Below, one piece after another: positions 1 through 56,227 of a DNA stretch of 56,227 bases. Each line of letters begins with the position of its first letter. Within the stretch, counting starts at the first letter, position 1. A model generated the notes under the pieces. The model was not told the origin of the DNA. It did not search any database and saw only the letters and a list, made by a program, of their open reading frames with translations. A program made the translations under genes and the position numbers. The stretch comes from a virus, in the IMG/VR virus record IMGVR_UViG_3300005826_000271, positions 1 to 56,227 of that record. The stretch is one strand, 5' to 3'.

Positions 1-6783: not shown

Positions 6784-7268
6784 ATCAACATCTTTTAGAA
6801 ACTATTTTAAGGCATGTCTATTCTAATCTATTGATAATTCCATCAGAATTTATAGATGTTAATAATAGTGCTTCTATTTTATCAACAAAATTCTTGCTTG
6901 AAGACAATTTATGGGGATGTAAAGTATCTTCTGGAGATGAAGAACTTATTATTATGGTTAATTCTTATGAAGATGAACATAGTCTTTTGGTTAAATTAAA
7001 AGACTCTCCAATTTATTGTTCATATCTTTTTAATTCAGAAGAGTATGATAGTGAAGCTATGCTAGCTTGTACTCTTGATGGAAATTCATGGTTACCATGT
7101 AATACATTTTTACAAGCAACATTTTTAGCCGGAATGGAACAAATGAGAGAGATTGGGTTAACATGGAACAAAATAAAAGATTACAAGGAAGAGAAAAAAT
7201 TAATAAATTCTTTTATTAAATTCCACCACAGTATTTATGAGGAAGATAATGAGGGGAGTGAAAGTTGA
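6780..7268 (+). CDS. Hypothetical protein
   Basis: 162 residues, coupled to the previous gene (ATGA overlap). Mixed alpha/beta with an acidic C-terminal tail (YEEDNEGSES). The central LATFLAGMEQMREIG-like helix is typical of uncharacterised large-phage proteins. No function can be given. Confidence 0.65.
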   Translation: MNQHLLETILRHVYSNLLIIPSEFIDVNNSASILSTKFLLEDNLWGCKVSSGDEELIIMVNSYEDEHSLLVKLKDSPIYCSYLFNSEEYDSEAMLACTLDGNSWLPCNTFLQATFLAGMEQMREIGLTWNKIKDYKEEKKLINSFIKFHHSIYEEDNEGSES

Positions 7269-7740
7269 TCCTGAGTTAATGAGCAATGTGATATCTGATG
7301 GTATCAATAATGGTTGTATATCGATGAAAGATATTATATCTTATACAAAGGATAAGATCAGTAAGTTAGATCAAAAGATAATTGAAGCTGAAAAGTTAAA
7401 GATAACTAGATCTAAATTATCATCCATAGTTTTGTCATTAGAGAATAACGATAATAATAGTAAGGATGAAAGAATACTTTCATTATTTGATATTAAGGAT
7501 ATTAATAGGGGAAGAATTTTATGTGAGAAAATTAGTAAGATTATGAATGACAATGGAATTGATTTTATTGATGATCCAATTAAGTATATTACAGCGAGTG
7601 ATAATTCAGATAAATTTGATTGGATTTATTGTTTAAAAGATTTGTGTAAGCATAAGGTTCTTATTAATGATGCGGGAAGATTTTATAAAGGCGAAAACTT
7701 TGTGGATTTTCTAATTTTCGTGGCTAATTCTAATGAATGA
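7249..7740 (+). CDS. Hypothetical helical protein
   Basis: ATG 7249 has GAGGA 5-6 nt upstream and overlaps the preceding gene's end; an in-frame ATG at 7237 is an alternative. Residues near the start form a coiled-coil-like helix (DKISKLDQKIIEAEKLKITRSKL). The rest is a compact alpha/beta region rich in Asp and Lys. Unknown function. Confidence 0.6.
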   Translation: MRGVKVDPELMSNVISDGINNGCISMKDIISYTKDKISKLDQKIIEAEKLKITRSKLSSIVLSLENNDNNSKDERILSLFDIKDINRGRILCEKISKIMNDNGIDFIDDPIKYITASDNSDKFDWIYCLKDLCKHKVLINDAGRFYKGENFVDFLIFVANSNE

Positions 7741-8059
7741 AAGTATTACAAAAAAGAAGTTATGGCAGTATGTCAACAAGAAAATTGAATATTCAATCAA
7801 TCATGCACATGTTTTTAGTGTTATATGTATTTTGTTTGAAGAAATAATAAAAGAACTTTTGGTAAAAGGCGAACTAAAAATTGTAAATTTTGGAGTTTTA
7901 AAGTTGAAGAATATGAATCCTAGGAAATATCATGATGTTAGACATCAGAAGGTTATGTATTCTGAGGGAAACAAAATTTTCAGATTTATTTTGTCGCCTA
8001 AATTGAGAAAAAAATTGTGTGACAATCTTGACCTTGACGTAACTTTCGGGGGTGATTAA
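7733..8059 (+). CDS. HU/IHF-like DNA-binding protein (paralogue 2)
   Basis: 108 residues, overlapping the previous gene. ITKKKLWQYVNKKI at the N-terminus, ELLVKGELKIVNFGVLKL in the middle (the HU G-x-V-x-x-x-G-F-G-like turn) and FRFILSPKLRKKL (HU F-x-P-x-x-x-L-K). A better match to HU than the 6152 paralogue. Expected to bind DNA as a dimer, possibly a heterodimer with paralogue 1. Confidence 0.65.
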   Translation: MNESITKKKLWQYVNKKIEYSINHAHVFSVICILFEEIIKELLVKGELKIVNFGVLKLKNMNPRKYHDVRHQKVMYSEGNKIFRFILSPKLRKKLCDNLDLDVTFGGD

Positions 8060-8060
8060 G

Positions 8061-8441
8061 ATGAGAAAAAGAGGTGCCCGGTCTACATATTTTGTTTGTT
8101 GCGGTATTAGTAAGGATTTAAAGCTTTGTAGTGAGATAATAAAGGCTTCTGAGCAATCAGAAGCCTCAAATGTTTTTACTGAGAAGTATGGTTTTGATGC
8201 GGAAGAAGTTATGGGTCCTTTTTATAAGAAGAAGACCAATGTTTTGGAAAACACTAGAACTCTTAAATTTGCTAATGAAACTAAGCGAGCCGAATATGAA
8301 GGTTGGAATGTAAATGCTTTTCTTTTGAAAGAACCTGAAAATCACGCATTTTTGATTTTTATGAATAGAGTTGATGATAAAAAAATTTCACCACCATCGG
8401 GTACAATTGTTGTGCCAATTTCTTGCTTGAGGTTTAAGTAA
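8061..8441 (+). CDS. Hypothetical protein
   Basis: 126 residues from ATG 8061; a GTG at 8052 is an in-frame alternative, but GGGGGTG at 8048-8054 serves as SD for 8061. Contains STYFVCCGISKDLKLCSEIIKASE near the start and VPISCLRF at the end. TAA overlaps the next ATG (TAATG). Unknown function. Confidence 0.6.
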   Translation: MRKRGARSTYFVCCGISKDLKLCSEIIKASEQSEASNVFTEKYGFDAEEVMGPFYKKKTNVLENTRTLKFANETKRAEYEGWNVNAFLLKEPENHAFLIFMNRVDDKKISPPSGTIVVPISCLRFK

Positions 8442-8803
8442 TGTATAGTTTAGATTTTTTGGAGAAGATGAAGCATTTGCTTCTTAAAGAAAAGAGTGAA
8501 TTATTATCAAGAGCGGTTAGTCAGGATTCATCGGTGGATACTGACGGAGACGAATTTGATGAGATTCAGGGTAATCAATTAAAGGAGATGCAGAACCAAT
8601 TATGTTATAGAGATAATATGAAGCTTATTATGATTGATAATGCACTTTCTAGACTTGATAACAAAGTATATGGGTTGTGTGAGGATTGTGGAGATTTTAT
8701 CCTTGAAAAAAGACTGATGTTCAATCCATATGTTTCAATCTGTGTTGATTGTGCTGAAGATAGAGAAGCACTTGATAAACAAAGAAAGAGAGAAGGATAT
8801 TGA
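8441..8803 (+). CDS. DksA/TraR-family zinc-finger protein
   Basis: 120 residues. N-terminal coiled-coil helices (FLEKMKHLLLKEKSELLSR), then YGLCEDCGDFI and ICVDCAED, the four-cysteine zinc finger of DksA/TraR. The family binds the secondary channel of bacterial RNA polymerase, so this gene may tune host transcription. The acidic coiled-coil-tip DxxDxA motif of DksA is not obvious: VDTDGDEFDEI lies at the equivalent place. Confidence 0.78.
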   Translation: MYSLDFLEKMKHLLLKEKSELLSRAVSQDSSVDTDGDEFDEIQGNQLKEMQNQLCYRDNMKLIMIDNALSRLDNKVYGLCEDCGDFILEKRLMFNPYVSICVDCAEDREALDKQRKREGY

Positions 8804-9387
8804 ACACTATAGTTACAGAAGTTACAGAGCAAGGTGAAGTTGCTATTGATATTTTTCAAAAACTATCAAATGATAGAATTCTATTCATTTGTGGTGAAAT
8901 AGATGATAAAATATCGGCAGATGTTTGCGCAACTTTATTACTAAGAGATGGTGAGGATAAAGATGCTAAGATTACTATATTTATTAATTCAGATGGAGGT
9001 AACATAAGAGATGTATTGGCTATATATGATGTTATGAGAATTATTTCTGCCCCCGTTGAAACTGTGTGCATTGGCGCAGCAATGAATGAGTCTGCAGTTA
9101 TATTGGCTGCTGGAACTCCGGGGTTAAGGTTTGCAACAAAGCATTCTGTAATTTGTGTTGGACAGCTTACAAATAATATGATTTCTTATTCTGATGTTAC
9201 TGATGCTGGAATTTTGCAAAAACAAGTCGCTGAAAATAACAAACAGATGATGACTGCTCTTTCTAAAAGTACCAAAAAGCCTGTTAAACAGGTTATGGCT
9301 GATTTAGATAGAAAAGTTTATCTAACTGCTACTCAAGCTATGAAATATGGGTTAATTGATGGCGTTATCAACAACAAAAAACAATAA
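8800..9387 (+). CDS. ClpP-like protein lacking the catalytic triad
   Basis: 195 residues from TTG 8800 with AGAAGG just upstream. Overall ClpP fold: TIFINSDGGNIRDVLAIYDVM, CIGAAMNESAVILAAGTPG, then YLTATQAMKYGLIDGVI. Aligned with ClpP, the nucleophile Ser in GxAxS is Asn (AAMNESA), the His of MIHQP is Val (VICVGQL), and the Asp before the YLTA strand is Lys. It is therefore probably inactive, comparable to plant/cyanobacterial ClpR. It overlaps the active paralogue downstream, suggesting a mixed barrel. Confidence 0.8.
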   Translation: MNTIVTEVTEQGEVAIDIFQKLSNDRILFICGEIDDKISADVCATLLLRDGEDKDAKITIFINSDGGNIRDVLAIYDVMRIISAPVETVCIGAAMNESAVILAAGTPGLRFATKHSVICVGQLTNNMISYSDVTDAGILQKQVAENNKQMMTALSKSTKKPVKQVMADLDRKVYLTATQAMKYGLIDGVINNKKQ

Positions 9388-9961
9388 AGAACTTTGTAAT
9401 AATGGGTTACCACCTAGAACATCTAAATATGAAAGCTCATATATCTGGTTATCAAAAGATAGAGTAATATTTCTTAAGGAGAATATAACAAAAGAGTTAG
9501 CTGCTGATATGACAGCACTATTATTATACTATGATAGTGCTCCTGTTTCAGATCCAATTAGCATATATATCCACTGTAATGGTGGAGATGCCGATGGTTT
9601 AATTCAAATATATGATGTAATGCAAATGATGCATTCACCTATAAAAACTGTTTGCATTGGTAAAGCTTATTCTGCTGGAGCTGTTATATTAGCAGCTGGA
9701 ACCAAAGGTATGAGGTATGCATTTAAGAATTCTAGAATGATGATACATGGATTGCAAGGATATTTTCATATCCCAGGTCAAGATCAAGTCAATTCATATA
9801 ATTATATGAATTTCATTAAATCACACAATGATGACATCATGAAGATTTTAGCTAGTCATACCGGTAAGCCATTGAAGGATATTAAAGAAGATTGTACAAG
9901 AGATATGTTTCTTACAGCATCACAAGCTGTTAAATATGGTTTAGTTGATAAGATAGTTTAA
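9359..9961 (+). CDS. clpP: ClpP-like protease subunit with intact triad
   Basis: 200 residues from ATG 9359 (a TTG 3 nt earlier is possible), overlapping the preceding gene by 29 nt. Intact ClpP signatures: IYIHCNGGDADG, CIGKAYSAGAVILAAG with the nucleophilic Ser, SRMMIHGLQG with the His, and CTRDMFLTASQAVKYGLVD with the Asp. ClpP forms a tetradecameric barrel that needs a Clp ATPase; none is encoded here, so a host ClpX/ClpA or another phage gene may supply it. It may also act in virion maturation as phage ClpP-like proteases do. Confidence 0.88.
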   Translation: MALSTTKNNKELCNNGLPPRTSKYESSYIWLSKDRVIFLKENITKELAADMTALLLYYDSAPVSDPISIYIHCNGGDADGLIQIYDVMQMMHSPIKTVCIGKAYSAGAVILAAGTKGMRYAFKNSRMMIHGLQGYFHIPGQDQVNSYNYMNFIKSHNDDIMKILASHTGKPLKDIKEDCTRDMFLTASQAVKYGLVDKIV

Positions 9962-9981
9962 TATTAAATTTTGTGGAGTTA

Positions 9982-10016
9982 AAATCAAGCCTCATATTTT
10001 TGGGGCTTGATTTGTC
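9982..10016 (+). terminator. Rho-independent terminator after clpP pair
   Basis: A stem of 10-12 bp (9982-9993 with 10002-10013), loop ATATTTTT, followed by a T-rich run. It ends the 6.1-10 kb block before the 10051 gene. Confidence 0.75.
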
Positions 10017-10050
10017 TTATGTATTGATAGTAATAATTGCTTATTAATAT

Positions 10051-11448
10051 ATGACTACGGCACTAGAAAGCAATGCAGAAGTAAGAGATCCAATTCAAAA
10101 AGCTCTTAGGAACAGAAAAAAGGTCTGGAATAAAGAGGTTAAGAGATTTGTTGATAATGTCATCAATCTTAAGAAACTCATAAATGGTTCGCCTTCTAAG
10201 TTCAATATGGAGAAATCTAGGATTACGGATCCTTTGCCTCAAAATCCATCTGCAATTATAGAAAATCTTATAAATGAATTCAGTGATATCGCTACTGAAG
10301 GTAATGCTATTGTATCCGATCAACTGAATTATGCCAAAAGTAGAGGTATGAAGCCTAGAACAGAGACAACTGAACCTGCTATAAAGCAACCAGAAGTAGT
10401 AGAAGCTCCAGATTTATCTAAGCAACTTTCTATGCCATCACCATTAACAGCTGATGTTAATTATGAATTAGTAGCTCAAGGATCTGGAAGAATAAGTAGG
10501 TTTATTTCCAAGTTAAGAGATCCAAGACATTGGTTTGGATCTTCTACAGAAGCTGAACAAAGAAGAAAAAGATTAGAACTGTTAGATACAACAAAAGAAT
10601 TATATGATTTATGCTCTGATTTTCAATATGAGATCCTTTCTACAAAGGATGATAGTGTATTAGAAGCTATGAAAGTTATGAGAAAGATCGAAGATAAATT
10701 GTTTCAATTATCAGGAAGTATGGAAGTCTTTTTGGAAACAAAAGAGGATAAAAAGAAAGACGATAAAGAAGATAAAAAATCACCAGATAAGGATGGTAAA
10801 AAAGACGAATTGTCACCTGAAGTATCTGTTGCAACGGGAATTATTAGTGATTGGAATAGAAATTCCAGTACTATAGCTAATGAATTGCCAGATTTAGTTG
10901 TTCCAAAGATGATGAAATTAATTAATTCTTTTAATGAAACAGAAAGTGGAAAGCCTGTTATTTCAAAACAGATAATTGAATTAAATAACCAAGTAATGGC
11001 AACTCTTAGTGAAAAACACGGAAGGGCTATTTCTTCATTAGAAGATGTTGTTAATATGAATGTTACAGCTTCTGAAAATCTACAGATTATTGCCGATAAG
11101 AAAATAAGAAGGTGGCTTAGGAAATTAAGACAACAATTACCATTTGCTGGCAAATATTCAGCAATAAAGATTGAAGCATCTAAAGCTGCTGAAGAATTGA
11201 TGAATATGTTGAATGGTATGATGGATAGTTTGGAGGAGTCTTTAAATCCAAAGGATTTGGCTTCTAAAATGAAAGATATAGGTGATAAGTACAGAGAGAT
11301 TGTAGATATAATTACACCTATTGGACCAGATGCCAAATATAATAAACCAACATCATTATTCTCAGATAAGTTCAATAAAGATTTAGAGAAAAAACTTAGA
11401 AATAAGGAAATGGATCGTATGGTAAGAAGGCTTATGTCTGTGAGATGA
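10051..11448 (+). CDS. Hypothetical large helical protein
   Basis: 465 residues, all-helical, with a Lys/Asp-rich linker near residues 230-252 (KEDKKKDDKEDKKSPDKDG). Two similar basic patches, RFISKLRDPRHWFG (about 150) and RRWLRKLRQQLPFAG (about 355), suggest an internal duplication. A virion or DNA-associated structural protein is possible; no family recognised. Confidence 0.65.
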   Translation: MTTALESNAEVRDPIQKALRNRKKVWNKEVKRFVDNVINLKKLINGSPSKFNMEKSRITDPLPQNPSAIIENLINEFSDIATEGNAIVSDQLNYAKSRGMKPRTETTEPAIKQPEVVEAPDLSKQLSMPSPLTADVNYELVAQGSGRISRFISKLRDPRHWFGSSTEAEQRRKRLELLDTTKELYDLCSDFQYEILSTKDDSVLEAMKVMRKIEDKLFQLSGSMEVFLETKEDKKKDDKEDKKSPDKDGKKDELSPEVSVATGIISDWNRNSSTIANELPDLVVPKMMKLINSFNETESGKPVISKQIIELNNQVMATLSEKHGRAISSLEDVVNMNVTASENLQIIADKKIRRWLRKLRQQLPFAGKYSAIKIEASKAAEELMNMLNGMMDSLEESLNPKDLASKMKDIGDKYREIVDIITPIGPDAKYNKPTSLFSDKFNKDLEKKLRNKEMDRMVRRLMSVR

Positions 11449-11840
11449 TTATGGAAAATGGCTTCATTTTTATAGGTGATAATATATTTTCAACTCTTTT
11501 TGCTATATCTTCCGAAGAGCAAGCTAAGGGACTGATGTTTGAACCATTTCCACCTCCAATTATGTCTTTTATATATTCATATTCTAGTTTAAATAGATTT
11601 TGGATGAAAAATACGCCAAGCCCTCTTGATATTGTTTTTTGTAATAAAGGTAAGGTAATTGAAATCTGTAAGGGAGAACCATATTCTACCCAAACAATTG
11701 GCGGGTGTTTTAGTGATTTAATTGTTGAGTTACCATTTGGTACAGTAAAAAATTATGATATTAAAATCGGAGACGATGTCGGAATAATTAATCCTACAGC
11801 GGGAGAACTTAAAAAAATAATTTCTCAAAAACTTCGTTAA
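11445..11840 (+). CDS. DUF192 family protein
   Basis: 131 residues, ATGA overlap with the previous gene. Contains the DUF192 hallmarks: GLMFEP, MSFIY, RFWMKNTPSPLDIVF, EPYST, VELPFGTV and IKIGD. DUF192 proteins are small barrels of unknown function, found in bacteria, archaea and phages. No signal peptide here, unlike many bacterial members. Confidence 0.82.
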   Translation: MIMENGFIFIGDNIFSTLFAISSEEQAKGLMFEPFPPPIMSFIYSYSSLNRFWMKNTPSPLDIVFCNKGKVIEICKGEPYSTQTIGGCFSDLIVELPFGTVKNYDIKIGDDVGIINPTAGELKKIISQKLR

Positions 11841-11876
11841 TTTAAAATATTTCCTCGCCTTGCGCCACCAAAAATT

Positions 11877-12908
11877 ATGATTATATTTATATCAGGATTT
11901 GGTGGTAGTGGTGTATTTATGAATTACGTATCTATATTTAACAAAATTCTCAATTCATTTAAGATTAAAGCAGTGTGCGTTAATTATAGCGCCTCTGATA
12001 ATTATTCGTTCTATGATGTAGAACTTTTGCCTGGCGGTAAAGTTCGTGACATTCAGAAATTTGGAGATGAAATTGCTTTATCATTAAAAATGAGCGGTTC
12101 TCCAACTATTAAGATTTTACATGATAAAGGAATTGTAAGGGTTGAATTTTCTTCTCCAAGAAATAAGACTCTTAATTTGTTTGACTATTTCACTAATGAT
12201 AATGTTCCAAATGGAGGATTGGTTTGCCTTTTAGGTCAATCAACTTCTGGAGAGAGAGTTTGGATGGATTTATCGAAAAATCCTCACATGATTGTATCAG
12301 GTACCACAGGCTCTGGTAAGAGTTCATTATTGCATAATATTATCGCCAATCTCCTTAATTATACTGATGCTTTTATTATGTTAGTTGATCCTAAAAATAT
12401 GGAATTTTCTAAGTATGACTGTACTGTAAATCGAGTAGCAGTTAGCTATACGTATGCTGATGCAGTAACATTGGTAAATAGTTTAGTTGATATTATGGAG
12501 GCTAGGTATACTTATTTACGACAAGGTTTTTGTATTGATAATCTTCCACATATCGTGTTGATTATGGATGAGTTTGCTGATCTTATTATGCAAGATGATA
12601 GCAAAGTTCTTTACACTAAGCTTACCAAGTTGTCTCAGAAATGTAGAGCTGCCAAAATTTCAATAATTTTGGCAACACAGAGACCGTCTGCAGGTGTTAT
12701 TGATGGTGTTATTAAAGCAAACTTTTCTGCAAGAATTGCTTGTAAAGTATCAAGTGCTGTAGATTCTAAAGTAATTCTTGATAGATCTGGTGCAGAAAAT
12801 CTATTAGGAAAAGGGGATGCCCTTTTAAGGGATAACTCTAGATTCATGGACAGGTTTCAAGTGGCTTATACTACCGCAGAAGAGGTAGTTAGGTATTTTG
12901 GTGTTTGA
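11877..12908 (+). CDS. FtsK/SpoIIIE-type DNA translocase ATPase
   Basis: 343 residues. Walker A GTTGSGKS (about 142-149), Walker B VLIMDEFADL (about 227-236), then LATQRPSAGVIDGVIKANFSARIA and GAENLLGKGDALL, all characteristic of the FtsK/SpoIIIE motor domain. There are no membrane helices and no gamma domain; the N-terminal ~110 residues are a small accessory domain. It may move or resolve phage DNA. No strong SD precedes ATG 11877. Confidence 0.88.
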   Translation: MIIFISGFGGSGVFMNYVSIFNKILNSFKIKAVCVNYSASDNYSFYDVELLPGGKVRDIQKFGDEIALSLKMSGSPTIKILHDKGIVRVEFSSPRNKTLNLFDYFTNDNVPNGGLVCLLGQSTSGERVWMDLSKNPHMIVSGTTGSGKSSLLHNIIANLLNYTDAFIMLVDPKNMEFSKYDCTVNRVAVSYTYADAVTLVNSLVDIMEARYTYLRQGFCIDNLPHIVLIMDEFADLIMQDDSKVLYTKLTKLSQKCRAAKISIILATQRPSAGVIDGVIKANFSARIACKVSSAVDSKVILDRSGAENLLGKGDALLRDNSRFMDRFQVAYTTAEEVVRYFGV

Positions 12909-14233
12909 TGAGTATAGATTACATTACAATTTCAGACATAGATGCTCTTGTGTCTGATTTTATTTCTGAATATTATTCAGGTATAAATACAATTCATAGA
13001 CAGTATTTTGATATTCATGATGAATTGGCTGTTGGGGCTTTTATTAAGGAAATTGAAGAAGAGCTTAAAAATGGGTGCATTTCTTTTGTGAATAATAATT
13101 CATCCTTGGATGGACTTAATTCATATCTTTTCTATATAACAAACATAAATGCAAAAAATAAATCTACAGTTAAGTACAGAAAAGTTGCAGAATATCTATG
13201 TCCAGGGTGTCTTTTTGTTGGAAGAACAAATTTACTTTCTGTAAAAGGCAATTTATTAGTCTGTGATGATTGTGTTGCTTCTTTGAAGAAGTCAACTGAT
13301 CCTAAAATGATTGATTTTTTCAAAGTATTTAGTAAGCACAATAAAAGGGGGTATAGATGCCCTGATTGTAATAGATTTATACCTCAGCCAATAATTACTA
13401 GTCAAGTTATTATTTGCCCATATTTGGATTGTTGTTTTTCTGGTGATTTGGATTCATTGAAGAAAATGAATCACCCTAGTTCTCAATCTAATCTTGAAAA
13501 ATTATATTCTGATCTTGATGTTATTAAGGCAATATCTGGTAGTCCTGCAGCCGATTCTGCTTTTGAAGAGAAATCAGATTTAATTGATAAGGTATCTGTT
13601 GTTAAGTCTACAATAGATAGTTTAAAAAACTCTGTACCATATAATAGTACTGATTTTACTGCGATACATAAATTGCAAGCATATCAGGCGTTTTTAAATA
13701 TCTTGGATTTATATCCGGAAGATATGATTGATTATTTATTATATAATAGTCGTTCTGGTGGATTTCAAAATAAGATCTTTCAAGAATATATTAGGCTTAT
13801 AGAAGAATCAATGCCTTTCTGTTATAAAAAAGGCAAAGAGGTTTGTCGTGTATCTTCATTGTTGGATAAAAATCTAAGTTTGTTTGATGGTATAAGTACA
13901 TTTAACGGCTTTGTTAATGAGAAGTGTGAAGTAAAAAATAATACACAAGAATTTTATATAGGTGGCAGGAAAGCAAGTTATGTAAAGCCATTTTATATTG
14001 GTAAGTTACTAAATATAATTGATGCAAAGAGTAAAAATTCCTTGCTATCAAATGTTGTTGAGTATTCGTTCTCAAAGATAAAAATGAAAGATGTTGTTTT
14101 AGGATCGGAAGTAATTGTTACTCATTTGAGAGTTCCTCCTCATTATCAAATGGGAGGGATGGTATATGTAAATAGAGCTAGAAAAAAGATAGTTGATAAA
14201 TCAAAATTGGTATTAAAGAGCAATGAAAATTAA
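12905..14233 (+). CDS. Hypothetical zinc-finger protein
   Basis: 442 residues, ATGA overlap with the FtsK-like gene. Two Cys clusters: CPGCLFVG...CDDC (about 99-122) and CPDCNRF...CPYLDC (about 150-178), each able to bind zinc. A long helical middle and a beta C-terminal domain ending VIVTHLRVPPHYQMGG. Its coupling to the translocase suggests a DNA or motor partner; function unknown. Confidence 0.65.
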   Translation: MMSIDYITISDIDALVSDFISEYYSGINTIHRQYFDIHDELAVGAFIKEIEEELKNGCISFVNNNSSLDGLNSYLFYITNINAKNKSTVKYRKVAEYLCPGCLFVGRTNLLSVKGNLLVCDDCVASLKKSTDPKMIDFFKVFSKHNKRGYRCPDCNRFIPQPIITSQVIICPYLDCCFSGDLDSLKKMNHPSSQSNLEKLYSDLDVIKAISGSPAADSAFEEKSDLIDKVSVVKSTIDSLKNSVPYNSTDFTAIHKLQAYQAFLNILDLYPEDMIDYLLYNSRSGGFQNKIFQEYIRLIEESMPFCYKKGKEVCRVSSLLDKNLSLFDGISTFNGFVNEKCEVKNNTQEFYIGGRKASYVKPFYIGKLLNIIDAKSKNSLLSNVVEYSFSKIKMKDVVLGSEVIVTHLRVPPHYQMGGMVYVNRARKKIVDKSKLVLKSNEN

Positions 14234-14651
14234 TATAATTCCGTACTCATCTTCATTTGCAAAAAGAACTGTATGCAAATATTGTAAAACAGGACCTACT
14301 GATATTTATAGTAGTTATGAGAGTTTTTGTGACAAAGATTATAATCAATTGAAGGATTTGATAATTAAATATTACGATTCATTTAACCCTGAACAATCAG
14401 AGATAATTGATCCTAGATTAGATTTTAATATGAATAACTATAGTTTTTCTTTACCTTTTTCTTTTAATATAAGACTTCATAAGAATTTAAAATTAGAGGG
14501 TAATATCAAAAAGACTTATGAGAAAATAGATTTGGCATGTTGTTATTGTAGTAGGACAATATGGTTTTATAATTCATCTTATGCTGAAAAAATAAAAAAG
14601 GTTGATGTTGTATGCCGAAAATCTAATAAAAAGTATAAGGTTGATTTTTAA
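14223..14651 (+). CDS. Hypothetical zinc-binding protein
   Basis: 142 residues, overlapping the preceding gene by 11 nt. CKYCKTG near the N-terminus with a later C, and ACCYCSRTIWFY plus VVCRKS near the C-terminus. No family recognised. Confidence 0.6.
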   Translation: MKINIIPYSSSFAKRTVCKYCKTGPTDIYSSYESFCDKDYNQLKDLIIKYYDSFNPEQSEIIDPRLDFNMNNYSFSLPFSFNIRLHKNLKLEGNIKKTYEKIDLACCYCSRTIWFYNSSYAEKIKKVDVVCRKSNKKYKVDF

Positions 14652-14721
14652 TTTTCAGGGGTTGCGCCGTAATTTTTTAAGTATTACGTTGTGATTTACA
14701 ATCTCGCATTAAAGGTTTGTA

Positions 14722-16506
14722 ATGAAAACATTAATAGTTGTAGAATCTCCAGCGAAAGCTGATAAGATACAGGGGTATCTTGGTAAAGATTATATTGTAT
14801 TAGCAAGTAAAGGACATATAGCTGATCTTGGTAAAGGTGGTTATATGGGTCTTGGCATTGATATTGAAAGTAGTTTTAAACCAAGATATGTCTTAATGGA
14901 TGATAAGATTGATATACTTGATGGAATTTTGGATGCAGCAAAGAAGTGTGATCAAATTCTTCTTGCTACCGACCCTGATAGGGAGGGAGAAGCAATTGCC
15001 TGGCACATTAGCGAGAGACTTGATGGAATTGATAAACCAATAAAAAGGATTACATTTCACGAAATTAAAAAATCAGCCTTATTGAAGGCTATTAAAAATG
15101 CTGGCGATATTGATATGAACACTGTTCATGCGCAAGAGGCTCGAAGAATTTTGGATAGAATTGTGGGGTTTACAGCATCTCCATTCTTGATGAATTTTAT
15201 GGGTCCAAAATTATCAGCAGGCAGAGTTCAGTCGGTAGTAACTAGAATGGTAGTTGATCGAGAAAGGGAAATTGAAGCATTTGTTCCAGAAACATTTTGG
15301 ACAATTCAGATTTCATTATCTAATGATGGTAATACTGGATTTATAACTAAGTATCCTTACAAATTGTCAGATGAACAAGAAGCTAAGGATATGAAGAAAA
15401 AATTATCTGCCAAGAATTATATTGTTACTGATGTTGCTGCGGCAGAAGAACAAAAGAACCCTTCAGCACCATTAGTCACTGCTTCTTTGCAAAGGTTGAT
15501 GTCTAGGGTTCATGGTATTAGTGCTGATAGGACCATGAAGGCAGCTCAGTCATTGTATGAAAATGGGTATTGTACGTATATCAGAACTGACTCTGTTAGG
15601 AGCGGTGATGAGGCTATAGCAGAAGCGAGAGAGTGGCTTAAGAATAATAACCATCCATTATCAGTAAGTGTCCGTACTTATAAAAACAAAGATTCGTCTC
15701 AGGATGCTCATGAGTGTATCAGACCTACTGATATTGAATTACTTCCATATGATAACTATGCAATTATTGATCCTGATGAAAAACTTGTGTATGAAGCTAT
15801 ATGGAGGCAGTTTTTAGCTAGTCAAATGGCTCCAGCTGTATATAATACATTAAGAGTTACTGCTTGTGTTGATGGTGATTCAGAGGCTGTTGTAAAAACC
15901 TCTGGGAAAGCTATTAAAGAAAAGGGTTTTCTTGATATGCTTGGAGTAACTGATATGGGTAAAATTGATATTCCAAATTTATCAAAGGGTGATAAATTAA
16001 TTACGATTGGTCCAAGACCAGTGAAAATGGAAAAGAAGCAAACTCAACCACCTCCAAGATTCTCTGAAGAGAAACTAATCAAGCAGTTAGAGGATAGAAC
16101 AATTGGTAGACCAGCTACTTATGCTGAACTTCTTAGTAAAATAACACTAAGAAATTATGTAGAGAAGAAGGGCAATGTTTTTCATCCAACAGATCTTGGC
16201 AAAAAAGTGGTTGATGTACTATCAGATTATTTTACATTTATGGATTATGATTATACTGCTCTTTTAGAAAAAAAATTAGATTTAATACAGAATTCAACTT
16301 TAGATAAAGTTGATATGTTAAAAGATTTTTATGTTGTGTATTTCGAAGAAATAAAGAATGCATATAAAGCACATGTTAATCATAATTTTGTTTGTAAAAA
16401 ATGCAATTTTTATATGATTGAAAAAACTGGAAAATATGGTAAATTTTATGTTTGTTCAAATATATTTTGCAAGAATACGGAAAAATATGAATATTATCAT
16501 ATTTAG
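14722..16506 (+). CDS. topA: DNA topoisomerase I (type IA)
   Basis: 594 residues. TOPRIM domain at the N-terminus (IVVESPAKADKI, then ATDPDREGEAIAWH), GRVQSVVTRMVVDRE, the active-site Tyr in TYIRTDSVR (Tyr286), and SRVHGIS/AAQSLYENGYC. The C-terminus has one four-Cys zinc ribbon (CKKC...CSNIFC). Relaxes negative supercoils. It ends in TAG, immediately followed in the same frame by a LAGLIDADG gene with no SD of its own. Confidence 0.95.
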   Translation: MKTLIVVESPAKADKIQGYLGKDYIVLASKGHIADLGKGGYMGLGIDIESSFKPRYVLMDDKIDILDGILDAAKKCDQILLATDPDREGEAIAWHISERLDGIDKPIKRITFHEIKKSALLKAIKNAGDIDMNTVHAQEARRILDRIVGFTASPFLMNFMGPKLSAGRVQSVVTRMVVDREREIEAFVPETFWTIQISLSNDGNTGFITKYPYKLSDEQEAKDMKKKLSAKNYIVTDVAAAEEQKNPSAPLVTASLQRLMSRVHGISADRTMKAAQSLYENGYCTYIRTDSVRSGDEAIAEAREWLKNNNHPLSVSVRTYKNKDSSQDAHECIRPTDIELLPYDNYAIIDPDEKLVYEAIWRQFLASQMAPAVYNTLRVTACVDGDSEAVVKTSGKAIKEKGFLDMLGVTDMGKIDIPNLSKGDKLITIGPRPVKMEKKQTQPPPRFSEEKLIKQLEDRTIGRPATYAELLSKITLRNYVEKKGNVFHPTDLGKKVVDVLSDYFTFMDYDYTALLEKKLDLIQNSTLDKVDMLKDFYVVYFEEIKNAYKAHVNHNFVCKKCNFYMIEKTGKYGKFYVCSNIFCKNTEKYEYYHI

Positions 16507-16509
16507 TTT

Positions 16510-17307
16510 ATGATTATACGGTCTGTGCGTAAGAAGCTTTCTGAAGATAAAATAAAAACGATTATATCGATGTATAATGATGGATATGGAGCCACAACTT
16601 TATGTAAATTGTTTAATGTTAGTAATGGTACAGTTTATAATTATTTAAGGTGTAATAATATACCTATACGTTCAAGAAAAAGTTTTAGTAGGGATTTTAA
16701 GAAATATAAATTTAATGTTGAGTTTTTTAGAAATAATTCTAATGAATTATCTTATTTTTATGGTTTTTGTTTAGGTGATGGTTCGCTTGGAATTAGTAAT
16801 GGTAATTCCTATTTAAGGATAGGTTTATCTATTAAAGATATTGATTTATTAAAGATGTTTATTAGTTGGATAGATGGTGATCCATCTATGGTTTTTATCA
16901 AAGATAGAGTAGCGACTTTAAGGATAAATAACTCTTTTTTTAAAAATGATTTATCTAAATGGGGTTTGGTTGTAAATAAGACTTATAATCCGGTTGTTCC
17001 TGATGTTCCAGTTAAATATATTAAGACATTTTTAATAGGTTTTATAGATGCAGATGGTTCGGTTAAGTTTGATAATGGTAAATATTCAATTAGTATTGTT
17101 GCTAATGATATTTTGATTGAATGGTTTAAAAATACCATTCGTGATTTGGGGTATGATGGTAATATTCAGTTGTATGATATTAATAATGGAAAAGTATGGA
17201 GTAGATTACACATTTCTAATAAAAATGATGTTATAAAATTAGCTAATTTATTAGAAGTTGATAAGTGCGATTTTTGTTTAGATAGAAAATGGAAAAATTT
17301 GAAATAA
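16510..17307 (+). CDS. LAGLIDADG homing endonuclease
   Basis: 265 residues with an N-terminal helix-turn-helix (TTLCKLFNVSNGTVYNYL), FYGFCLGDGSLG (first LAGLIDADG helix) and FLIGFIDADGSV (second). It follows the topoisomerase stop by 3 nt, in the same frame, separated only by TAG and one codon. No SD is visible upstream of ATG 16510. It is either expressed by reinitiation or, if UAG is decoded, as a fusion with topoisomerase I. Its base composition is even more A/T-rich than the neighbours, as expected of a mobile gene. Confidence 0.85.
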   Translation: MIIRSVRKKLSEDKIKTIISMYNDGYGATTLCKLFNVSNGTVYNYLRCNNIPIRSRKSFSRDFKKYKFNVEFFRNNSNELSYFYGFCLGDGSLGISNGNSYLRIGLSIKDIDLLKMFISWIDGDPSMVFIKDRVATLRINNSFFKNDLSKWGLVVNKTYNPVVPDVPVKYIKTFLIGFIDADGSVKFDNGKYSISIVANDILIEWFKNTIRDLGYDGNIQLYDINNGKVWSRLHISNKNDVIKLANLLEVDKCDFCLDRKWKNLK

Positions 17308-17319
17308 GGTGTAATAAGT

Positions 17320-18636
17320 ATGAGTGATATAAACGATTACTTGTCTCAATCAGAAATGGAGAGTCAAGAGCATCTAGATCTTGAAACATTAAAGTCTTTT
17401 ATTGTAAAAGTACACATTAATGACAATGAATTATCTGATAGACCATCAGCTAATTATATAGATTTGATGAATTGGGTTTTGGATAATTTTGGTGATAAAC
17501 TGTCTAATACTAAAAATTTAGAGAAGTTTGTTCAGAATAGAATTATTATTGATGGACCATTTATTCAATTTTGTAGAGAAAATAAAGCGACAATTGAGTG
17601 TTTGTATAAAGATGCTGTCATCTCGTGGAAATCTGAGAATGGTTATGAAAAGTTTTTTATTCAAGGTGTCTTTATAATTAGATATAAAGATTTGGAATTC
17701 ATTCATGCTGCTCTTTTCCATAAAGGTAATCAAAATGAAGATGAAGTTAGTTTTTTTATTCTAGTTGCGCATGATAACTATAATAAATATCTAGAATTTA
17801 GGAACAGTTTCGATAGTTGGTCTCAGAAGAGAGACCGTAGTTCTATGCATGTTCGTGTAATGCAGGGAGATGATATTCCTTATACCAAAGATTTGACGTG
17901 GGATGATTTATTTCTTCCTTCTGCCTTGAAAAAGGAGATCATTGATTCTGTTGAGGGGTTTATTAGATCAAAAGAATTTTATGAGAAACATAAACTTCCG
18001 TGGAAGCGAGGAATGCTGTTATATGGATATCCAGGAAACGGCAAAACCACTATAATTAAAGTTATCATGTCTATGTATGATTTCAAGCCGATTACGGTTG
18101 TGCCAGAGGCAAATGCTGATGCGGTTAGGGATGCTTTTTCTTATGCGCAAGAGGTTAGTCCTGCGCTGCTTTATTTCGAAGATTTAGGTTCGTTGTTAGA
18201 GAAACACCTTGACTTATCTACGTTTCTTAATTTAATGGATGGAGTTGCGACCAATAATGGGTTGTTGGTTGTAGCTACAACTAATGAAATCGAAAAATTA
18301 AAGGATAGTATTTCAGATAGACCATCAAGATTTGATAGAAAATTTGAAATACCATTACCAAATTACGATCTTGCTTATATATATCTTAAGAGATGGTTTG
18401 GAAAAATGCTTACTGCTGATAAGTATAAAAGTTTAGCAAAATTAGCGGTTGCTAATAGATTCTCATTCGATTATTTAAAGGAATTTTATATTTCTTCAAT
18501 GTTTGAGGCTTTAGCGAACAAAAGATCATCTCCAAATAGTAAGGATATTGAAACTGCTCTAAAGAAGGTTATGAAAGACAAAAGTATTTCTAAAGGTGTT
18601 AGAATCAATATCAATCGTTATACTGAACCAAAGTAA
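17320..18636 (+). CDS. AAA+ ATPase
   Basis: 438 residues. A ~190-residue N-terminal domain of unknown type, then an AAA module: WDDLFLPSALKKEI, Walker A GYPGNGKT (about 236), Walker B LLYFEDLG (about 283), VVATTNE sensor 1 and SDRPSRFDRKFE with arginine finger. Sequence style is that of Bcs1/FtsH-like classic AAA proteins. It could unfold substrates for the M41-like peptidase at 33661 or for the ClpP barrel; that is inference. Confidence 0.85.
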   Translation: MSDINDYLSQSEMESQEHLDLETLKSFIVKVHINDNELSDRPSANYIDLMNWVLDNFGDKLSNTKNLEKFVQNRIIIDGPFIQFCRENKATIECLYKDAVISWKSENGYEKFFIQGVFIIRYKDLEFIHAALFHKGNQNEDEVSFFILVAHDNYNKYLEFRNSFDSWSQKRDRSSMHVRVMQGDDIPYTKDLTWDDLFLPSALKKEIIDSVEGFIRSKEFYEKHKLPWKRGMLLYGYPGNGKTTIIKVIMSMYDFKPITVVPEANADAVRDAFSYAQEVSPALLYFEDLGSLLEKHLDLSTFLNLMDGVATNNGLLVVATTNEIEKLKDSISDRPSRFDRKFEIPLPNYDLAYIYLKRWFGKMLTADKYKSLAKLAVANRFSFDYLKEFYISSMFEALANKRSSPNSKDIETALKKVMKDKSISKGVRININRYTEPK

Positions 18637-18667
18637 TAGAAGGTTAAATATAGGTTAGTTGACAATA

Positions 18668-19018
18668 ATGAAGGAAAACAAGAAGAATAACAAAAATCAA
18701 AAGGCACCGAAAGGAGGTGATACCGTAAGCCGAGATTCGTCTACTCAACCAAGTGAAGCCGTCCAGGCTAAGCCTTTAGAAGTAAAGGTGTATGGCAATT
18801 TTGAAAAAGCCGTCAGAGCATTTAAAGCTCTAGTACAGAAAGAAAAAATTCTGTCTCAATATAAAGATGCTCAAGTGTATGAGAAGCCCTCTGATAAAAA
18901 GAGGCGCAAGATAAATGAATCTCGTCGAAAGAGGTATGAGACTGCACGAAAAGATCGTGCAGGATTTCCTGGAGATGAGGAATTCTTACATAAAAGTAAA
19001 CGTAAGAGTAAAGAATGA
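18668..19018 (+). CDS. rpsU: Ribosomal protein bS21
   Basis: 116 residues from ATG 18668. After a Lys/Asn/Ser-rich N-terminal extension of about 37 residues comes the bS21 fold: VKVYGNFEKAVRAFK, then VYEKPSDKKRRKI and KRRYE/RKRYETARK-type basic tail. bS21 sits on the 30S platform next to the anti-Shine-Dalgarno of 16S rRNA. Phage copies are thought to replace the host subunit and bias initiation. The reading frame holds an 11-nt perfect anti-SD complement at 18711-18721. Confidence 0.88.
   Translation: MKENKKNNKNQKAPKGGDTVSRDSSTQPSEAVQAKPLEVKVYGNFEKAVRAFKALVQKEKILSQYKDAQVYEKPSDKKRRKINESRRKRYETARKDRAGFPGDEEFLHKSKRKSKE
18710..18721 (+). promoter_or_regulatory. Extended perfect Shine-Dalgarno sequence inside bS21 gene
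   Basis: AAAGGAGGTGAT; bases 18711-18721 are the exact complement of the bacterial 16S rRNA 3' tail (11 nt). It lies in the sequence coding for the N-terminal extension, 42 nt after ATG 18668. No ATG, GTG or TTG in frame lies at SD distance downstream; the codon there is GTA. It may pause ribosomes or make bS21 synthesis sensitive to anti-SD availability. Confidence 0.6.
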
Positions 19019-19031
19019 TTAAGGAGATATT

Positions 19032-19703
19032 ATGTCCGATGTTAGTTTGAAGACGCCTAAATTATATAAAAACCCAAATAGGAAGGATCTTGATCCTAAT
19101 GTCGGGCATAATACTCCACAATATCAGAAAATGGGATTAACGCCAGAAAAAGTTGGCGGAAATGCACTGGTTGGTAATGTTATGGTGCTTCAGAATAAAA
19201 AACCTGAAGTAGATAATCCAAGAACAAGAGTACCAACTATAAGACAACAACCGTATGCAGAATCTATTCCAGATAAATTTGCAAATACGATTCCAAACGT
19301 AGGAAATAGCATGGATCATACATGGTCAGGAATTGATGGTGAGATTATCAACGATTTAGAAATAGACCCAAACACAAAAATGATAGATAATAATTCAATT
19401 GTTGATTTAGAGGGTAATTATAATGAAATTTTAAATCCGGCTTTTCAACTTAATGATAGTATGGGGAATACAGATACACTTAATGTGCAGGGTTTAGATT
19501 TTATTCTAGGTGTTGAAGAAGGACAATTTATATTATTAGTTGATGACTCTGTTGTAGCGGTTGGTGGTAAGGACCAAATTGTGGCACTTGCATCCTCATT
19601 AGTTTTTGGTGAACATGACGTTTGTGAAGGAAACCCAGTACCTGTTGATAGTATTTCTATTTTGAAGAAAATGCCAATAAAGATAGGTTTGTTTTTAGAA
19701 TAA
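19032..19703 (+). CDS. Hypothetical protein, possibly structural
   Basis: 223 residues, SD AAGGAG upstream. N-terminal half is polar, Pro/Asn-rich and probably disordered. The C-terminal half is beta-rich and acidic (LDFILGVEEGQFILLVDDSVVAVGG). Followed by the 19713 gene with a 9-nt gap. No family recognised. Confidence 0.6.
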   Translation: MSDVSLKTPKLYKNPNRKDLDPNVGHNTPQYQKMGLTPEKVGGNALVGNVMVLQNKKPEVDNPRTRVPTIRQQPYAESIPDKFANTIPNVGNSMDHTWSGIDGEIINDLEIDPNTKMIDNNSIVDLEGNYNEILNPAFQLNDSMGNTDTLNVQGLDFILGVEEGQFILLVDDSVVAVGGKDQIVALASSLVFGEHDVCEGNPVPVDSISILKKMPIKIGLFLE

Positions 19704-19712
19704 GGAGTCGTT

Positions 19713-20474
19713 GTGAGTGAAGATAATCAAAGGAAAGCAACAGATGTTTTGCTAGAGTTAGAAAAGAAACTAGATCTTGTATTAGGCTTCTTAAGAACTC
19801 AAGATTTAACAATAAAGTTGTTATCAAATAAAGTTAATGAGTTAAGTGCAGAATTAAATAAAATTTTGCCTAATTCGCCTAAACCAACAGTTGAAGCAGT
19901 TGTGTTAAGTAATAATCAGGTAAATCCACCAAATCATGCTATGATGATAGCTGCTGCAAACAATCTTCCATTGGAACAGTCACCCAAAGGTTTTCCAAGA
20001 ACATCCAGACCAGAGACATATGCTGGTGATGATTCTTATTTGAACAGTCCAAAGATGCCGTTGCAAATGCCAAAACCACCTATAAAATCTGAGGTTGTCA
20101 TTCCGGATGCTGCAATGAAACAAAATGTTAAACCACCTCAACAAACTCAATCACCAAAGCCTCCTAAACAACCTGATGAATATCAGGTGCAAAAAGGAAC
20201 TATGATAAATGTTGAACAAAGGATTGTAAATAGAGAGAATAAATCTGTATTCCTTGCGGATGTAGAGATTTTCAATATTGATTCTGGTGAAAAAACTTAT
20301 AAAGGTAGGACCAATGGTACTGGTAAATGGATGGCTGCGTTACCACTAGGTAAATACAGAGTTGTAATTAGGAAAAGAGAATCTGTTACCAAGACCAATG
20401 TAGAGGTTAATCAAGAGGTTGTGGTTGATGGCAGCGAGTCTCCATTAAGATTACAAACGATGATTTTTAAGTAA
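19713..20474 (+). CDS. Coiled-coil protein with C-terminal Ig-like domain
   Basis: 253 residues from GTG with AAGGAG. N-terminal coiled coil (LLELEKKLDLVLGFLRTQ, NKVNELSAELNKIL), a Pro-rich linker (about 90-160), then a beta domain of carboxypeptidase-regulatory/Cna-B type (FLADVEIFNIDSGEKTYKG, GKWMAALPLGKYRVVIRK). The layout suits a virion fibre or neck component. Confidence 0.6.
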   Translation: MSEDNQRKATDVLLELEKKLDLVLGFLRTQDLTIKLLSNKVNELSAELNKILPNSPKPTVEAVVLSNNQVNPPNHAMMIAAANNLPLEQSPKGFPRTSRPETYAGDDSYLNSPKMPLQMPKPPIKSEVVIPDAAMKQNVKPPQQTQSPKPPKQPDEYQVQKGTMINVEQRIVNRENKSVFLADVEIFNIDSGEKTYKGRTNGTGKWMAALPLGKYRVVIRKRESVTKTNVEVNQEVVVDGSESPLRLQTMIFK

Positions 20475-20516
20475 GGATATTTGATGTTATATTTTCTTTG
20501 AAAGGTATAACCATAA

Positions 20517-21218
20517 ATGAAATTCCAAGTTATTGTAGCTGATCCTCCTTGGAGCTTTTCGGATAGACTTAATATGTCTGATGTGAAAAGAGGCGCCGAG
20601 GCACAATATAAAACAATGAGTAGTAAGTTGCTATCTGAAATGAAAGTTAAAGAAATTTCAGATAGCGAAGGAGCAGTACTAGCTCTATGGGTCCCATCCT
20701 CCTTATTACAATCAGGTCTAGATGTTATGAATGCTTGGGGTTTCGAACACAAGCAGACATATGTGTGGGTGAAAACGAAAAAAGAAATTTTCTTAGATTT
20801 TAGAAAGTGGATCAAAAAGCACGTTTTAAAACACCCTCAAGTAGTATATGATAAGTTTGCATATGATAGAGGTATTAATGCAATATTGAAATCATTTAAT
20901 AATATAGTTTTATATGGTGTTTTAGCATTTGGTATGGGAAGATTATTCAGACAAACACATGAGTTATGTTTAATTGGAATAAATAATAAGGGTATTTATA
21001 AAAGGTTGAAGAATAAATCTCAACGCTCAGTTAGTTTCTGTCAAAATTACAAGCATTCAAAGAAGCCAGATAATTTACAGAAGTCGTTAGAGTTGATGTT
21101 TCCAGATGCAAATAAGATAGAATTGTTTGCTAGACGAGAGCTTGATGGTTGGGTATGTATTGGTGATGAGGTTTGTAATGGTGAAGATATTAATGATTCA
21201 TTAGGTAAGTATTTGTAA
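20517..21218 (+). CDS. MT-A70-type adenine methyltransferase
   Basis: 233 residues. VIVADPPWSF carries the DPPW catalytic motif (Asp9-Trp12) of MT-A70 N6-adenine methyltransferases; VLALWVPSSLLQSGLDVMNAWGF and YVWVKTK follow the family pattern. QTHELCLIGINNKG and LELMFPDANKIELFARR complete it. Likely protects phage DNA from restriction. A segment around residues 98-145 is unlike shorter relatives. Confidence 0.85.
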   Translation: MKFQVIVADPPWSFSDRLNMSDVKRGAEAQYKTMSSKLLSEMKVKEISDSEGAVLALWVPSSLLQSGLDVMNAWGFEHKQTYVWVKTKKEIFLDFRKWIKKHVLKHPQVVYDKFAYDRGINAILKSFNNIVLYGVLAFGMGRLFRQTHELCLIGINNKGIYKRLKNKSQRSVSFCQNYKHSKKPDNLQKSLELMFPDANKIELFARRELDGWVCIGDEVCNGEDINDSLGKYL

Positions 21219-21250
21219 ATTAATTAAAAATTGGAAGATTAGGTGTAATT

Positions 21251-21769
21251 ATGTCTAAAAAGACGCTATTATTGAATGCGAGTTACGAAGTTCTCTCATT
21301 TATTCCTGAGAGGAAGGCGTTTAAGTTATTATGTAAAGATAAGGTAGAGATAATCTCTACATGGGATGATATTGTTTTATTTGGTCAAGATAATAGTATA
21401 AGGCATCCATCTATTCTTAGATTAAAAAAGCTTGTTAGAAAGAATTATTTTAATTCTAATTTCAGCAGAAAAGCTCTTGTTAAGAGAGATAAGAGTTGTT
21501 GTCAGTATTGTAGTATAAAGCTTACTGCGTCTGAGATAACTATAGATCATGTTTTACCAAGAGCACAAGGGGGCAAGACGAGCTTTTTGAATTGTGTTGT
21601 ATGCTGTCATGATTGTAATAATAAGAAGGCAGATAGGACCCCTGAAGAAGCGAAGATGGTTTTACTTAAAAAACCAACACACCCGTCATTTGCTGGACAT
21701 TACAATGTAGCTGATCCACAAAAATATTGGCACGATGACTGGGACGATTTTCTTGGGTATACTTACTAA
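21251..21769 (+). CDS. HNH endonuclease
   Basis: 172 residues, starts LLLNASYEVLSFIPERKAFKLL, a widespread HNH subfamily. CQYC...ITIDHVLPRAQGG...CCHDCNNKKADRT forms the HNH zinc core. Its host-like full length and lack of a DNA-binding NUMOD suggest a resident nuclease rather than a homing element. Confidence 0.82.
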   Translation: MSKKTLLLNASYEVLSFIPERKAFKLLCKDKVEIISTWDDIVLFGQDNSIRHPSILRLKKLVRKNYFNSNFSRKALVKRDKSCCQYCSIKLTASEITIDHVLPRAQGGKTSFLNCVVCCHDCNNKKADRTPEEAKMVLLKKPTHPSFAGHYNVADPQKYWHDDWDDFLGYTY

Positions 21770-21796
21770 GTTAGTTTAGGTGAATATTAGGGAATA

Positions 21797-21820
21797 CTAT
21801 ATATCACCCTTGATATATAG
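21797..21820 (+). promoter_or_regulatory. 10-bp hairpin in the leader of the 21830 gene
   Basis: CTATATATCA (21797-21806), loop CCCT, TGATATATAG (21811-21820). It is perfect but A/T-rich, and ends 9 nt before the next ATG. It would cover the expected ribosome-binding region, so it may control translation. Confidence 0.4.
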
Positions 21821-21829
21821 GTAGACACT

Positions 21830-22105
21830 ATGAACAAGTCATCCTGCAACTGTATAATCTGTGCCAAAGAGTTTAATCCAAACGAGCAGAAAACACCTGC
21901 ATTGGCAAAAATTAATATTACCAGGTTCAAGATCTGCAAGGAATGTTTTGATCACTCAGATCCGGAAGATGATTACAAACAAGCTCGTGATGTTGTTGAT
22001 TCCTATTTGAATCTAATTACAGCCAAAATATGGTTTAAGGAAGCTCAAGACATTCTTGATTCAATGGATGGTGATATGTCTGTTGAAATTGAGGAAGATT
22101 TTTAA
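21830..22105 (+). CDS. Small zinc-binding protein
   Basis: 91 residues. CNCIICAKEF and FKICKECF form a four-Cys site at the N-terminus; the rest is helical and acidic. No clear SD; a hairpin precedes it. Its stop abuts the stop of the minus-strand small gene 22255-22106. Confidence 0.6.
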   Translation: MNKSSCNCIICAKEFNPNEQKTPALAKINITRFKICKECFDHSDPEDDYKQARDVVDSYLNLITAKIWFKEAQDILDSMDGDMSVEIEEDF

Positions 22106-22255
22106 TCATATGATTTCTAGGATGATTATATTTTCATCCTGGAAATCATCTTCATATTCTGTATAAATAGGCTCGTCAATGTATAATTCTAATTGTTTGA
22201 AGTTATCCTTTTCTTTTTCTTTTTTTTCATAAATAAAAGGTATAAAAATATCCAT
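22106..22255 (-). CDS. Small acidic protein, minus strand (49 aa)
   Basis: The reverse strand reads ATG at 22255-22253 with GGAGG about 6 nt upstream, then 49 codons to TGA at 22108-22106. The peptide begins MDIFIPFIYEKKEKEKD and ends with an acidic stretch (EYEDDFQDENIIILEII). The strong SD and the exact stop-to-stop fit with the 21830 gene support it. No family known. Confidence 0.6.
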   Translation of the reverse strand: MDIFIPFIYEKKEKEKDNFKQLELYIDEPIYTEYEDDFQDENIIILEII

Positions 22256-22303
22256 TTGTGCCTCCATCAATATACTGAAATATTATAACAAGGAGGACTT
22301 CAA

Positions 22304-22513
22304 ATGTTTTGTCCTGTATGTTCTAAATTAGCTAGGCTTGCTACAAAAAAGAAGTGCGCAAAGTGTGGGGCGCAAGTCCTTGATAATATCTCAGTTATTT
22401 GCAACAAATGTTCAGACAAATTTAAGATTTGTGCCGCTTGTCTAAGAAAATTGACAGGGTCAACTACAAAACAGTTAAAAAATAGAGGCTGTGGCAATTG
22501 TAGAGGAAGGTGA
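22304..22513 (+). CDS. Small multi-zinc-ribbon protein
   Basis: 69 residues, SD AAGGAGGA. CPVC, CAKCGAQ, CNKCSDKFKICAAC and GCGNCRGR give ten cysteines, enough for two zinc ribbons. Probably nucleic-acid or protein binding; unknown function. Confidence 0.65.
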   Translation: MFCPVCSKLARLATKKKCAKCGAQVLDNISVICNKCSDKFKICAACLRKLTGSTTKQLKNRGCGNCRGR

Positions 22514-22525
22514 TATAGTTAAGGT

Positions 22526-23077
22526 ATGATTATTACTGATGAAAAAATTCTTAGAACTGAATGTTCTAAAGTAGAACTTGGTGAAGTTGAATCATTAATA
22601 AATACTCTTGAGATGGAGCTAGATGAAGCAAATAAACTAGGAAAAAATGGAATTGGTCTTGCAGCACCTCAAATAGGTATTTTTAAGAAGGCAGCTATTG
22701 TAAGAACAGAGAAATTTAGTTTAAATCTAATTAATTGTGAAATTAAAAATGGATATGGTGCACAAGTATTTAAAAATGAAGGGTGTTTATCATTTCCTGG
22801 AGAAAATTCAGATACTATTAGATTTGCAGAGATATATGTTGTAAATAACTTAGTTAAACCATACGATTTTATATGTACTGGTTTCTTATCAGTAGTTGTT
22901 CAACATGAGATTGATCATTACAATGGAATTTTATTTATTGATAGATTATCTAAAAAACAAGAGGCTCCAATTAAACTCAATTATAAACAATCTCCAAATG
23001 AAGCCTGTAAGTGTGGTAAGATTAACCCAGTAACAGGAAAACCTTTTAAATTCAAGAAATGCTGTGGAAAGATATGA
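22526..23077 (+). CDS. def: Peptide deformylase with C-terminal SEC-C-like motif
   Basis: 183 residues. All three deformylase motifs are present: GIGLAAPQIG (motif 1), EGCLSFP (motif 2, metal Cys) and QHEIDHYNG (motif 3, HExxH). It removes the formyl group from nascent proteins at the ribosome. After about residue 155 a tail PNEACKCGK...KFKKCCGK resembles the SEC-C metal-binding motif known from SecA, an unusual addition that might target it to the ribosome or another partner. Confidence 0.9.
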   Translation: MIITDEKILRTECSKVELGEVESLINTLEMELDEANKLGKNGIGLAAPQIGIFKKAAIVRTEKFSLNLINCEIKNGYGAQVFKNEGCLSFPGENSDTIRFAEIYVVNNLVKPYDFICTGFLSVVVQHEIDHYNGILFIDRLSKKQEAPIKLNYKQSPNEACKCGKINPVTGKPFKFKKCCGKI

Positions 23078-23295
23078 GTGATTTTAAAGAAGAAGCTTTT
23101 ATTGCTAGTATGCTAGTAAGAATAACTATTTTGGAAAACATTTTAATATCAAAAGGATTAGTTACTAGAGAAGAGTTAGAAAAAATGAATTTTGATTCAA
23201 CTCTTGCTATAGCTAAATCTATTTTTGATAAATCTGGAATATCTCTTTCAGATAATGAGATACGCTCAATTCTTAAAGAGTCAAAGACAAACTAA
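23074..23295 (+). CDS. Small hypothetical protein
   Basis: 73 residues from ATG 23074, overlapping the deformylase stop by 4 nt; an in-frame ATG at 23059 exists but lies deeper in def. Helical (FIASMLVRITILENILISKG). Unknown. Confidence 0.6.
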   Translation: MSDFKEEAFIASMLVRITILENILISKGLVTREELEKMNFDSTLAIAKSIFDKSGISLSDNEIRSILKESKTN

Positions 23296-23600
23296 TGATT
23301 TTTATAACTAGAGAAGAAGATCTAGATTTATCTTTTGAGAAAAACGCTTTATATTTCTTTGGAAGATGGATGCCATATCATAAAAAGATGTTGATTATGC
23401 TTGATAAGATGCAAGAAAAGTATACTGATGTCATTTTTTATGCTATAGATGTTGATATGTTTAAGAATATGTGCAAAAGATTTTCTGTAGATAGTGTTCC
23501 AACGGTATTAATAATTAATGGTGATAAGAGAAAACGCATCATTGGCACGATATTAATAAACCCTATAAGGGCAGCTTTTGCTGATATATGTACTAAATAG
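23295..23600 (+). CDS. Thioredoxin-fold protein without redox cysteines
   Basis: 101 residues. LYFFGRWMPYHKKM stands where thioredoxin has the WCGPC helix, and FSVDSVPTVLIINGDKRKRIIG matches the cis-Pro strand. Both redox Cys are absent, so it is not a disulphide reductase; a binding or structural role is likely. It ends in TAG (23598-23600), with an in-frame TAA 7 codons later, still before the next gene's ATG. Confidence 0.65.
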   Translation: MIFITREEDLDLSFEKNALYFFGRWMPYHKKMLIMLDKMQEKYTDVIFYAIDVDMFKNMCKRFSVDSVPTVLIINGDKRKRIIGTILINPIRAAFADICTK

Positions 23601-23622
23601 TTACCCTATTTAAGAGGATAAA

Positions 23623-23919
23623 ATGGAAAAGAAAACTACTGAAAAGCAATCAAAACCACAAAAGACCGAAGCAGATAAAATTTGGGAAGTAATTAAAGAT
23701 GTAACTTTGGATATTTTCGCTTTACCAAATCAAAAGGTTCATGATTATTTCACTCCAATTGCTATTGAACCAAGTAAATTGTATTTGTTGCATAAAGTAT
23801 CAGCCGCATTACCTGCCCTTGAAGAGTCTTTAATGAAGAGATATGTTGACGGTATTCTATCTACAAAGTATGTAGTATCTACTACAGCTAAATACGTTGT
23901 TGTTTGTGTGGAGGAATAA
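23623..23919 (+). CDS. Hypothetical protein
   Basis: 98 residues, SD AGAGGA. A Lys-rich N-terminal tail is followed by a compact domain (WEVIKDVTLDIFALPNQKVHDYF, IEPSKLYLLHKVSAALPALEESL). Conserved-looking but unassigned. Confidence 0.65.
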   Translation: MEKKTTEKQSKPQKTEADKIWEVIKDVTLDIFALPNQKVHDYFTPIAIEPSKLYLLHKVSAALPALEESLMKRYVDGILSTKYVVSTTAKYVVVCVEE

Positions 23920-24425
23920 TGCCTTTTGATGAAGAAGATACTGATTTATCAGAGGAGAGTAAAAGAGTTGGTTTAAAGAAAGTATCATCTCAAAAATCTA
24001 TTTTTGATAAAATGCCAAAAAAGCCTGTCGTTAATTTAAATGATGTAGCTAAAGGTATTGAAAGGCAAAGGTTAACATATAAAGAAATTGCTGCTGAATT
24101 ATCTTTGCAATTTAAGAAAGCAATGGTTGATAAAACTCTTCCTGAAAACAAGAATGTTTTTCAGATTGAGGCAGAGCAAGAAATGCTTTCTAAAATGGTA
24201 AAGTTAGCTGTAGATGTTAATAATGATGAGAATGAAGATGAGGGCATGGGTTCTCTAATGTGGGTTATTCTTCTTTTAAAAACCAACCTTAATTTGAGAA
24301 ATCAAATTAACTTGTTGGAGTACGAATTATCTCAGCAAAAAAAATCTGTAAATAAATTGGAAAAAATGTCCGAAGAAATTCTAAAACAATTGTCAACTCT
24401 TGACAAAGATAGGAAAGATGGATAA
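23919..24425 (+). CDS. Hypothetical coiled-coil protein
   Basis: 168 residues from ATG 23919 (TAATG overlap, SD GGAGGA). Acidic N-terminus. A C-terminal coiled coil (LNLRNQINLLEYELSQQKKSVNKLEKMSEEILKQL) is preceded by GSLMWVILLLKTN. Unknown function. Confidence 0.65.
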   Translation: MPFDEEDTDLSEESKRVGLKKVSSQKSIFDKMPKKPVVNLNDVAKGIERQRLTYKEIAAELSLQFKKAMVDKTLPENKNVFQIEAEQEMLSKMVKLAVDVNNDENEDEGMGSLMWVILLLKTNLNLRNQINLLEYELSQQKKSVNKLEKMSEEILKQLSTLDKDRKDG

Positions 24426-24606
24426 GTTTTCCGATAAGCAGCTACTTAGATCTTTAATTGCTGAAGAGAAAGAGCTTTACAGCAGGTATACACAGTTATG
24501 TGCAATATATCAGGTACAAATAGATCCCATAGTGGAGGCGAGGCACGAAGGGAGAATAGAGATGCTTCAAACTCTTTTACAGGGAAAACTTACTATAATG
24601 AGTTAG
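24418..24606 (+). CDS. Small helical protein
   Basis: 62 residues from ATG 24418, overlapping the previous stop. FSDKQLLRSLIAEEKELYSRYTQ is a charged helix. It ends in TAG (24604-24606) and lies in a different frame over the first 109 nt of the primase zinc-finger gene, so one of the two starts may be mis-set. Confidence 0.5.
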   Translation: MDKFSDKQLLRSLIAEEKELYSRYTQLCAIYQVQIDPIVEARHEGRIEMLQTLLQGKLTIMS

Positions 24607-25121
24607 TTGATAAAGCAAATACAGTACCTATTATAAATATATTTAGATATTACAATATACCAGTTAATGAATTTAATACAAAAACTACTTGCCCTTTTCC
24701 ATCTCATAAGGGAGGGCGAGAACGTACACCTTCGTTTTTGTATTATGCTGAAACTAATACATTTTTTTGTTTCGGGTGTGGTAAGGGTGGCGGACCGTGT
24801 TTTTTTGTTATGCGTATGGAAGGTCTATCTAAATTTGCAGCAGCGCAAAGGATAATTGATTTATTTGGTCCAAGTGTTGGAGAGATTGATGCAGAAGACC
24901 CTAATGATTTTCATGATAAAATAGATTTAATGCTTAGTTTTTCTAATAAAATTAGAGAGTTTAGGTATAAATTTTTAGATGAAGAATCTTTGATTTTTAT
25001 TGAAGGTGTCTGCCAGTTGTATGATGATATTAATTGCAAGCATAAGCTTGATAATGAGGCGTTGAAGTCAATTGTTGATGATTTTATTGAAGAGATAAAT
25101 TTGTACGAATGTATACAATAA
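24498..25121 (+). CDS. DnaG-type primase zinc-binding domain protein
   Basis: 207 residues. TTCPFPSHKGGRERTPSF and FFCFGCGKGG form the DnaG CHC2 zinc finger, followed by FFVMRMEGLSKFAAAQRII. The TOPRIM catalytic domain is absent and is found alone at 50039-50794, so the primase appears split. The first ~40 residues overlap the 24418 gene and are low in conservation signal, but no later ATG, GTG or TTG precedes the zinc finger. Confidence 0.78.
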   Translation: MCNISGTNRSHSGGEARRENRDASNSFTGKTYYNELVDKANTVPIINIFRYYNIPVNEFNTKTTCPFPSHKGGRERTPSFLYYAETNTFFCFGCGKGGGPCFFVMRMEGLSKFAAAQRIIDLFGPSVGEIDAEDPNDFHDKIDLMLSFSNKIREFRYKFLDEESLIFIEGVCQLYDDINCKHKLDNEALKSIVDDFIEEINLYECIQ

Positions 25122-25161
25122 TTTCGAATATTATTCATTATAAAATTTATGTGGAGATACA

Positions 25162-26352
25162 ATGCACACAATAATATTGGGTGATGTTCATTTGGGCAGA
25201 TCTTTAAATATTGGTAAAAGCGGTGTAGGTTCTAATCTTAATAGTAGGATTATAGATCAATTAAATCTATTAGATTGGGTGCTTGATCTTGCTATATTCA
25301 GAAATATTGAATCAATAATCATAACTGGTGATATTTTTGAAGAACCAAAGCCCACAACAACATTGATTACACTATTTATTTCTTGGTTGAATAAATGTAA
25401 AGTTCATAATATTGATGTACATATTATAGTTGGAAATCATGATCTTATTAGACAAGGAGCTGTGTTATCATCGCCATTAGACATAATAACAGAAATAGAT
25501 TTCCCAAATGTATCGGTTTATAAATCTTTGGATACTATATTTTTAGAATCCACTGCATTTACATTAGTCCCTTTTAGGGACAGAAAATCATCTGGATGTG
25601 AAAGCAATGCAGAAGCATTACAGATGCTTAATGATTCTCTTATATATGAATTAGCGGGTATTCCTAGTACTTATAATAAAGTACTTATAGGTCACTTAGC
25701 TATAGAGGGTTCTATTCCTGTTGGTGATGAAATTGATGACATGACAAATGAACTTTATTGCCCTCTATCTATGTTTAGAGGGTATGATTATGTTTGGATG
25801 GGTCATGTTCATAAACCACAGAAGCTTGGTGGAAAGTATTCAGGAATTTTCCATATAGGAAGTATGGATATCTCTAATTTCTTAGAGATAGACCAAGATA
25901 AGAGAATTATTATTTATGACTGTAATAATAATTCTTATACTGAAGAAAAGTTACCAACAAGACCCTTATGTAATTTTTCAATTTCTGTCCCAGAAGACAT
26001 TTCTGATTCTACAAAATTTGTTATTGATAGTATAAGTAATACTAAAATAGATGTAGCAAATGCTATTGTAAAAGTTGATGTCATTCTTGGAGAGGATGTT
26101 GAGACGTTAAAAAAATCTAAGATAGCTAAATTTTTGGTTGATGCTGGAGCATTTAATGTTACAAAGATTTTTGAATCAAAGAAGACAAAGCTAATAAAAA
26201 GAGACTCAAATAATACGATTGATATTCAAATGGACGTTCCTGCAGCAATAAAATCTTTTGCAGATTTGTATGTAGATGATGATAAGAGGAAAGAATACAT
26301 AGAGATATCTATGGATATCTACGAACAATACAAATTGGAGATGAAAAATTGA
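25162..26352 (+). CDS. SbcD/Mre11-like nuclease (T4 gp47-like)
   Basis: 396 residues. Calcineurin-like nuclease motifs in order: GDVHLGRS, ITGDIFEE, VGNHDL (about 90), GHLAIEG and MGHVHKPQ (about 213). Forms a complex with the Rad50-like ATPase encoded next, with which its end overlaps by 4 nt. Role: end resection in recombination-dependent replication. Confidence 0.9.
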   Translation: MHTIILGDVHLGRSLNIGKSGVGSNLNSRIIDQLNLLDWVLDLAIFRNIESIIITGDIFEEPKPTTTLITLFISWLNKCKVHNIDVHIIVGNHDLIRQGAVLSSPLDIITEIDFPNVSVYKSLDTIFLESTAFTLVPFRDRKSSGCESNAEALQMLNDSLIYELAGIPSTYNKVLIGHLAIEGSIPVGDEIDDMTNELYCPLSMFRGYDYVWMGHVHKPQKLGGKYSGIFHIGSMDISNFLEIDQDKRIIIYDCNNNSYTEEKLPTRPLCNFSISVPEDISDSTKFVIDSISNTKIDVANAIVKVDVILGEDVETLKKSKIAKFLVDAGAFNVTKIFESKKTKLIKRDSNNTIDIQMDVPAAIKSFADLYVDDDKRKEYIEISMDIYEQYKLEMKN

Positions 26353-28571
26353 TTCCATTAAGGCTTTATATAAGCAATTTTATGTGTCATTCTGATAGTT
26401 ATATAGATTTTACTAAATTTGATTCAGCTTTAATTATTGGAAAAATTGGCGACAATGATTTGTATTCGAATGGTGTTGGTAAAACTGTAATTTTTAGAGC
26501 AATAGAGTATGTATTATTCAATCAAGCAGGTTCCAATCTAGAAAAAGTCATTAGAGATGATACTAATTCTTGTAAAGTTGTTTTAGATTTTGAAATTGAT
26601 AACAAGGAATACAGACTTTCTAGATCTAGAAATAGAAAAGGAGTTGCGGATTTTTCTCTTTACATGAGAAATGATATTATTTCTGATGAGGCTTATCATG
26701 TTGTAAAAGGAGATATTTGTATACCAATAACTGATACTCAATTATTGTCTAAATATTGGAAAGATATTGGTGGTAGTAGAGCGTCTGATACAGATAAAGA
26801 ACTTCAAAAATTAATTAGATGTTCTTATGCCTCATTTAGAAGTGCATTGCATTTTATGCAAAACGATTTTACTGGTTTAGCTACGGCTACGGCAAGTAAA
26901 AGGAAAGCTATTCTTAGAGAAGCACTTACTTTGTTAGTTTATTCTAAATTAGAAAAGATAGCAAAAGACAGATCAAAAGTTATTTCTGCTAGTATTAGTA
27001 AGAACCAAATTCTTATAGATAATCTAGGAGACCCTAATAAAGATATTATCTCATTGAATGAGGAATTAAAGAGAGTAGGACTTGAAATTAATGATCTAGA
27101 ATTATTAATGAAAGATAGTGATAAGGATTTATCACAGGCTGAAGATACTTTATCTGAGTTTAAGGAGAAGAAGTCAGTATTAGAAAGTAAATTATCAGAT
27201 CTATTGTCTAGAAAGAAATCTGTTACATCAGAGATGGCGAATTTATCCACTTTGATATCTGAATATAAACAAAAGAGAAAAGTGATTGCAGCTTCAGCAA
27301 AAGATTTAGTAGATAAACTAAAAAATCTTGAAGATGAAAGAGATTTATTATTAGAGATTGATTCTTCTAATTATGAAGATTTGATCAAAGAGTTTGATGA
27401 TATTAAAGAATTAATATCTAAAAACAATATGCTGATTCAAAATAATTTATTAAAAATTGAGGAGCTTAAGGTACCAATGCCTGATGACAGTGTGTGTAGG
27501 CATTGTCGTCAACCATTAACAGATGAACATAAGAAATTGTGTAAACGAAGTATACGTGACGAGCTGTTGCAATGTGAGGAGCAAATTATTAAACTGAAGG
27601 GCGTTGTTTCAAAATTGAATTCAGATGCATCAAAGGTACAAGCAAACATAAAGAAAATTGATACAGCTAGGAAGAGAATTGATGTTTTGGATGTTAAGAT
27701 TTCTTCAACAAAAAAAGAGATTGATGATAAAAAAACAACTCATATTGAGTATTCAGATCTTGTTAATAAGTTTTCTTCTGAACTTTTGTTAAAAACTAAT
27801 GACCTTCAAGAGGTGGATAGTTTACTGGAAGCATCTTCTGCAGGAGAATTATTATCTTTGGATCTTAAGATAAATGAGGCAACGAAAGTTTTAGAAGAAA
27901 AGAAGGTAGCCGCCTTCTCTTTTAATAAAAAGAAAACTCATTTAAATAGTAACAAAGCTGTATTAATACACTCAATAGACCAGAAGAATAAAGATCTTAA
28001 TTCTCTTAAGAAATTAAACAAGGAAGTTAAAGAGCTTAAGAAAAAGAATGAAATATATCCTACTGTCATTCAGTCATTTTCTCCAACTGGTATACCAAAT
28101 CTAATTACACAGAATGTTTTGGATGAGCTTCAAGATAAAGCAAATGAATTATTAGATCAGCTTAAACCAGGATTACAGTTATCATTCTCAGTTGAGAAAA
28201 CCAAGGGTGATGGAAATCAAGAAGATACACTAGAAATTGAATATTTTTTCAATGGAAAACCAAGAGATTATGACTTAATTTCTGGTGCTATGCAACTGTC
28301 TGTTTTATTTAGTTTAAAACTCGGTTTGTCTTTCTTATTAAAAGAAAAGACAGGGTTTAATGTCAATTTTTTGCTACTTGATGAGATTGATCAGTCACTA
28401 GATAAAGCTGGCATTGATGCGTTTGCTGATATAGTTAAGTTTTTCCAGGATAAATTTAAGATATTGATAATCACGCACAATGATAGATTAAAGGATAAAT
28501 TTTCTAGAGCCGTTCTTGTTGAGCAAGATATAAATATGATATCAACGGCGAGTGTGGTTACGTCTTGGTGA
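26349..28571 (+). CDS. SbcC/Rad50-like ATPase (T4 gp46-like)
   Basis: 740 residues from TTG 26349. Walker A NGVGKT (about 40-46) after FMCHSDSYIDF, long coiled coils, a zinc hook CRHC near residue 385, a second long coil, then SGAMQLSVLFSLKLGLS and Walker B LLLDEIDQSLD (about 675). Partner of the preceding nuclease; the pair processes DNA ends. Confidence 0.9.
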   Translation: MIPLRLYISNFMCHSDSYIDFTKFDSALIIGKIGDNDLYSNGVGKTVIFRAIEYVLFNQAGSNLEKVIRDDTNSCKVVLDFEIDNKEYRLSRSRNRKGVADFSLYMRNDIISDEAYHVVKGDICIPITDTQLLSKYWKDIGGSRASDTDKELQKLIRCSYASFRSALHFMQNDFTGLATATASKRKAILREALTLLVYSKLEKIAKDRSKVISASISKNQILIDNLGDPNKDIISLNEELKRVGLEINDLELLMKDSDKDLSQAEDTLSEFKEKKSVLESKLSDLLSRKKSVTSEMANLSTLISEYKQKRKVIAASAKDLVDKLKNLEDERDLLLEIDSSNYEDLIKEFDDIKELISKNNMLIQNNLLKIEELKVPMPDDSVCRHCRQPLTDEHKKLCKRSIRDELLQCEEQIIKLKGVVSKLNSDASKVQANIKKIDTARKRIDVLDVKISSTKKEIDDKKTTHIEYSDLVNKFSSELLLKTNDLQEVDSLLEASSAGELLSLDLKINEATKVLEEKKVAAFSFNKKKTHLNSNKAVLIHSIDQKNKDLNSLKKLNKEVKELKKKNEIYPTVIQSFSPTGIPNLITQNVLDELQDKANELLDQLKPGLQLSFSVEKTKGDGNQEDTLEIEYFFNGKPRDYDLISGAMQLSVLFSLKLGLSFLLKEKTGFNVNFLLLDEIDQSLDKAGIDAFADIVKFFQDKFKILIITHNDRLKDKFSRAVLVEQDINMISTASVVTSW

Positions 28572-28581
28572 TGGAGTTTTT

Positions 28582-29166
28582 ATGATAAAAGTAGCGTTTT
28601 CAGGAAAAGCAAATTCAGGTAAAGATACTGCGGCTAAATTATTTATGAAGAAATTCAAGAAATTTAGCAAAGATAATAGGGTTAAATCAGTAGCTTTAGC
28701 AGATCCTATTAAAGAGATGATTAGAGTTATGTTCCCCAGAACTAAGAGGTCTGTTTTATATGGACCTTCTAAAAATAGAATGGAAGTTGTTCCTGGAGCT
28801 TTTTTTGAAGACCAACCGCTAACATATAGGAAATTATTACAGAATTTAGGAACAGAGGTAGGAAGAGGATATAAAGAAACTATCTGGCTTGATGTAATGG
28901 ATTACAAAATAGAAAAAGCCGAAAATAATGGTATTGATTTATTTATAGTTAAAGATTGTAGATTTATTAATGAAATATTTCATCTAAAAAAATCTGGATT
29001 TCTAATGATTAGAGTTAAGCGTAATGAACAACAGCTTGTTATGGGACATGCTAGTGAGGTTGAACAAGAATTAATAAAGGATTCTGAATTTGACTATATC
29101 ATTGATAATAATAGTACTTTAGACGATCTTAGTAGTAATGTGGAGGCTATTGTAAGTTGTCTGTAA
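28582..29166 (+). CDS. Deoxynucleoside monophosphate kinase (T4 gp1-like)
   Basis: 194 residues from ATG 28582 (SD GATGGAG); upstream in-frame codons overlap sbcC. P-loop FSGKANSGKDTAA, ADPIKEMIRVMF, LTYRKLLQNLGTEVGR and VVKDCRFINE-type motif (IVKDCRFINEI) match phage dNMP kinases, which phosphorylate dNMPs including modified ones. Confidence 0.82.
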   Translation: MIKVAFSGKANSGKDTAAKLFMKKFKKFSKDNRVKSVALADPIKEMIRVMFPRTKRSVLYGPSKNRMEVVPGAFFEDQPLTYRKLLQNLGTEVGRGYKETIWLDVMDYKIEKAENNGIDLFIVKDCRFINEIFHLKKSGFLMIRVKRNEQQLVMGHASEVEQELIKDSEFDYIIDNNSTLDDLSSNVEAIVSCL

Positions 29167-29190
29167 GTATATTTCTGCATATCTTATGAG

Positions 29191-29502
29191 ATGGCAACCG
29201 AGGCAAAATCAAATTTTGTTAATAAATACCTTGAAAAAGGGGAGGATCAGTTTTATAGATTTTTAATATCCTATGCTGTAAATAAGTTAGTAGCAATTGG
29301 CAATGGTACTTATAAAGGGGTTCCTCCCGATCAAGAGCTTCTTGAGTATTATAATCAATTCATAATATTGTATAGAAGAGAAGGAGATACTGTATATCTT
29401 GATTTAGCTAGGTTGTTTAGGAAAGCGGCACATAAGATATATCGTGTGATGTTAAAGAAAGACATGACTCCAAGGAACGGTAAGTTTTTGAATTTGGTTT
29501 AA
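29191..29502 (+). CDS. Hypothetical protein
   Basis: 103 residues, start in ATGGCAACC. Helical: FYRFLISYAVNKLVAIGNGTYKG, then YYNQFIILYRREGDTVYLDLARLFRKAAHKIYR. Immediately precedes a virion-like gene. No family recognised. Confidence 0.6.
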   Translation: MATEAKSNFVNKYLEKGEDQFYRFLISYAVNKLVAIGNGTYKGVPPDQELLEYYNQFIILYRREGDTVYLDLARLFRKAAHKIYRVMLKKDMTPRNGKFLNLV

Positions 29503-29503
29503 T

Positions 29504-30490
29504 ATGGCAGTTATAAGCGTATCAATAATAGAATCTAGTAGTCAGATAGTAGCTGGTATACCAAAATCGGTTATATTAACCGCAAATGTGCCTGCGTTTA
29601 TCTATTATACATTAGATGGAACTGATCCTAATACATCTTCAACTGTATATGTATCCACTATATATTTACCAACAGACCAACAAACTGTTACTCTAAAAGT
29701 ATTGGCTACTAACGGTGTAGATTACTCTCCAATTATTACAGAGGTATACCAAACCAATATATTGCAAAATGCCAGGCTTCCGCATTCGGCAACAGATGTG
29801 CGAGCTGGCGAGAATATTCCAGATTTATACCCATTTGGAACAAATCCAATACAACCAATGGGTACATATTTGAACCCAGGAGATGCTGGCGTAACTGTAG
29901 ATGATCCAAGTTTAACACAAATAGCGTCAGGATATGATGGTGATGGGTATGAAACTGGATTTACAAATGAACCATATACTCTTGAGAATTATAATATAAT
30001 ATATTCTACTAGGAATGCTGAGGGAGAATATGGATATGGGATAGGAAATTTACCAGCAACAGTAAATGTTATTCCACCAGTTCCTGATCCAGAAGAATCA
30101 GAACAGTTTACAAAATTATTTAATCCTAAGGCTTTTGTTATATTCCAGGATTTCTCTAAGGAAAACCCAGAAGACCCCGCTCAAATTAATAGACAATTTT
30201 TCTCTTTAGAAAATCTTGAGAAGGTAAGAGATGGCGCAAATATTATGACATCTGGATTAGATTCTCCGACTGTAATGGGATCTTTTTTAAGATCATATTA
30301 TAATCCAAGAGATAATACTATTACTTATTATTATTTTGACTCTCATGCTTGCAGATGGATTATTTCAAAGTCACCATATGTACCAACTGGTGGATTTGAT
30401 GGAGATTTGTCGGGAATGGCTCTATCGAAGCAAAATGGTGCCGGATTCGTATTCCAGTGGGTTCCTTTTGCCCGCAGAGTTCTATTCTGA
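29504..30490 (+). CDS. Probable virion protein with chitobiase-C-like domain
   Basis: 328 residues. N-terminal YYTLDGTDPNTSSTVY plus the preceding strands matches the chitobiase/beta-hexosaminidase C-terminal (Ig-like) fold seen in phage surface proteins. The rest is Pro/Gly/Tyr-rich beta sequence ending SGMALSKQNGAGFVFQWVPF. Likely a decoration or tail protein, although it lies among replication genes. Confidence 0.6.
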   Translation: MAVISVSIIESSSQIVAGIPKSVILTANVPAFIYYTLDGTDPNTSSTVYVSTIYLPTDQQTVTLKVLATNGVDYSPIITEVYQTNILQNARLPHSATDVRAGENIPDLYPFGTNPIQPMGTYLNPGDAGVTVDDPSLTQIASGYDGDGYETGFTNEPYTLENYNIIYSTRNAEGEYGYGIGNLPATVNVIPPVPDPEESEQFTKLFNPKAFVIFQDFSKENPEDPAQINRQFFSLENLEKVRDGANIMTSGLDSPTVMGSFLRSYYNPRDNTITYYYFDSHACRWIISKSPYVPTGGFDGDLSGMALSKQNGAGFVFQWVPFARRVLF

Positions 30491-30760
30491 TTATATTACT
30501 ATTTGGAAGATTTAAAGAAACATTTAGAATCTCAATTTGAAGAATGGATGAATTGGGATAATTATGGTGTTTATAGGGTAGATGGTTGGGATGATAACGA
30601 TAGCACTACTTGGACATGGCAAATTGATCATATTATCCCACATTCCTCGTTTAAATATAGTTCTATGGAAGATGAGGAGTTTAAAAAGTGTTGGGATTTA
30701 AGTAATTTACGACCCTATTCTTCTAAACAGAATATTATTGATGGAGTAAGAAATGAGTAA
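30491..30760 (+). pseudogene. Truncated HNH endonuclease remnant
   Basis: The sequence starts right after the previous stop, with only a TTG (30503) as start and no SD. LKKHLES...WMNWDNYGVY...WTWQIDHIIPHS...KKCWDLSNLRPYSSKQN is clearly homologous to the C-terminal half of the HNH endonuclease at 43677-44465. The N-terminal zinc and basic half is missing. Probably a decayed homing endonuclease left behind after deletion. Confidence 0.75.
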
Positions 30761-30959
30761 GAGAAATATTATTAGATGTCATTACTTTGAGGGAATGAAT
30801 TTTTCATGGAATTTAAACATTTTTAGTGGACCGAAATTTTACATTGAGTGCGGAGAATGTTTTTGTGGTTTTAAGCAAAGAATTCCTGTGAGAGATTATC
30901 CTAAAGTATGGTGCCCTTATTGTGGTACCGTGAATGAAATTCCTATTGAATTTGGTTGA
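30753..30959 (+). CDS. Small zinc-ribbon protein
   Basis: 68 residues, SD GGAGTAAG, overlapping the HNH remnant by 8 nt. CGECFCGF and WCPYCGTV form a zinc ribbon; the N-terminal part is aromatic-rich. Unknown function. Confidence 0.6.
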   Translation: MSKRNIIRCHYFEGMNFSWNLNIFSGPKFYIECGECFCGFKQRIPVRDYPKVWCPYCGTVNEIPIEFG

Positions 30960-31013
30960 TTGTAAGCTGTTATATAGGTTTATGAAACTATAAAAAAAGT
31001 AAGGCGCATTTAA

Positions 31014-31793
31014 ATGACAGATAAAAAAGATTTGAGACTTAGTGTTTCAAAGACGAAGACGTTTTTAGATTGTAGAAAAAAATTCAAATTTGTTTACATT
31101 GATAAGCTTCCGAGAAAGACATGGGAGCATCATACTTTCGGAACTTTTTGTCATAAAGTTTTAGAAGATTTTCATAATGCATATGTTGATGGTTCGACTG
31201 AACCATTTAATGTTGTAATGTCTCAGGCTTTCAAAGATGCTTGGTTAGAATATAGAAAAGATATGACCCCACAAATGAAAAAAGATTGTTGGGAAATTAT
31301 TAACAATTATTTGAAGAAATTATCGAAAGAAAAATTTCCAAAAGTTATCGCGTGTGAGCAAAAATTTGAATTATTAGTCGACGGAAATATTGTTTTAAAC
31401 GGAATGATTGACAGGGTCCAGCTTGATGACGATAATGTTATACACGTATGCGACTATAAAACTGTTAAGAATAAGCGATATATTAAGAATGATTTCTTTC
31501 AGCTTTTGACATATGCTTATGTTGTAATAAAAGAAGATCCTTCCCTTAAAAAGGTTAGGGCGTCATATATATTGTTAAGATATAATTTTGAATATATTAC
31601 AATGGAATTTGATGCAGATGAGATCTTAGCAGTGGAAGATAAATATATAGAATATGCAAAACAGATTGTAGAAGAGTCTGAATATAAACCAAATCCAACG
31701 GCATTATGTTCATATTGCGATCATCTTGAAAGATGTCCAGAAGGTTTGAAACTAGTTTCGCCACAATTAGTTCATGGTGAAGTAAGTTGGTAA
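31014..31793 (+). CDS. PD-(D/E)XK nuclease, RecB/Cas4-like, with possible Fe-S cluster
   Basis: 259 residues. LSVSKTKTFLDCRKKFKF at the N-terminus, catalytic GMIDRV (about 130) and CDYKTVK (about 145), then QLLTYAYV. Cys20 plus three C-terminal Cys in CSYCDHLERC are arranged as the 4Fe-4S cluster of AddB/Cas4 nucleases. Likely a single-strand exonuclease in recombination or genome maturation. Confidence 0.85.
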   Translation: MTDKKDLRLSVSKTKTFLDCRKKFKFVYIDKLPRKTWEHHTFGTFCHKVLEDFHNAYVDGSTEPFNVVMSQAFKDAWLEYRKDMTPQMKKDCWEIINNYLKKLSKEKFPKVIACEQKFELLVDGNIVLNGMIDRVQLDDDNVIHVCDYKTVKNKRYIKNDFFQLLTYAYVVIKEDPSLKKVRASYILLRYNFEYITMEFDADEILAVEDKYIEYAKQIVEESEYKPNPTALCSYCDHLERCPEGLKLVSPQLVHGEVSW

Positions 31794-31805
31794 GTAGAGG
31801 ATTTT

Positions 31806-33053
31806 ATGGAAATAGAGATTAAAGAAGTTGATACTTGTAAACTAGAAGTGACTTATTATGCTGATGCTGGTGAAATTCTTGAGAAAAGAGGTGAAGTGCT
31901 TAAGAATTTCAAAAAGGCTCCTGTACCTGGTTGTAGACCAGGGAAAGCAAGTATGGATGCTATTAAGATCTATTATAGATCACAAATAGAAGATTCATTG
32001 AAGAGAGCCTTGGCTGAAGATGCATATCACAATACAATTTTCGAGAAAAAACTAAGACCACATGGTCCTCCTGCTATTAAAACGGCAATGTTGGTTGATC
32101 GTGGTTTTAAGTGTGAATTTGATCTTCATGTTAAGCCTAATTTTGAATTAAGTGAATATCGTGATTTTGAAATTCCAAAACCACATATGGACATGTCTGT
32201 CTCAGATCTTACAGAAAAGATGATGCAAGATCTGAGGGTTAAATTTGGAACATCAGTTCCTTATGATGAAGATGATTTTGTTCAAGTTGGTGACAATGTT
32301 ATTCTGAATTATGATGGTTTTAGGGATGGAGAAAAAGTAGATCAAATTTCATCTGAAGGAGAAATGTTAACGGTTGGCAGCAGTCACCTGCAAGATTTTG
32401 ATAATAGTCTTCTTGGTATGACTATGGGAGAAACAAGAGAGTTTGATATGGTTGTTCCTGAAAGTGGATTGCCTTCTCTTGCTGGTAAAACTCTACACTT
32501 TTCTGCAACTGTAGTTATGGGATCTAAACAAATTCCTGCGGCATTGGATGATTCATTTGCACAAAAACTTGGCAAAAAGGATTTTGCAGAATTGAAAGAT
32601 TTTGTAGCAAAGACTGCTACAGCTAGACATCAACAAATTGAGCATAATAAATTGACAGAATTTATTGCAAATAAATTGATTGAGAATCATGAATTTGAAG
32701 TTCCAAATTGGTTAGTAGTATCTGAGGCAAAGTATTTAGCTCACAATGCTAAATCTGATTGGGATAAGCTTGATGATTTGGACAAAAAACAATATATGGC
32801 TTTAGCGACAAGAAATGTTAAGGTGTCATTGGTTCTTGATAAAATTAGAGATGATGAGCCAGAAGCTCAACTTTCTGATGAAGAAATGCTTGAGATTGTT
32901 AAAAGAGAAGTTCTGAGAAATAATTCACAAGCTAGTCCAGATGAATTAATTCAAGAAATGAATAGAACTGGATATTTACCAGTTTTATTTGCTAGAATCA
33001 AAGACGAGTATACATTAGATTTTCTAGTTAAAACTTCAACAATTATTGAATAA
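31806..33053 (+). CDS. tig: Trigger factor (ribosome-associated chaperone)
   Basis: 415 residues, near the full bacterial length. N-terminal ribosome-binding domain with the tail-like KNFKKAPVPGCRPGKAS loop in place of the usual GFRxGxxP signature, an FKBP-type PPIase domain (VGDNVILNYDGFRDG, LAGKTLHFSATV), and a helical C-terminal chaperone domain (FEVPNWLVVSEAKYLAHN). Binds nascent chains at the exit tunnel. Rare in phages. Confidence 0.9.
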   Translation: MEIEIKEVDTCKLEVTYYADAGEILEKRGEVLKNFKKAPVPGCRPGKASMDAIKIYYRSQIEDSLKRALAEDAYHNTIFEKKLRPHGPPAIKTAMLVDRGFKCEFDLHVKPNFELSEYRDFEIPKPHMDMSVSDLTEKMMQDLRVKFGTSVPYDEDDFVQVGDNVILNYDGFRDGEKVDQISSEGEMLTVGSSHLQDFDNSLLGMTMGETREFDMVVPESGLPSLAGKTLHFSATVVMGSKQIPAALDDSFAQKLGKKDFAELKDFVAKTATARHQQIEHNKLTEFIANKLIENHEFEVPNWLVVSEAKYLAHNAKSDWDKLDDLDKKQYMALATRNVKVSLVLDKIRDDEPEAQLSDEEMLEIVKREVLRNNSQASPDELIQEMNRTGYLPVLFARIKDEYTLDFLVKTSTIIE

Positions 33054-33063
33054 AGGTAAGAAT

Positions 33064-33390
33064 ATGAGTAATAAAGATAGCGGACCAGTTACGTTTCCAG
33101 ACAAGTGGATGAAGGTTATCCAAAAACTTCCAGAGTTTAAGGATATTGCTGATGCAGCAGATACTGATGAACTTAAAAAAATTGTTGTAAGGTGCGAAGG
33201 CAATCTTTATACAATTGAGAAAGAAATGGCAGAAGATATTAAACTATGTGCTGCTAGAGAACTTGTGAAACAACATTCAGAGCCATATAATGATGCAAAG
33301 AAAGTTCAGACAGCAAAAATAAAATATGCCATGTTCCGTCTTGAGGAAAGAGGCGTTGATTTAAATGATAAGGAAGAAGATGAAAGTTGA
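33064..33390 (+). CDS. Hypothetical protein
   Basis: 108 residues from ATG 33064 with AAAGGTAAG upstream; ATG-like codons further upstream overlap tig. Helical: EFKDIADAADTDELKKIVV, then ELVKQHSEPYNDAKKVQTAKIKY. Arrangement is typical of small phage DNA- or capsid-associated proteins but not assignable. Confidence 0.65.
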   Translation: MSNKDSGPVTFPDKWMKVIQKLPEFKDIADAADTDELKKIVVRCEGNLYTIEKEMAEDIKLCAARELVKQHSEPYNDAKKVQTAKIKYAMFRLEERGVDLNDKEEDES

Positions 33391-33658
33391 AGTTCATAGC
33401 ATTAGTTCTTGTTGTGGAGGTAAATCCACAATATTTAAGACTAATATGCCAGTAACTATGGATGTTGTTAAACAATTTGTAAATAAAGGGTTTATTGAAC
33501 TTAAACATTTTACAGATGTTGGTCTTGTTTATGTCCATAATTCGGACTTTATAATAACGGGACCAATAGGATCTAATCGACTACAAGTAAAATGTAAGAA
33601 AGCGAAGTGTGATCAGAACTTAAAGGAACTCGAAAGTTTACTAGAACAAATCGAGTAG
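33380..33658 (+). CDS. Hypothetical protein
   Basis: 92 residues from ATG 33380 (SD AAGGAAG), overlapping the previous gene by 11 nt. VEVHSISSCCGGKSTIFKT may bind metal; beta-rich middle. It ends in TAG; readthrough would add two codons before TGA at 33662-33664, overlapping the next ATG. Confidence 0.6.
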   Translation: MKVEVHSISSCCGGKSTIFKTNMPVTMDVVKQFVNKGFIELKHFTDVGLVYVHNSDFIITGPIGSNRLQVKCKKAKCDQNLKELESLLEQIE

Positions 33659-33660
33659 GA

Positions 33661-34332
33661 ATGACCACAGGTGCTACCGCTAGAAATTCGATAAAGAAAG
33701 TCGCAGAAACACATAATCTTATTTCCACATCTTATCATGAGGCAGGTCATATAATATATGGTCTGCTTCATTTTTTATATATAGATGATGCTTATCTAGT
33801 TCGGGAAAGTAGCGGAGAGGTATCTGGTTTCACAAATTTTAATTCATTTGATATTGAAAACTATAGTGATGATGAAAGTATTTATAAATATCTGATAAGA
33901 TCAGAAATTGGTATGTGGTATTCTGGGCAGGTAGCAGAAAAGATTCATTATAAAAAGAACTCTGGTTCAGATACTTTTCCTGTAATTTTTCGGGAAGGTT
34001 CTTATGATGATACTAATTCTGCAATAAAACTTATTAGGAAATATAGACTTGCTTCATCCGGAAGACCTAGGTACAAATTAAAACAAAAAATTCTAAAAGA
34101 AGTAGAATTAGAGCTTGAGGATAACTGGAACGATGTCATCCTCATTGCCCATGCGCTATTTGAAAAAAAGAAGATTAATGCAACTAAAATAGTAAAGATA
34201 CTTGAGGATAATAGTAATAAATCTTCTTTTTGGAAAGAGCAATTGCCAGAAATTTTTAAAATTCATGAAGATAATTCCAGTCTTGACGAAAAAGAACTAA
34301 AAATTATACTAAAAAAGTTTGGGCAAGTTTAA
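33661..34332 (+). CDS. Free-standing M41 (FtsH-type) peptidase domain
   Basis: 223 residues. TSYHEAGHIIYGLL has the zinc-metallopeptidase HExxH (His26-His30) in the FtsH context, and GSYDDTNSAIKL fits the third-ligand Asp region of M41 peptidases. There is no AAA module and no transmembrane helix, so it is a soluble protease fragment that would need a separate unfoldase, perhaps the AAA+ protein at 17320. Confidence 0.75.
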   Translation: MTTGATARNSIKKVAETHNLISTSYHEAGHIIYGLLHFLYIDDAYLVRESSGEVSGFTNFNSFDIENYSDDESIYKYLIRSEIGMWYSGQVAEKIHYKKNSGSDTFPVIFREGSYDDTNSAIKLIRKYRLASSGRPRYKLKQKILKEVELELEDNWNDVILIAHALFEKKKINATKIVKILEDNSNKSSFWKEQLPEIFKIHEDNSSLDEKELKIILKKFGQV

Positions 34333-34432
34333 TCGGTATTCCCTGACACAACATGTGTGTTGGAATTATTCTAACATAGAGCTATTATTAGACAATATGT
34401 TTTGTTAAAATACATAAAAAAAGGAATAAGTT

Positions 34433-37400
34433 ATGGAGTTTGTTTCATTACACAACCAAACAGATTTTTCTATTTTAGATTCAGTATGTTCTGTAAAAGG
34501 TCTTATTAATAGGGCAAAAGAGCTTGGTCAATCAGCTATTGCTATAACTGAGCATGGTTCTTTTGCTTCAGCTTGGGATGCATGGAAAATATCAAAGGCA
34601 GCTGGAGTTAAGTTAATTACTGGTTGTGAATTGTATTTTCGAAATAATCTCAAAGACGAAAGTGAACGTATGAGTCATATTTTGCTTTTGGCTAAGAATC
34701 AAGTTGGATACCAGAATATATTAACGTTGAATAAACTTGGTTTTGATTCTGATTCGAAAGTTGGTAAACGAGTATATCCAGTTATTGATTGGGATCTATT
34801 AGAGAAACATTCTGATGGAGTAATATGTCTTACAGCCTGTGGTAACGGGATAATTAGCCAGTTGGTTATGAAGAGAGAGTTTGATACTGCAGAAGAAGTC
34901 GCATTGAGATTGAAAAAGATTTTTGGAGATAATTTAGGTCTAGAAGTTCAACCAAACAATATGGTTAGAAATTCAAATGTCTATAATGATGAAATTGATC
35001 AAAAATTCATTAATCACAGACTTATAAATCTTGGCGATAAATTAGGTATAAGAGTTGTTGCTGCTTGCAATACTCATTATCTTAAAAAAGAAGATTACAA
35101 AACACATGATGTGTTTTTGGCTATCGGGTCTAGACAACCTATTTTTTCTTCTTTTAGATTAAGATATCCTGTTCCAGATTTTTATCTAAAGTCAGGTGAT
35201 GAAGTTAAAGCGTTCTTCTCAAGAAATTATGGAGAGAGTTTGGCAGAACAATTATGTCTTAATAGTTTATATTTTGCTTCTTTATGTGAGGAGCCAGAAT
35301 GGATTGATCCAAAATATTCTAATCCAAGTGGTAAAGAATTGCCAATCTTTCCGGTAAAAGACGAACCAGATTATGAAGAGTTTAAATCATGGGTTTATAA
35401 ACAAAAAGGAGAGATTTCTTTACTTGATGAAGATAAACAATATCTAAGATATTCTATTGATAAGCATTTTCCTAATAAGATTAGTAAGATTGCTATGAAC
35501 AAAATTCCAGAATACTTGGAAAGAATTGCAGAAGAACTTGATGTTTTAGAATACCATGGTTTTTCAAGCTACATGCTAATTGTTGCTGATTATATCAATT
35601 GGGCAAAGAAAAATGGTATTGCAGTTGGTGCTGGAAGAGGTTGTTTATCTGCAGAAGGTAAGATATTAACTGAAAATGGTTATAAAAATATAATTGATAT
35701 AAATATTGGTGATAAAGTATATTCTCATACTGGAAAATTAAGGGATGTTATTGATATTCATGCTTATGATTGTAATGAGGATTGTGTATCTATAAAAACA
35801 AGTTATTCATTTGAAAATTTGGTTTTCACAGATGATCATAAATTATTTGCTATAAAGCAAAGATTTACTGATGAATATAAAAAAGCTAATGAAAAAACAA
35901 GAAAAAAAGTTAGAAAATATGATTATCTTGATGATCCATCATGGATTGCTGTGAAGGATTTAAAAATTGGTGATTTTATATTTATGCCTTACGTTAGTAG
36001 GGATATTTGTAAAGAAAATGTTCCAAGTAAATTTAGTATAAAAACATCTTCTACTAGAAATTCAAAATTAGATATAGTTAATACAATTAATGTAGATAGT
36101 GATTTTATATATTTTCTTGGAAGATGGGTGGGTGATGGCTGGATTACAACTCATAATAGTGATAGTTATGATGTTGGGTTAGCTTTTAACTCTAATGATA
36201 TAGAGTCAATAAATTGGTTTGTTGATTATCTTGGTAAATTTTTTAATGTATCTGTACAAAAACATAAAACAAAAAATCTTGTTCAGATTGTTGTTCATAA
36301 CAAGTCATTATTTGATATAATATCAAATATATTCCCGTATTATAATAAAAGTTCATCTACGAAACATCTTCCTGTATTTTTTAGAGATTTAAGTAATGAT
36401 AATCTTAGAGATTTGTTATGTGGGTATATAGATTCTGATGGTAGTGTTGAAAAACAGTATCATAGTAATACATTTAGATATAATATCGATTCTACTAGTA
36501 AACGTCTTATTTTTGAAATAAGAGAGTTATTAAACTTTCTTAAAATTAAATCGTATGTTTCAGTTAGAAAACCATTTATGAAATATGATAAGGTAAAGAA
36601 GTATTCATGTAAAGAGTCTTATAAATTAAGATTTTTGGATAAACCAGATATCGATAGTGAAGGTTATGTTGTTCAGATAAAATCTTTAGATAAAATTAAA
36701 TGTAATAAAGTGTATGATATTACAGTTGAAAAAGATCATTCATATGTTACTCAAAATTTTGCTGCACATAATTCTGTTGGAGGCTCATTAATTGCTTATA
36801 TTCTAGGAATTCATGATGCAGACCCAATCAAATATGGATTAATTTTTGCTAGATTTCATAATAAGGAGAAGTCTAGCTTTCCTGATATTGATACTGACTT
36901 TGCTCCATCAGGAAGGGCATTGGTTCAAGATTATCTTAGGAGAAAGTATGGAGAAGATCATGTTGCTCACGTTTCTAATGTAAATACGATTACTCCAAAA
37001 GTCTATGTCAGAGATATTGCTAGGGCGTGTGAGTTGGGTGGATCTAAAGAGGCAGCAGTACAACTTGGAAATGATGTTGCAGATTGTATTCCTGCAGATA
37101 TTAAATCTATCGATTCTGCACTTGAAAAGGTACCATTGTTTGCTGAATATTGTAAAAAATACCCTGAGTTTATAGAACATAAAGATATTTGCGGTAAATA
37201 TCGTGCTTGGTCAACACATGCTGGAGGCATTATCATTTCACAAAGACCGTTAACAGGTCTTATCCCACTACGTAGAGATAAAGATGGATCATTAGCTATT
37301 GAGTATGATAAGGAAAAGGCAGAAGAAAATGGCTTAGTAAAGATGGATACACTTGGTTTATCTACTCTTGATACAATAAGTAAGACATTAGATCTTATTA

Positions 37401-38275
37401 AAAAGTTAGGAAAAGAAGTTCCAAAAGAAATGTATGACTATGATAATTACGATAAAGACACTTATGATTTGATTTCAAATGGTGATACATTTAAGGTATT
37501 CCAACTTGGAACTAGTGGCGGCACTATTGATTTGTGTAAAAATGTTAAACCAGTAGATATTAATGATATCGCTAATATTAATGCTTTAGCTAGACCTTCT
37601 GCAAGAGATATGAGAGACGATTTTATTAAGACGAAGAATGGCGAAAGGGAGATGACATTATTGCATCCTTCTTTAGAGAGAGGTTTCGGTCAGACATATG
37701 GGTTTGGTTTATATGAAGAATGTTTGATGTATCTAGCGCAGGATGTTGCTGGTTGGACACTTCATGGTGCTGATAGGCTTCGTAAGTTAACAAAAGCTAA
37801 AGGAAAGTATCCAGAAAAAGCAAAGGCGTGGAGAAAAGAGTTCCTTGATGGAGGAAAGAATAATAATATTGATCCGTCAATTGTTAAGAGAATTTGGGAT
37901 GAAGTAGTTGAAAAATTCCAAGGTTATGGTTTCAATAAAAGTTTGTCAGTTTTTGATTTGATTGATATATATTCTTCAGATGGCACATATTTGTGTACCA
38001 AAGAGATTGGAGCAGTTCTACCGGGAGATCATGTTAAATCGCGCGATGAAAAAACGAAACAAGATATTTTTGTACAAGTATTAAATAATCATGATCATGG
38101 AGTATTGCCATTAGTAGAAGTAGAGCTTACAACTGGAGAGAAAATAAGATGTACAATGAATCACAAGTTTCGAGTAGAGGAGAGTGGGGAGATGTTACCG
38201 CTGCATCAGATCCTAAAGGAAGAATTGACTATTATTGTAGATATTGCGGAGAAAAATTCAAAAGCAGAAAACTAG
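34433..38275 (+). CDS. dnaE: DNA polymerase III alpha (DnaE), N-terminal part with intein and split-intein N half
   Basis: 1280 residues. PHP domain (FVSLHNQTDFSILD, ITEHGSFASAW), palm with GAGRG interrupted by an intein at residues 404-780, then SVGGSLIAYI, the catalytic FPDIDTDF (about 816), and GWTLHGADRLRKL. At residue 1170 the polymerase stops at YGFNK and the N half of a split intein begins (SLSVFDLID...). The frame ends at TAG 38273-38275 with TAA two codons on. The extein is completed by the gene at 39212; the two exteins total about 1178 residues, a normal DnaE length. Confidence 0.92.
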   Translation: MEFVSLHNQTDFSILDSVCSVKGLINRAKELGQSAIAITEHGSFASAWDAWKISKAAGVKLITGCELYFRNNLKDESERMSHILLLAKNQVGYQNILTLNKLGFDSDSKVGKRVYPVIDWDLLEKHSDGVICLTACGNGIISQLVMKREFDTAEEVALRLKKIFGDNLGLEVQPNNMVRNSNVYNDEIDQKFINHRLINLGDKLGIRVVAACNTHYLKKEDYKTHDVFLAIGSRQPIFSSFRLRYPVPDFYLKSGDEVKAFFSRNYGESLAEQLCLNSLYFASLCEEPEWIDPKYSNPSGKELPIFPVKDEPDYEEFKSWVYKQKGEISLLDEDKQYLRYSIDKHFPNKISKIAMNKIPEYLERIAEELDVLEYHGFSSYMLIVADYINWAKKNGIAVGAGRGCLSAEGKILTENGYKNIIDINIGDKVYSHTGKLRDVIDIHAYDCNEDCVSIKTSYSFENLVFTDDHKLFAIKQRFTDEYKKANEKTRKKVRKYDYLDDPSWIAVKDLKIGDFIFMPYVSRDICKENVPSKFSIKTSSTRNSKLDIVNTINVDSDFIYFLGRWVGDGWITTHNSDSYDVGLAFNSNDIESINWFVDYLGKFFNVSVQKHKTKNLVQIVVHNKSLFDIISNIFPYYNKSSSTKHLPVFFRDLSNDNLRDLLCGYIDSDGSVEKQYHSNTFRYNIDSTSKRLIFEIRELLNFLKIKSYVSVRKPFMKYDKVKKYSCKESYKLRFLDKPDIDSEGYVVQIKSLDKIKCNKVYDITVEKDHSYVTQNFAAHNSVGGSLIAYILGIHDADPIKYGLIFARFHNKEKSSFPDIDTDFAPSGRALVQDYLRRKYGEDHVAHVSNVNTITPKVYVRDIARACELGGSKEAAVQLGNDVADCIPADIKSIDSALEKVPLFAEYCKKYPEFIEHKDICGKYRAWSTHAGGIIISQRPLTGLIPLRRDKDGSLAIEYDKEKAEENGLVKMDTLGLSTLDTISKTLDLIKKLGKEVPKEMYDYDNYDKDTYDLISNGDTFKVFQLGTSGGTIDLCKNVKPVDINDIANINALARPSARDMRDDFIKTKNGEREMTLLHPSLERGFGQTYGFGLYEECLMYLAQDVAGWTLHGADRLRKLTKAKGKYPEKAKAWRKEFLDGGKNNNIDPSIVKRIWDEVVEKFQGYGFNKSLSVFDLIDIYSSDGTYLCTKEIGAVLPGDHVKSRDEKTKQDIFVQVLNNHDHGVLPLVEVELTTGEKIRCTMNHKFRVEESGEMLPLHQILKEELTIIVDIAEKNSKAEN
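35642..36772 (+). mobile_element. LAGLIDADG intein in DnaE
   Basis: 377-residue in-frame intein. It starts at Cys404 (CLSAEGKILTENG, block A), block B VFTDDHKLFA, LAGLIDADG helices FLGRWVGDGWI and LLCGYIDSDGSV, block F VYDITVEKDHSYV, and ends HN before Ser. It interrupts the polymerase GRG-S active-site motif, a well-known conserved insertion target in DnaE. The splice residues and both endonuclease motifs look intact, so it is probably active. Confidence 0.93.
37940..38275 (+). mobile_element. Split intein, N-terminal half
   Basis: 111 residues after extein ...GYGFNK. Ser at position 1, block A SLSVFDLIDIYSSDG, TKEIGAVLPGDHVKSRD, and block B LTTGEKIRCTMNHKFRV with TxxH. It stops 34 residues after block B, at TAG. 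The matching C half is at 39212-39322. The layout (N half, separate endonuclease gene, C half) is that of phage fractured genes with split inteins. Confidence 0.88.
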
Positions 38276-39225
38276 AAAGGGTAATCAGCCATCAACTACT
38301 TTGTAAAAAAGAATTGGAAAATAAAATAGAAGGAATTGATTATATTAAGTGTGAGCTTTGTAATTATCATGGTAAAAGCTTAAAAACACATTTAACAAAA
38401 GTTCATAAAAGTGTAGAGTCATTGGAATATGAAAAACAATATGGAAAATTAATCTGTGAAGTGTCTTCAAGGGCGTATGCTGACGGAGTGAGATCACATG
38501 AAAGTTGGGTTGCTGTAGCTCGCAGAGAAGGAAAAGATTTGTCGGAGTATTGGAATGATATATCACGGGGCGTCATAAATGCTATCAGGAATAATCCTGA
38601 AGAAATACAAAGGCGTTCGAAGCATATGACTGAATTGAATGATAAACAACAGTCAGATCCAAAATTTCAAAAAATAGTAAGTGATACTGCAAGAAAAACT
38701 TCTGTCAGACCAGAGATACTAGAAGCTAGATCAAAGAAACTTGCGCAATGGAGAAAAGATAATCCAGATGATTTTTATGAGAAGTGCATAAAAAAGATGA
38801 TTGCAACTTTTCAAAGCAAGCCCGAGAAAAAATTATTTGAGTTTGTAAATAGTATTGATGGGTTTTCTTTTAAAAGAAACCAATTTATTCACTCTGAGAT
38901 TATATCTACAAAATCTAAAAAGAAACAAATTGATATGGGTGACAAAAAGAACAGGTTTTATATAGAGTTTGATGGAATTTTACATTTTGAGCCAAAACGT
39001 GGTTATGATTTGTTGAAGATTATACAAAAAAAAGATGGAGAAATTGAGCAGCATATATCTAATCATAATTGGACTCTTATACGAGTATCATATGATCAAT
39101 ATATAGATAAAAACAAAATAGAAAAATCATATTTTAAGCAAGAGTGTTTAGATAGAATTATTGAGATTTTGAATAATAAAACTCCAGGTATTTATAAAAT
39201 AGGTGAGGCGTATGGGAAACATTAA
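38149..39225 (+). CDS. Homing endonuclease of the Vsr-like/EDxHD type between the dnaE halves
   Basis: 358 residues in a different frame from both dnaE parts. ATG 38149 has GGAGAG 8 nt upstream, within the split-intein N half; a 126-nt overlap. Zinc-finger-like YYCRYCGEKF...HQLLC near the N-terminus and YIKCELCNYHGKSLKTHLTKVH after it (C2H2 type). C-terminal nuclease: RFYIEFDGILHFE, then GEIEQHISNHNWTLIRVSYDQY, which resembles the Vsr-like endonucleases found in fractured genes. Probably drives movement of the split-intein locus. Confidence 0.82.
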   Translation: MYNESQVSSRGEWGDVTAASDPKGRIDYYCRYCGEKFKSRKLERVISHQLLCKKELENKIEGIDYIKCELCNYHGKSLKTHLTKVHKSVESLEYEKQYGKLICEVSSRAYADGVRSHESWVAVARREGKDLSEYWNDISRGVINAIRNNPEEIQRRSKHMTELNDKQQSDPKFQKIVSDTARKTSVRPEILEARSKKLAQWRKDNPDDFYEKCIKKMIATFQSKPEKKLFEFVNSIDGFSFKRNQFIHSEIISTKSKKKQIDMGDKKNRFYIEFDGILHFEPKRGYDLLKIIQKKDGEIEQHISNHNWTLIRVSYDQYIDKNKIEKSYFKQECLDRIIEILNNKTPGIYKIGEAYGKH

Positions 39226-39322
39226 ATCAATTAAATTTGTCGGTCACGGAATGACTTGTGATTTGGAAGTAGACCATCCAGACCATCAATTTTATATGTT
39301 TAATGGTATGTTAACTTCTAAT
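39212..39322 (+). mobile_element. Split intein, C-terminal half
   Basis: 37 residues from ATG 39212 (SD AGGTGAGG): MGNIKSIKFVGHG, block F CDLEVDHPDHQFYM, block G FNGMLTSN, ending Asn before Ser+1. Length and sequence style closely match fast-splicing split intein C halves of the gp41-1 class. Joins DnaE FNK to SHATLYS. Confidence 0.88.
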
Positions 39323-40483
39323 TCTCACGCAACTCTATATTCTATGATTGGATATCAGACTGCTTATCTTAAAGCTCATTTTCCTATAGAGTTTTTGCAA
39401 GCTAATCTTATGGATGAAGTTAATTCTAATGCTCAAGATTCTAAGAATAATATTGAGAAGATAAAGAAAGAATTGCGTCAGCGTGGCGTCAGAATTATGC
39501 CTCCAGATATTAACAGATCTGACTTGACATATAAGTTGGTTGGAGGTAATAGGTTAGTAACTGGATTGGATGCATTGAAATTTGTAGGTGAGGAAGCTAT
39601 AAAAGATATTGTTTCAAAAAGACCATTTAAGAGCTTTTTTGATTTTATGGTAAGAGTAGACTCAAAGAGGGTTAGAGCCAATAATATACAAGCTCTTGCG
39701 GCATGCGGGGCTTTTGATGATTTTGGTATACCTAGGAAGCTTCTATTTTTGTATTGTTCTGATTATAGAAAAAAGCTTCAGGTATGGAAAAAGAAACACA
39801 ACCCTGATTTTGAAGAATTTAAGTATCCTTGGCCAAGTGAAGGTGAATGGAGTGAGCAAGAAATTTATGCTTTAGAAACTTATTACCTTGGAGAGGGTTT
39901 TGTTTGTAAACCATATAAAGCTTATGGGTCATTTTTTGATGGAGAACATCATGATATTTCACATGTAAAGAAAGCAAAAGATAGAGATACAATTCCATAT
40001 TTCAAAGGCATAGTTATTGATTTCTTTGAATTTAAAGTTAAAAAAGAAACAAGTAAATATTATGGACAGGCTATGGCTAAGGTAACAATTGAAGATAAAT
40101 ATGGAGATCAGATTTCATGCACGGTATTTCCAGATAGATGGAAGATTGTTCATGAGAGACTAAAGCAAGTTAAGAAAACGTTAGAGTTTGCTCCAGGGGT
40201 AGCCTTATATTTTAGAGCAAATGTAAATTACTATAATGATGAGGTTGGTCTAATATTAGATCAGTTATATAATGCTTGTCCTCCTCCATCCGTGCCAGCA
40301 GATTTAAAAGCTAAAAAAGTTGTTTTAAAAAGAACAAAAATAAATAGTGATGAAAAGGGGTTCGGAAAACCAAAGGGAATAAACGCTATCGCCGAATTAC
40401 TTAATCGTATAAACGAAAAAATTGAAGATAATTTGTACGATCAAGGTTTAATAGATTTAGATGACGAATACGAAGAGTTTTGA
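39212..40483 (+). CDS. dnaE: DnaE, C-terminal part (with split-intein C half)
   Basis: 423 residues; the first 37 are intein. The extein starts SHATLYSMIGYQTAYLKAHFP, directly continuing bacterial DnaE. It includes a helix-hairpin-helix region (ALKFVGEEAIKDIVS) and an OB-fold (YFKGIVIDFFEFKVKKE). A GTG 9 nt upstream is an alternative start, but the ATG is better spaced from the SD. Trans-splicing with the 34433 product is required for a whole polymerase. Confidence 0.9.
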   Translation: MGNIKSIKFVGHGMTCDLEVDHPDHQFYMFNGMLTSNSHATLYSMIGYQTAYLKAHFPIEFLQANLMDEVNSNAQDSKNNIEKIKKELRQRGVRIMPPDINRSDLTYKLVGGNRLVTGLDALKFVGEEAIKDIVSKRPFKSFFDFMVRVDSKRVRANNIQALAACGAFDDFGIPRKLLFLYCSDYRKKLQVWKKKHNPDFEEFKYPWPSEGEWSEQEIYALETYYLGEGFVCKPYKAYGSFFDGEHHDISHVKKAKDRDTIPYFKGIVIDFFEFKVKKETSKYYGQAMAKVTIEDKYGDQISCTVFPDRWKIVHERLKQVKKTLEFAPGVALYFRANVNYYNDEVGLILDQLYNACPPPSVPADLKAKKVVLKRTKINSDEKGFGKPKGINAIAELLNRINEKIEDNLYDQGLIDLDDEYEEF

Positions 40484-40587
40484 TATAGAAGATATGAAAC
40501 TATAATGCAGTGAAATTTTATTTAATTTTTATTGCTAAAATGATATAAATGATATCGTTTGTATATGCATAATGGAGAATATTGATC

Positions 40588-41484
40588 ATGAAGTTATCAG
40601 ATTGGGCAAGGAAACAGGGAATAGCGTATTTAACTGCGTATAGGTGGTTTAAAGATAATAAACTACCTGTCAAGGCATATCAAACTGAATCCGGCACAAT
40701 CATTGTAGAAGATGAAGAAGGTTCAGAAATGTCTCCAAGTATTGATTTTAGTGGTTCTGATAGTACTGATGTTATTTCATTGTTTTTAAGAAAGACAGTT
40801 GAGTATAGTAAGAATGATGCATCTGTGGAAGATTTTGCGGCATGGGTTATATCTACTTTCTCATTGAATTTTATTTCAAGTGAAACTAAGCCTAAGTATT
40901 CAAGATTAAAGCCACCATCATCTCAAGTTATGGAAAGATATAGTAAGATGATTAATAAGGGTGAAAAACCTAAAGCACAAATGTACATTCCTAATGATCC
41001 AAGAGATTTAGATAAACTAATAGATAGTGATGAAAATCTATCTGCTCAGGATTTGATTGATGGTTTGGCTGATATAAATTGTGCTTTGGTTAAGACTGAA
41101 CCTGTAAATGGCGTTTCGGTTCCGATTGATAAGCAATTATTTGATGATTTATCAATTGCTTTAAAATCTGGACCTATGTCAGGCACTGGCTCAACGACTA
41201 CTGGTGTATTTAAAAGAACAGAAACAACTCCACAAAATTATGCAAACTCTACCATCACCAGTAGTTCGTTGACCTCGCCTGATATATCTTCTTCGATATG
41301 TTTTTCGGAAAATGAAACATTTTCTTTAAGTAATAGTATAATCCCAACAAATGTTGCAATGGATTTCACATTGACTGAAAAAGAAGTAGAAGGTGCCAGA
41401 AACTTAGCTAATTCTAAAAGGTTATCTTTGAAGTCAAAAAAACGAGGCAGAGGAAGACCACGAAAAGATGAGGAAGAAAAATGA
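40588..41484 (+). CDS. MerR/excisionase-like HTH protein with AT-hook
   Basis: 298 residues from ATG 40588 (GGAG 10 nt upstream). The N-terminus KLSDWARKQGIAYLTAYRWFKDNKLPV...GTIIV resembles the MerR-like HTH of IS607-type serine recombinases. No recombinase catalytic domain follows. A Ser/Thr-rich middle, and KKRGRGRPRKDE at the C-terminus, an AT-hook. Probable DNA-binding or transcription regulator. Confidence 0.7.
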   Translation: MKLSDWARKQGIAYLTAYRWFKDNKLPVKAYQTESGTIIVEDEEGSEMSPSIDFSGSDSTDVISLFLRKTVEYSKNDASVEDFAAWVISTFSLNFISSETKPKYSRLKPPSSQVMERYSKMINKGEKPKAQMYIPNDPRDLDKLIDSDENLSAQDLIDGLADINCALVKTEPVNGVSVPIDKQLFDDLSIALKSGPMSGTGSTTTGVFKRTETTPQNYANSTITSSSLTSPDISSSICFSENETFSLSNSIIPTNVAMDFTLTEKEVEGARNLANSKRLSLKSKKRGRGRPRKDEEEK

Positions 41485-41966
41485 AGTTATCAAATCGTAT
41501 GAAATTTTTCTTATTAAAAAGACCTTCTTTATTTGAGAATTATAATAAGTTTCTTGATGTTGCAATAAAAACTATGATTTATTCTTTAGATCATATGATG
41601 AAGCATGTAGCTATTATAAGAGATGTTGATTTGCAAGATCCTTGGAAAGAAGCTAGACAATATCTTAGTCAAAGTTTTGATAGAAAGATAAAGGATGAGT
41701 ATACTATACCATCATATATGGATTTAATCCATTCCAGATTAAAAGATGCATCTATTTCTAAAGATGATTTTATAAAAGCTACCAATATATCTGGGCTAAA
41801 TGATCATGTGTGTGAATGTAAAGAATGTGTTGATAAAAGTCCTACTAGAAAAGCTGTAAAGAAGGCAACTAAAAAAATAGTAAATGCTTCAGGAAAAAAG
41901 ACATCTACAGCTAAGGGCAGAGCTAAAGTTAGAAAAAATTTAGTTAAGGCAGTACAGTCTAAATGA
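41481..41966 (+). CDS. Hypothetical protein with basic C-terminal tail
   Basis: 161 residues, ATGA overlap. Helical N-terminal two thirds; CECKEC; then a Lys/Ala/Thr-rich tail (RKAVKKATKKIVNASGKK) like nucleic-acid-binding tails. Unknown. Confidence 0.65.
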   Translation: MKLSNRMKFFLLKRPSLFENYNKFLDVAIKTMIYSLDHMMKHVAIIRDVDLQDPWKEARQYLSQSFDRKIKDEYTIPSYMDLIHSRLKDASISKDDFIKATNISGLNDHVCECKECVDKSPTRKAVKKATKKIVNASGKKTSTAKGRAKVRKNLVKAVQSK

Positions 41967-41992
41967 TATATCTTATATAAGAGGGATTTAAT

Positions 41993-42772
41993 ATGGAATG
42001 CATGTCTTGTAAGTCAGAAATTAATCCAAAATGGTCTCATGCAATAGATACTAATGTGTGTCCATTTTGTGGAAATGATATTATGGATATCCAGCTTAAA
42101 GAAATTTTGCAAGTTATTGGATCAAAGATTAATCTTGTTGAAAAAGTTGGTCATACAAAACATCTTGATGATTGGATGTTAGCTAATTTTAATTACATAA
42201 AAACTGATTCTGCAGATTTAATTAAATATGTAGATCCTGAGTTACTAAAGGCAGCAAAGAAAGAACCAATTTCTAGAAAGATTGTTAAAGTTAAGACTGA
42301 AAGAGGGGAGGAGGAAGTGGTTTCAGAACAGATGCAAGATGATGAAACTACTAATGACTTTTTTAAAAGAGCCGAAGCAGTCAAACCTAACATCGATGGT
42401 TTTAACTCTGCAGCAGAGAAGACTCAACATCTTAAGAATTTGGCGAGACAAATTAAAAAGGCAGGGACGTCCTCTATAACTGGAGATGGAAGTGGTATAA
42501 TTACTGCTGATATGCTTGAGGGGGTTGACCCCGAAGCTGTGGCAGAGATGTCAAGTTTAATGTCTGAAGAACCAATGATATCTTCGGCATTAAATTCTTC
42601 TGACGACGATGATGTGCCAGACTTTGTCCTTGAGATGGCTAACCGCGCTAAGGCAGGTGGAAGTTCTAACAATGCTAAGGATTTATTAAAATTACAGGAA
42701 ATGCAGGAGCGTCAGGCAGAGTCAAGACGAAATTTTAAATCTGGTTCGAAGGGCGCATTTTCTCGCGGGTGA
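41993..42772 (+). CDS. Zinc-ribbon protein, hypothetical
   Basis: 259 residues. N-terminal ribbon CMSCKSEINPKW...VCPFCGNDI. A charged middle, then a low-complexity acidic segment (SSDDDDVPDF) and a helical end. SD GAGGGA. Part of a block of DNA-associated genes ahead of recA. Confidence 0.65.
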   Translation: MECMSCKSEINPKWSHAIDTNVCPFCGNDIMDIQLKEILQVIGSKINLVEKVGHTKHLDDWMLANFNYIKTDSADLIKYVDPELLKAAKKEPISRKIVKVKTERGEEEVVSEQMQDDETTNDFFKRAEAVKPNIDGFNSAAEKTQHLKNLARQIKKAGTSSITGDGSGIITADMLEGVDPEAVAEMSSLMSEEPMISSALNSSDDDDVPDFVLEMANRAKAGGSSNNAKDLLKLQEMQERQAESRRNFKSGSKGAFSRG

Positions 42773-42778
42773 AATTAA

Positions 42779-43117
42779 ATGCCAATTAAGATTATAGACA
42801 ATAAAAAAATAGATTTAACAGCTGATGAATGGAATATGTATAGGAAGATAGTTTCTTCTTATACTACTCAAACAAATAAAGGTGAAGATTTATTTATTGA
42901 TTTATTTGAGACAGATGAGAATGGAATTATCATTTTCTTGAAGCCACCATCAAAAAGACAAACAAGTTTCGAGGTTTTTTTGTTCTTAATGTCAGTTTTT
43001 CAACATCAACATTTAAGGATTATGTACGCAAGAGTTGATGATGTTTGTCGTCAAATGACTGATAAAATTAAGGGAAAAATCAAAGAAATTGACGACGTTC
43101 TTGATAAACATAAATAA
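42779..43117 (+). CDS. Hypothetical protein
   Basis: 112 residues. ITADEW-like LTADEWNMYRKIVSSYT, then IIIFLKPPSKRQTSFEVFLFLMSVFQHQHLR. Compact alpha/beta, no assignment. Confidence 0.65.
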   Translation: MPIKIIDNKKIDLTADEWNMYRKIVSSYTTQTNKGEDLFIDLFETDENGIIIFLKPPSKRQTSFEVFLFLMSVFQHQHLRIMYARVDDVCRQMTDKIKGKIKEIDDVLDKHK

Positions 43118-43122
43118 ATTAG

Positions 43123-43136
43123 TTTGTCGAGAAAAA
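43123..43136 (+). promoter_or_regulatory. Shared 14-nt motif TTTGTCGAGAAAAA (copy 2)
   Basis: Same 14 bases as on the minus strand at 6099-6086. Here it lies 37 nt before the ATG of the 43174 gene; TTGTCG is followed after 18 nt by TACATT, a plausible -35/-10 pair. Suggests a phage promoter class. Confidence 0.45.
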
Positions 43137-43173
43137 GTTTAGATTATTACATTATTAGTTAAGGAAGATAATT

Positions 43174-43680
43174 ATGACTGAAGTAAAGTTAAGGGATCTT
43201 ATCGGAGATAAGTTAGAAGAAGATTTCTTGGATTTTGATATGACAGAGATCCATGAAGTATTAAGTTCATTACAGACTGAAGATGCGACTGATTTATCTC
43301 ATGCTGAAATGTTACAACAAAAGGCTTTAAGAGGGGCTGATATATTAAGTGAGTTTTTAAGTCGGCTAGTTAAAACGGTAGCATATTTGGAGTCGCAAGT
43401 AAATAGAGTTAAGAATAAAGTAGCTCTAGAATATAAAGCTGCAGATGGTAGAACTACGACAGAGATGAAAAAATGGGCAGGTGAGTCTTCAGAAGAAGTA
43501 GAAGAATTGCAGATAAAACTTGCAAGGGCAAAGGGCGGAAAAGTTATGCTTGACAAAAAGTATGATATACTAATAAGAAGTCATCATCATTATAAAGATA
43601 TAGCTAATGGTTTAAGAAAAACTATTTTGGGTTATGGTCCTATTCAAAATAAAGAGAAGATTCCTGAAGGATATGAATGA
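43174..43680 (+). CDS. Helical protein upstream of recA; possible recombination mediator
   Basis: 168 residues. Acidic N-terminus, long helices (LSEFLSRLVKTVAYLESQVNRVKNKV, VEELQIKLARAKGGKVMLDKKYD) and a HHHYKDIANGLRKTILGY end. Position before recA and general shape suggest a UvsY-like mediator, but no diagnostic motif. Its last 25 residues are duplicated at the end of the HNH gene that follows. Confidence 0.65.
   Translation: MTEVKLRDLIGDKLEEDFLDFDMTEIHEVLSSLQTEDATDLSHAEMLQQKALRGADILSEFLSRLVKTVAYLESQVNRVKNKVALEYKAADGRTTTEMKKWAGESSEEVEELQIKLARAKGGKVMLDKKYDILIRSHHHYKDIANGLRKTILGYGPIQNKEKIPEGYE
43603..43680 (+). repeat. Gene-tail duplication, copy A
   Basis: The 25 codons plus stop at the end of the 43174 gene. 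Copy B is 44388-44465, at the end of the HNH ORF. 17 of 25 residues are identical (GLRKTILGY and PEGYE in both), but most shared codons differ at the third base. Confidence 0.85.
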
Positions 43681-44465
43681 TTAGAGTTTGTAAAAAATGT
43701 GGAGATAAAAAGGACATAAATCTTTTTGTTAAGAAAAAACAAAAAGATGGTTCATATTTTATTTTTTATACATGCATAGAGTGTAATAAAAAATATTATC
43801 GTGAGTATAATAAAAAATATTATCTTAATCATAGTAGTGAACTTATAAGTAAATCTAAAGAATGGTATTCTATGAATTTAGATAAAAAGAAAGAGTATGA
43901 TAAAAATTATCAAGAAGAAAATAAGAAAAAGAAAGCAGATTATGATAAAAAATATAGAGAAAAGAATAGAGATAATATTAATAAAAGGTTAGCTGTTTAT
44001 AAAAAATCTAGAAGACTTAAAGATCCTCAATATAGGCTTAGAAAAAGCATATCATATAGTGTTTGGTATTATATGAATAAAAATGGCTCAAGTAAAGGTA
44101 ATAATTCTGTTGTAAGATTTTTACCTTACACAATAGGTGAATTGAAAAAACATTTAGAAGGATTATTTGAAAATTGGATGAATTGGGATAATTATGGTGC
44201 GTATCATATTTCTGAATGGGATGATGATGACCAATCGACTTGGACTTGGCAAATTGATCATATTATTCCGCAAAGTAAATTACCATATACATCTATGGAT
44301 GATGAGAATTTTAAAAAATGTTGGAATTTGTGTAATTTGCGTCCTTTATCATCTAAAGAAAATCTTTTAAAGGCAAACAAAGAAATTGCGTCAGGCTTAA
44401 GGAAAACGATCCTCGGATATAGTTCAGGCATGGCAACAGAGAAGGTTCCAGAGGGATATGAGTGA
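43677..44465 (+). CDS. HNH homing endonuclease carrying a duplicated neighbour tail
   Basis: 262 residues, ATGA overlap with the upstream gene. N-terminal zinc motif VCKKCGDKK...YTCIEC, Lys/Tyr-rich repeats (EYNKKYY, YDKKYREKN), then HNH region NWMNWDNYGAY...WTWQIDHIIPQS...KKCWNLCNLRPLSSKENLL. Its last 25 codons copy the end of the upstream gene. It has a truncated relative at 30491-30760. Probable mobile insertion at the 3' end of the 43174 gene. Confidence 0.85.
   Translation: MIRVCKKCGDKKDINLFVKKKQKDGSYFIFYTCIECNKKYYREYNKKYYLNHSSELISKSKEWYSMNLDKKKEYDKNYQEENKKKKADYDKKYREKNRDNINKRLAVYKKSRRLKDPQYRLRKSISYSVWYYMNKNGSSKGNNSVVRFLPYTIGELKKHLEGLFENWMNWDNYGAYHISEWDDDDQSTWTWQIDHIIPQSKLPYTSMDDENFKKCWNLCNLRPLSSKENLLKANKEIASGLRKTILGYSSGMATEKVPEGYE
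44388..44465 (+). repeat. Gene-tail duplication, copy B
   Basis: 25 codons plus stop fused to the HNH ORF; see copy A at 43603-43680. The DNA is diverged mostly by synonymous changes: in GLRKTILGY, most codons differ while the peptide is unchanged. Either copy may be the ancestral gene end. Confidence 0.85.
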
Positions 44466-44507
44466 ACAGAATGTTGCTTAAATAATTGAACAACATAGGC
44501 GGGTAAT

Positions 44508-46724
44508 ATGGCAAAAAAGACTTTAGATGCCTTTTTTAAAAGTTTTGCTGACTCAGAAGAGCAGTTAGATTATAGAATGGCGCATGAAATTATTGGAAAA
44601 CCAATGGAAGTTATTTCGACAGGATCGTTGGCTCTGGATAATGCTTTGTCTTCTGGTGGTTTGCCAAAAGGAAGATTGATACAGTATTATGGACCATCTG
44701 GGTGTCATGCTAAAGGTCAAAAACTTTTGTTATCTAATGGTACATTTAAAAATGTAGAAGATGTTATTGTTGGAGATTCTTTAATGGGTGATGATAGTAC
44801 TCCGCGAAAAGTATTAAAATTAATTCGTGGGTATGGTAAAATGTACAAGATTACTCCTAAAAAAGGTAAGTCATTTGTTGTAAATGAAGATCATATTTTA
44901 ACATTGATTAGAAATAATGATATGATTGATAATTGGAATGCAAATTCAAAATTTGAATTGATTGATGTTTCAGTTAAAGAATGGCTAAAGTGGAAGAAGT
45001 ATAAAAAAGTGGCGCACAAATTAAAGAGACAAAAGGTAGATACGTTTTGGTCTTGTTATGATTTGAATTATCCTGTAGTAAATGAACTTCTAATAGATCC
45101 TTATATATTAGGTATATTGTTAGGGGATGGATCAATAAATAGATCTGTTGAATTAACTACTGCTGATCCGGAAATATTAGAAGCATTTTCTGAATTTACA
45201 TTAAAATCAAAACTTAGATTAGTTGAAGCTTCTACATCTGGAAAATCTAAAACATATAGAGCATCGGGAGAGAGATTTAAAGAGAATCATATTTTTTCTA
45301 TACTTAAAAATATGAATATAAATATTACTAGTGGTCATAAGTTCATACCTTATGAGTATAAAACATGCTCTATTGAAAATAGATTGAAAGTTCTTGCAGG
45401 TCTTATTGATACTGATGGTAGTGTTAATTCTAATTGTATTGATTTTATATCTAAATCTAAACAATTATCTGAGGATGTCGTTTATATTTCAAAAAGTGTT
45501 GGTTTGGCAGCTTATATAAAAGAAACTGTTAAATCAGCGTATAATGGTCATAGCGATATTTATTATAGGGTTAGTATTAGTGGTGACACATCTATTATAC
45601 CTACTAAAATACCAAGAAAAAAATGTGATAAAAGAAAACAAGTAAAAAATGTATTACATACTGGATTTTCTGTAGAATATATTGGTGATGATAATTTTTA
45701 TGGATTTACTTTGAGTGATAATGGTAGGTATCTATTAGATGATTTTACTGTTACTCATAATTCTGGCAAAACGATGATGGCAATGATAGCTATTGCCGAG
45801 GCTCAGAAGTTAGACCCAACATCTCAGCAAATGTTTATAGATTCAGAGCAAACTTTTGATGCCAATTGGGCAAGAAAATTAGGAGCAGACCCATCTAGAA
45901 TTATTCATATATATGGTGATTTAGCTGTAAATGGCAGAAAATGTTTCGAAATGCTTCTTGGTGTTCCAAAAGAGGACTCAAAGCATATCCTCAAGGGTAA
46001 ATCCAAAGAAGGTTTTCTTGATAATATAGTAAGTGGTGATTATAATGTTAATATGATAGTGTTAGATTCACTAGGTTCAATTATTCCTCCAGGTGAGGAT
46101 ACTTCAGCTGTTGGTAAGATGAATATGTCTCTATTAGCAAGGTTTTTAACTACTACTTTTAGGAAGTTATCATTAGAGGTCAATAAAGCGAAAATTCCAT
46201 TTATTATTATCAACCATAAGAAAGACTCTATGGATATGTATGGAAGTGACCATACTTTCTCTGGTGGAAATACATATGCCCATTTTCTTAGTGCAAACGT
46301 GTATTTTGAAGCAATTCAGAGAAAAGACGCTATGATTGTTGATGAAAAGGATAATAAGATTGGTCATGCAGTAAGAGCTACGATAGAAAAATCGAAGTTT
46401 GGACCTTGGCCAAGGAAGTGTGAATTCAAAGTTGATTTTGGTCTGGGTGTTATAGATAGATATGAAGAAGTAGCTAATTTGGCTATTGAATATGATATTG
46501 TTTTAAAAACCTCATCAGTCAGTCACGAATACAACGGTCAAAAGTGGGTAGGTTTTCCAAAATTCTGTAAAGCAGTTGAAGAGGATCATGGTTTTATGAG
46601 AGAACTAGAGCAAAAAATTAATGAAGCAAGGCTTGAAAAATTAAGGAAAACAAGAGAAGATCAGGACAAGAGAACTGCTGAAGTATTATCTGATGTAACT
46701 GATGTTGAAGAAAGTAAGGAATAA
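44508..46724 (+). CDS. recA: RecA-type recombinase with intein
   Basis: 738 residues; 385 without the intein. ISTGSLALDNALSSGGLPKGRLIQYYGPSG leads to the intein; then SGKTMMAMIAIAEAQ restores Walker A GPSGSGKT. MIVLDSLGSIIP is Walker B; FIIINHKKDSMD and a C-terminal acidic coil follow. Phage-owned strand-exchange protein, next to a possible mediator and SSB. Confidence 0.93.
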   Translation: MAKKTLDAFFKSFADSEEQLDYRMAHEIIGKPMEVISTGSLALDNALSSGGLPKGRLIQYYGPSGCHAKGQKLLLSNGTFKNVEDVIVGDSLMGDDSTPRKVLKLIRGYGKMYKITPKKGKSFVVNEDHILTLIRNNDMIDNWNANSKFELIDVSVKEWLKWKKYKKVAHKLKRQKVDTFWSCYDLNYPVVNELLIDPYILGILLGDGSINRSVELTTADPEILEAFSEFTLKSKLRLVEASTSGKSKTYRASGERFKENHIFSILKNMNINITSGHKFIPYEYKTCSIENRLKVLAGLIDTDGSVNSNCIDFISKSKQLSEDVVYISKSVGLAAYIKETVKSAYNGHSDIYYRVSISGDTSIIPTKIPRKKCDKRKQVKNVLHTGFSVEYIGDDNFYGFTLSDNGRYLLDDFTVTHNSGKTMMAMIAIAEAQKLDPTSQQMFIDSEQTFDANWARKLGADPSRIIHIYGDLAVNGRKCFEMLLGVPKEDSKHILKGKSKEGFLDNIVSGDYNVNMIVLDSLGSIIPPGEDTSAVGKMNMSLLARFLTTTFRKLSLEVNKAKIPFIIINHKKDSMDMYGSDHTFSGGNTYAHFLSANVYFEAIQRKDAMIVDEKDNKIGHAVRATIEKSKFGPWPRKCEFKVDFGLGVIDRYEEVANLAIEYDIVLKTSSVSHEYNGQKWVGFPKFCKAVEEDHGFMRELEQKINEARLEKLRKTREDQDKRTAEVLSDVTDVEESKE
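44703..45761 (+). mobile_element. LAGLIDADG intein in RecA Walker A
   Basis: 353 residues (66-418 of the precursor), starting Cys (CHAKGQKLLLSNG), block B FVVNEDHILTL, LAGLIDADG motifs ILGILLGDGSI and VLAGLIDTDGSV, block F NFYGFTLSDNGRYLL, ending THN before Ser. It splits GPSG from SGKT, so the ATPase cannot work before splicing. Confidence 0.93.
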
Positions 46725-46727
46725 GAT

Positions 46728-47045
46728 ATGTCTGATATTGCAGTTGGAATGACAGCCGTGCCGTTTGGTGCCCCAAAAATAAGGAAACCTTATTATTTGT
46801 TAGAATTGAAGGTTGATAGGAGGACTAAAGAATCAAGATTTTTTATTTCCCTAGATAAGCCATCATTATTAAATGGATTTGTCGAGGTTAAGGGAATTTT
46901 CATTGATTCTTCCGCTAGTGAGGAAGAGTTATTGAAAAACTTTGACACCATATTGACAAGCACGCCAAAGGAGTTATTTTTGGAGATGATGTTTCCGTGG
47001 CATAGAATTTGCAGTGTCAGGAATTTAGTTTTTAAAGCGAAATAA
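46728..47045 (+). CDS. Hypothetical protein
   Basis: 105 residues, 3 nt after recA. IRKPYYLLELKVDRRTKESRFFISLDKPS is beta-rich; ends LFLEMMFPWHRICSVRNLVFKAK. Likely a co-translated accessory protein. Unknown function. Confidence 0.65.
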   Translation: MSDIAVGMTAVPFGAPKIRKPYYLLELKVDRRTKESRFFISLDKPSLLNGFVEVKGIFIDSSASEEELLKNFDTILTSTPKELFLEMMFPWHRICSVRNLVFKAK

Positions 47046-47077
47046 GACGCTAAGTTGAAAGAAAAAAAAGGTATAAA

Positions 47078-47377
47078 ATGGCAACAACAAGAAAGACAGC
47101 AAAGAGATCGCAAAAGGTATCAGTTGATGATACTATCGTAAATGGTGTTATGTCTGTAATGGATAATCATGAAGAATGGACAGGAACTATGACAGATTTA
47201 ATGTCTACATTAGATGAGACCTTGAATCAAGGAACAACTTTACCAGGCTCTCCAAGTGCATTGAGAGTTGTTTTGAATAGAGTTGTTAATAGGCTTCGTT
47301 GCCGAGGAGTTAGTGTGAGATTCGGAAGAACAAAGGATCACGCACGAACACGCTATGTAAGGTTTGCAACACGTTAA
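47078..47377 (+). CDS. Small basic winged-helix-like DNA-binding protein
   Basis: 99 residues. TDLMSTLDETLNQG, then SPSALRVVLNRVVNRLRCRGVSVRFGRTKDHARTRYVRF. The helix-plus-wing pattern resembles the small domains attached to phage primases. DNA binding is inferred from the fold pattern and basic charge. Confidence 0.6.
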   Translation: MATTRKTAKRSQKVSVDDTIVNGVMSVMDNHEEWTGTMTDLMSTLDETLNQGTTLPGSPSALRVVLNRVVNRLRCRGVSVRFGRTKDHARTRYVRFATR

Positions 47378-47402
47378 GTGAAGGATATCATAGCATAGAT
47401 TG

Positions 47403-47432
47403 TTGAAAAATGTACTTAATGTACGATAGAAT
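47403..47432 (+). promoter_or_regulatory. Sigma-70-like promoter of ssb with internal inverted repeat
   Basis: TTGAAA (47403-47408), 18-nt spacer, TAGAAT (47427-47432), 17 nt before the ssb ATG. The spacer holds GTAC-TTAAT-GTAC (47412-47424), an inverted repeat that could bind a regulator. AACAGGAG is the following SD. Confidence 0.5.
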
Positions 47433-47449
47433 AACAGGAGAATAAAAAA

Positions 47450-48127
47450 ATGACTACAGTATTTGGTGAAGTTTCATGGAATGATGATGTATACCCAGGC
47501 GGAGGCGGTGGAAATAAGAACTCTAAAGACTTATTCATGAGATTAGATGAAGGATCTAATGAGATGAGACTTGTTACTCAACCTTTCCAATATCTTGTTC
47601 ATAAGTATAAGAAAGAAGGAGATAGTGGTTGGGGACAAAAGGTTTCTTGTTCTGCCATTCATGGTAGTTGTCCACTTTGCGCAAGTGGAGATAAGCCAAA
47701 GCCACGTTGGTTGCTTGGTGTAATTAGTCGCAAGACGAACACATATAAGATTTTGGATATTTCTTATGCAGTATTTTCTCAAATTAGAAAACTTGCTCGG
47801 AATACCCAACGTTGGGGAGATCCTACTAAATATGATATTGACATTGTTGTCGATAAACAAGGCGGACCTACTGGATATTATTCAGTACAACCTATTTCGA
47901 AGGAGCCTCTTTCTGCATCTGATCAACAGATTAAAGATACAGTTGATTTTGATGATCTTAAGCGTAGAGTCAGCCCATTAACACCTGAGAACGTTCAAAA
48001 GCGTATTGATAAAATCAATGGTGTTGAGATCGGAGGCAAAAGCGCACCTACTGCAGCACCAGCTCCATCAAAGGTAGATATGTCTGATGATGACGATGAA
48101 GCTTTCCCAGATTATGATTCCAAATAA
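47450..48127 (+). CDS. Single-stranded DNA-binding protein (gp32-like)
   Basis: 225 residues. A zinc site CSAIHGSCPLC near residues 63-73, OB-like WLLGVISRKTNTYKILDIS, and a C-terminal acidic tail SDDDDEAFPDYD, the partner-binding tail of SSB proteins. Good own promoter and strong downstream terminator. Core of the replication/recombination set. Confidence 0.82.
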   Translation: MTTVFGEVSWNDDVYPGGGGGNKNSKDLFMRLDEGSNEMRLVTQPFQYLVHKYKKEGDSGWGQKVSCSAIHGSCPLCASGDKPKPRWLLGVISRKTNTYKILDISYAVFSQIRKLARNTQRWGDPTKYDIDIVVDKQGGPTGYYSVQPISKEPLSASDQQIKDTVDFDDLKRRVSPLTPENVQKRIDKINGVEIGGKSAPTAAPAPSKVDMSDDDDEAFPDYDSK

Positions 48128-48146
48128 TTGTAATCTAGTTTAAATC

Positions 48147-48175
48147 AAAAGGGGAGTCAATTGACTCCCCTTTTT
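48147..48175 (+). terminator. Strong Rho-independent terminator after ssb
   Basis: A perfect 28-nt palindrome at 48147-48174 (AAAAGGGGAGTCAA then its exact complement) ending in a T run. It would terminate on both strands. The next gene's start must lie downstream, so ATG 48191 is chosen for it. Confidence 0.85.
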
Positions 48176-48190
48176 GTTATATGTCATTAC

Positions 48191-48748
48191 ATGGCAAAAG
48201 TACTTGGTTTCGATGTAAGCTCTACTTGCATAGGTTGGGGTCTTCTTTTAGTAGAAGATGATAAGGTATCATATATTAACTCCGGTTATTTCAAACCGCC
48301 TAAAACAGGAGATTTGATAGATAGGATCTATAAGACTAGAGAAAAAATATTAGATATAATGAGCGCATGTAATCCTGATGAAATTGCAATAGAAGATATT
48401 GTTCAATTTATGAAAGGAAAGAGTACTGCTCAGACAATTATAATGCTAACAACATTTAATAGGATGATTTGTTTATTGGCGAGAGATTTTTTAGGAAAAT
48501 CACCTACTCTTCATAATGTAATGACAATAAGGCATGGATTGAAAATAAATAAAAATCTGCCAAAAAAAGAAGATATGCCGGATCTTGTCGCGCAACATTT
48601 AGGGATTACATTCCCCTATGAGCTCAACAAAAAAGGGGCAAAAAAGATCGAAAATTATGATGAGGCGGACGGCATAGCTGTTTCGTTGTATAAATCTTTT
48701 ATATTATCTGGTAAAATTAAAAAGAAAGCAAGTAAGGTGAAAAAGTGA
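48191..48748 (+). CDS. RuvC-like Holliday junction resolvase
   Basis: 185 residues from ATG 48191. VLGFDVSSTCIGWGLL (first Asp), DEIAIEDIVQF (Glu), and ENYDEADGIAVSLY (Asp) carry the RuvC/RNase H active site. The start has no SD and comes just after a terminator, so it may be leaderless or depend on readthrough. Ends in a Lys-rich tail. Confidence 0.85.
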   Translation: MAKVLGFDVSSTCIGWGLLLVEDDKVSYINSGYFKPPKTGDLIDRIYKTREKILDIMSACNPDEIAIEDIVQFMKGKSTAQTIIMLTTFNRMICLLARDFLGKSPTLHNVMTIRHGLKINKNLPKKEDMPDLVAQHLGITFPYELNKKGAKKIENYDEADGIAVSLYKSFILSGKIKKKASKVKK

Positions 48749-49701
48749 ATCTTGAAGAGGCTCGTGAAGTTCTTGGGTTATCACCAAGTGATGGTCCTGA
48801 TGAGGCTAAGAAAAAGTTTAGAAGTCTAAGTAAAAAATATCACCCTGATGTTAGTGAGGACCCAGATGCAGAGGCTAAGTTTAAAAGATTAAATGAGGCT
48901 TATGATTATATAAAGAGCGGGAAGGGGGATGAGCCTGATTTTCAGGGCTTTAAAAGTGGCGGTCCTTCATGGGATGGTTTTGGGTTTGGAGGTGATCCGT
49001 TCGCTCAGAAGTATCATATTAGAATCGAGCATATTCAAAAGGACATCACAATTTCTTTTAAAGAATCAGTTTGGGGATCAAAGAAAAACATAATGTTTAA
49101 ACGCAAGATTAAGTGTGACAGTTGTAATGGAAATGGATCTGTTCGCCTTAATAACGGTTGTGTTAAGTGTGGCGGTATTGGAATGATAAATTCTATACGT
49201 GGTAACATGATGATATCACAAACATGTCCACAATGTTTAGGATCTGTTAAAAATGAAGTTTGTTCTTCTTGCAGTGGTAATGGTTATAAAAGTGGAACAA
49301 CCTCTTTAGAAATAACAATTCCTGCAGGAATTATTAATGGTAATGTGTTGAGACTTCAGGGAATGGGGAATTATGCAGGAAAAATGATGGGTATGGATCA
49401 AGCATCAGATGTTCATGTTGTGGTTTCAGTTCTTCCAGAAGAAGGTCTATCTATAGAAGGTAGAGATGTTGTTAGTCATCTTAATGTTTCTCTATTAGAG
49501 GCTCTTAAAGGCACAAAGAAAAAGGTTAAAACAGTTGATGGAGTTAGAGATATAGATATTAAACCAAAATCTAAGCACAAAGATAATATTGTTATTCCTA
49601 ACTTAGGAGTAGCAAAAGTTGGTGCTCATAGAGTCATTCTAGATGTAGATTATCCATCTGATATAGATGATATTATACAGATTTTAGAAAAGGATAAATG
49701 A
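48745..49701 (+). CDS. dnaJ: DnaJ-type co-chaperone
   Basis: 318 residues, 4-nt overlap with ruvC. J domain with YHPDV (His33-Asp35), a short Gly/Phe-rich part (GPSWDGFGFGGDPF), four CxxC zinc repeats (CDSCNGNG, CVKCGGIG, CPQC, CSSCSGNG), then the C-terminal substrate-binding domain. Complete DnaJ layout but shorter than bacterial DnaJ (about 375). It would work with host DnaK. Confidence 0.92.
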   Translation: MNLEEAREVLGLSPSDGPDEAKKKFRSLSKKYHPDVSEDPDAEAKFKRLNEAYDYIKSGKGDEPDFQGFKSGGPSWDGFGFGGDPFAQKYHIRIEHIQKDITISFKESVWGSKKNIMFKRKIKCDSCNGNGSVRLNNGCVKCGGIGMINSIRGNMMISQTCPQCLGSVKNEVCSSCSGNGYKSGTTSLEITIPAGIINGNVLRLQGMGNYAGKMMGMDQASDVHVVVSVLPEEGLSIEGRDVVSHLNVSLLEALKGTKKKVKTVDGVRDIDIKPKSKHKDNIVIPNLGVAKVGAHRVILDVDYPSDIDDIIQILEKDK

Positions 49702-50039
49702 TGCCATTTTCAACCCAATGTACAAATAAGAGTTGTAGAAAAATTCAAGCCCCTTATATGGACAAAGAGACTGAGAAAGTCTATTGTTCTGAGTGTCATC
49801 AAGAAATACTTGGATTGACATATTTTGCTAAAGTGCAGATGAAATCGATTGGTCAATATAGAGAGAGACCTAAAATTTCATTTGCTACTAAATGTAATGA
49901 ATGTGGTCTTGAGTCAAGACCTAAAAATGTTAATAATGATATTGTTTGTGGTATTTGTGGCAAACCATTAAAACATTTAAGTGATATTTTTAAAAACATG
50001 CTTAAAGAGCAATTAAAGACAGTTAATAAGGATGTTTAA
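49698..50039 (+). CDS. Double zinc-ribbon protein
   Basis: 113 residues, ATGA overlap with dnaJ. CTNKSC...CSEC and CNECGLE...CGICGKP form two ribbons. TAATG overlap with the primase gene. Perhaps a primase or helicase partner; unknown. Confidence 0.65.
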   Translation: MMPFSTQCTNKSCRKIQAPYMDKETEKVYCSECHQEILGLTYFAKVQMKSIGQYRERPKISFATKCNECGLESRPKNVNNDIVCGICGKPLKHLSDIFKNMLKEQLKTVNKDV

Positions 50040-50794
50040 TGTATGAAAATGTTATCGAATCTTGTAGATATCTATTGAAAAATTATCCAGCAGCTCAAGA
50101 TTGTAGGGATTACATTGATTGTAGATTGAATTATGAAAGCCAAGAATCATTTAAGTTTGGTTATTTTCCAACAATTGATGAAATAGTTGCTTTAACTTCT
50201 TTGGTTGATGAAGAATATCTTACAGAACACAAACTTTTCTATAAAAAAGTAATAAGTGATAGTTTGTCTCCAAGAGAATACAAATATTCATATTTTGATA
50301 ATTATCCATTAGTTATGCCGTTCAGAGATGCTTATGGAAGAATTGTTGCTATTGTAGGAAGAACCTTATTATCAGACGAAGATAGAAATAAAAAGAGTAT
50401 CTCTAAATATAAAAATACTGTCTTCAAGAAAGGCAATTATTTATTTGGTCTATTTGAAGCAAAGAAAGAAATAGTTAGACAAAATTGTGTTTATATTGTA
50501 GAAGGTCAAATTGATGTTATTAAATCTATAGAATGTGGTTTTAATAATGTTGTAGCCCTTGGCAGTGCAAGTATGAGTGCATATCAATTTTCTGTTATAA
50601 ACAGATACACTAATAATATCTTTTTACTTCTTGATAATGACGAAGCAGGAGAAAAAGGAAGACAAAGTATTTTAAGCAAATTTGGTAGATTTGCTAATAT
50701 TAAGAACTTTTATCTACCGGAGTCGTACAAGGATATTGATGACTTTTTTAAAGAAAATACATTAGATGATCTTTCATTAACAATAAAGGCATGA
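50039..50794 (+). CDS. DnaG-type primase catalytic (TOPRIM) protein
   Basis: 251 residues. DNYPLVMPFRDAYGRIVAIVGRTL is the DnaG N-terminal catalytic subdomain; TOPRIM motifs VYIVEGQIDVIKS (about 150) and FLLLDNDEAGEKGRQS (about 195), then LPESYKDIDDFF. It lacks the zinc-binding domain, which is at 24498-25121. Synthesises RNA primers. Confidence 0.82.
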   Translation: MYENVIESCRYLLKNYPAAQDCRDYIDCRLNYESQESFKFGYFPTIDEIVALTSLVDEEYLTEHKLFYKKVISDSLSPREYKYSYFDNYPLVMPFRDAYGRIVAIVGRTLLSDEDRNKKSISKYKNTVFKKGNYLFGLFEAKKEIVRQNCVYIVEGQIDVIKSIECGFNNVVALGSASMSAYQFSVINRYTNNIFLLLDNDEAGEKGRQSILSKFGRFANIKNFYLPESYKDIDDFFKENTLDDLSLTIKA

Positions 50795-50837
50795 AATTTC
50801 AGTCTTTGATATATTATTTTTGAGTTGTGGAGTTGAT

Positions 50838-51278
50838 ATGGATAGAAGAAAAAATAGATCAGATAAATATCAGTGGATTTTGGTTGAGACAGTTTGTTCT
50901 AATGATATGATGGAATCATTTTGTAATGAAGATGGAATACATAACAGACTAAATCCCTTTGGCTATAATGAGGATGTTTTGGAACTAGAAGACCAATTAA
51001 AAGAAGAGTTTTGGCGTATTGTTGATACTCTTTTAACTCCCAGACAAAGAGAAGTAATTAGATTATATGCAGATGGTTATACACAAATGGAAATTGCTAA
51101 AATTTTAGATGTTAACCAAAGCTCTATTACAAAATCTCTAAATGGAAATGTAGACTATAAGAATGGAAAGAAAGTCTATGGTGGAGCAAGAAAGAAAATT
51201 AGAAAAATTATTGATAATGATGATCGTATCAAAGAGATTTTGCAAAAGATGCAGGACCTAAGAGAAGAGCAGTGGTGA
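50838..51278 (+). CDS. Sigma-70 region 4-like HTH protein
   Basis: 146 residues from ATG 50838 (SD GTGGAG). LTPRQREVIRLYADGYTQMEIAKILDVNQSSITKSL is a sigma region-4/LuxR-type helix-turn-helix. No region 2 is seen. It may be a late sigma-like factor or an anti-sigma partner. Its C-terminus is charged. Confidence 0.72.
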   Translation: MDRRKNRSDKYQWILVETVCSNDMMESFCNEDGIHNRLNPFGYNEDVLELEDQLKEEFWRIVDTLLTPRQREVIRLYADGYTQMEIAKILDVNQSSITKSLNGNVDYKNGKKVYGGARKKIRKIIDNDDRIKEILQKMQDLREEQW

Positions 51279-51320
51279 AAAACTATCTTACTAGTGATAT
51301 ATACTGTTTTGGAGGTTATT

Positions 51321-52304
51321 ATGACAGAGGGAACAAAGTATCACTATTTGTATAGAATTACTAACAAAATTAATGGAAAAATCTACATAGGGCAAACAAT
51401 TGATTATATTAGGCGTTGGTATGAGCATAAGAGGGCTGCTAGGAGTGGAAAATCAGGTCAGATAATATCTTATGCTATAGCTAAACATGGGGAAGATAAT
51501 TTTAAATTTGAGATAATCGCTACCTGTAGAGGTTATGATGATGTTAATTTTATAGAAGAAGAATTAATTAAACAATATGATTGTTTAGTTTCTGGTGGAA
51601 AGGGTTATAATATTTCACTTGGTGGAGAAACTGCACCTAAAACAGAAGAATGGAAGAAGAAAGTATCACAATCTCTTATGGGGCATTCTGTATCTGATGA
51701 AACAAAAGAAAAATTATCTAAAGCTAATATTGGTAAAATAATTTCTGATGAAACAAGAGAAAAAATTTCATTAGCTATGATTGGAAGAGATGTATCTAAA
51801 GATACAAGAAAAAAGTTATCGGAAATAAATAAAGGTAATACTAATTGTTTAGGAAAACAAAACGCTTTAGGTTATTGTCATACTGATAAGGCTAAAGAGA
51901 AAATTGGTGCGGCATTTCGTGGTAAAACAAATTTGTATTGTAAAGGTAAATCTTGGAAAATTGTTAATGGAAAACGAAAGTGGCAACTATATTATAGTGA
52001 AGAAGAGAAGAAAAAAGAGTGTAGTGTATGTCATGATATAAAGGAATTTGATAATTTTTATAGTCAGAAAAAGGCAAGATACGGATTATCATCATCTTGT
52101 AGAGATTGTTTAAATTTAGCAAAAAAGAAAAAAAGAGGAACTTTAGAAAAAACATTATTATTAGATGACAATAAGAAGAAGTGTTCTAAATGTGGAGAAG
52201 TTAAAGATTTTGAATTATTTAATAAGCGAACAGATGGGGAATTAGCGAGTTGGTGTAAAGGTTGCTATAACGAATATAGGAGAGAAAAAAGATTAACTGA
52301 TTAA
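51321..52304 (+). CDS. GIY-YIG homing endonuclease with NUMOD3 repeats
   Basis: 327 residues from ATG 51321 (SD GGAGG). YLYRITNKINGKIYIGQT and RRWYEHKRAA carry the GIY-YIG core; EEELIKQYDC provides the Glu region. Three NUMOD3-type repeats follow (SDETKEKLSKANIG and two like it). Two Cys-rich modules near the end (CSVCHDIKEF...SCRDC and CSKCGEVKDF...CKGC) are DNA-binding zinc motifs. Free-standing mobile gene. Confidence 0.9.
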   Translation: MTEGTKYHYLYRITNKINGKIYIGQTIDYIRRWYEHKRAARSGKSGQIISYAIAKHGEDNFKFEIIATCRGYDDVNFIEEELIKQYDCLVSGGKGYNISLGGETAPKTEEWKKKVSQSLMGHSVSDETKEKLSKANIGKIISDETREKISLAMIGRDVSKDTRKKLSEINKGNTNCLGKQNALGYCHTDKAKEKIGAAFRGKTNLYCKGKSWKIVNGKRKWQLYYSEEEKKKECSVCHDIKEFDNFYSQKKARYGLSSSCRDCLNLAKKKKRGTLEKTLLLDDNKKKCSKCGEVKDFELFNKRTDGELASWCKGCYNEYRREKRLTD

Positions 52305-52405
52305 TATTTAGAAATTAAGATGTACGGAAACTATTAATAAGGCATAATGGTTATCAATAATCTTTTATGTATAGTAGGGTACATTCTGTTTATATGGGAG
52401 ACATG

Positions 52406-52864
52406 ATGTCAAAATTTGAGATAAATTACTCGGAGTTAGAGACTGCCATTGTAAAAAAGGCATATCGTCTTGAAGATGTTAAGGATAGAATCGAAAGAGT
52501 TGCATTTGATGTTGTAAGATTTAAAGATGACGATGAAGGTGCAAACTTGTGGCAGATTCAAAGTGCTGACGATGGTGATTATATCGTTGCGATTTATCAG
52601 CAAGAGCCAGAAGAAAAGGTAGCTAGTGATTGGTCAGTACAGGTTAGCAAAGTAGCTAGTGCTTTGTTAGTTTCATACAAAGGAGACCCAATTGTAAGAA
52701 TTGCATCAGCAAATATTGGTATCCCTCCTACTGAACTCCCACAGGCAGAGAAATATCTACCTAAGAAATTGGCAGAAAACAAGAAGTTGGTTAAAGCTTT
52801 ATTGAATGAGCTTGAAAAATCAGCTAAAAAAGAGGTATTAAAGAAATACCCAGAGTTAGTTTGA
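52406..52864 (+). CDS. Hypothetical protein
   Basis: 152 residues from ATG 52406 (GGGAG 5 nt upstream; ATG 52403 equally possible). LEDVKDRIERVAFD, then KVASDWSVQVSKVASALLVSYKGD, ends in charged helices. Starts a new block of probable structural genes. Confidence 0.65.
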   Translation: MSKFEINYSELETAIVKKAYRLEDVKDRIERVAFDVVRFKDDDEGANLWQIQSADDGDYIVAIYQQEPEEKVASDWSVQVSKVASALLVSYKGDPIVRIASANIGIPPTELPQAEKYLPKKLAENKKLVKALLNELEKSAKKEVLKKYPELV

Positions 52865-52891
52865 ATTTTTTTTTGGAGAATAGGGATTCAT

Positions 52892-54502
52892 ATGAGCCTT
52901 GATAAAATGCAACAGTTAATTGGTTCTTTGGCAAAGAAAATTAATGATAATCATAAAATTGCCACTCCAGTTCTAGCAAAGAAGATAGCGCGCTGCCTTG
53001 AAGCCTATCCTCATGACCAGACACTAGGAGCTATGTCATTGGTTATAGAAAAGATGGCTTCTAATAACAATTTGTTTATTACTAGAGGTGCATTAAAATC
53101 TTTGTACCATGATTTATATTCTAACAGCACTAAATTTGCCGAGTTATTCGATGAGGAATTGGGAAGTGTATCTGTTCCGGAGTTACCTTCAACTAATAGA
53201 GATGATTCCGTTAGAGAACTAGACCCATATGAATTTGGTGATCAAGCATTAGCTAATGCACTTGGTAGTGTATTTGATGCTAATGCTCCATTAAAAATGT
53301 TCTCCCAAAAATTGGCAGATAAAGCTATTTATTCTGTTGCTACTACACTTGATTTATGGGGCTTGAAACCTACTTCATTGTATGTTAGTGATGGTAGTGA
53401 TAAGTTTTTAGTGCTAAAAGCAGATTATGAGACTCCAAAAGGTATTACTAGCTTATATGTACCAGTGGAAATCATTGATAATAAACTTTGTGAAGCAAGT
53501 GTTTTCATGGGAAATTCTGGACCAGTTGATTTGAATAACACTAATATTAAAAATTATGTTACATTAAATGCTGGAAATAAGAGTAAAGTTAGTGGGTCAC
53601 AAATTCTTGGAGTTTTGACTAAGGCAGCGTCAGAGCATAGAGAAATTAGCGATGCAGAGATGGCTTTACTTAAGGTAAATGCTTCAAGAAAATCTAGTGG
53701 TGAATTTTATCAAAACCAGATTATTGGTCAAGAATTAGTTGCTGAAGCAAAAACTGATGTTGAATTGCCAAGACTTGGCGAGTTTGATTCTTTTGAAAAG
53801 CAATTTAATAGTACAGTTGGTACAGCAGCTTTTAAATTTGGTACTGATAAAATAAATATTGCTCGTGATAATATAGTTAGAGATTTAGTAAGTATGGGGC
53901 ACAGGAACCCTCAAGTTGCTCTTACTAATTATAATGAAAACACTGTGTTTTATAGTGTATCATTAGATTCTGGAAGAGTGGCATTTAAGGTACCAGTAAA
54001 TATAACTGCTGGTGTTGTAAATAAACCTACCGTTTTTATATGTAATGGATCTATTTCTTCATTTGATAAGAACAGTGTTGATAATTTGTATTTGACTGAA
54101 CAGTCCGATTTAAGTGCAGCGGCAGCAGCATCTCAATTTGGATTGATGAAAGCAAGTGAGCTTGTAGAAGCAGTCAGAATTTCATTGGCAGAAGGTAAGA
54201 GGGAACAAGCAGAAGAGGCTCTTAATGTTCTAGCATCTATTGGTGATGAGAAAGCTTATGCAATGGGATTCCAAGCATATCTAAATGGTTTGGGGCAAAA
54301 GAAAGCAGAAGCTTCTTGCAATTGCGAATGTACAATGCAAATTAAGAATGGTACCAGCAAATATCCTATTTGCGGTCATACCGGACTTCCAATTAACAAG
54401 GTGTATCAAGACTCTGAAGGAAATTGCAGACCTTTGTATAGAAAAGGTATGAGTGAGAGTTATGAGGGTGCATCTTTTATGAATGCAAAGATTTTTGGCT
54501 AA
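52892..54502 (+). CDS. Large hypothetical protein, probably structural
   Basis: 536 residues. Helical N-terminal quarter, a large mixed domain, an alanine-rich coil (LSAAAAASQFGLMKA), and a C-terminal four-Cys segment CNCECTM...CGH. Typical of a large-phage structural or assembly protein; no named family. Confidence 0.6.
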   Translation: MSLDKMQQLIGSLAKKINDNHKIATPVLAKKIARCLEAYPHDQTLGAMSLVIEKMASNNNLFITRGALKSLYHDLYSNSTKFAELFDEELGSVSVPELPSTNRDDSVRELDPYEFGDQALANALGSVFDANAPLKMFSQKLADKAIYSVATTLDLWGLKPTSLYVSDGSDKFLVLKADYETPKGITSLYVPVEIIDNKLCEASVFMGNSGPVDLNNTNIKNYVTLNAGNKSKVSGSQILGVLTKAASEHREISDAEMALLKVNASRKSSGEFYQNQIIGQELVAEAKTDVELPRLGEFDSFEKQFNSTVGTAAFKFGTDKINIARDNIVRDLVSMGHRNPQVALTNYNENTVFYSVSLDSGRVAFKVPVNITAGVVNKPTVFICNGSISSFDKNSVDNLYLTEQSDLSAAAAASQFGLMKASELVEAVRISLAEGKREQAEEALNVLASIGDEKAYAMGFQAYLNGLGQKKAEASCNCECTMQIKNGTSKYPICGHTGLPINKVYQDSEGNCRPLYRKGMSESYEGASFMNAKIFG

Positions 54503-54512
54503 GAGAGTTAAT

Positions 54513-55355
54513 ATGTCTAGAATATTTAGGTTAGCACAGCTTTTTGAAGGAAAGTATTCTATCTCTATCTTTGCAGATGATCGTGAGAAGTTAGAAGATG
54601 CAAAAGATATTTTCTTAGAATGTTATAAGAACTTTTTTGTTCGTGATGATCTTTCTACTACAGAGATGGATGCCTTACAAAGGCTTAAGAGAATGGATGA
54701 ACCATTTATTAATAAGTTATTTGGAGATATGGCATATGTAGAAGAGAATATAGATGATTTTGATGCAAAGGATTTTTCAGAAGCTGTAAATGATATTCTA
54801 TTACATATTGCAGATGTAAAGAAAGTTCAAGCTATAGATTCATATCTTGAGAACCAGGTTATGAAGCGCAGGATTGCTGAACAAGACAGATATTCTCTAT
54901 ATAGAGGGGTTAGAGCTAGATTAGAGTCGATTTCTAAAAGATTGGATGAGGCTAAGAATTTAGCAATAGCATCATTGCCTTACGAGGAGTCAGATTCTTT
55001 ACAGAAAGATTTAGCAGATACTGGTCTTGGAAGCTCAGTTGACTTTGGTCCAACAAGATTATCAAGAGAAGAAATAAATCTATTTTTCCAATATGATGTC
55101 GCACGTAGACATGGTATAAGTAAAGATAATTGGGATAAACTATATACGGATCCAACTCTTATACCTATTTTAACGAAATTTGTTAGAGGATTTTTAAGAG
55201 CACCAAGGGTTGCTAAGGCAACATATTTCAATCAGGATGTCCTAGATGCAGTTTCTAGAACGCTAAGACCAGTGGATATTATGCCAAGACCACTAAAGCC
55301 ACCAACACCACCGAAGTTTACTTTTGAAGATGAGTTTGACGAGGAAGAAGAGTGA
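54513..55355 (+). CDS. Hypothetical protein
   Basis: 280 residues from ATG 54513 (GAGAG upstream). Starts FRLAQLFEGKYSISIF; helical middle; ends with Pro-rich RPLKPPTPPKF and an acidic tail. Probably structural or packaging related. Confidence 0.6.
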   Translation: MSRIFRLAQLFEGKYSISIFADDREKLEDAKDIFLECYKNFFVRDDLSTTEMDALQRLKRMDEPFINKLFGDMAYVEENIDDFDAKDFSEAVNDILLHIADVKKVQAIDSYLENQVMKRRIAEQDRYSLYRGVRARLESISKRLDEAKNLAIASLPYEESDSLQKDLADTGLGSSVDFGPTRLSREEINLFFQYDVARRHGISKDNWDKLYTDPTLIPILTKFVRGFLRAPRVAKATYFNQDVLDAVSRTLRPVDIMPRPLKPPTPPKFTFEDEFDEEEE

Positions 55356-55367
55356 TTAGAGGGACAC

Positions 55368-56081
55368 ATGAGAATATCAGAAATGTTAAATGCGATTGCA
55401 TCTTGGCTTGAGAGCCCAGATAATGAGGCTATTCTTCTTGCTGAATATGATGAAGATTGCTTAGAGATAGTAGCAAACTCGTGTGTCGAGGCTGCTGATT
55501 TGCTTAGAATTACAGCTGAAACAGTTGAAGATCTTGAGCCTCATGCTCCATCTAAATTAACTCCTGAGGCAATTGAGGATTTGGGAAGAATTGCTGATGC
55601 TTTTGATTCATCTGGTGATGAAGGTTTGATGAAACAAGCAGCAGTTATTGATGAACTTCTTCTTACTATTGCGGCTCCTCCTAATGCTTTATCATCTCGT
55701 AAAGATTTGGAAGATAGTAGGATTGAAGAATTAAAAAAAAAGTATGAGTCTATAAACAAAAAACTATCCGATGCCAATAAGATTGCTGATTCTGAGAAGG
55801 CTATCGAACAAAGCAATATAATGAAGGAGAAGAGAATATTAGAAGCTCCTTTAAGCACAAGATATTGCCCTGACCATCCCGGCACTCAAATAGCTCGTAT
55901 TGGCGAGCATGTTTGGCAGTGTGAATTAGATAAGAAAGTTTATAATTTTGAGACTGGGTTTACTATGGAAGACGGAACTAAGGTCCCAGGTGGTGACGTT
56001 TCGGGGCAGACTCAAGGTATGAATTTGCCAGGGTATACCTTATTCGATACTCGCGAAGGCAGACTTGGAGCGGGTAGTTGA
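55368..56081 (+). CDS. Hypothetical protein with zinc ribbon
   Basis: 237 residues, SD GAGGG. A helical N-terminal region, a coiled coil (RIEELKKKYESINKKLSDANK), then YCPDHPGTQIARIGEHVWQCELD, a zinc ribbon, and a flexible Gly-rich end. Same block as the preceding genes. Confidence 0.6.
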   Translation: MRISEMLNAIASWLESPDNEAILLAEYDEDCLEIVANSCVEAADLLRITAETVEDLEPHAPSKLTPEAIEDLGRIADAFDSSGDEGLMKQAAVIDELLLTIAAPPNALSSRKDLEDSRIEELKKKYESINKKLSDANKIADSEKAIEQSNIMKEKRILEAPLSTRYCPDHPGTQIARIGEHVWQCELDKKVYNFETGFTMEDGTKVPGGDVSGQTQGMNLPGYTLFDTREGRLGAGS

Positions 56082-56097
56082 TTATGGTAACAAATAA

Positions 56098-56227
56098 TGA
56101 ACAAAAACGCCCTAAAGAAGATTTTAGAACATCCCGACAAAGATGAAATAATATCTAAGTTGGTTATTGGTATTACACCAAAAGACATACATGACTGGCT
56201 ATCCGCTAAATACATAAACGCTAGTGA
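56098..56227 (+). CDS. 3'-partial gene, possible terminase small subunit or DNA-binding protein
   Basis: ATG 56098 opens a frame that continues to the window end: MNKNALKKILEHPDKDEIIS then KLVIGITPKDIHDWLSAKY. This looks like the N-terminal helix-turn-helix region of packaging-type DNA-binding proteins, where a short helical start is followed by a recognition domain. Only 43 residues are seen, so the call is tentative. Confidence 0.5.

Follow-up and report, generated by a model that had tools for sequence, protein, structure and literature searches.

The window, which is the whole stretch of DNA analyzed here, is a 56,227-base IMG/VR viral record in which a gene for a small helical protein and a neighboring open reading frame (ORF) for an HNH endonuclease end alike. 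The first of these, the target gene, is intact; the nuclease gene adjoins it, a displaced second copy of its end lies beyond the nuclease gene, and a uvsX-like recombinase gene follows. The features of the locus are listed below.

43174-43680, + strand: target gene, probably UvsY-like, an ORF of 168 amino acids for a helical protein.
43594-43680, + strand: putative rewritten replacement tail of the target gene (codon 141 to stop), recognized by synonymous-site differences from HNH-free relatives; left boundary approximate.
43677-44378, + strand: predicted HNH endonuclease proper, with PHROG matches and the family invariant columns kept.
44379-44465, + strand: apparent displaced original tail, in frame with the HNH ORF, its best match being the original tails of HNH-free relatives.
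44406-44423, + strand: motif ACGATCCTCGGATATAGT, whose synonymous sites are conserved among HNH-free relatives; the displaced tail holds it unbroken.
44508-46724, + strand: uvsX/recA-like recombinase gene, with Pfam matches to RecA, Hom_end_hint, and LAGLIDADG_3 and a UvsX-like PHROG match.
About 44706-45758, + strand: intein inside uvsX, marked by Pfam Hom_end_hint and LAGLIDADG_3.

The target gene ends in KDIANGLRKTILGYGPIQNKEKIPEGYE and the HNH ORF (43677-44465, 262 amino acids), whose start overlaps the stop codon of the target gene (ATGA), ends in KEIASGLRKTILGYSSGMATEKVPEGYE, each directly before its stop. The two share 18 identical residues in their last 26 codons, a recount that confirms the likeness noted in an earlier, sequence-only reading of this DNA (17 of 25), and the local protein score of the tail pair is 97, compared with a maximum of 39 in 5,000 shuffles. 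A translated search of the window placed the second tail copy at 44376-44462 (E 2e-6). That reading had also held that most shared codons differ at the third base, and 11 of the 18 codons for identical residues do differ between the two tails, nearly all at that position, so the pair is not an assembly duplicate.

The genes around the locus, as assigned by eye, include a polymerase III alpha subunit with inteins, a topoisomerase, an FtsK-like ATPase, ClpP-like proteins, a trigger factor, UvsX, and a DnaJ-like protein, a set consistent with a phage of very large genome, and contigs of 100-480 kb carry many of the relatives of the locus. Nuclease-like ORFs were also seen by eye at 2016-2600 (HNH-like), 16510-17307 (LAGLIDADG-like), 21251-21769 (HNH-like), and 51294-52304 (GIY-YIG-like). 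The dnaE-like gene (34433-40483) is broken into two ORFs at an apparent second, split intein, with the N-half at the end of 34433-38275 and the C-half at the start of 39203-40483. Between the halves is an ORF (38149-39225) with the look of a Vsr-type homing nuclease, and a LAGLIDADG-like intein is also present in ORF 34433-38275. We take this broken gene with its split intein to resemble published 'fractured gene' arrangements. A general gene-end scan of the window revealed no other nuclease-associated end duplications. Two consecutive ClpP-like genes at 8800-9961 have similar C-termini (gene-end scan score 100), and this pair was rejected as a displaced end in favor of a whole-gene duplication.

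The ORF downstream of the target gene is identified from its sequence as a predicted HNH endonuclease of the phage HNH/endonuclease VII-like family. It matches PHROG entries for endonuclease VII, endonuclease, and HNH (E 5e-8 to 1e-7), is laid out as an N-terminal zinc ribbon, helical repeats, and an HNH core (DH...NLRP...N), and keeps every invariant column of both family alignments, 23 of 23 in the core alignment and 30 of 30 in the full-length one. No Pfam HNH model was above cut-off for this ORF, and the AlphaFold2 model of the protein is poor (pTM 0.35).

The target protein is probably a UvsY-like recombination mediator, as suggested by structure prediction and gene order. Its AlphaFold2 model (pLDDT 88) shows an extended helical hairpin followed by a disordered C-terminus, and the replaced segment corresponds in this model to the end of the last helix plus the disordered tail. 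The top 13 Foldseek matches are all T4 UvsY (probability 0.90-1.00), with weak E-values of 0.08-0.5, and UvsY is also the top match by VIA-align, with a Z of 10.5 over 124 residues that is only just above other helical proteins. Searching by sequence found neither UvsY nor any PDB protein as a significant match to the target gene, sequence profiles gave no match, and relatives of the gene were found neither in GTDB genome contigs nor in INPHARED phages. In HNH-free relatives, uvsX comes immediately after the target gene, and this adjoining uvsX, together with the structure matches, makes a UvsY-like protein the most likely identity. The disputed gene pair in the window would then be the recombination machinery itself (probable uvsY and uvsX).

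Relatives of the target gene were taken from viral contigs and comprise, with the window, 51 distinct sequences. HNH-free relatives (L001, L002, L003, L005, L007, and more) have a single tail directly before uvsX, which starts ~10-45 nt past that tail in most of those examined. The DNA of this tail agrees with the HNH-fused tail, with ACGATCCTCGGATAT exact, and not with the gene's own tail; of the 49 relatives compared over 12 codons, 36 are nearer the HNH-fused copy, nine are nearer the gene's copy, and four are ties. The displaced tail scores 38 against the original tails of HNH-free relatives (shuffled maximum 19, 0/100), and the ATA codon for I143 is found among the 51 sequences only in the window and L041 (the same as L004), with ATT in 44. 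Since the tail DNA of HNH-free relatives resembles the HNH-fused copy, these comparisons identify the tail on the HNH ORF as the displaced original and that of the 43174 gene as the replacement. Comparing the tails of HNH-free relatives was the test proposed in the sequence-only reading, and its reasoning, which put the old tail on the HNH ORF, stands; its title, which put the recoded copy there, does not, as that copy is the gene's own tail.

Within the tails of HNH-free relatives, the DNA at the synonymous sites of ACGATCCTCGGATATAGT is unusually fixed among many divergent phages, and the DNA AAA GAT ATT near codons 139-144 is likewise unusually fixed. The exact 16-mer was found in 22 DNA stretches of viral contigs, 20 of them on contigs also carrying the target gene, and the window has a single copy, the one within the HNH-fused tail. 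Within the ingroup, absence of the motif from the gene is associated with a long stretch of DNA between the gene and uvsX (7/8 vs. 2/30, Fisher P 2e-5, uncorrected for phylogeny). An RNA structure at the tail motif was rejected on the basis of RNAalifold, as was a recurrent phage promoter, this being the sole site in the window. The displaced tail retains the whole motif, so a cut target confined wholly to it is unlikely. Its conservation points to another DNA-level role, possibly as a promoter or other cis element for uvsX.

A gene-end pair scan of the collected loci identified one further 3′ case, of the same polarity and in another phage, whose HNH-free relatives are closer than those of the window. 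There, on contig 3300035696_000016 (L010/L111), dnaE is followed by a gene of this HNH family with the ending QKVLTTDIVDKKEDVNDIDGMISDIEDDLFEEGLIDLDDEENDN. Compared with HNH-free sisters, the HNH-fused dnaE tail has 90.7% DNA identity to L011 and 84.3% to L085, and dnaE's own tail has 77% and 75%, respectively. The dnaE gene of L111 is 77-90% identical to that of its sister L131 to ~2,650 nt and 62-78% identical in the last ~600-900 nt; the HNH-free L011 and L085 have ~84% mutual dnaE identity over the last 690 nt. This drop in identity is the footprint that would be expected of a one-sided 3′ replacement arriving together with the HNH gene, and the conversion tract at dnaE supports a new tail that was already rewritten on arrival. 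We infer the same for the window, where the target genes, at ~68% amino acid identity to relatives, are too divergent for a conversion tract to be seen. HNH relatives were also observed after dnaE in L126 (274-816) and just before the uvsY-like gene in L005 (2133-2678), both without a displaced end, so these gene borders appear to be repeated insertion sites.

The HNH family was surveyed through the best 80 of 453 relatives, and 92 family HNH ORFs were scanned, 62 with a testable upstream neighbor and 72 with a testable downstream neighbor. Displaced 3′ ends were found at two of the 62 (scores of 120 and 97, with a null 99th percentile of 36 and a null maximum of 52) and displaced 5′ ends at five of the 72 (scores 49-90; null 99th percentile 38), which means that most insertions of the family lack a displaced end (85 of the 92 HNH genes in the scan). 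The 5′ null contained two high values, 71 and 102, presumably from pairs of homologous loci, and the next was 41. In the five 5′ cases (L127, L117, L174, L164, and L207), a head of the gene that follows the HNH ORF is located ahead of that ORF or fused to it; the displaced head of L164 is decayed, and in L207 the HNH ORF itself starts MNKPTYKK and the downstream gene starts with a synonymous copy. A follow-up search added L213 as a sixth displaced-head locus (score 66). In L117/L213, either head may be the original. The displaced head of L127 is clearly the original by sequence, with the DLTGG..L signature of HNH-free relatives present on it and absent from the gene's own head, and the evidence for L174 is suggestive of the same. 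Glycosyltransferase relatives without HNH (L211, L212, L214, and L216) have no displaced head; two others, L215 and L217 (on the contigs of L161 and L159), have an HNH gene upstream and still no displaced head.

One relative without a recognizable nuclease gene, L004, has both tails: a rewritten gene tail and then a 218-nt interval that closes, just before uvsX, with a decaying original tail, which scores 30 against a null maximum of 17 (0/100). In a 1,124-residue concatenated tree, L004 groups with L028, L029, and L032, all with a single original tail (100/100), and is nested with L028 and L029 at support of 90.9/97; the window's own place in the concatenated tree is weak (74.8/68). A search of the interval for an HNH remnant gave no signal, with 219 of 500 shuffles as good for DNA and 63 of 200 for protein. 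As L004 nests inside an original-tail clade, it is read as a later stage, in which the nuclease gene may have been lost after the tail was replaced. The sequence-only reading had named HNH-free relatives with both tails as evidence against itself, and L004 is one such relative. Candidate decayed tails in the HNH-free L030, L033, and L038 were rejected, L030 being marginal (1/100) and the other two non-significant. In L034, the slot separating the uvsY-like gene from uvsX holds a different ORF (3485-4240), which by eye has a Vsr/PD-(D/E)XK look and whose reading frame continues, with no stop codon, into that of uvsX; a profile search with it gave no significant match.

We consider it likely that the locus holds a free-standing HNH homing element that carries a replacement 3′ end of its target gene as cargo. 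The HNH nuclease would cut the original uvsY-like allele near codons 139-144, where the displaced fragment begins, and repair from the element-bearing genome would copy in the rewritten tail and the HNH gene together, so that the original tail of the recipient would end up beyond the HNH gene. In that position the displaced tail could act as the right homology arm, with its stop codon ending the HNH ORF, and the target gene would remain functional without a match to the cut site. By analogy with known homing systems, the nuclease would cleave the original allele and the element would be mobile; self-immunity of the rewritten allele is plausible. The earlier proposal that the HNH insertion brought in a synonymous tail and left the old one fused to its own ORF is supported by the tails of relatives, by dnaE, and by the gene starts. 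For the broader view, that such elements replace the 3′ or 5′ end of many phage target genes with a resistant copy and keep the displaced end, often ORF-fused, as a homology arm, the balance of probability is only slightly favorable.

A possible though doubtful alternative is that gene conversion between two phage lineages produced the duplicated tail as a mere side effect, with the HNH gene an ordinary free-standing homing gene whose in-frame fusion is accidental and has no role in mobility. Free-standing phage homing genes often co-convert their flanks, as in HEG islands, where intergenic nuclease genes lie beside essential genes, and this habit counts for such a by-product, as does the large share of family HNH genes without a displaced end. 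An accident of this kind fits poorly with recurrence across several unrelated genes, at their starts as well as their ends, and with in-frame fusion seen twice for a displaced tail (the window and L010) and once for a displaced head (L207).

It is improbable that duplication came first, in the form of a nuclease-free partial tandem duplication at the end of the gene, with the HNH gene landing between the copies later; the uvsX-side copy would have been held by the DNA-level function of the motif while the upstream copy drifted. The two tails of L004, the strong DNA-level conservation of the motif and its best preservation in both displaced tails, and the ordinary AT-rich codons of the rewritten tails all agree with this order of events, and synonymous differences could accrue after plain duplication. 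It does not account for displaced ends flanking the same HNH family at dnaE, the L127 gene, a glycosyltransferase gene, and others; furthermore, HNH-free relatives of the two examined 5′-target genes have no displaced ends, and divergence at dnaE reaches ~600-900 nt into the gene, as for co-conversion and not a short duplication. Chance or motif-driven convergence of unrelated C-termini, or assembly error, has almost no probability and is refuted by the shuffle score, the codon differences, and the same arrangement on other contigs.

If end replacement by an HNH homing element is correct, a homing strategy of yeast nuclear and fungal mitochondrial DNA would extend to bacteriophages, with gene starts added to its range. 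It would also explain why chimeric ends and short remnants of genes occur beside phage nuclease genes, and it predicts both the allele that is cut and the approximate cut site, where the displaced fragment has its inner edge. No phage precedent for end-replacing homing was found in a search of the open-access literature.

The arrangement is like that of the WHO elements of the yeasts Torulaspora and Lachancea, in which a nuclease gene lies beside an uninterrupted target with a divergent 3′ end and the old end lies beyond the nuclease (Coughlan et al. 2020, PMC7282813). The WHO nuclease cuts FBA1, and repair copies in a resistant 3′ end together with the nuclease gene; the former 3′ end is pushed aside and provides homology, old fragments decay, and cleavage has been demonstrated for WHO6 (PMC7282813). 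WHO proteins are LAGLIDADG/intein-derived, zinc-finger-bearing, HO-related, and encoded on nuclear yeast chromosomes, with one main target (FBA1) and tandem clusters (PMC7282813), whereas the phage family is HNH, has many target genes and no clusters seen, occurs at both gene ends with the displaced end sometimes fused in frame, and is predicted from its sequence to cut. As an HNH protein, the phage nuclease is a functional analogue and not a member of the WHO family.

A similar likeness is found in the mobile endonuclease ORFs (mORFs) of Glomus and Allomyces mitochondria, where a C-terminus and an endonuclease ORF are inserted, the native C-terminus is displaced downstream, its DNA is closer to relatives, and the differences are mostly synonymous (Beaudet et al. 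2013, PMC3630166). The mORFs described there are mitochondrial, encode LAGLIDADG or GIY-YIG enzymes, and concern 3′ ends, whereas the phage family is HNH and affects both ends. Free-standing phage homing endonucleases of the Seg/Mob type share intergenic nuclease genes beside essential genes and flank co-conversion, and the available part of their description mentions no displaced gene end (PMC10448857), a feature present in the phage HNH element.

The element also resembles engineered home-and-rescue drives in that a rewritten copy preserves the target gene. Such a design, HomeR, reportedly uses a recoded gene end. HomeR homes, targets an essential gene, and rescues it, and it is an engineered, Cas9-based system (PMC7968924), whereas the phage element would belong to a natural HNH family.
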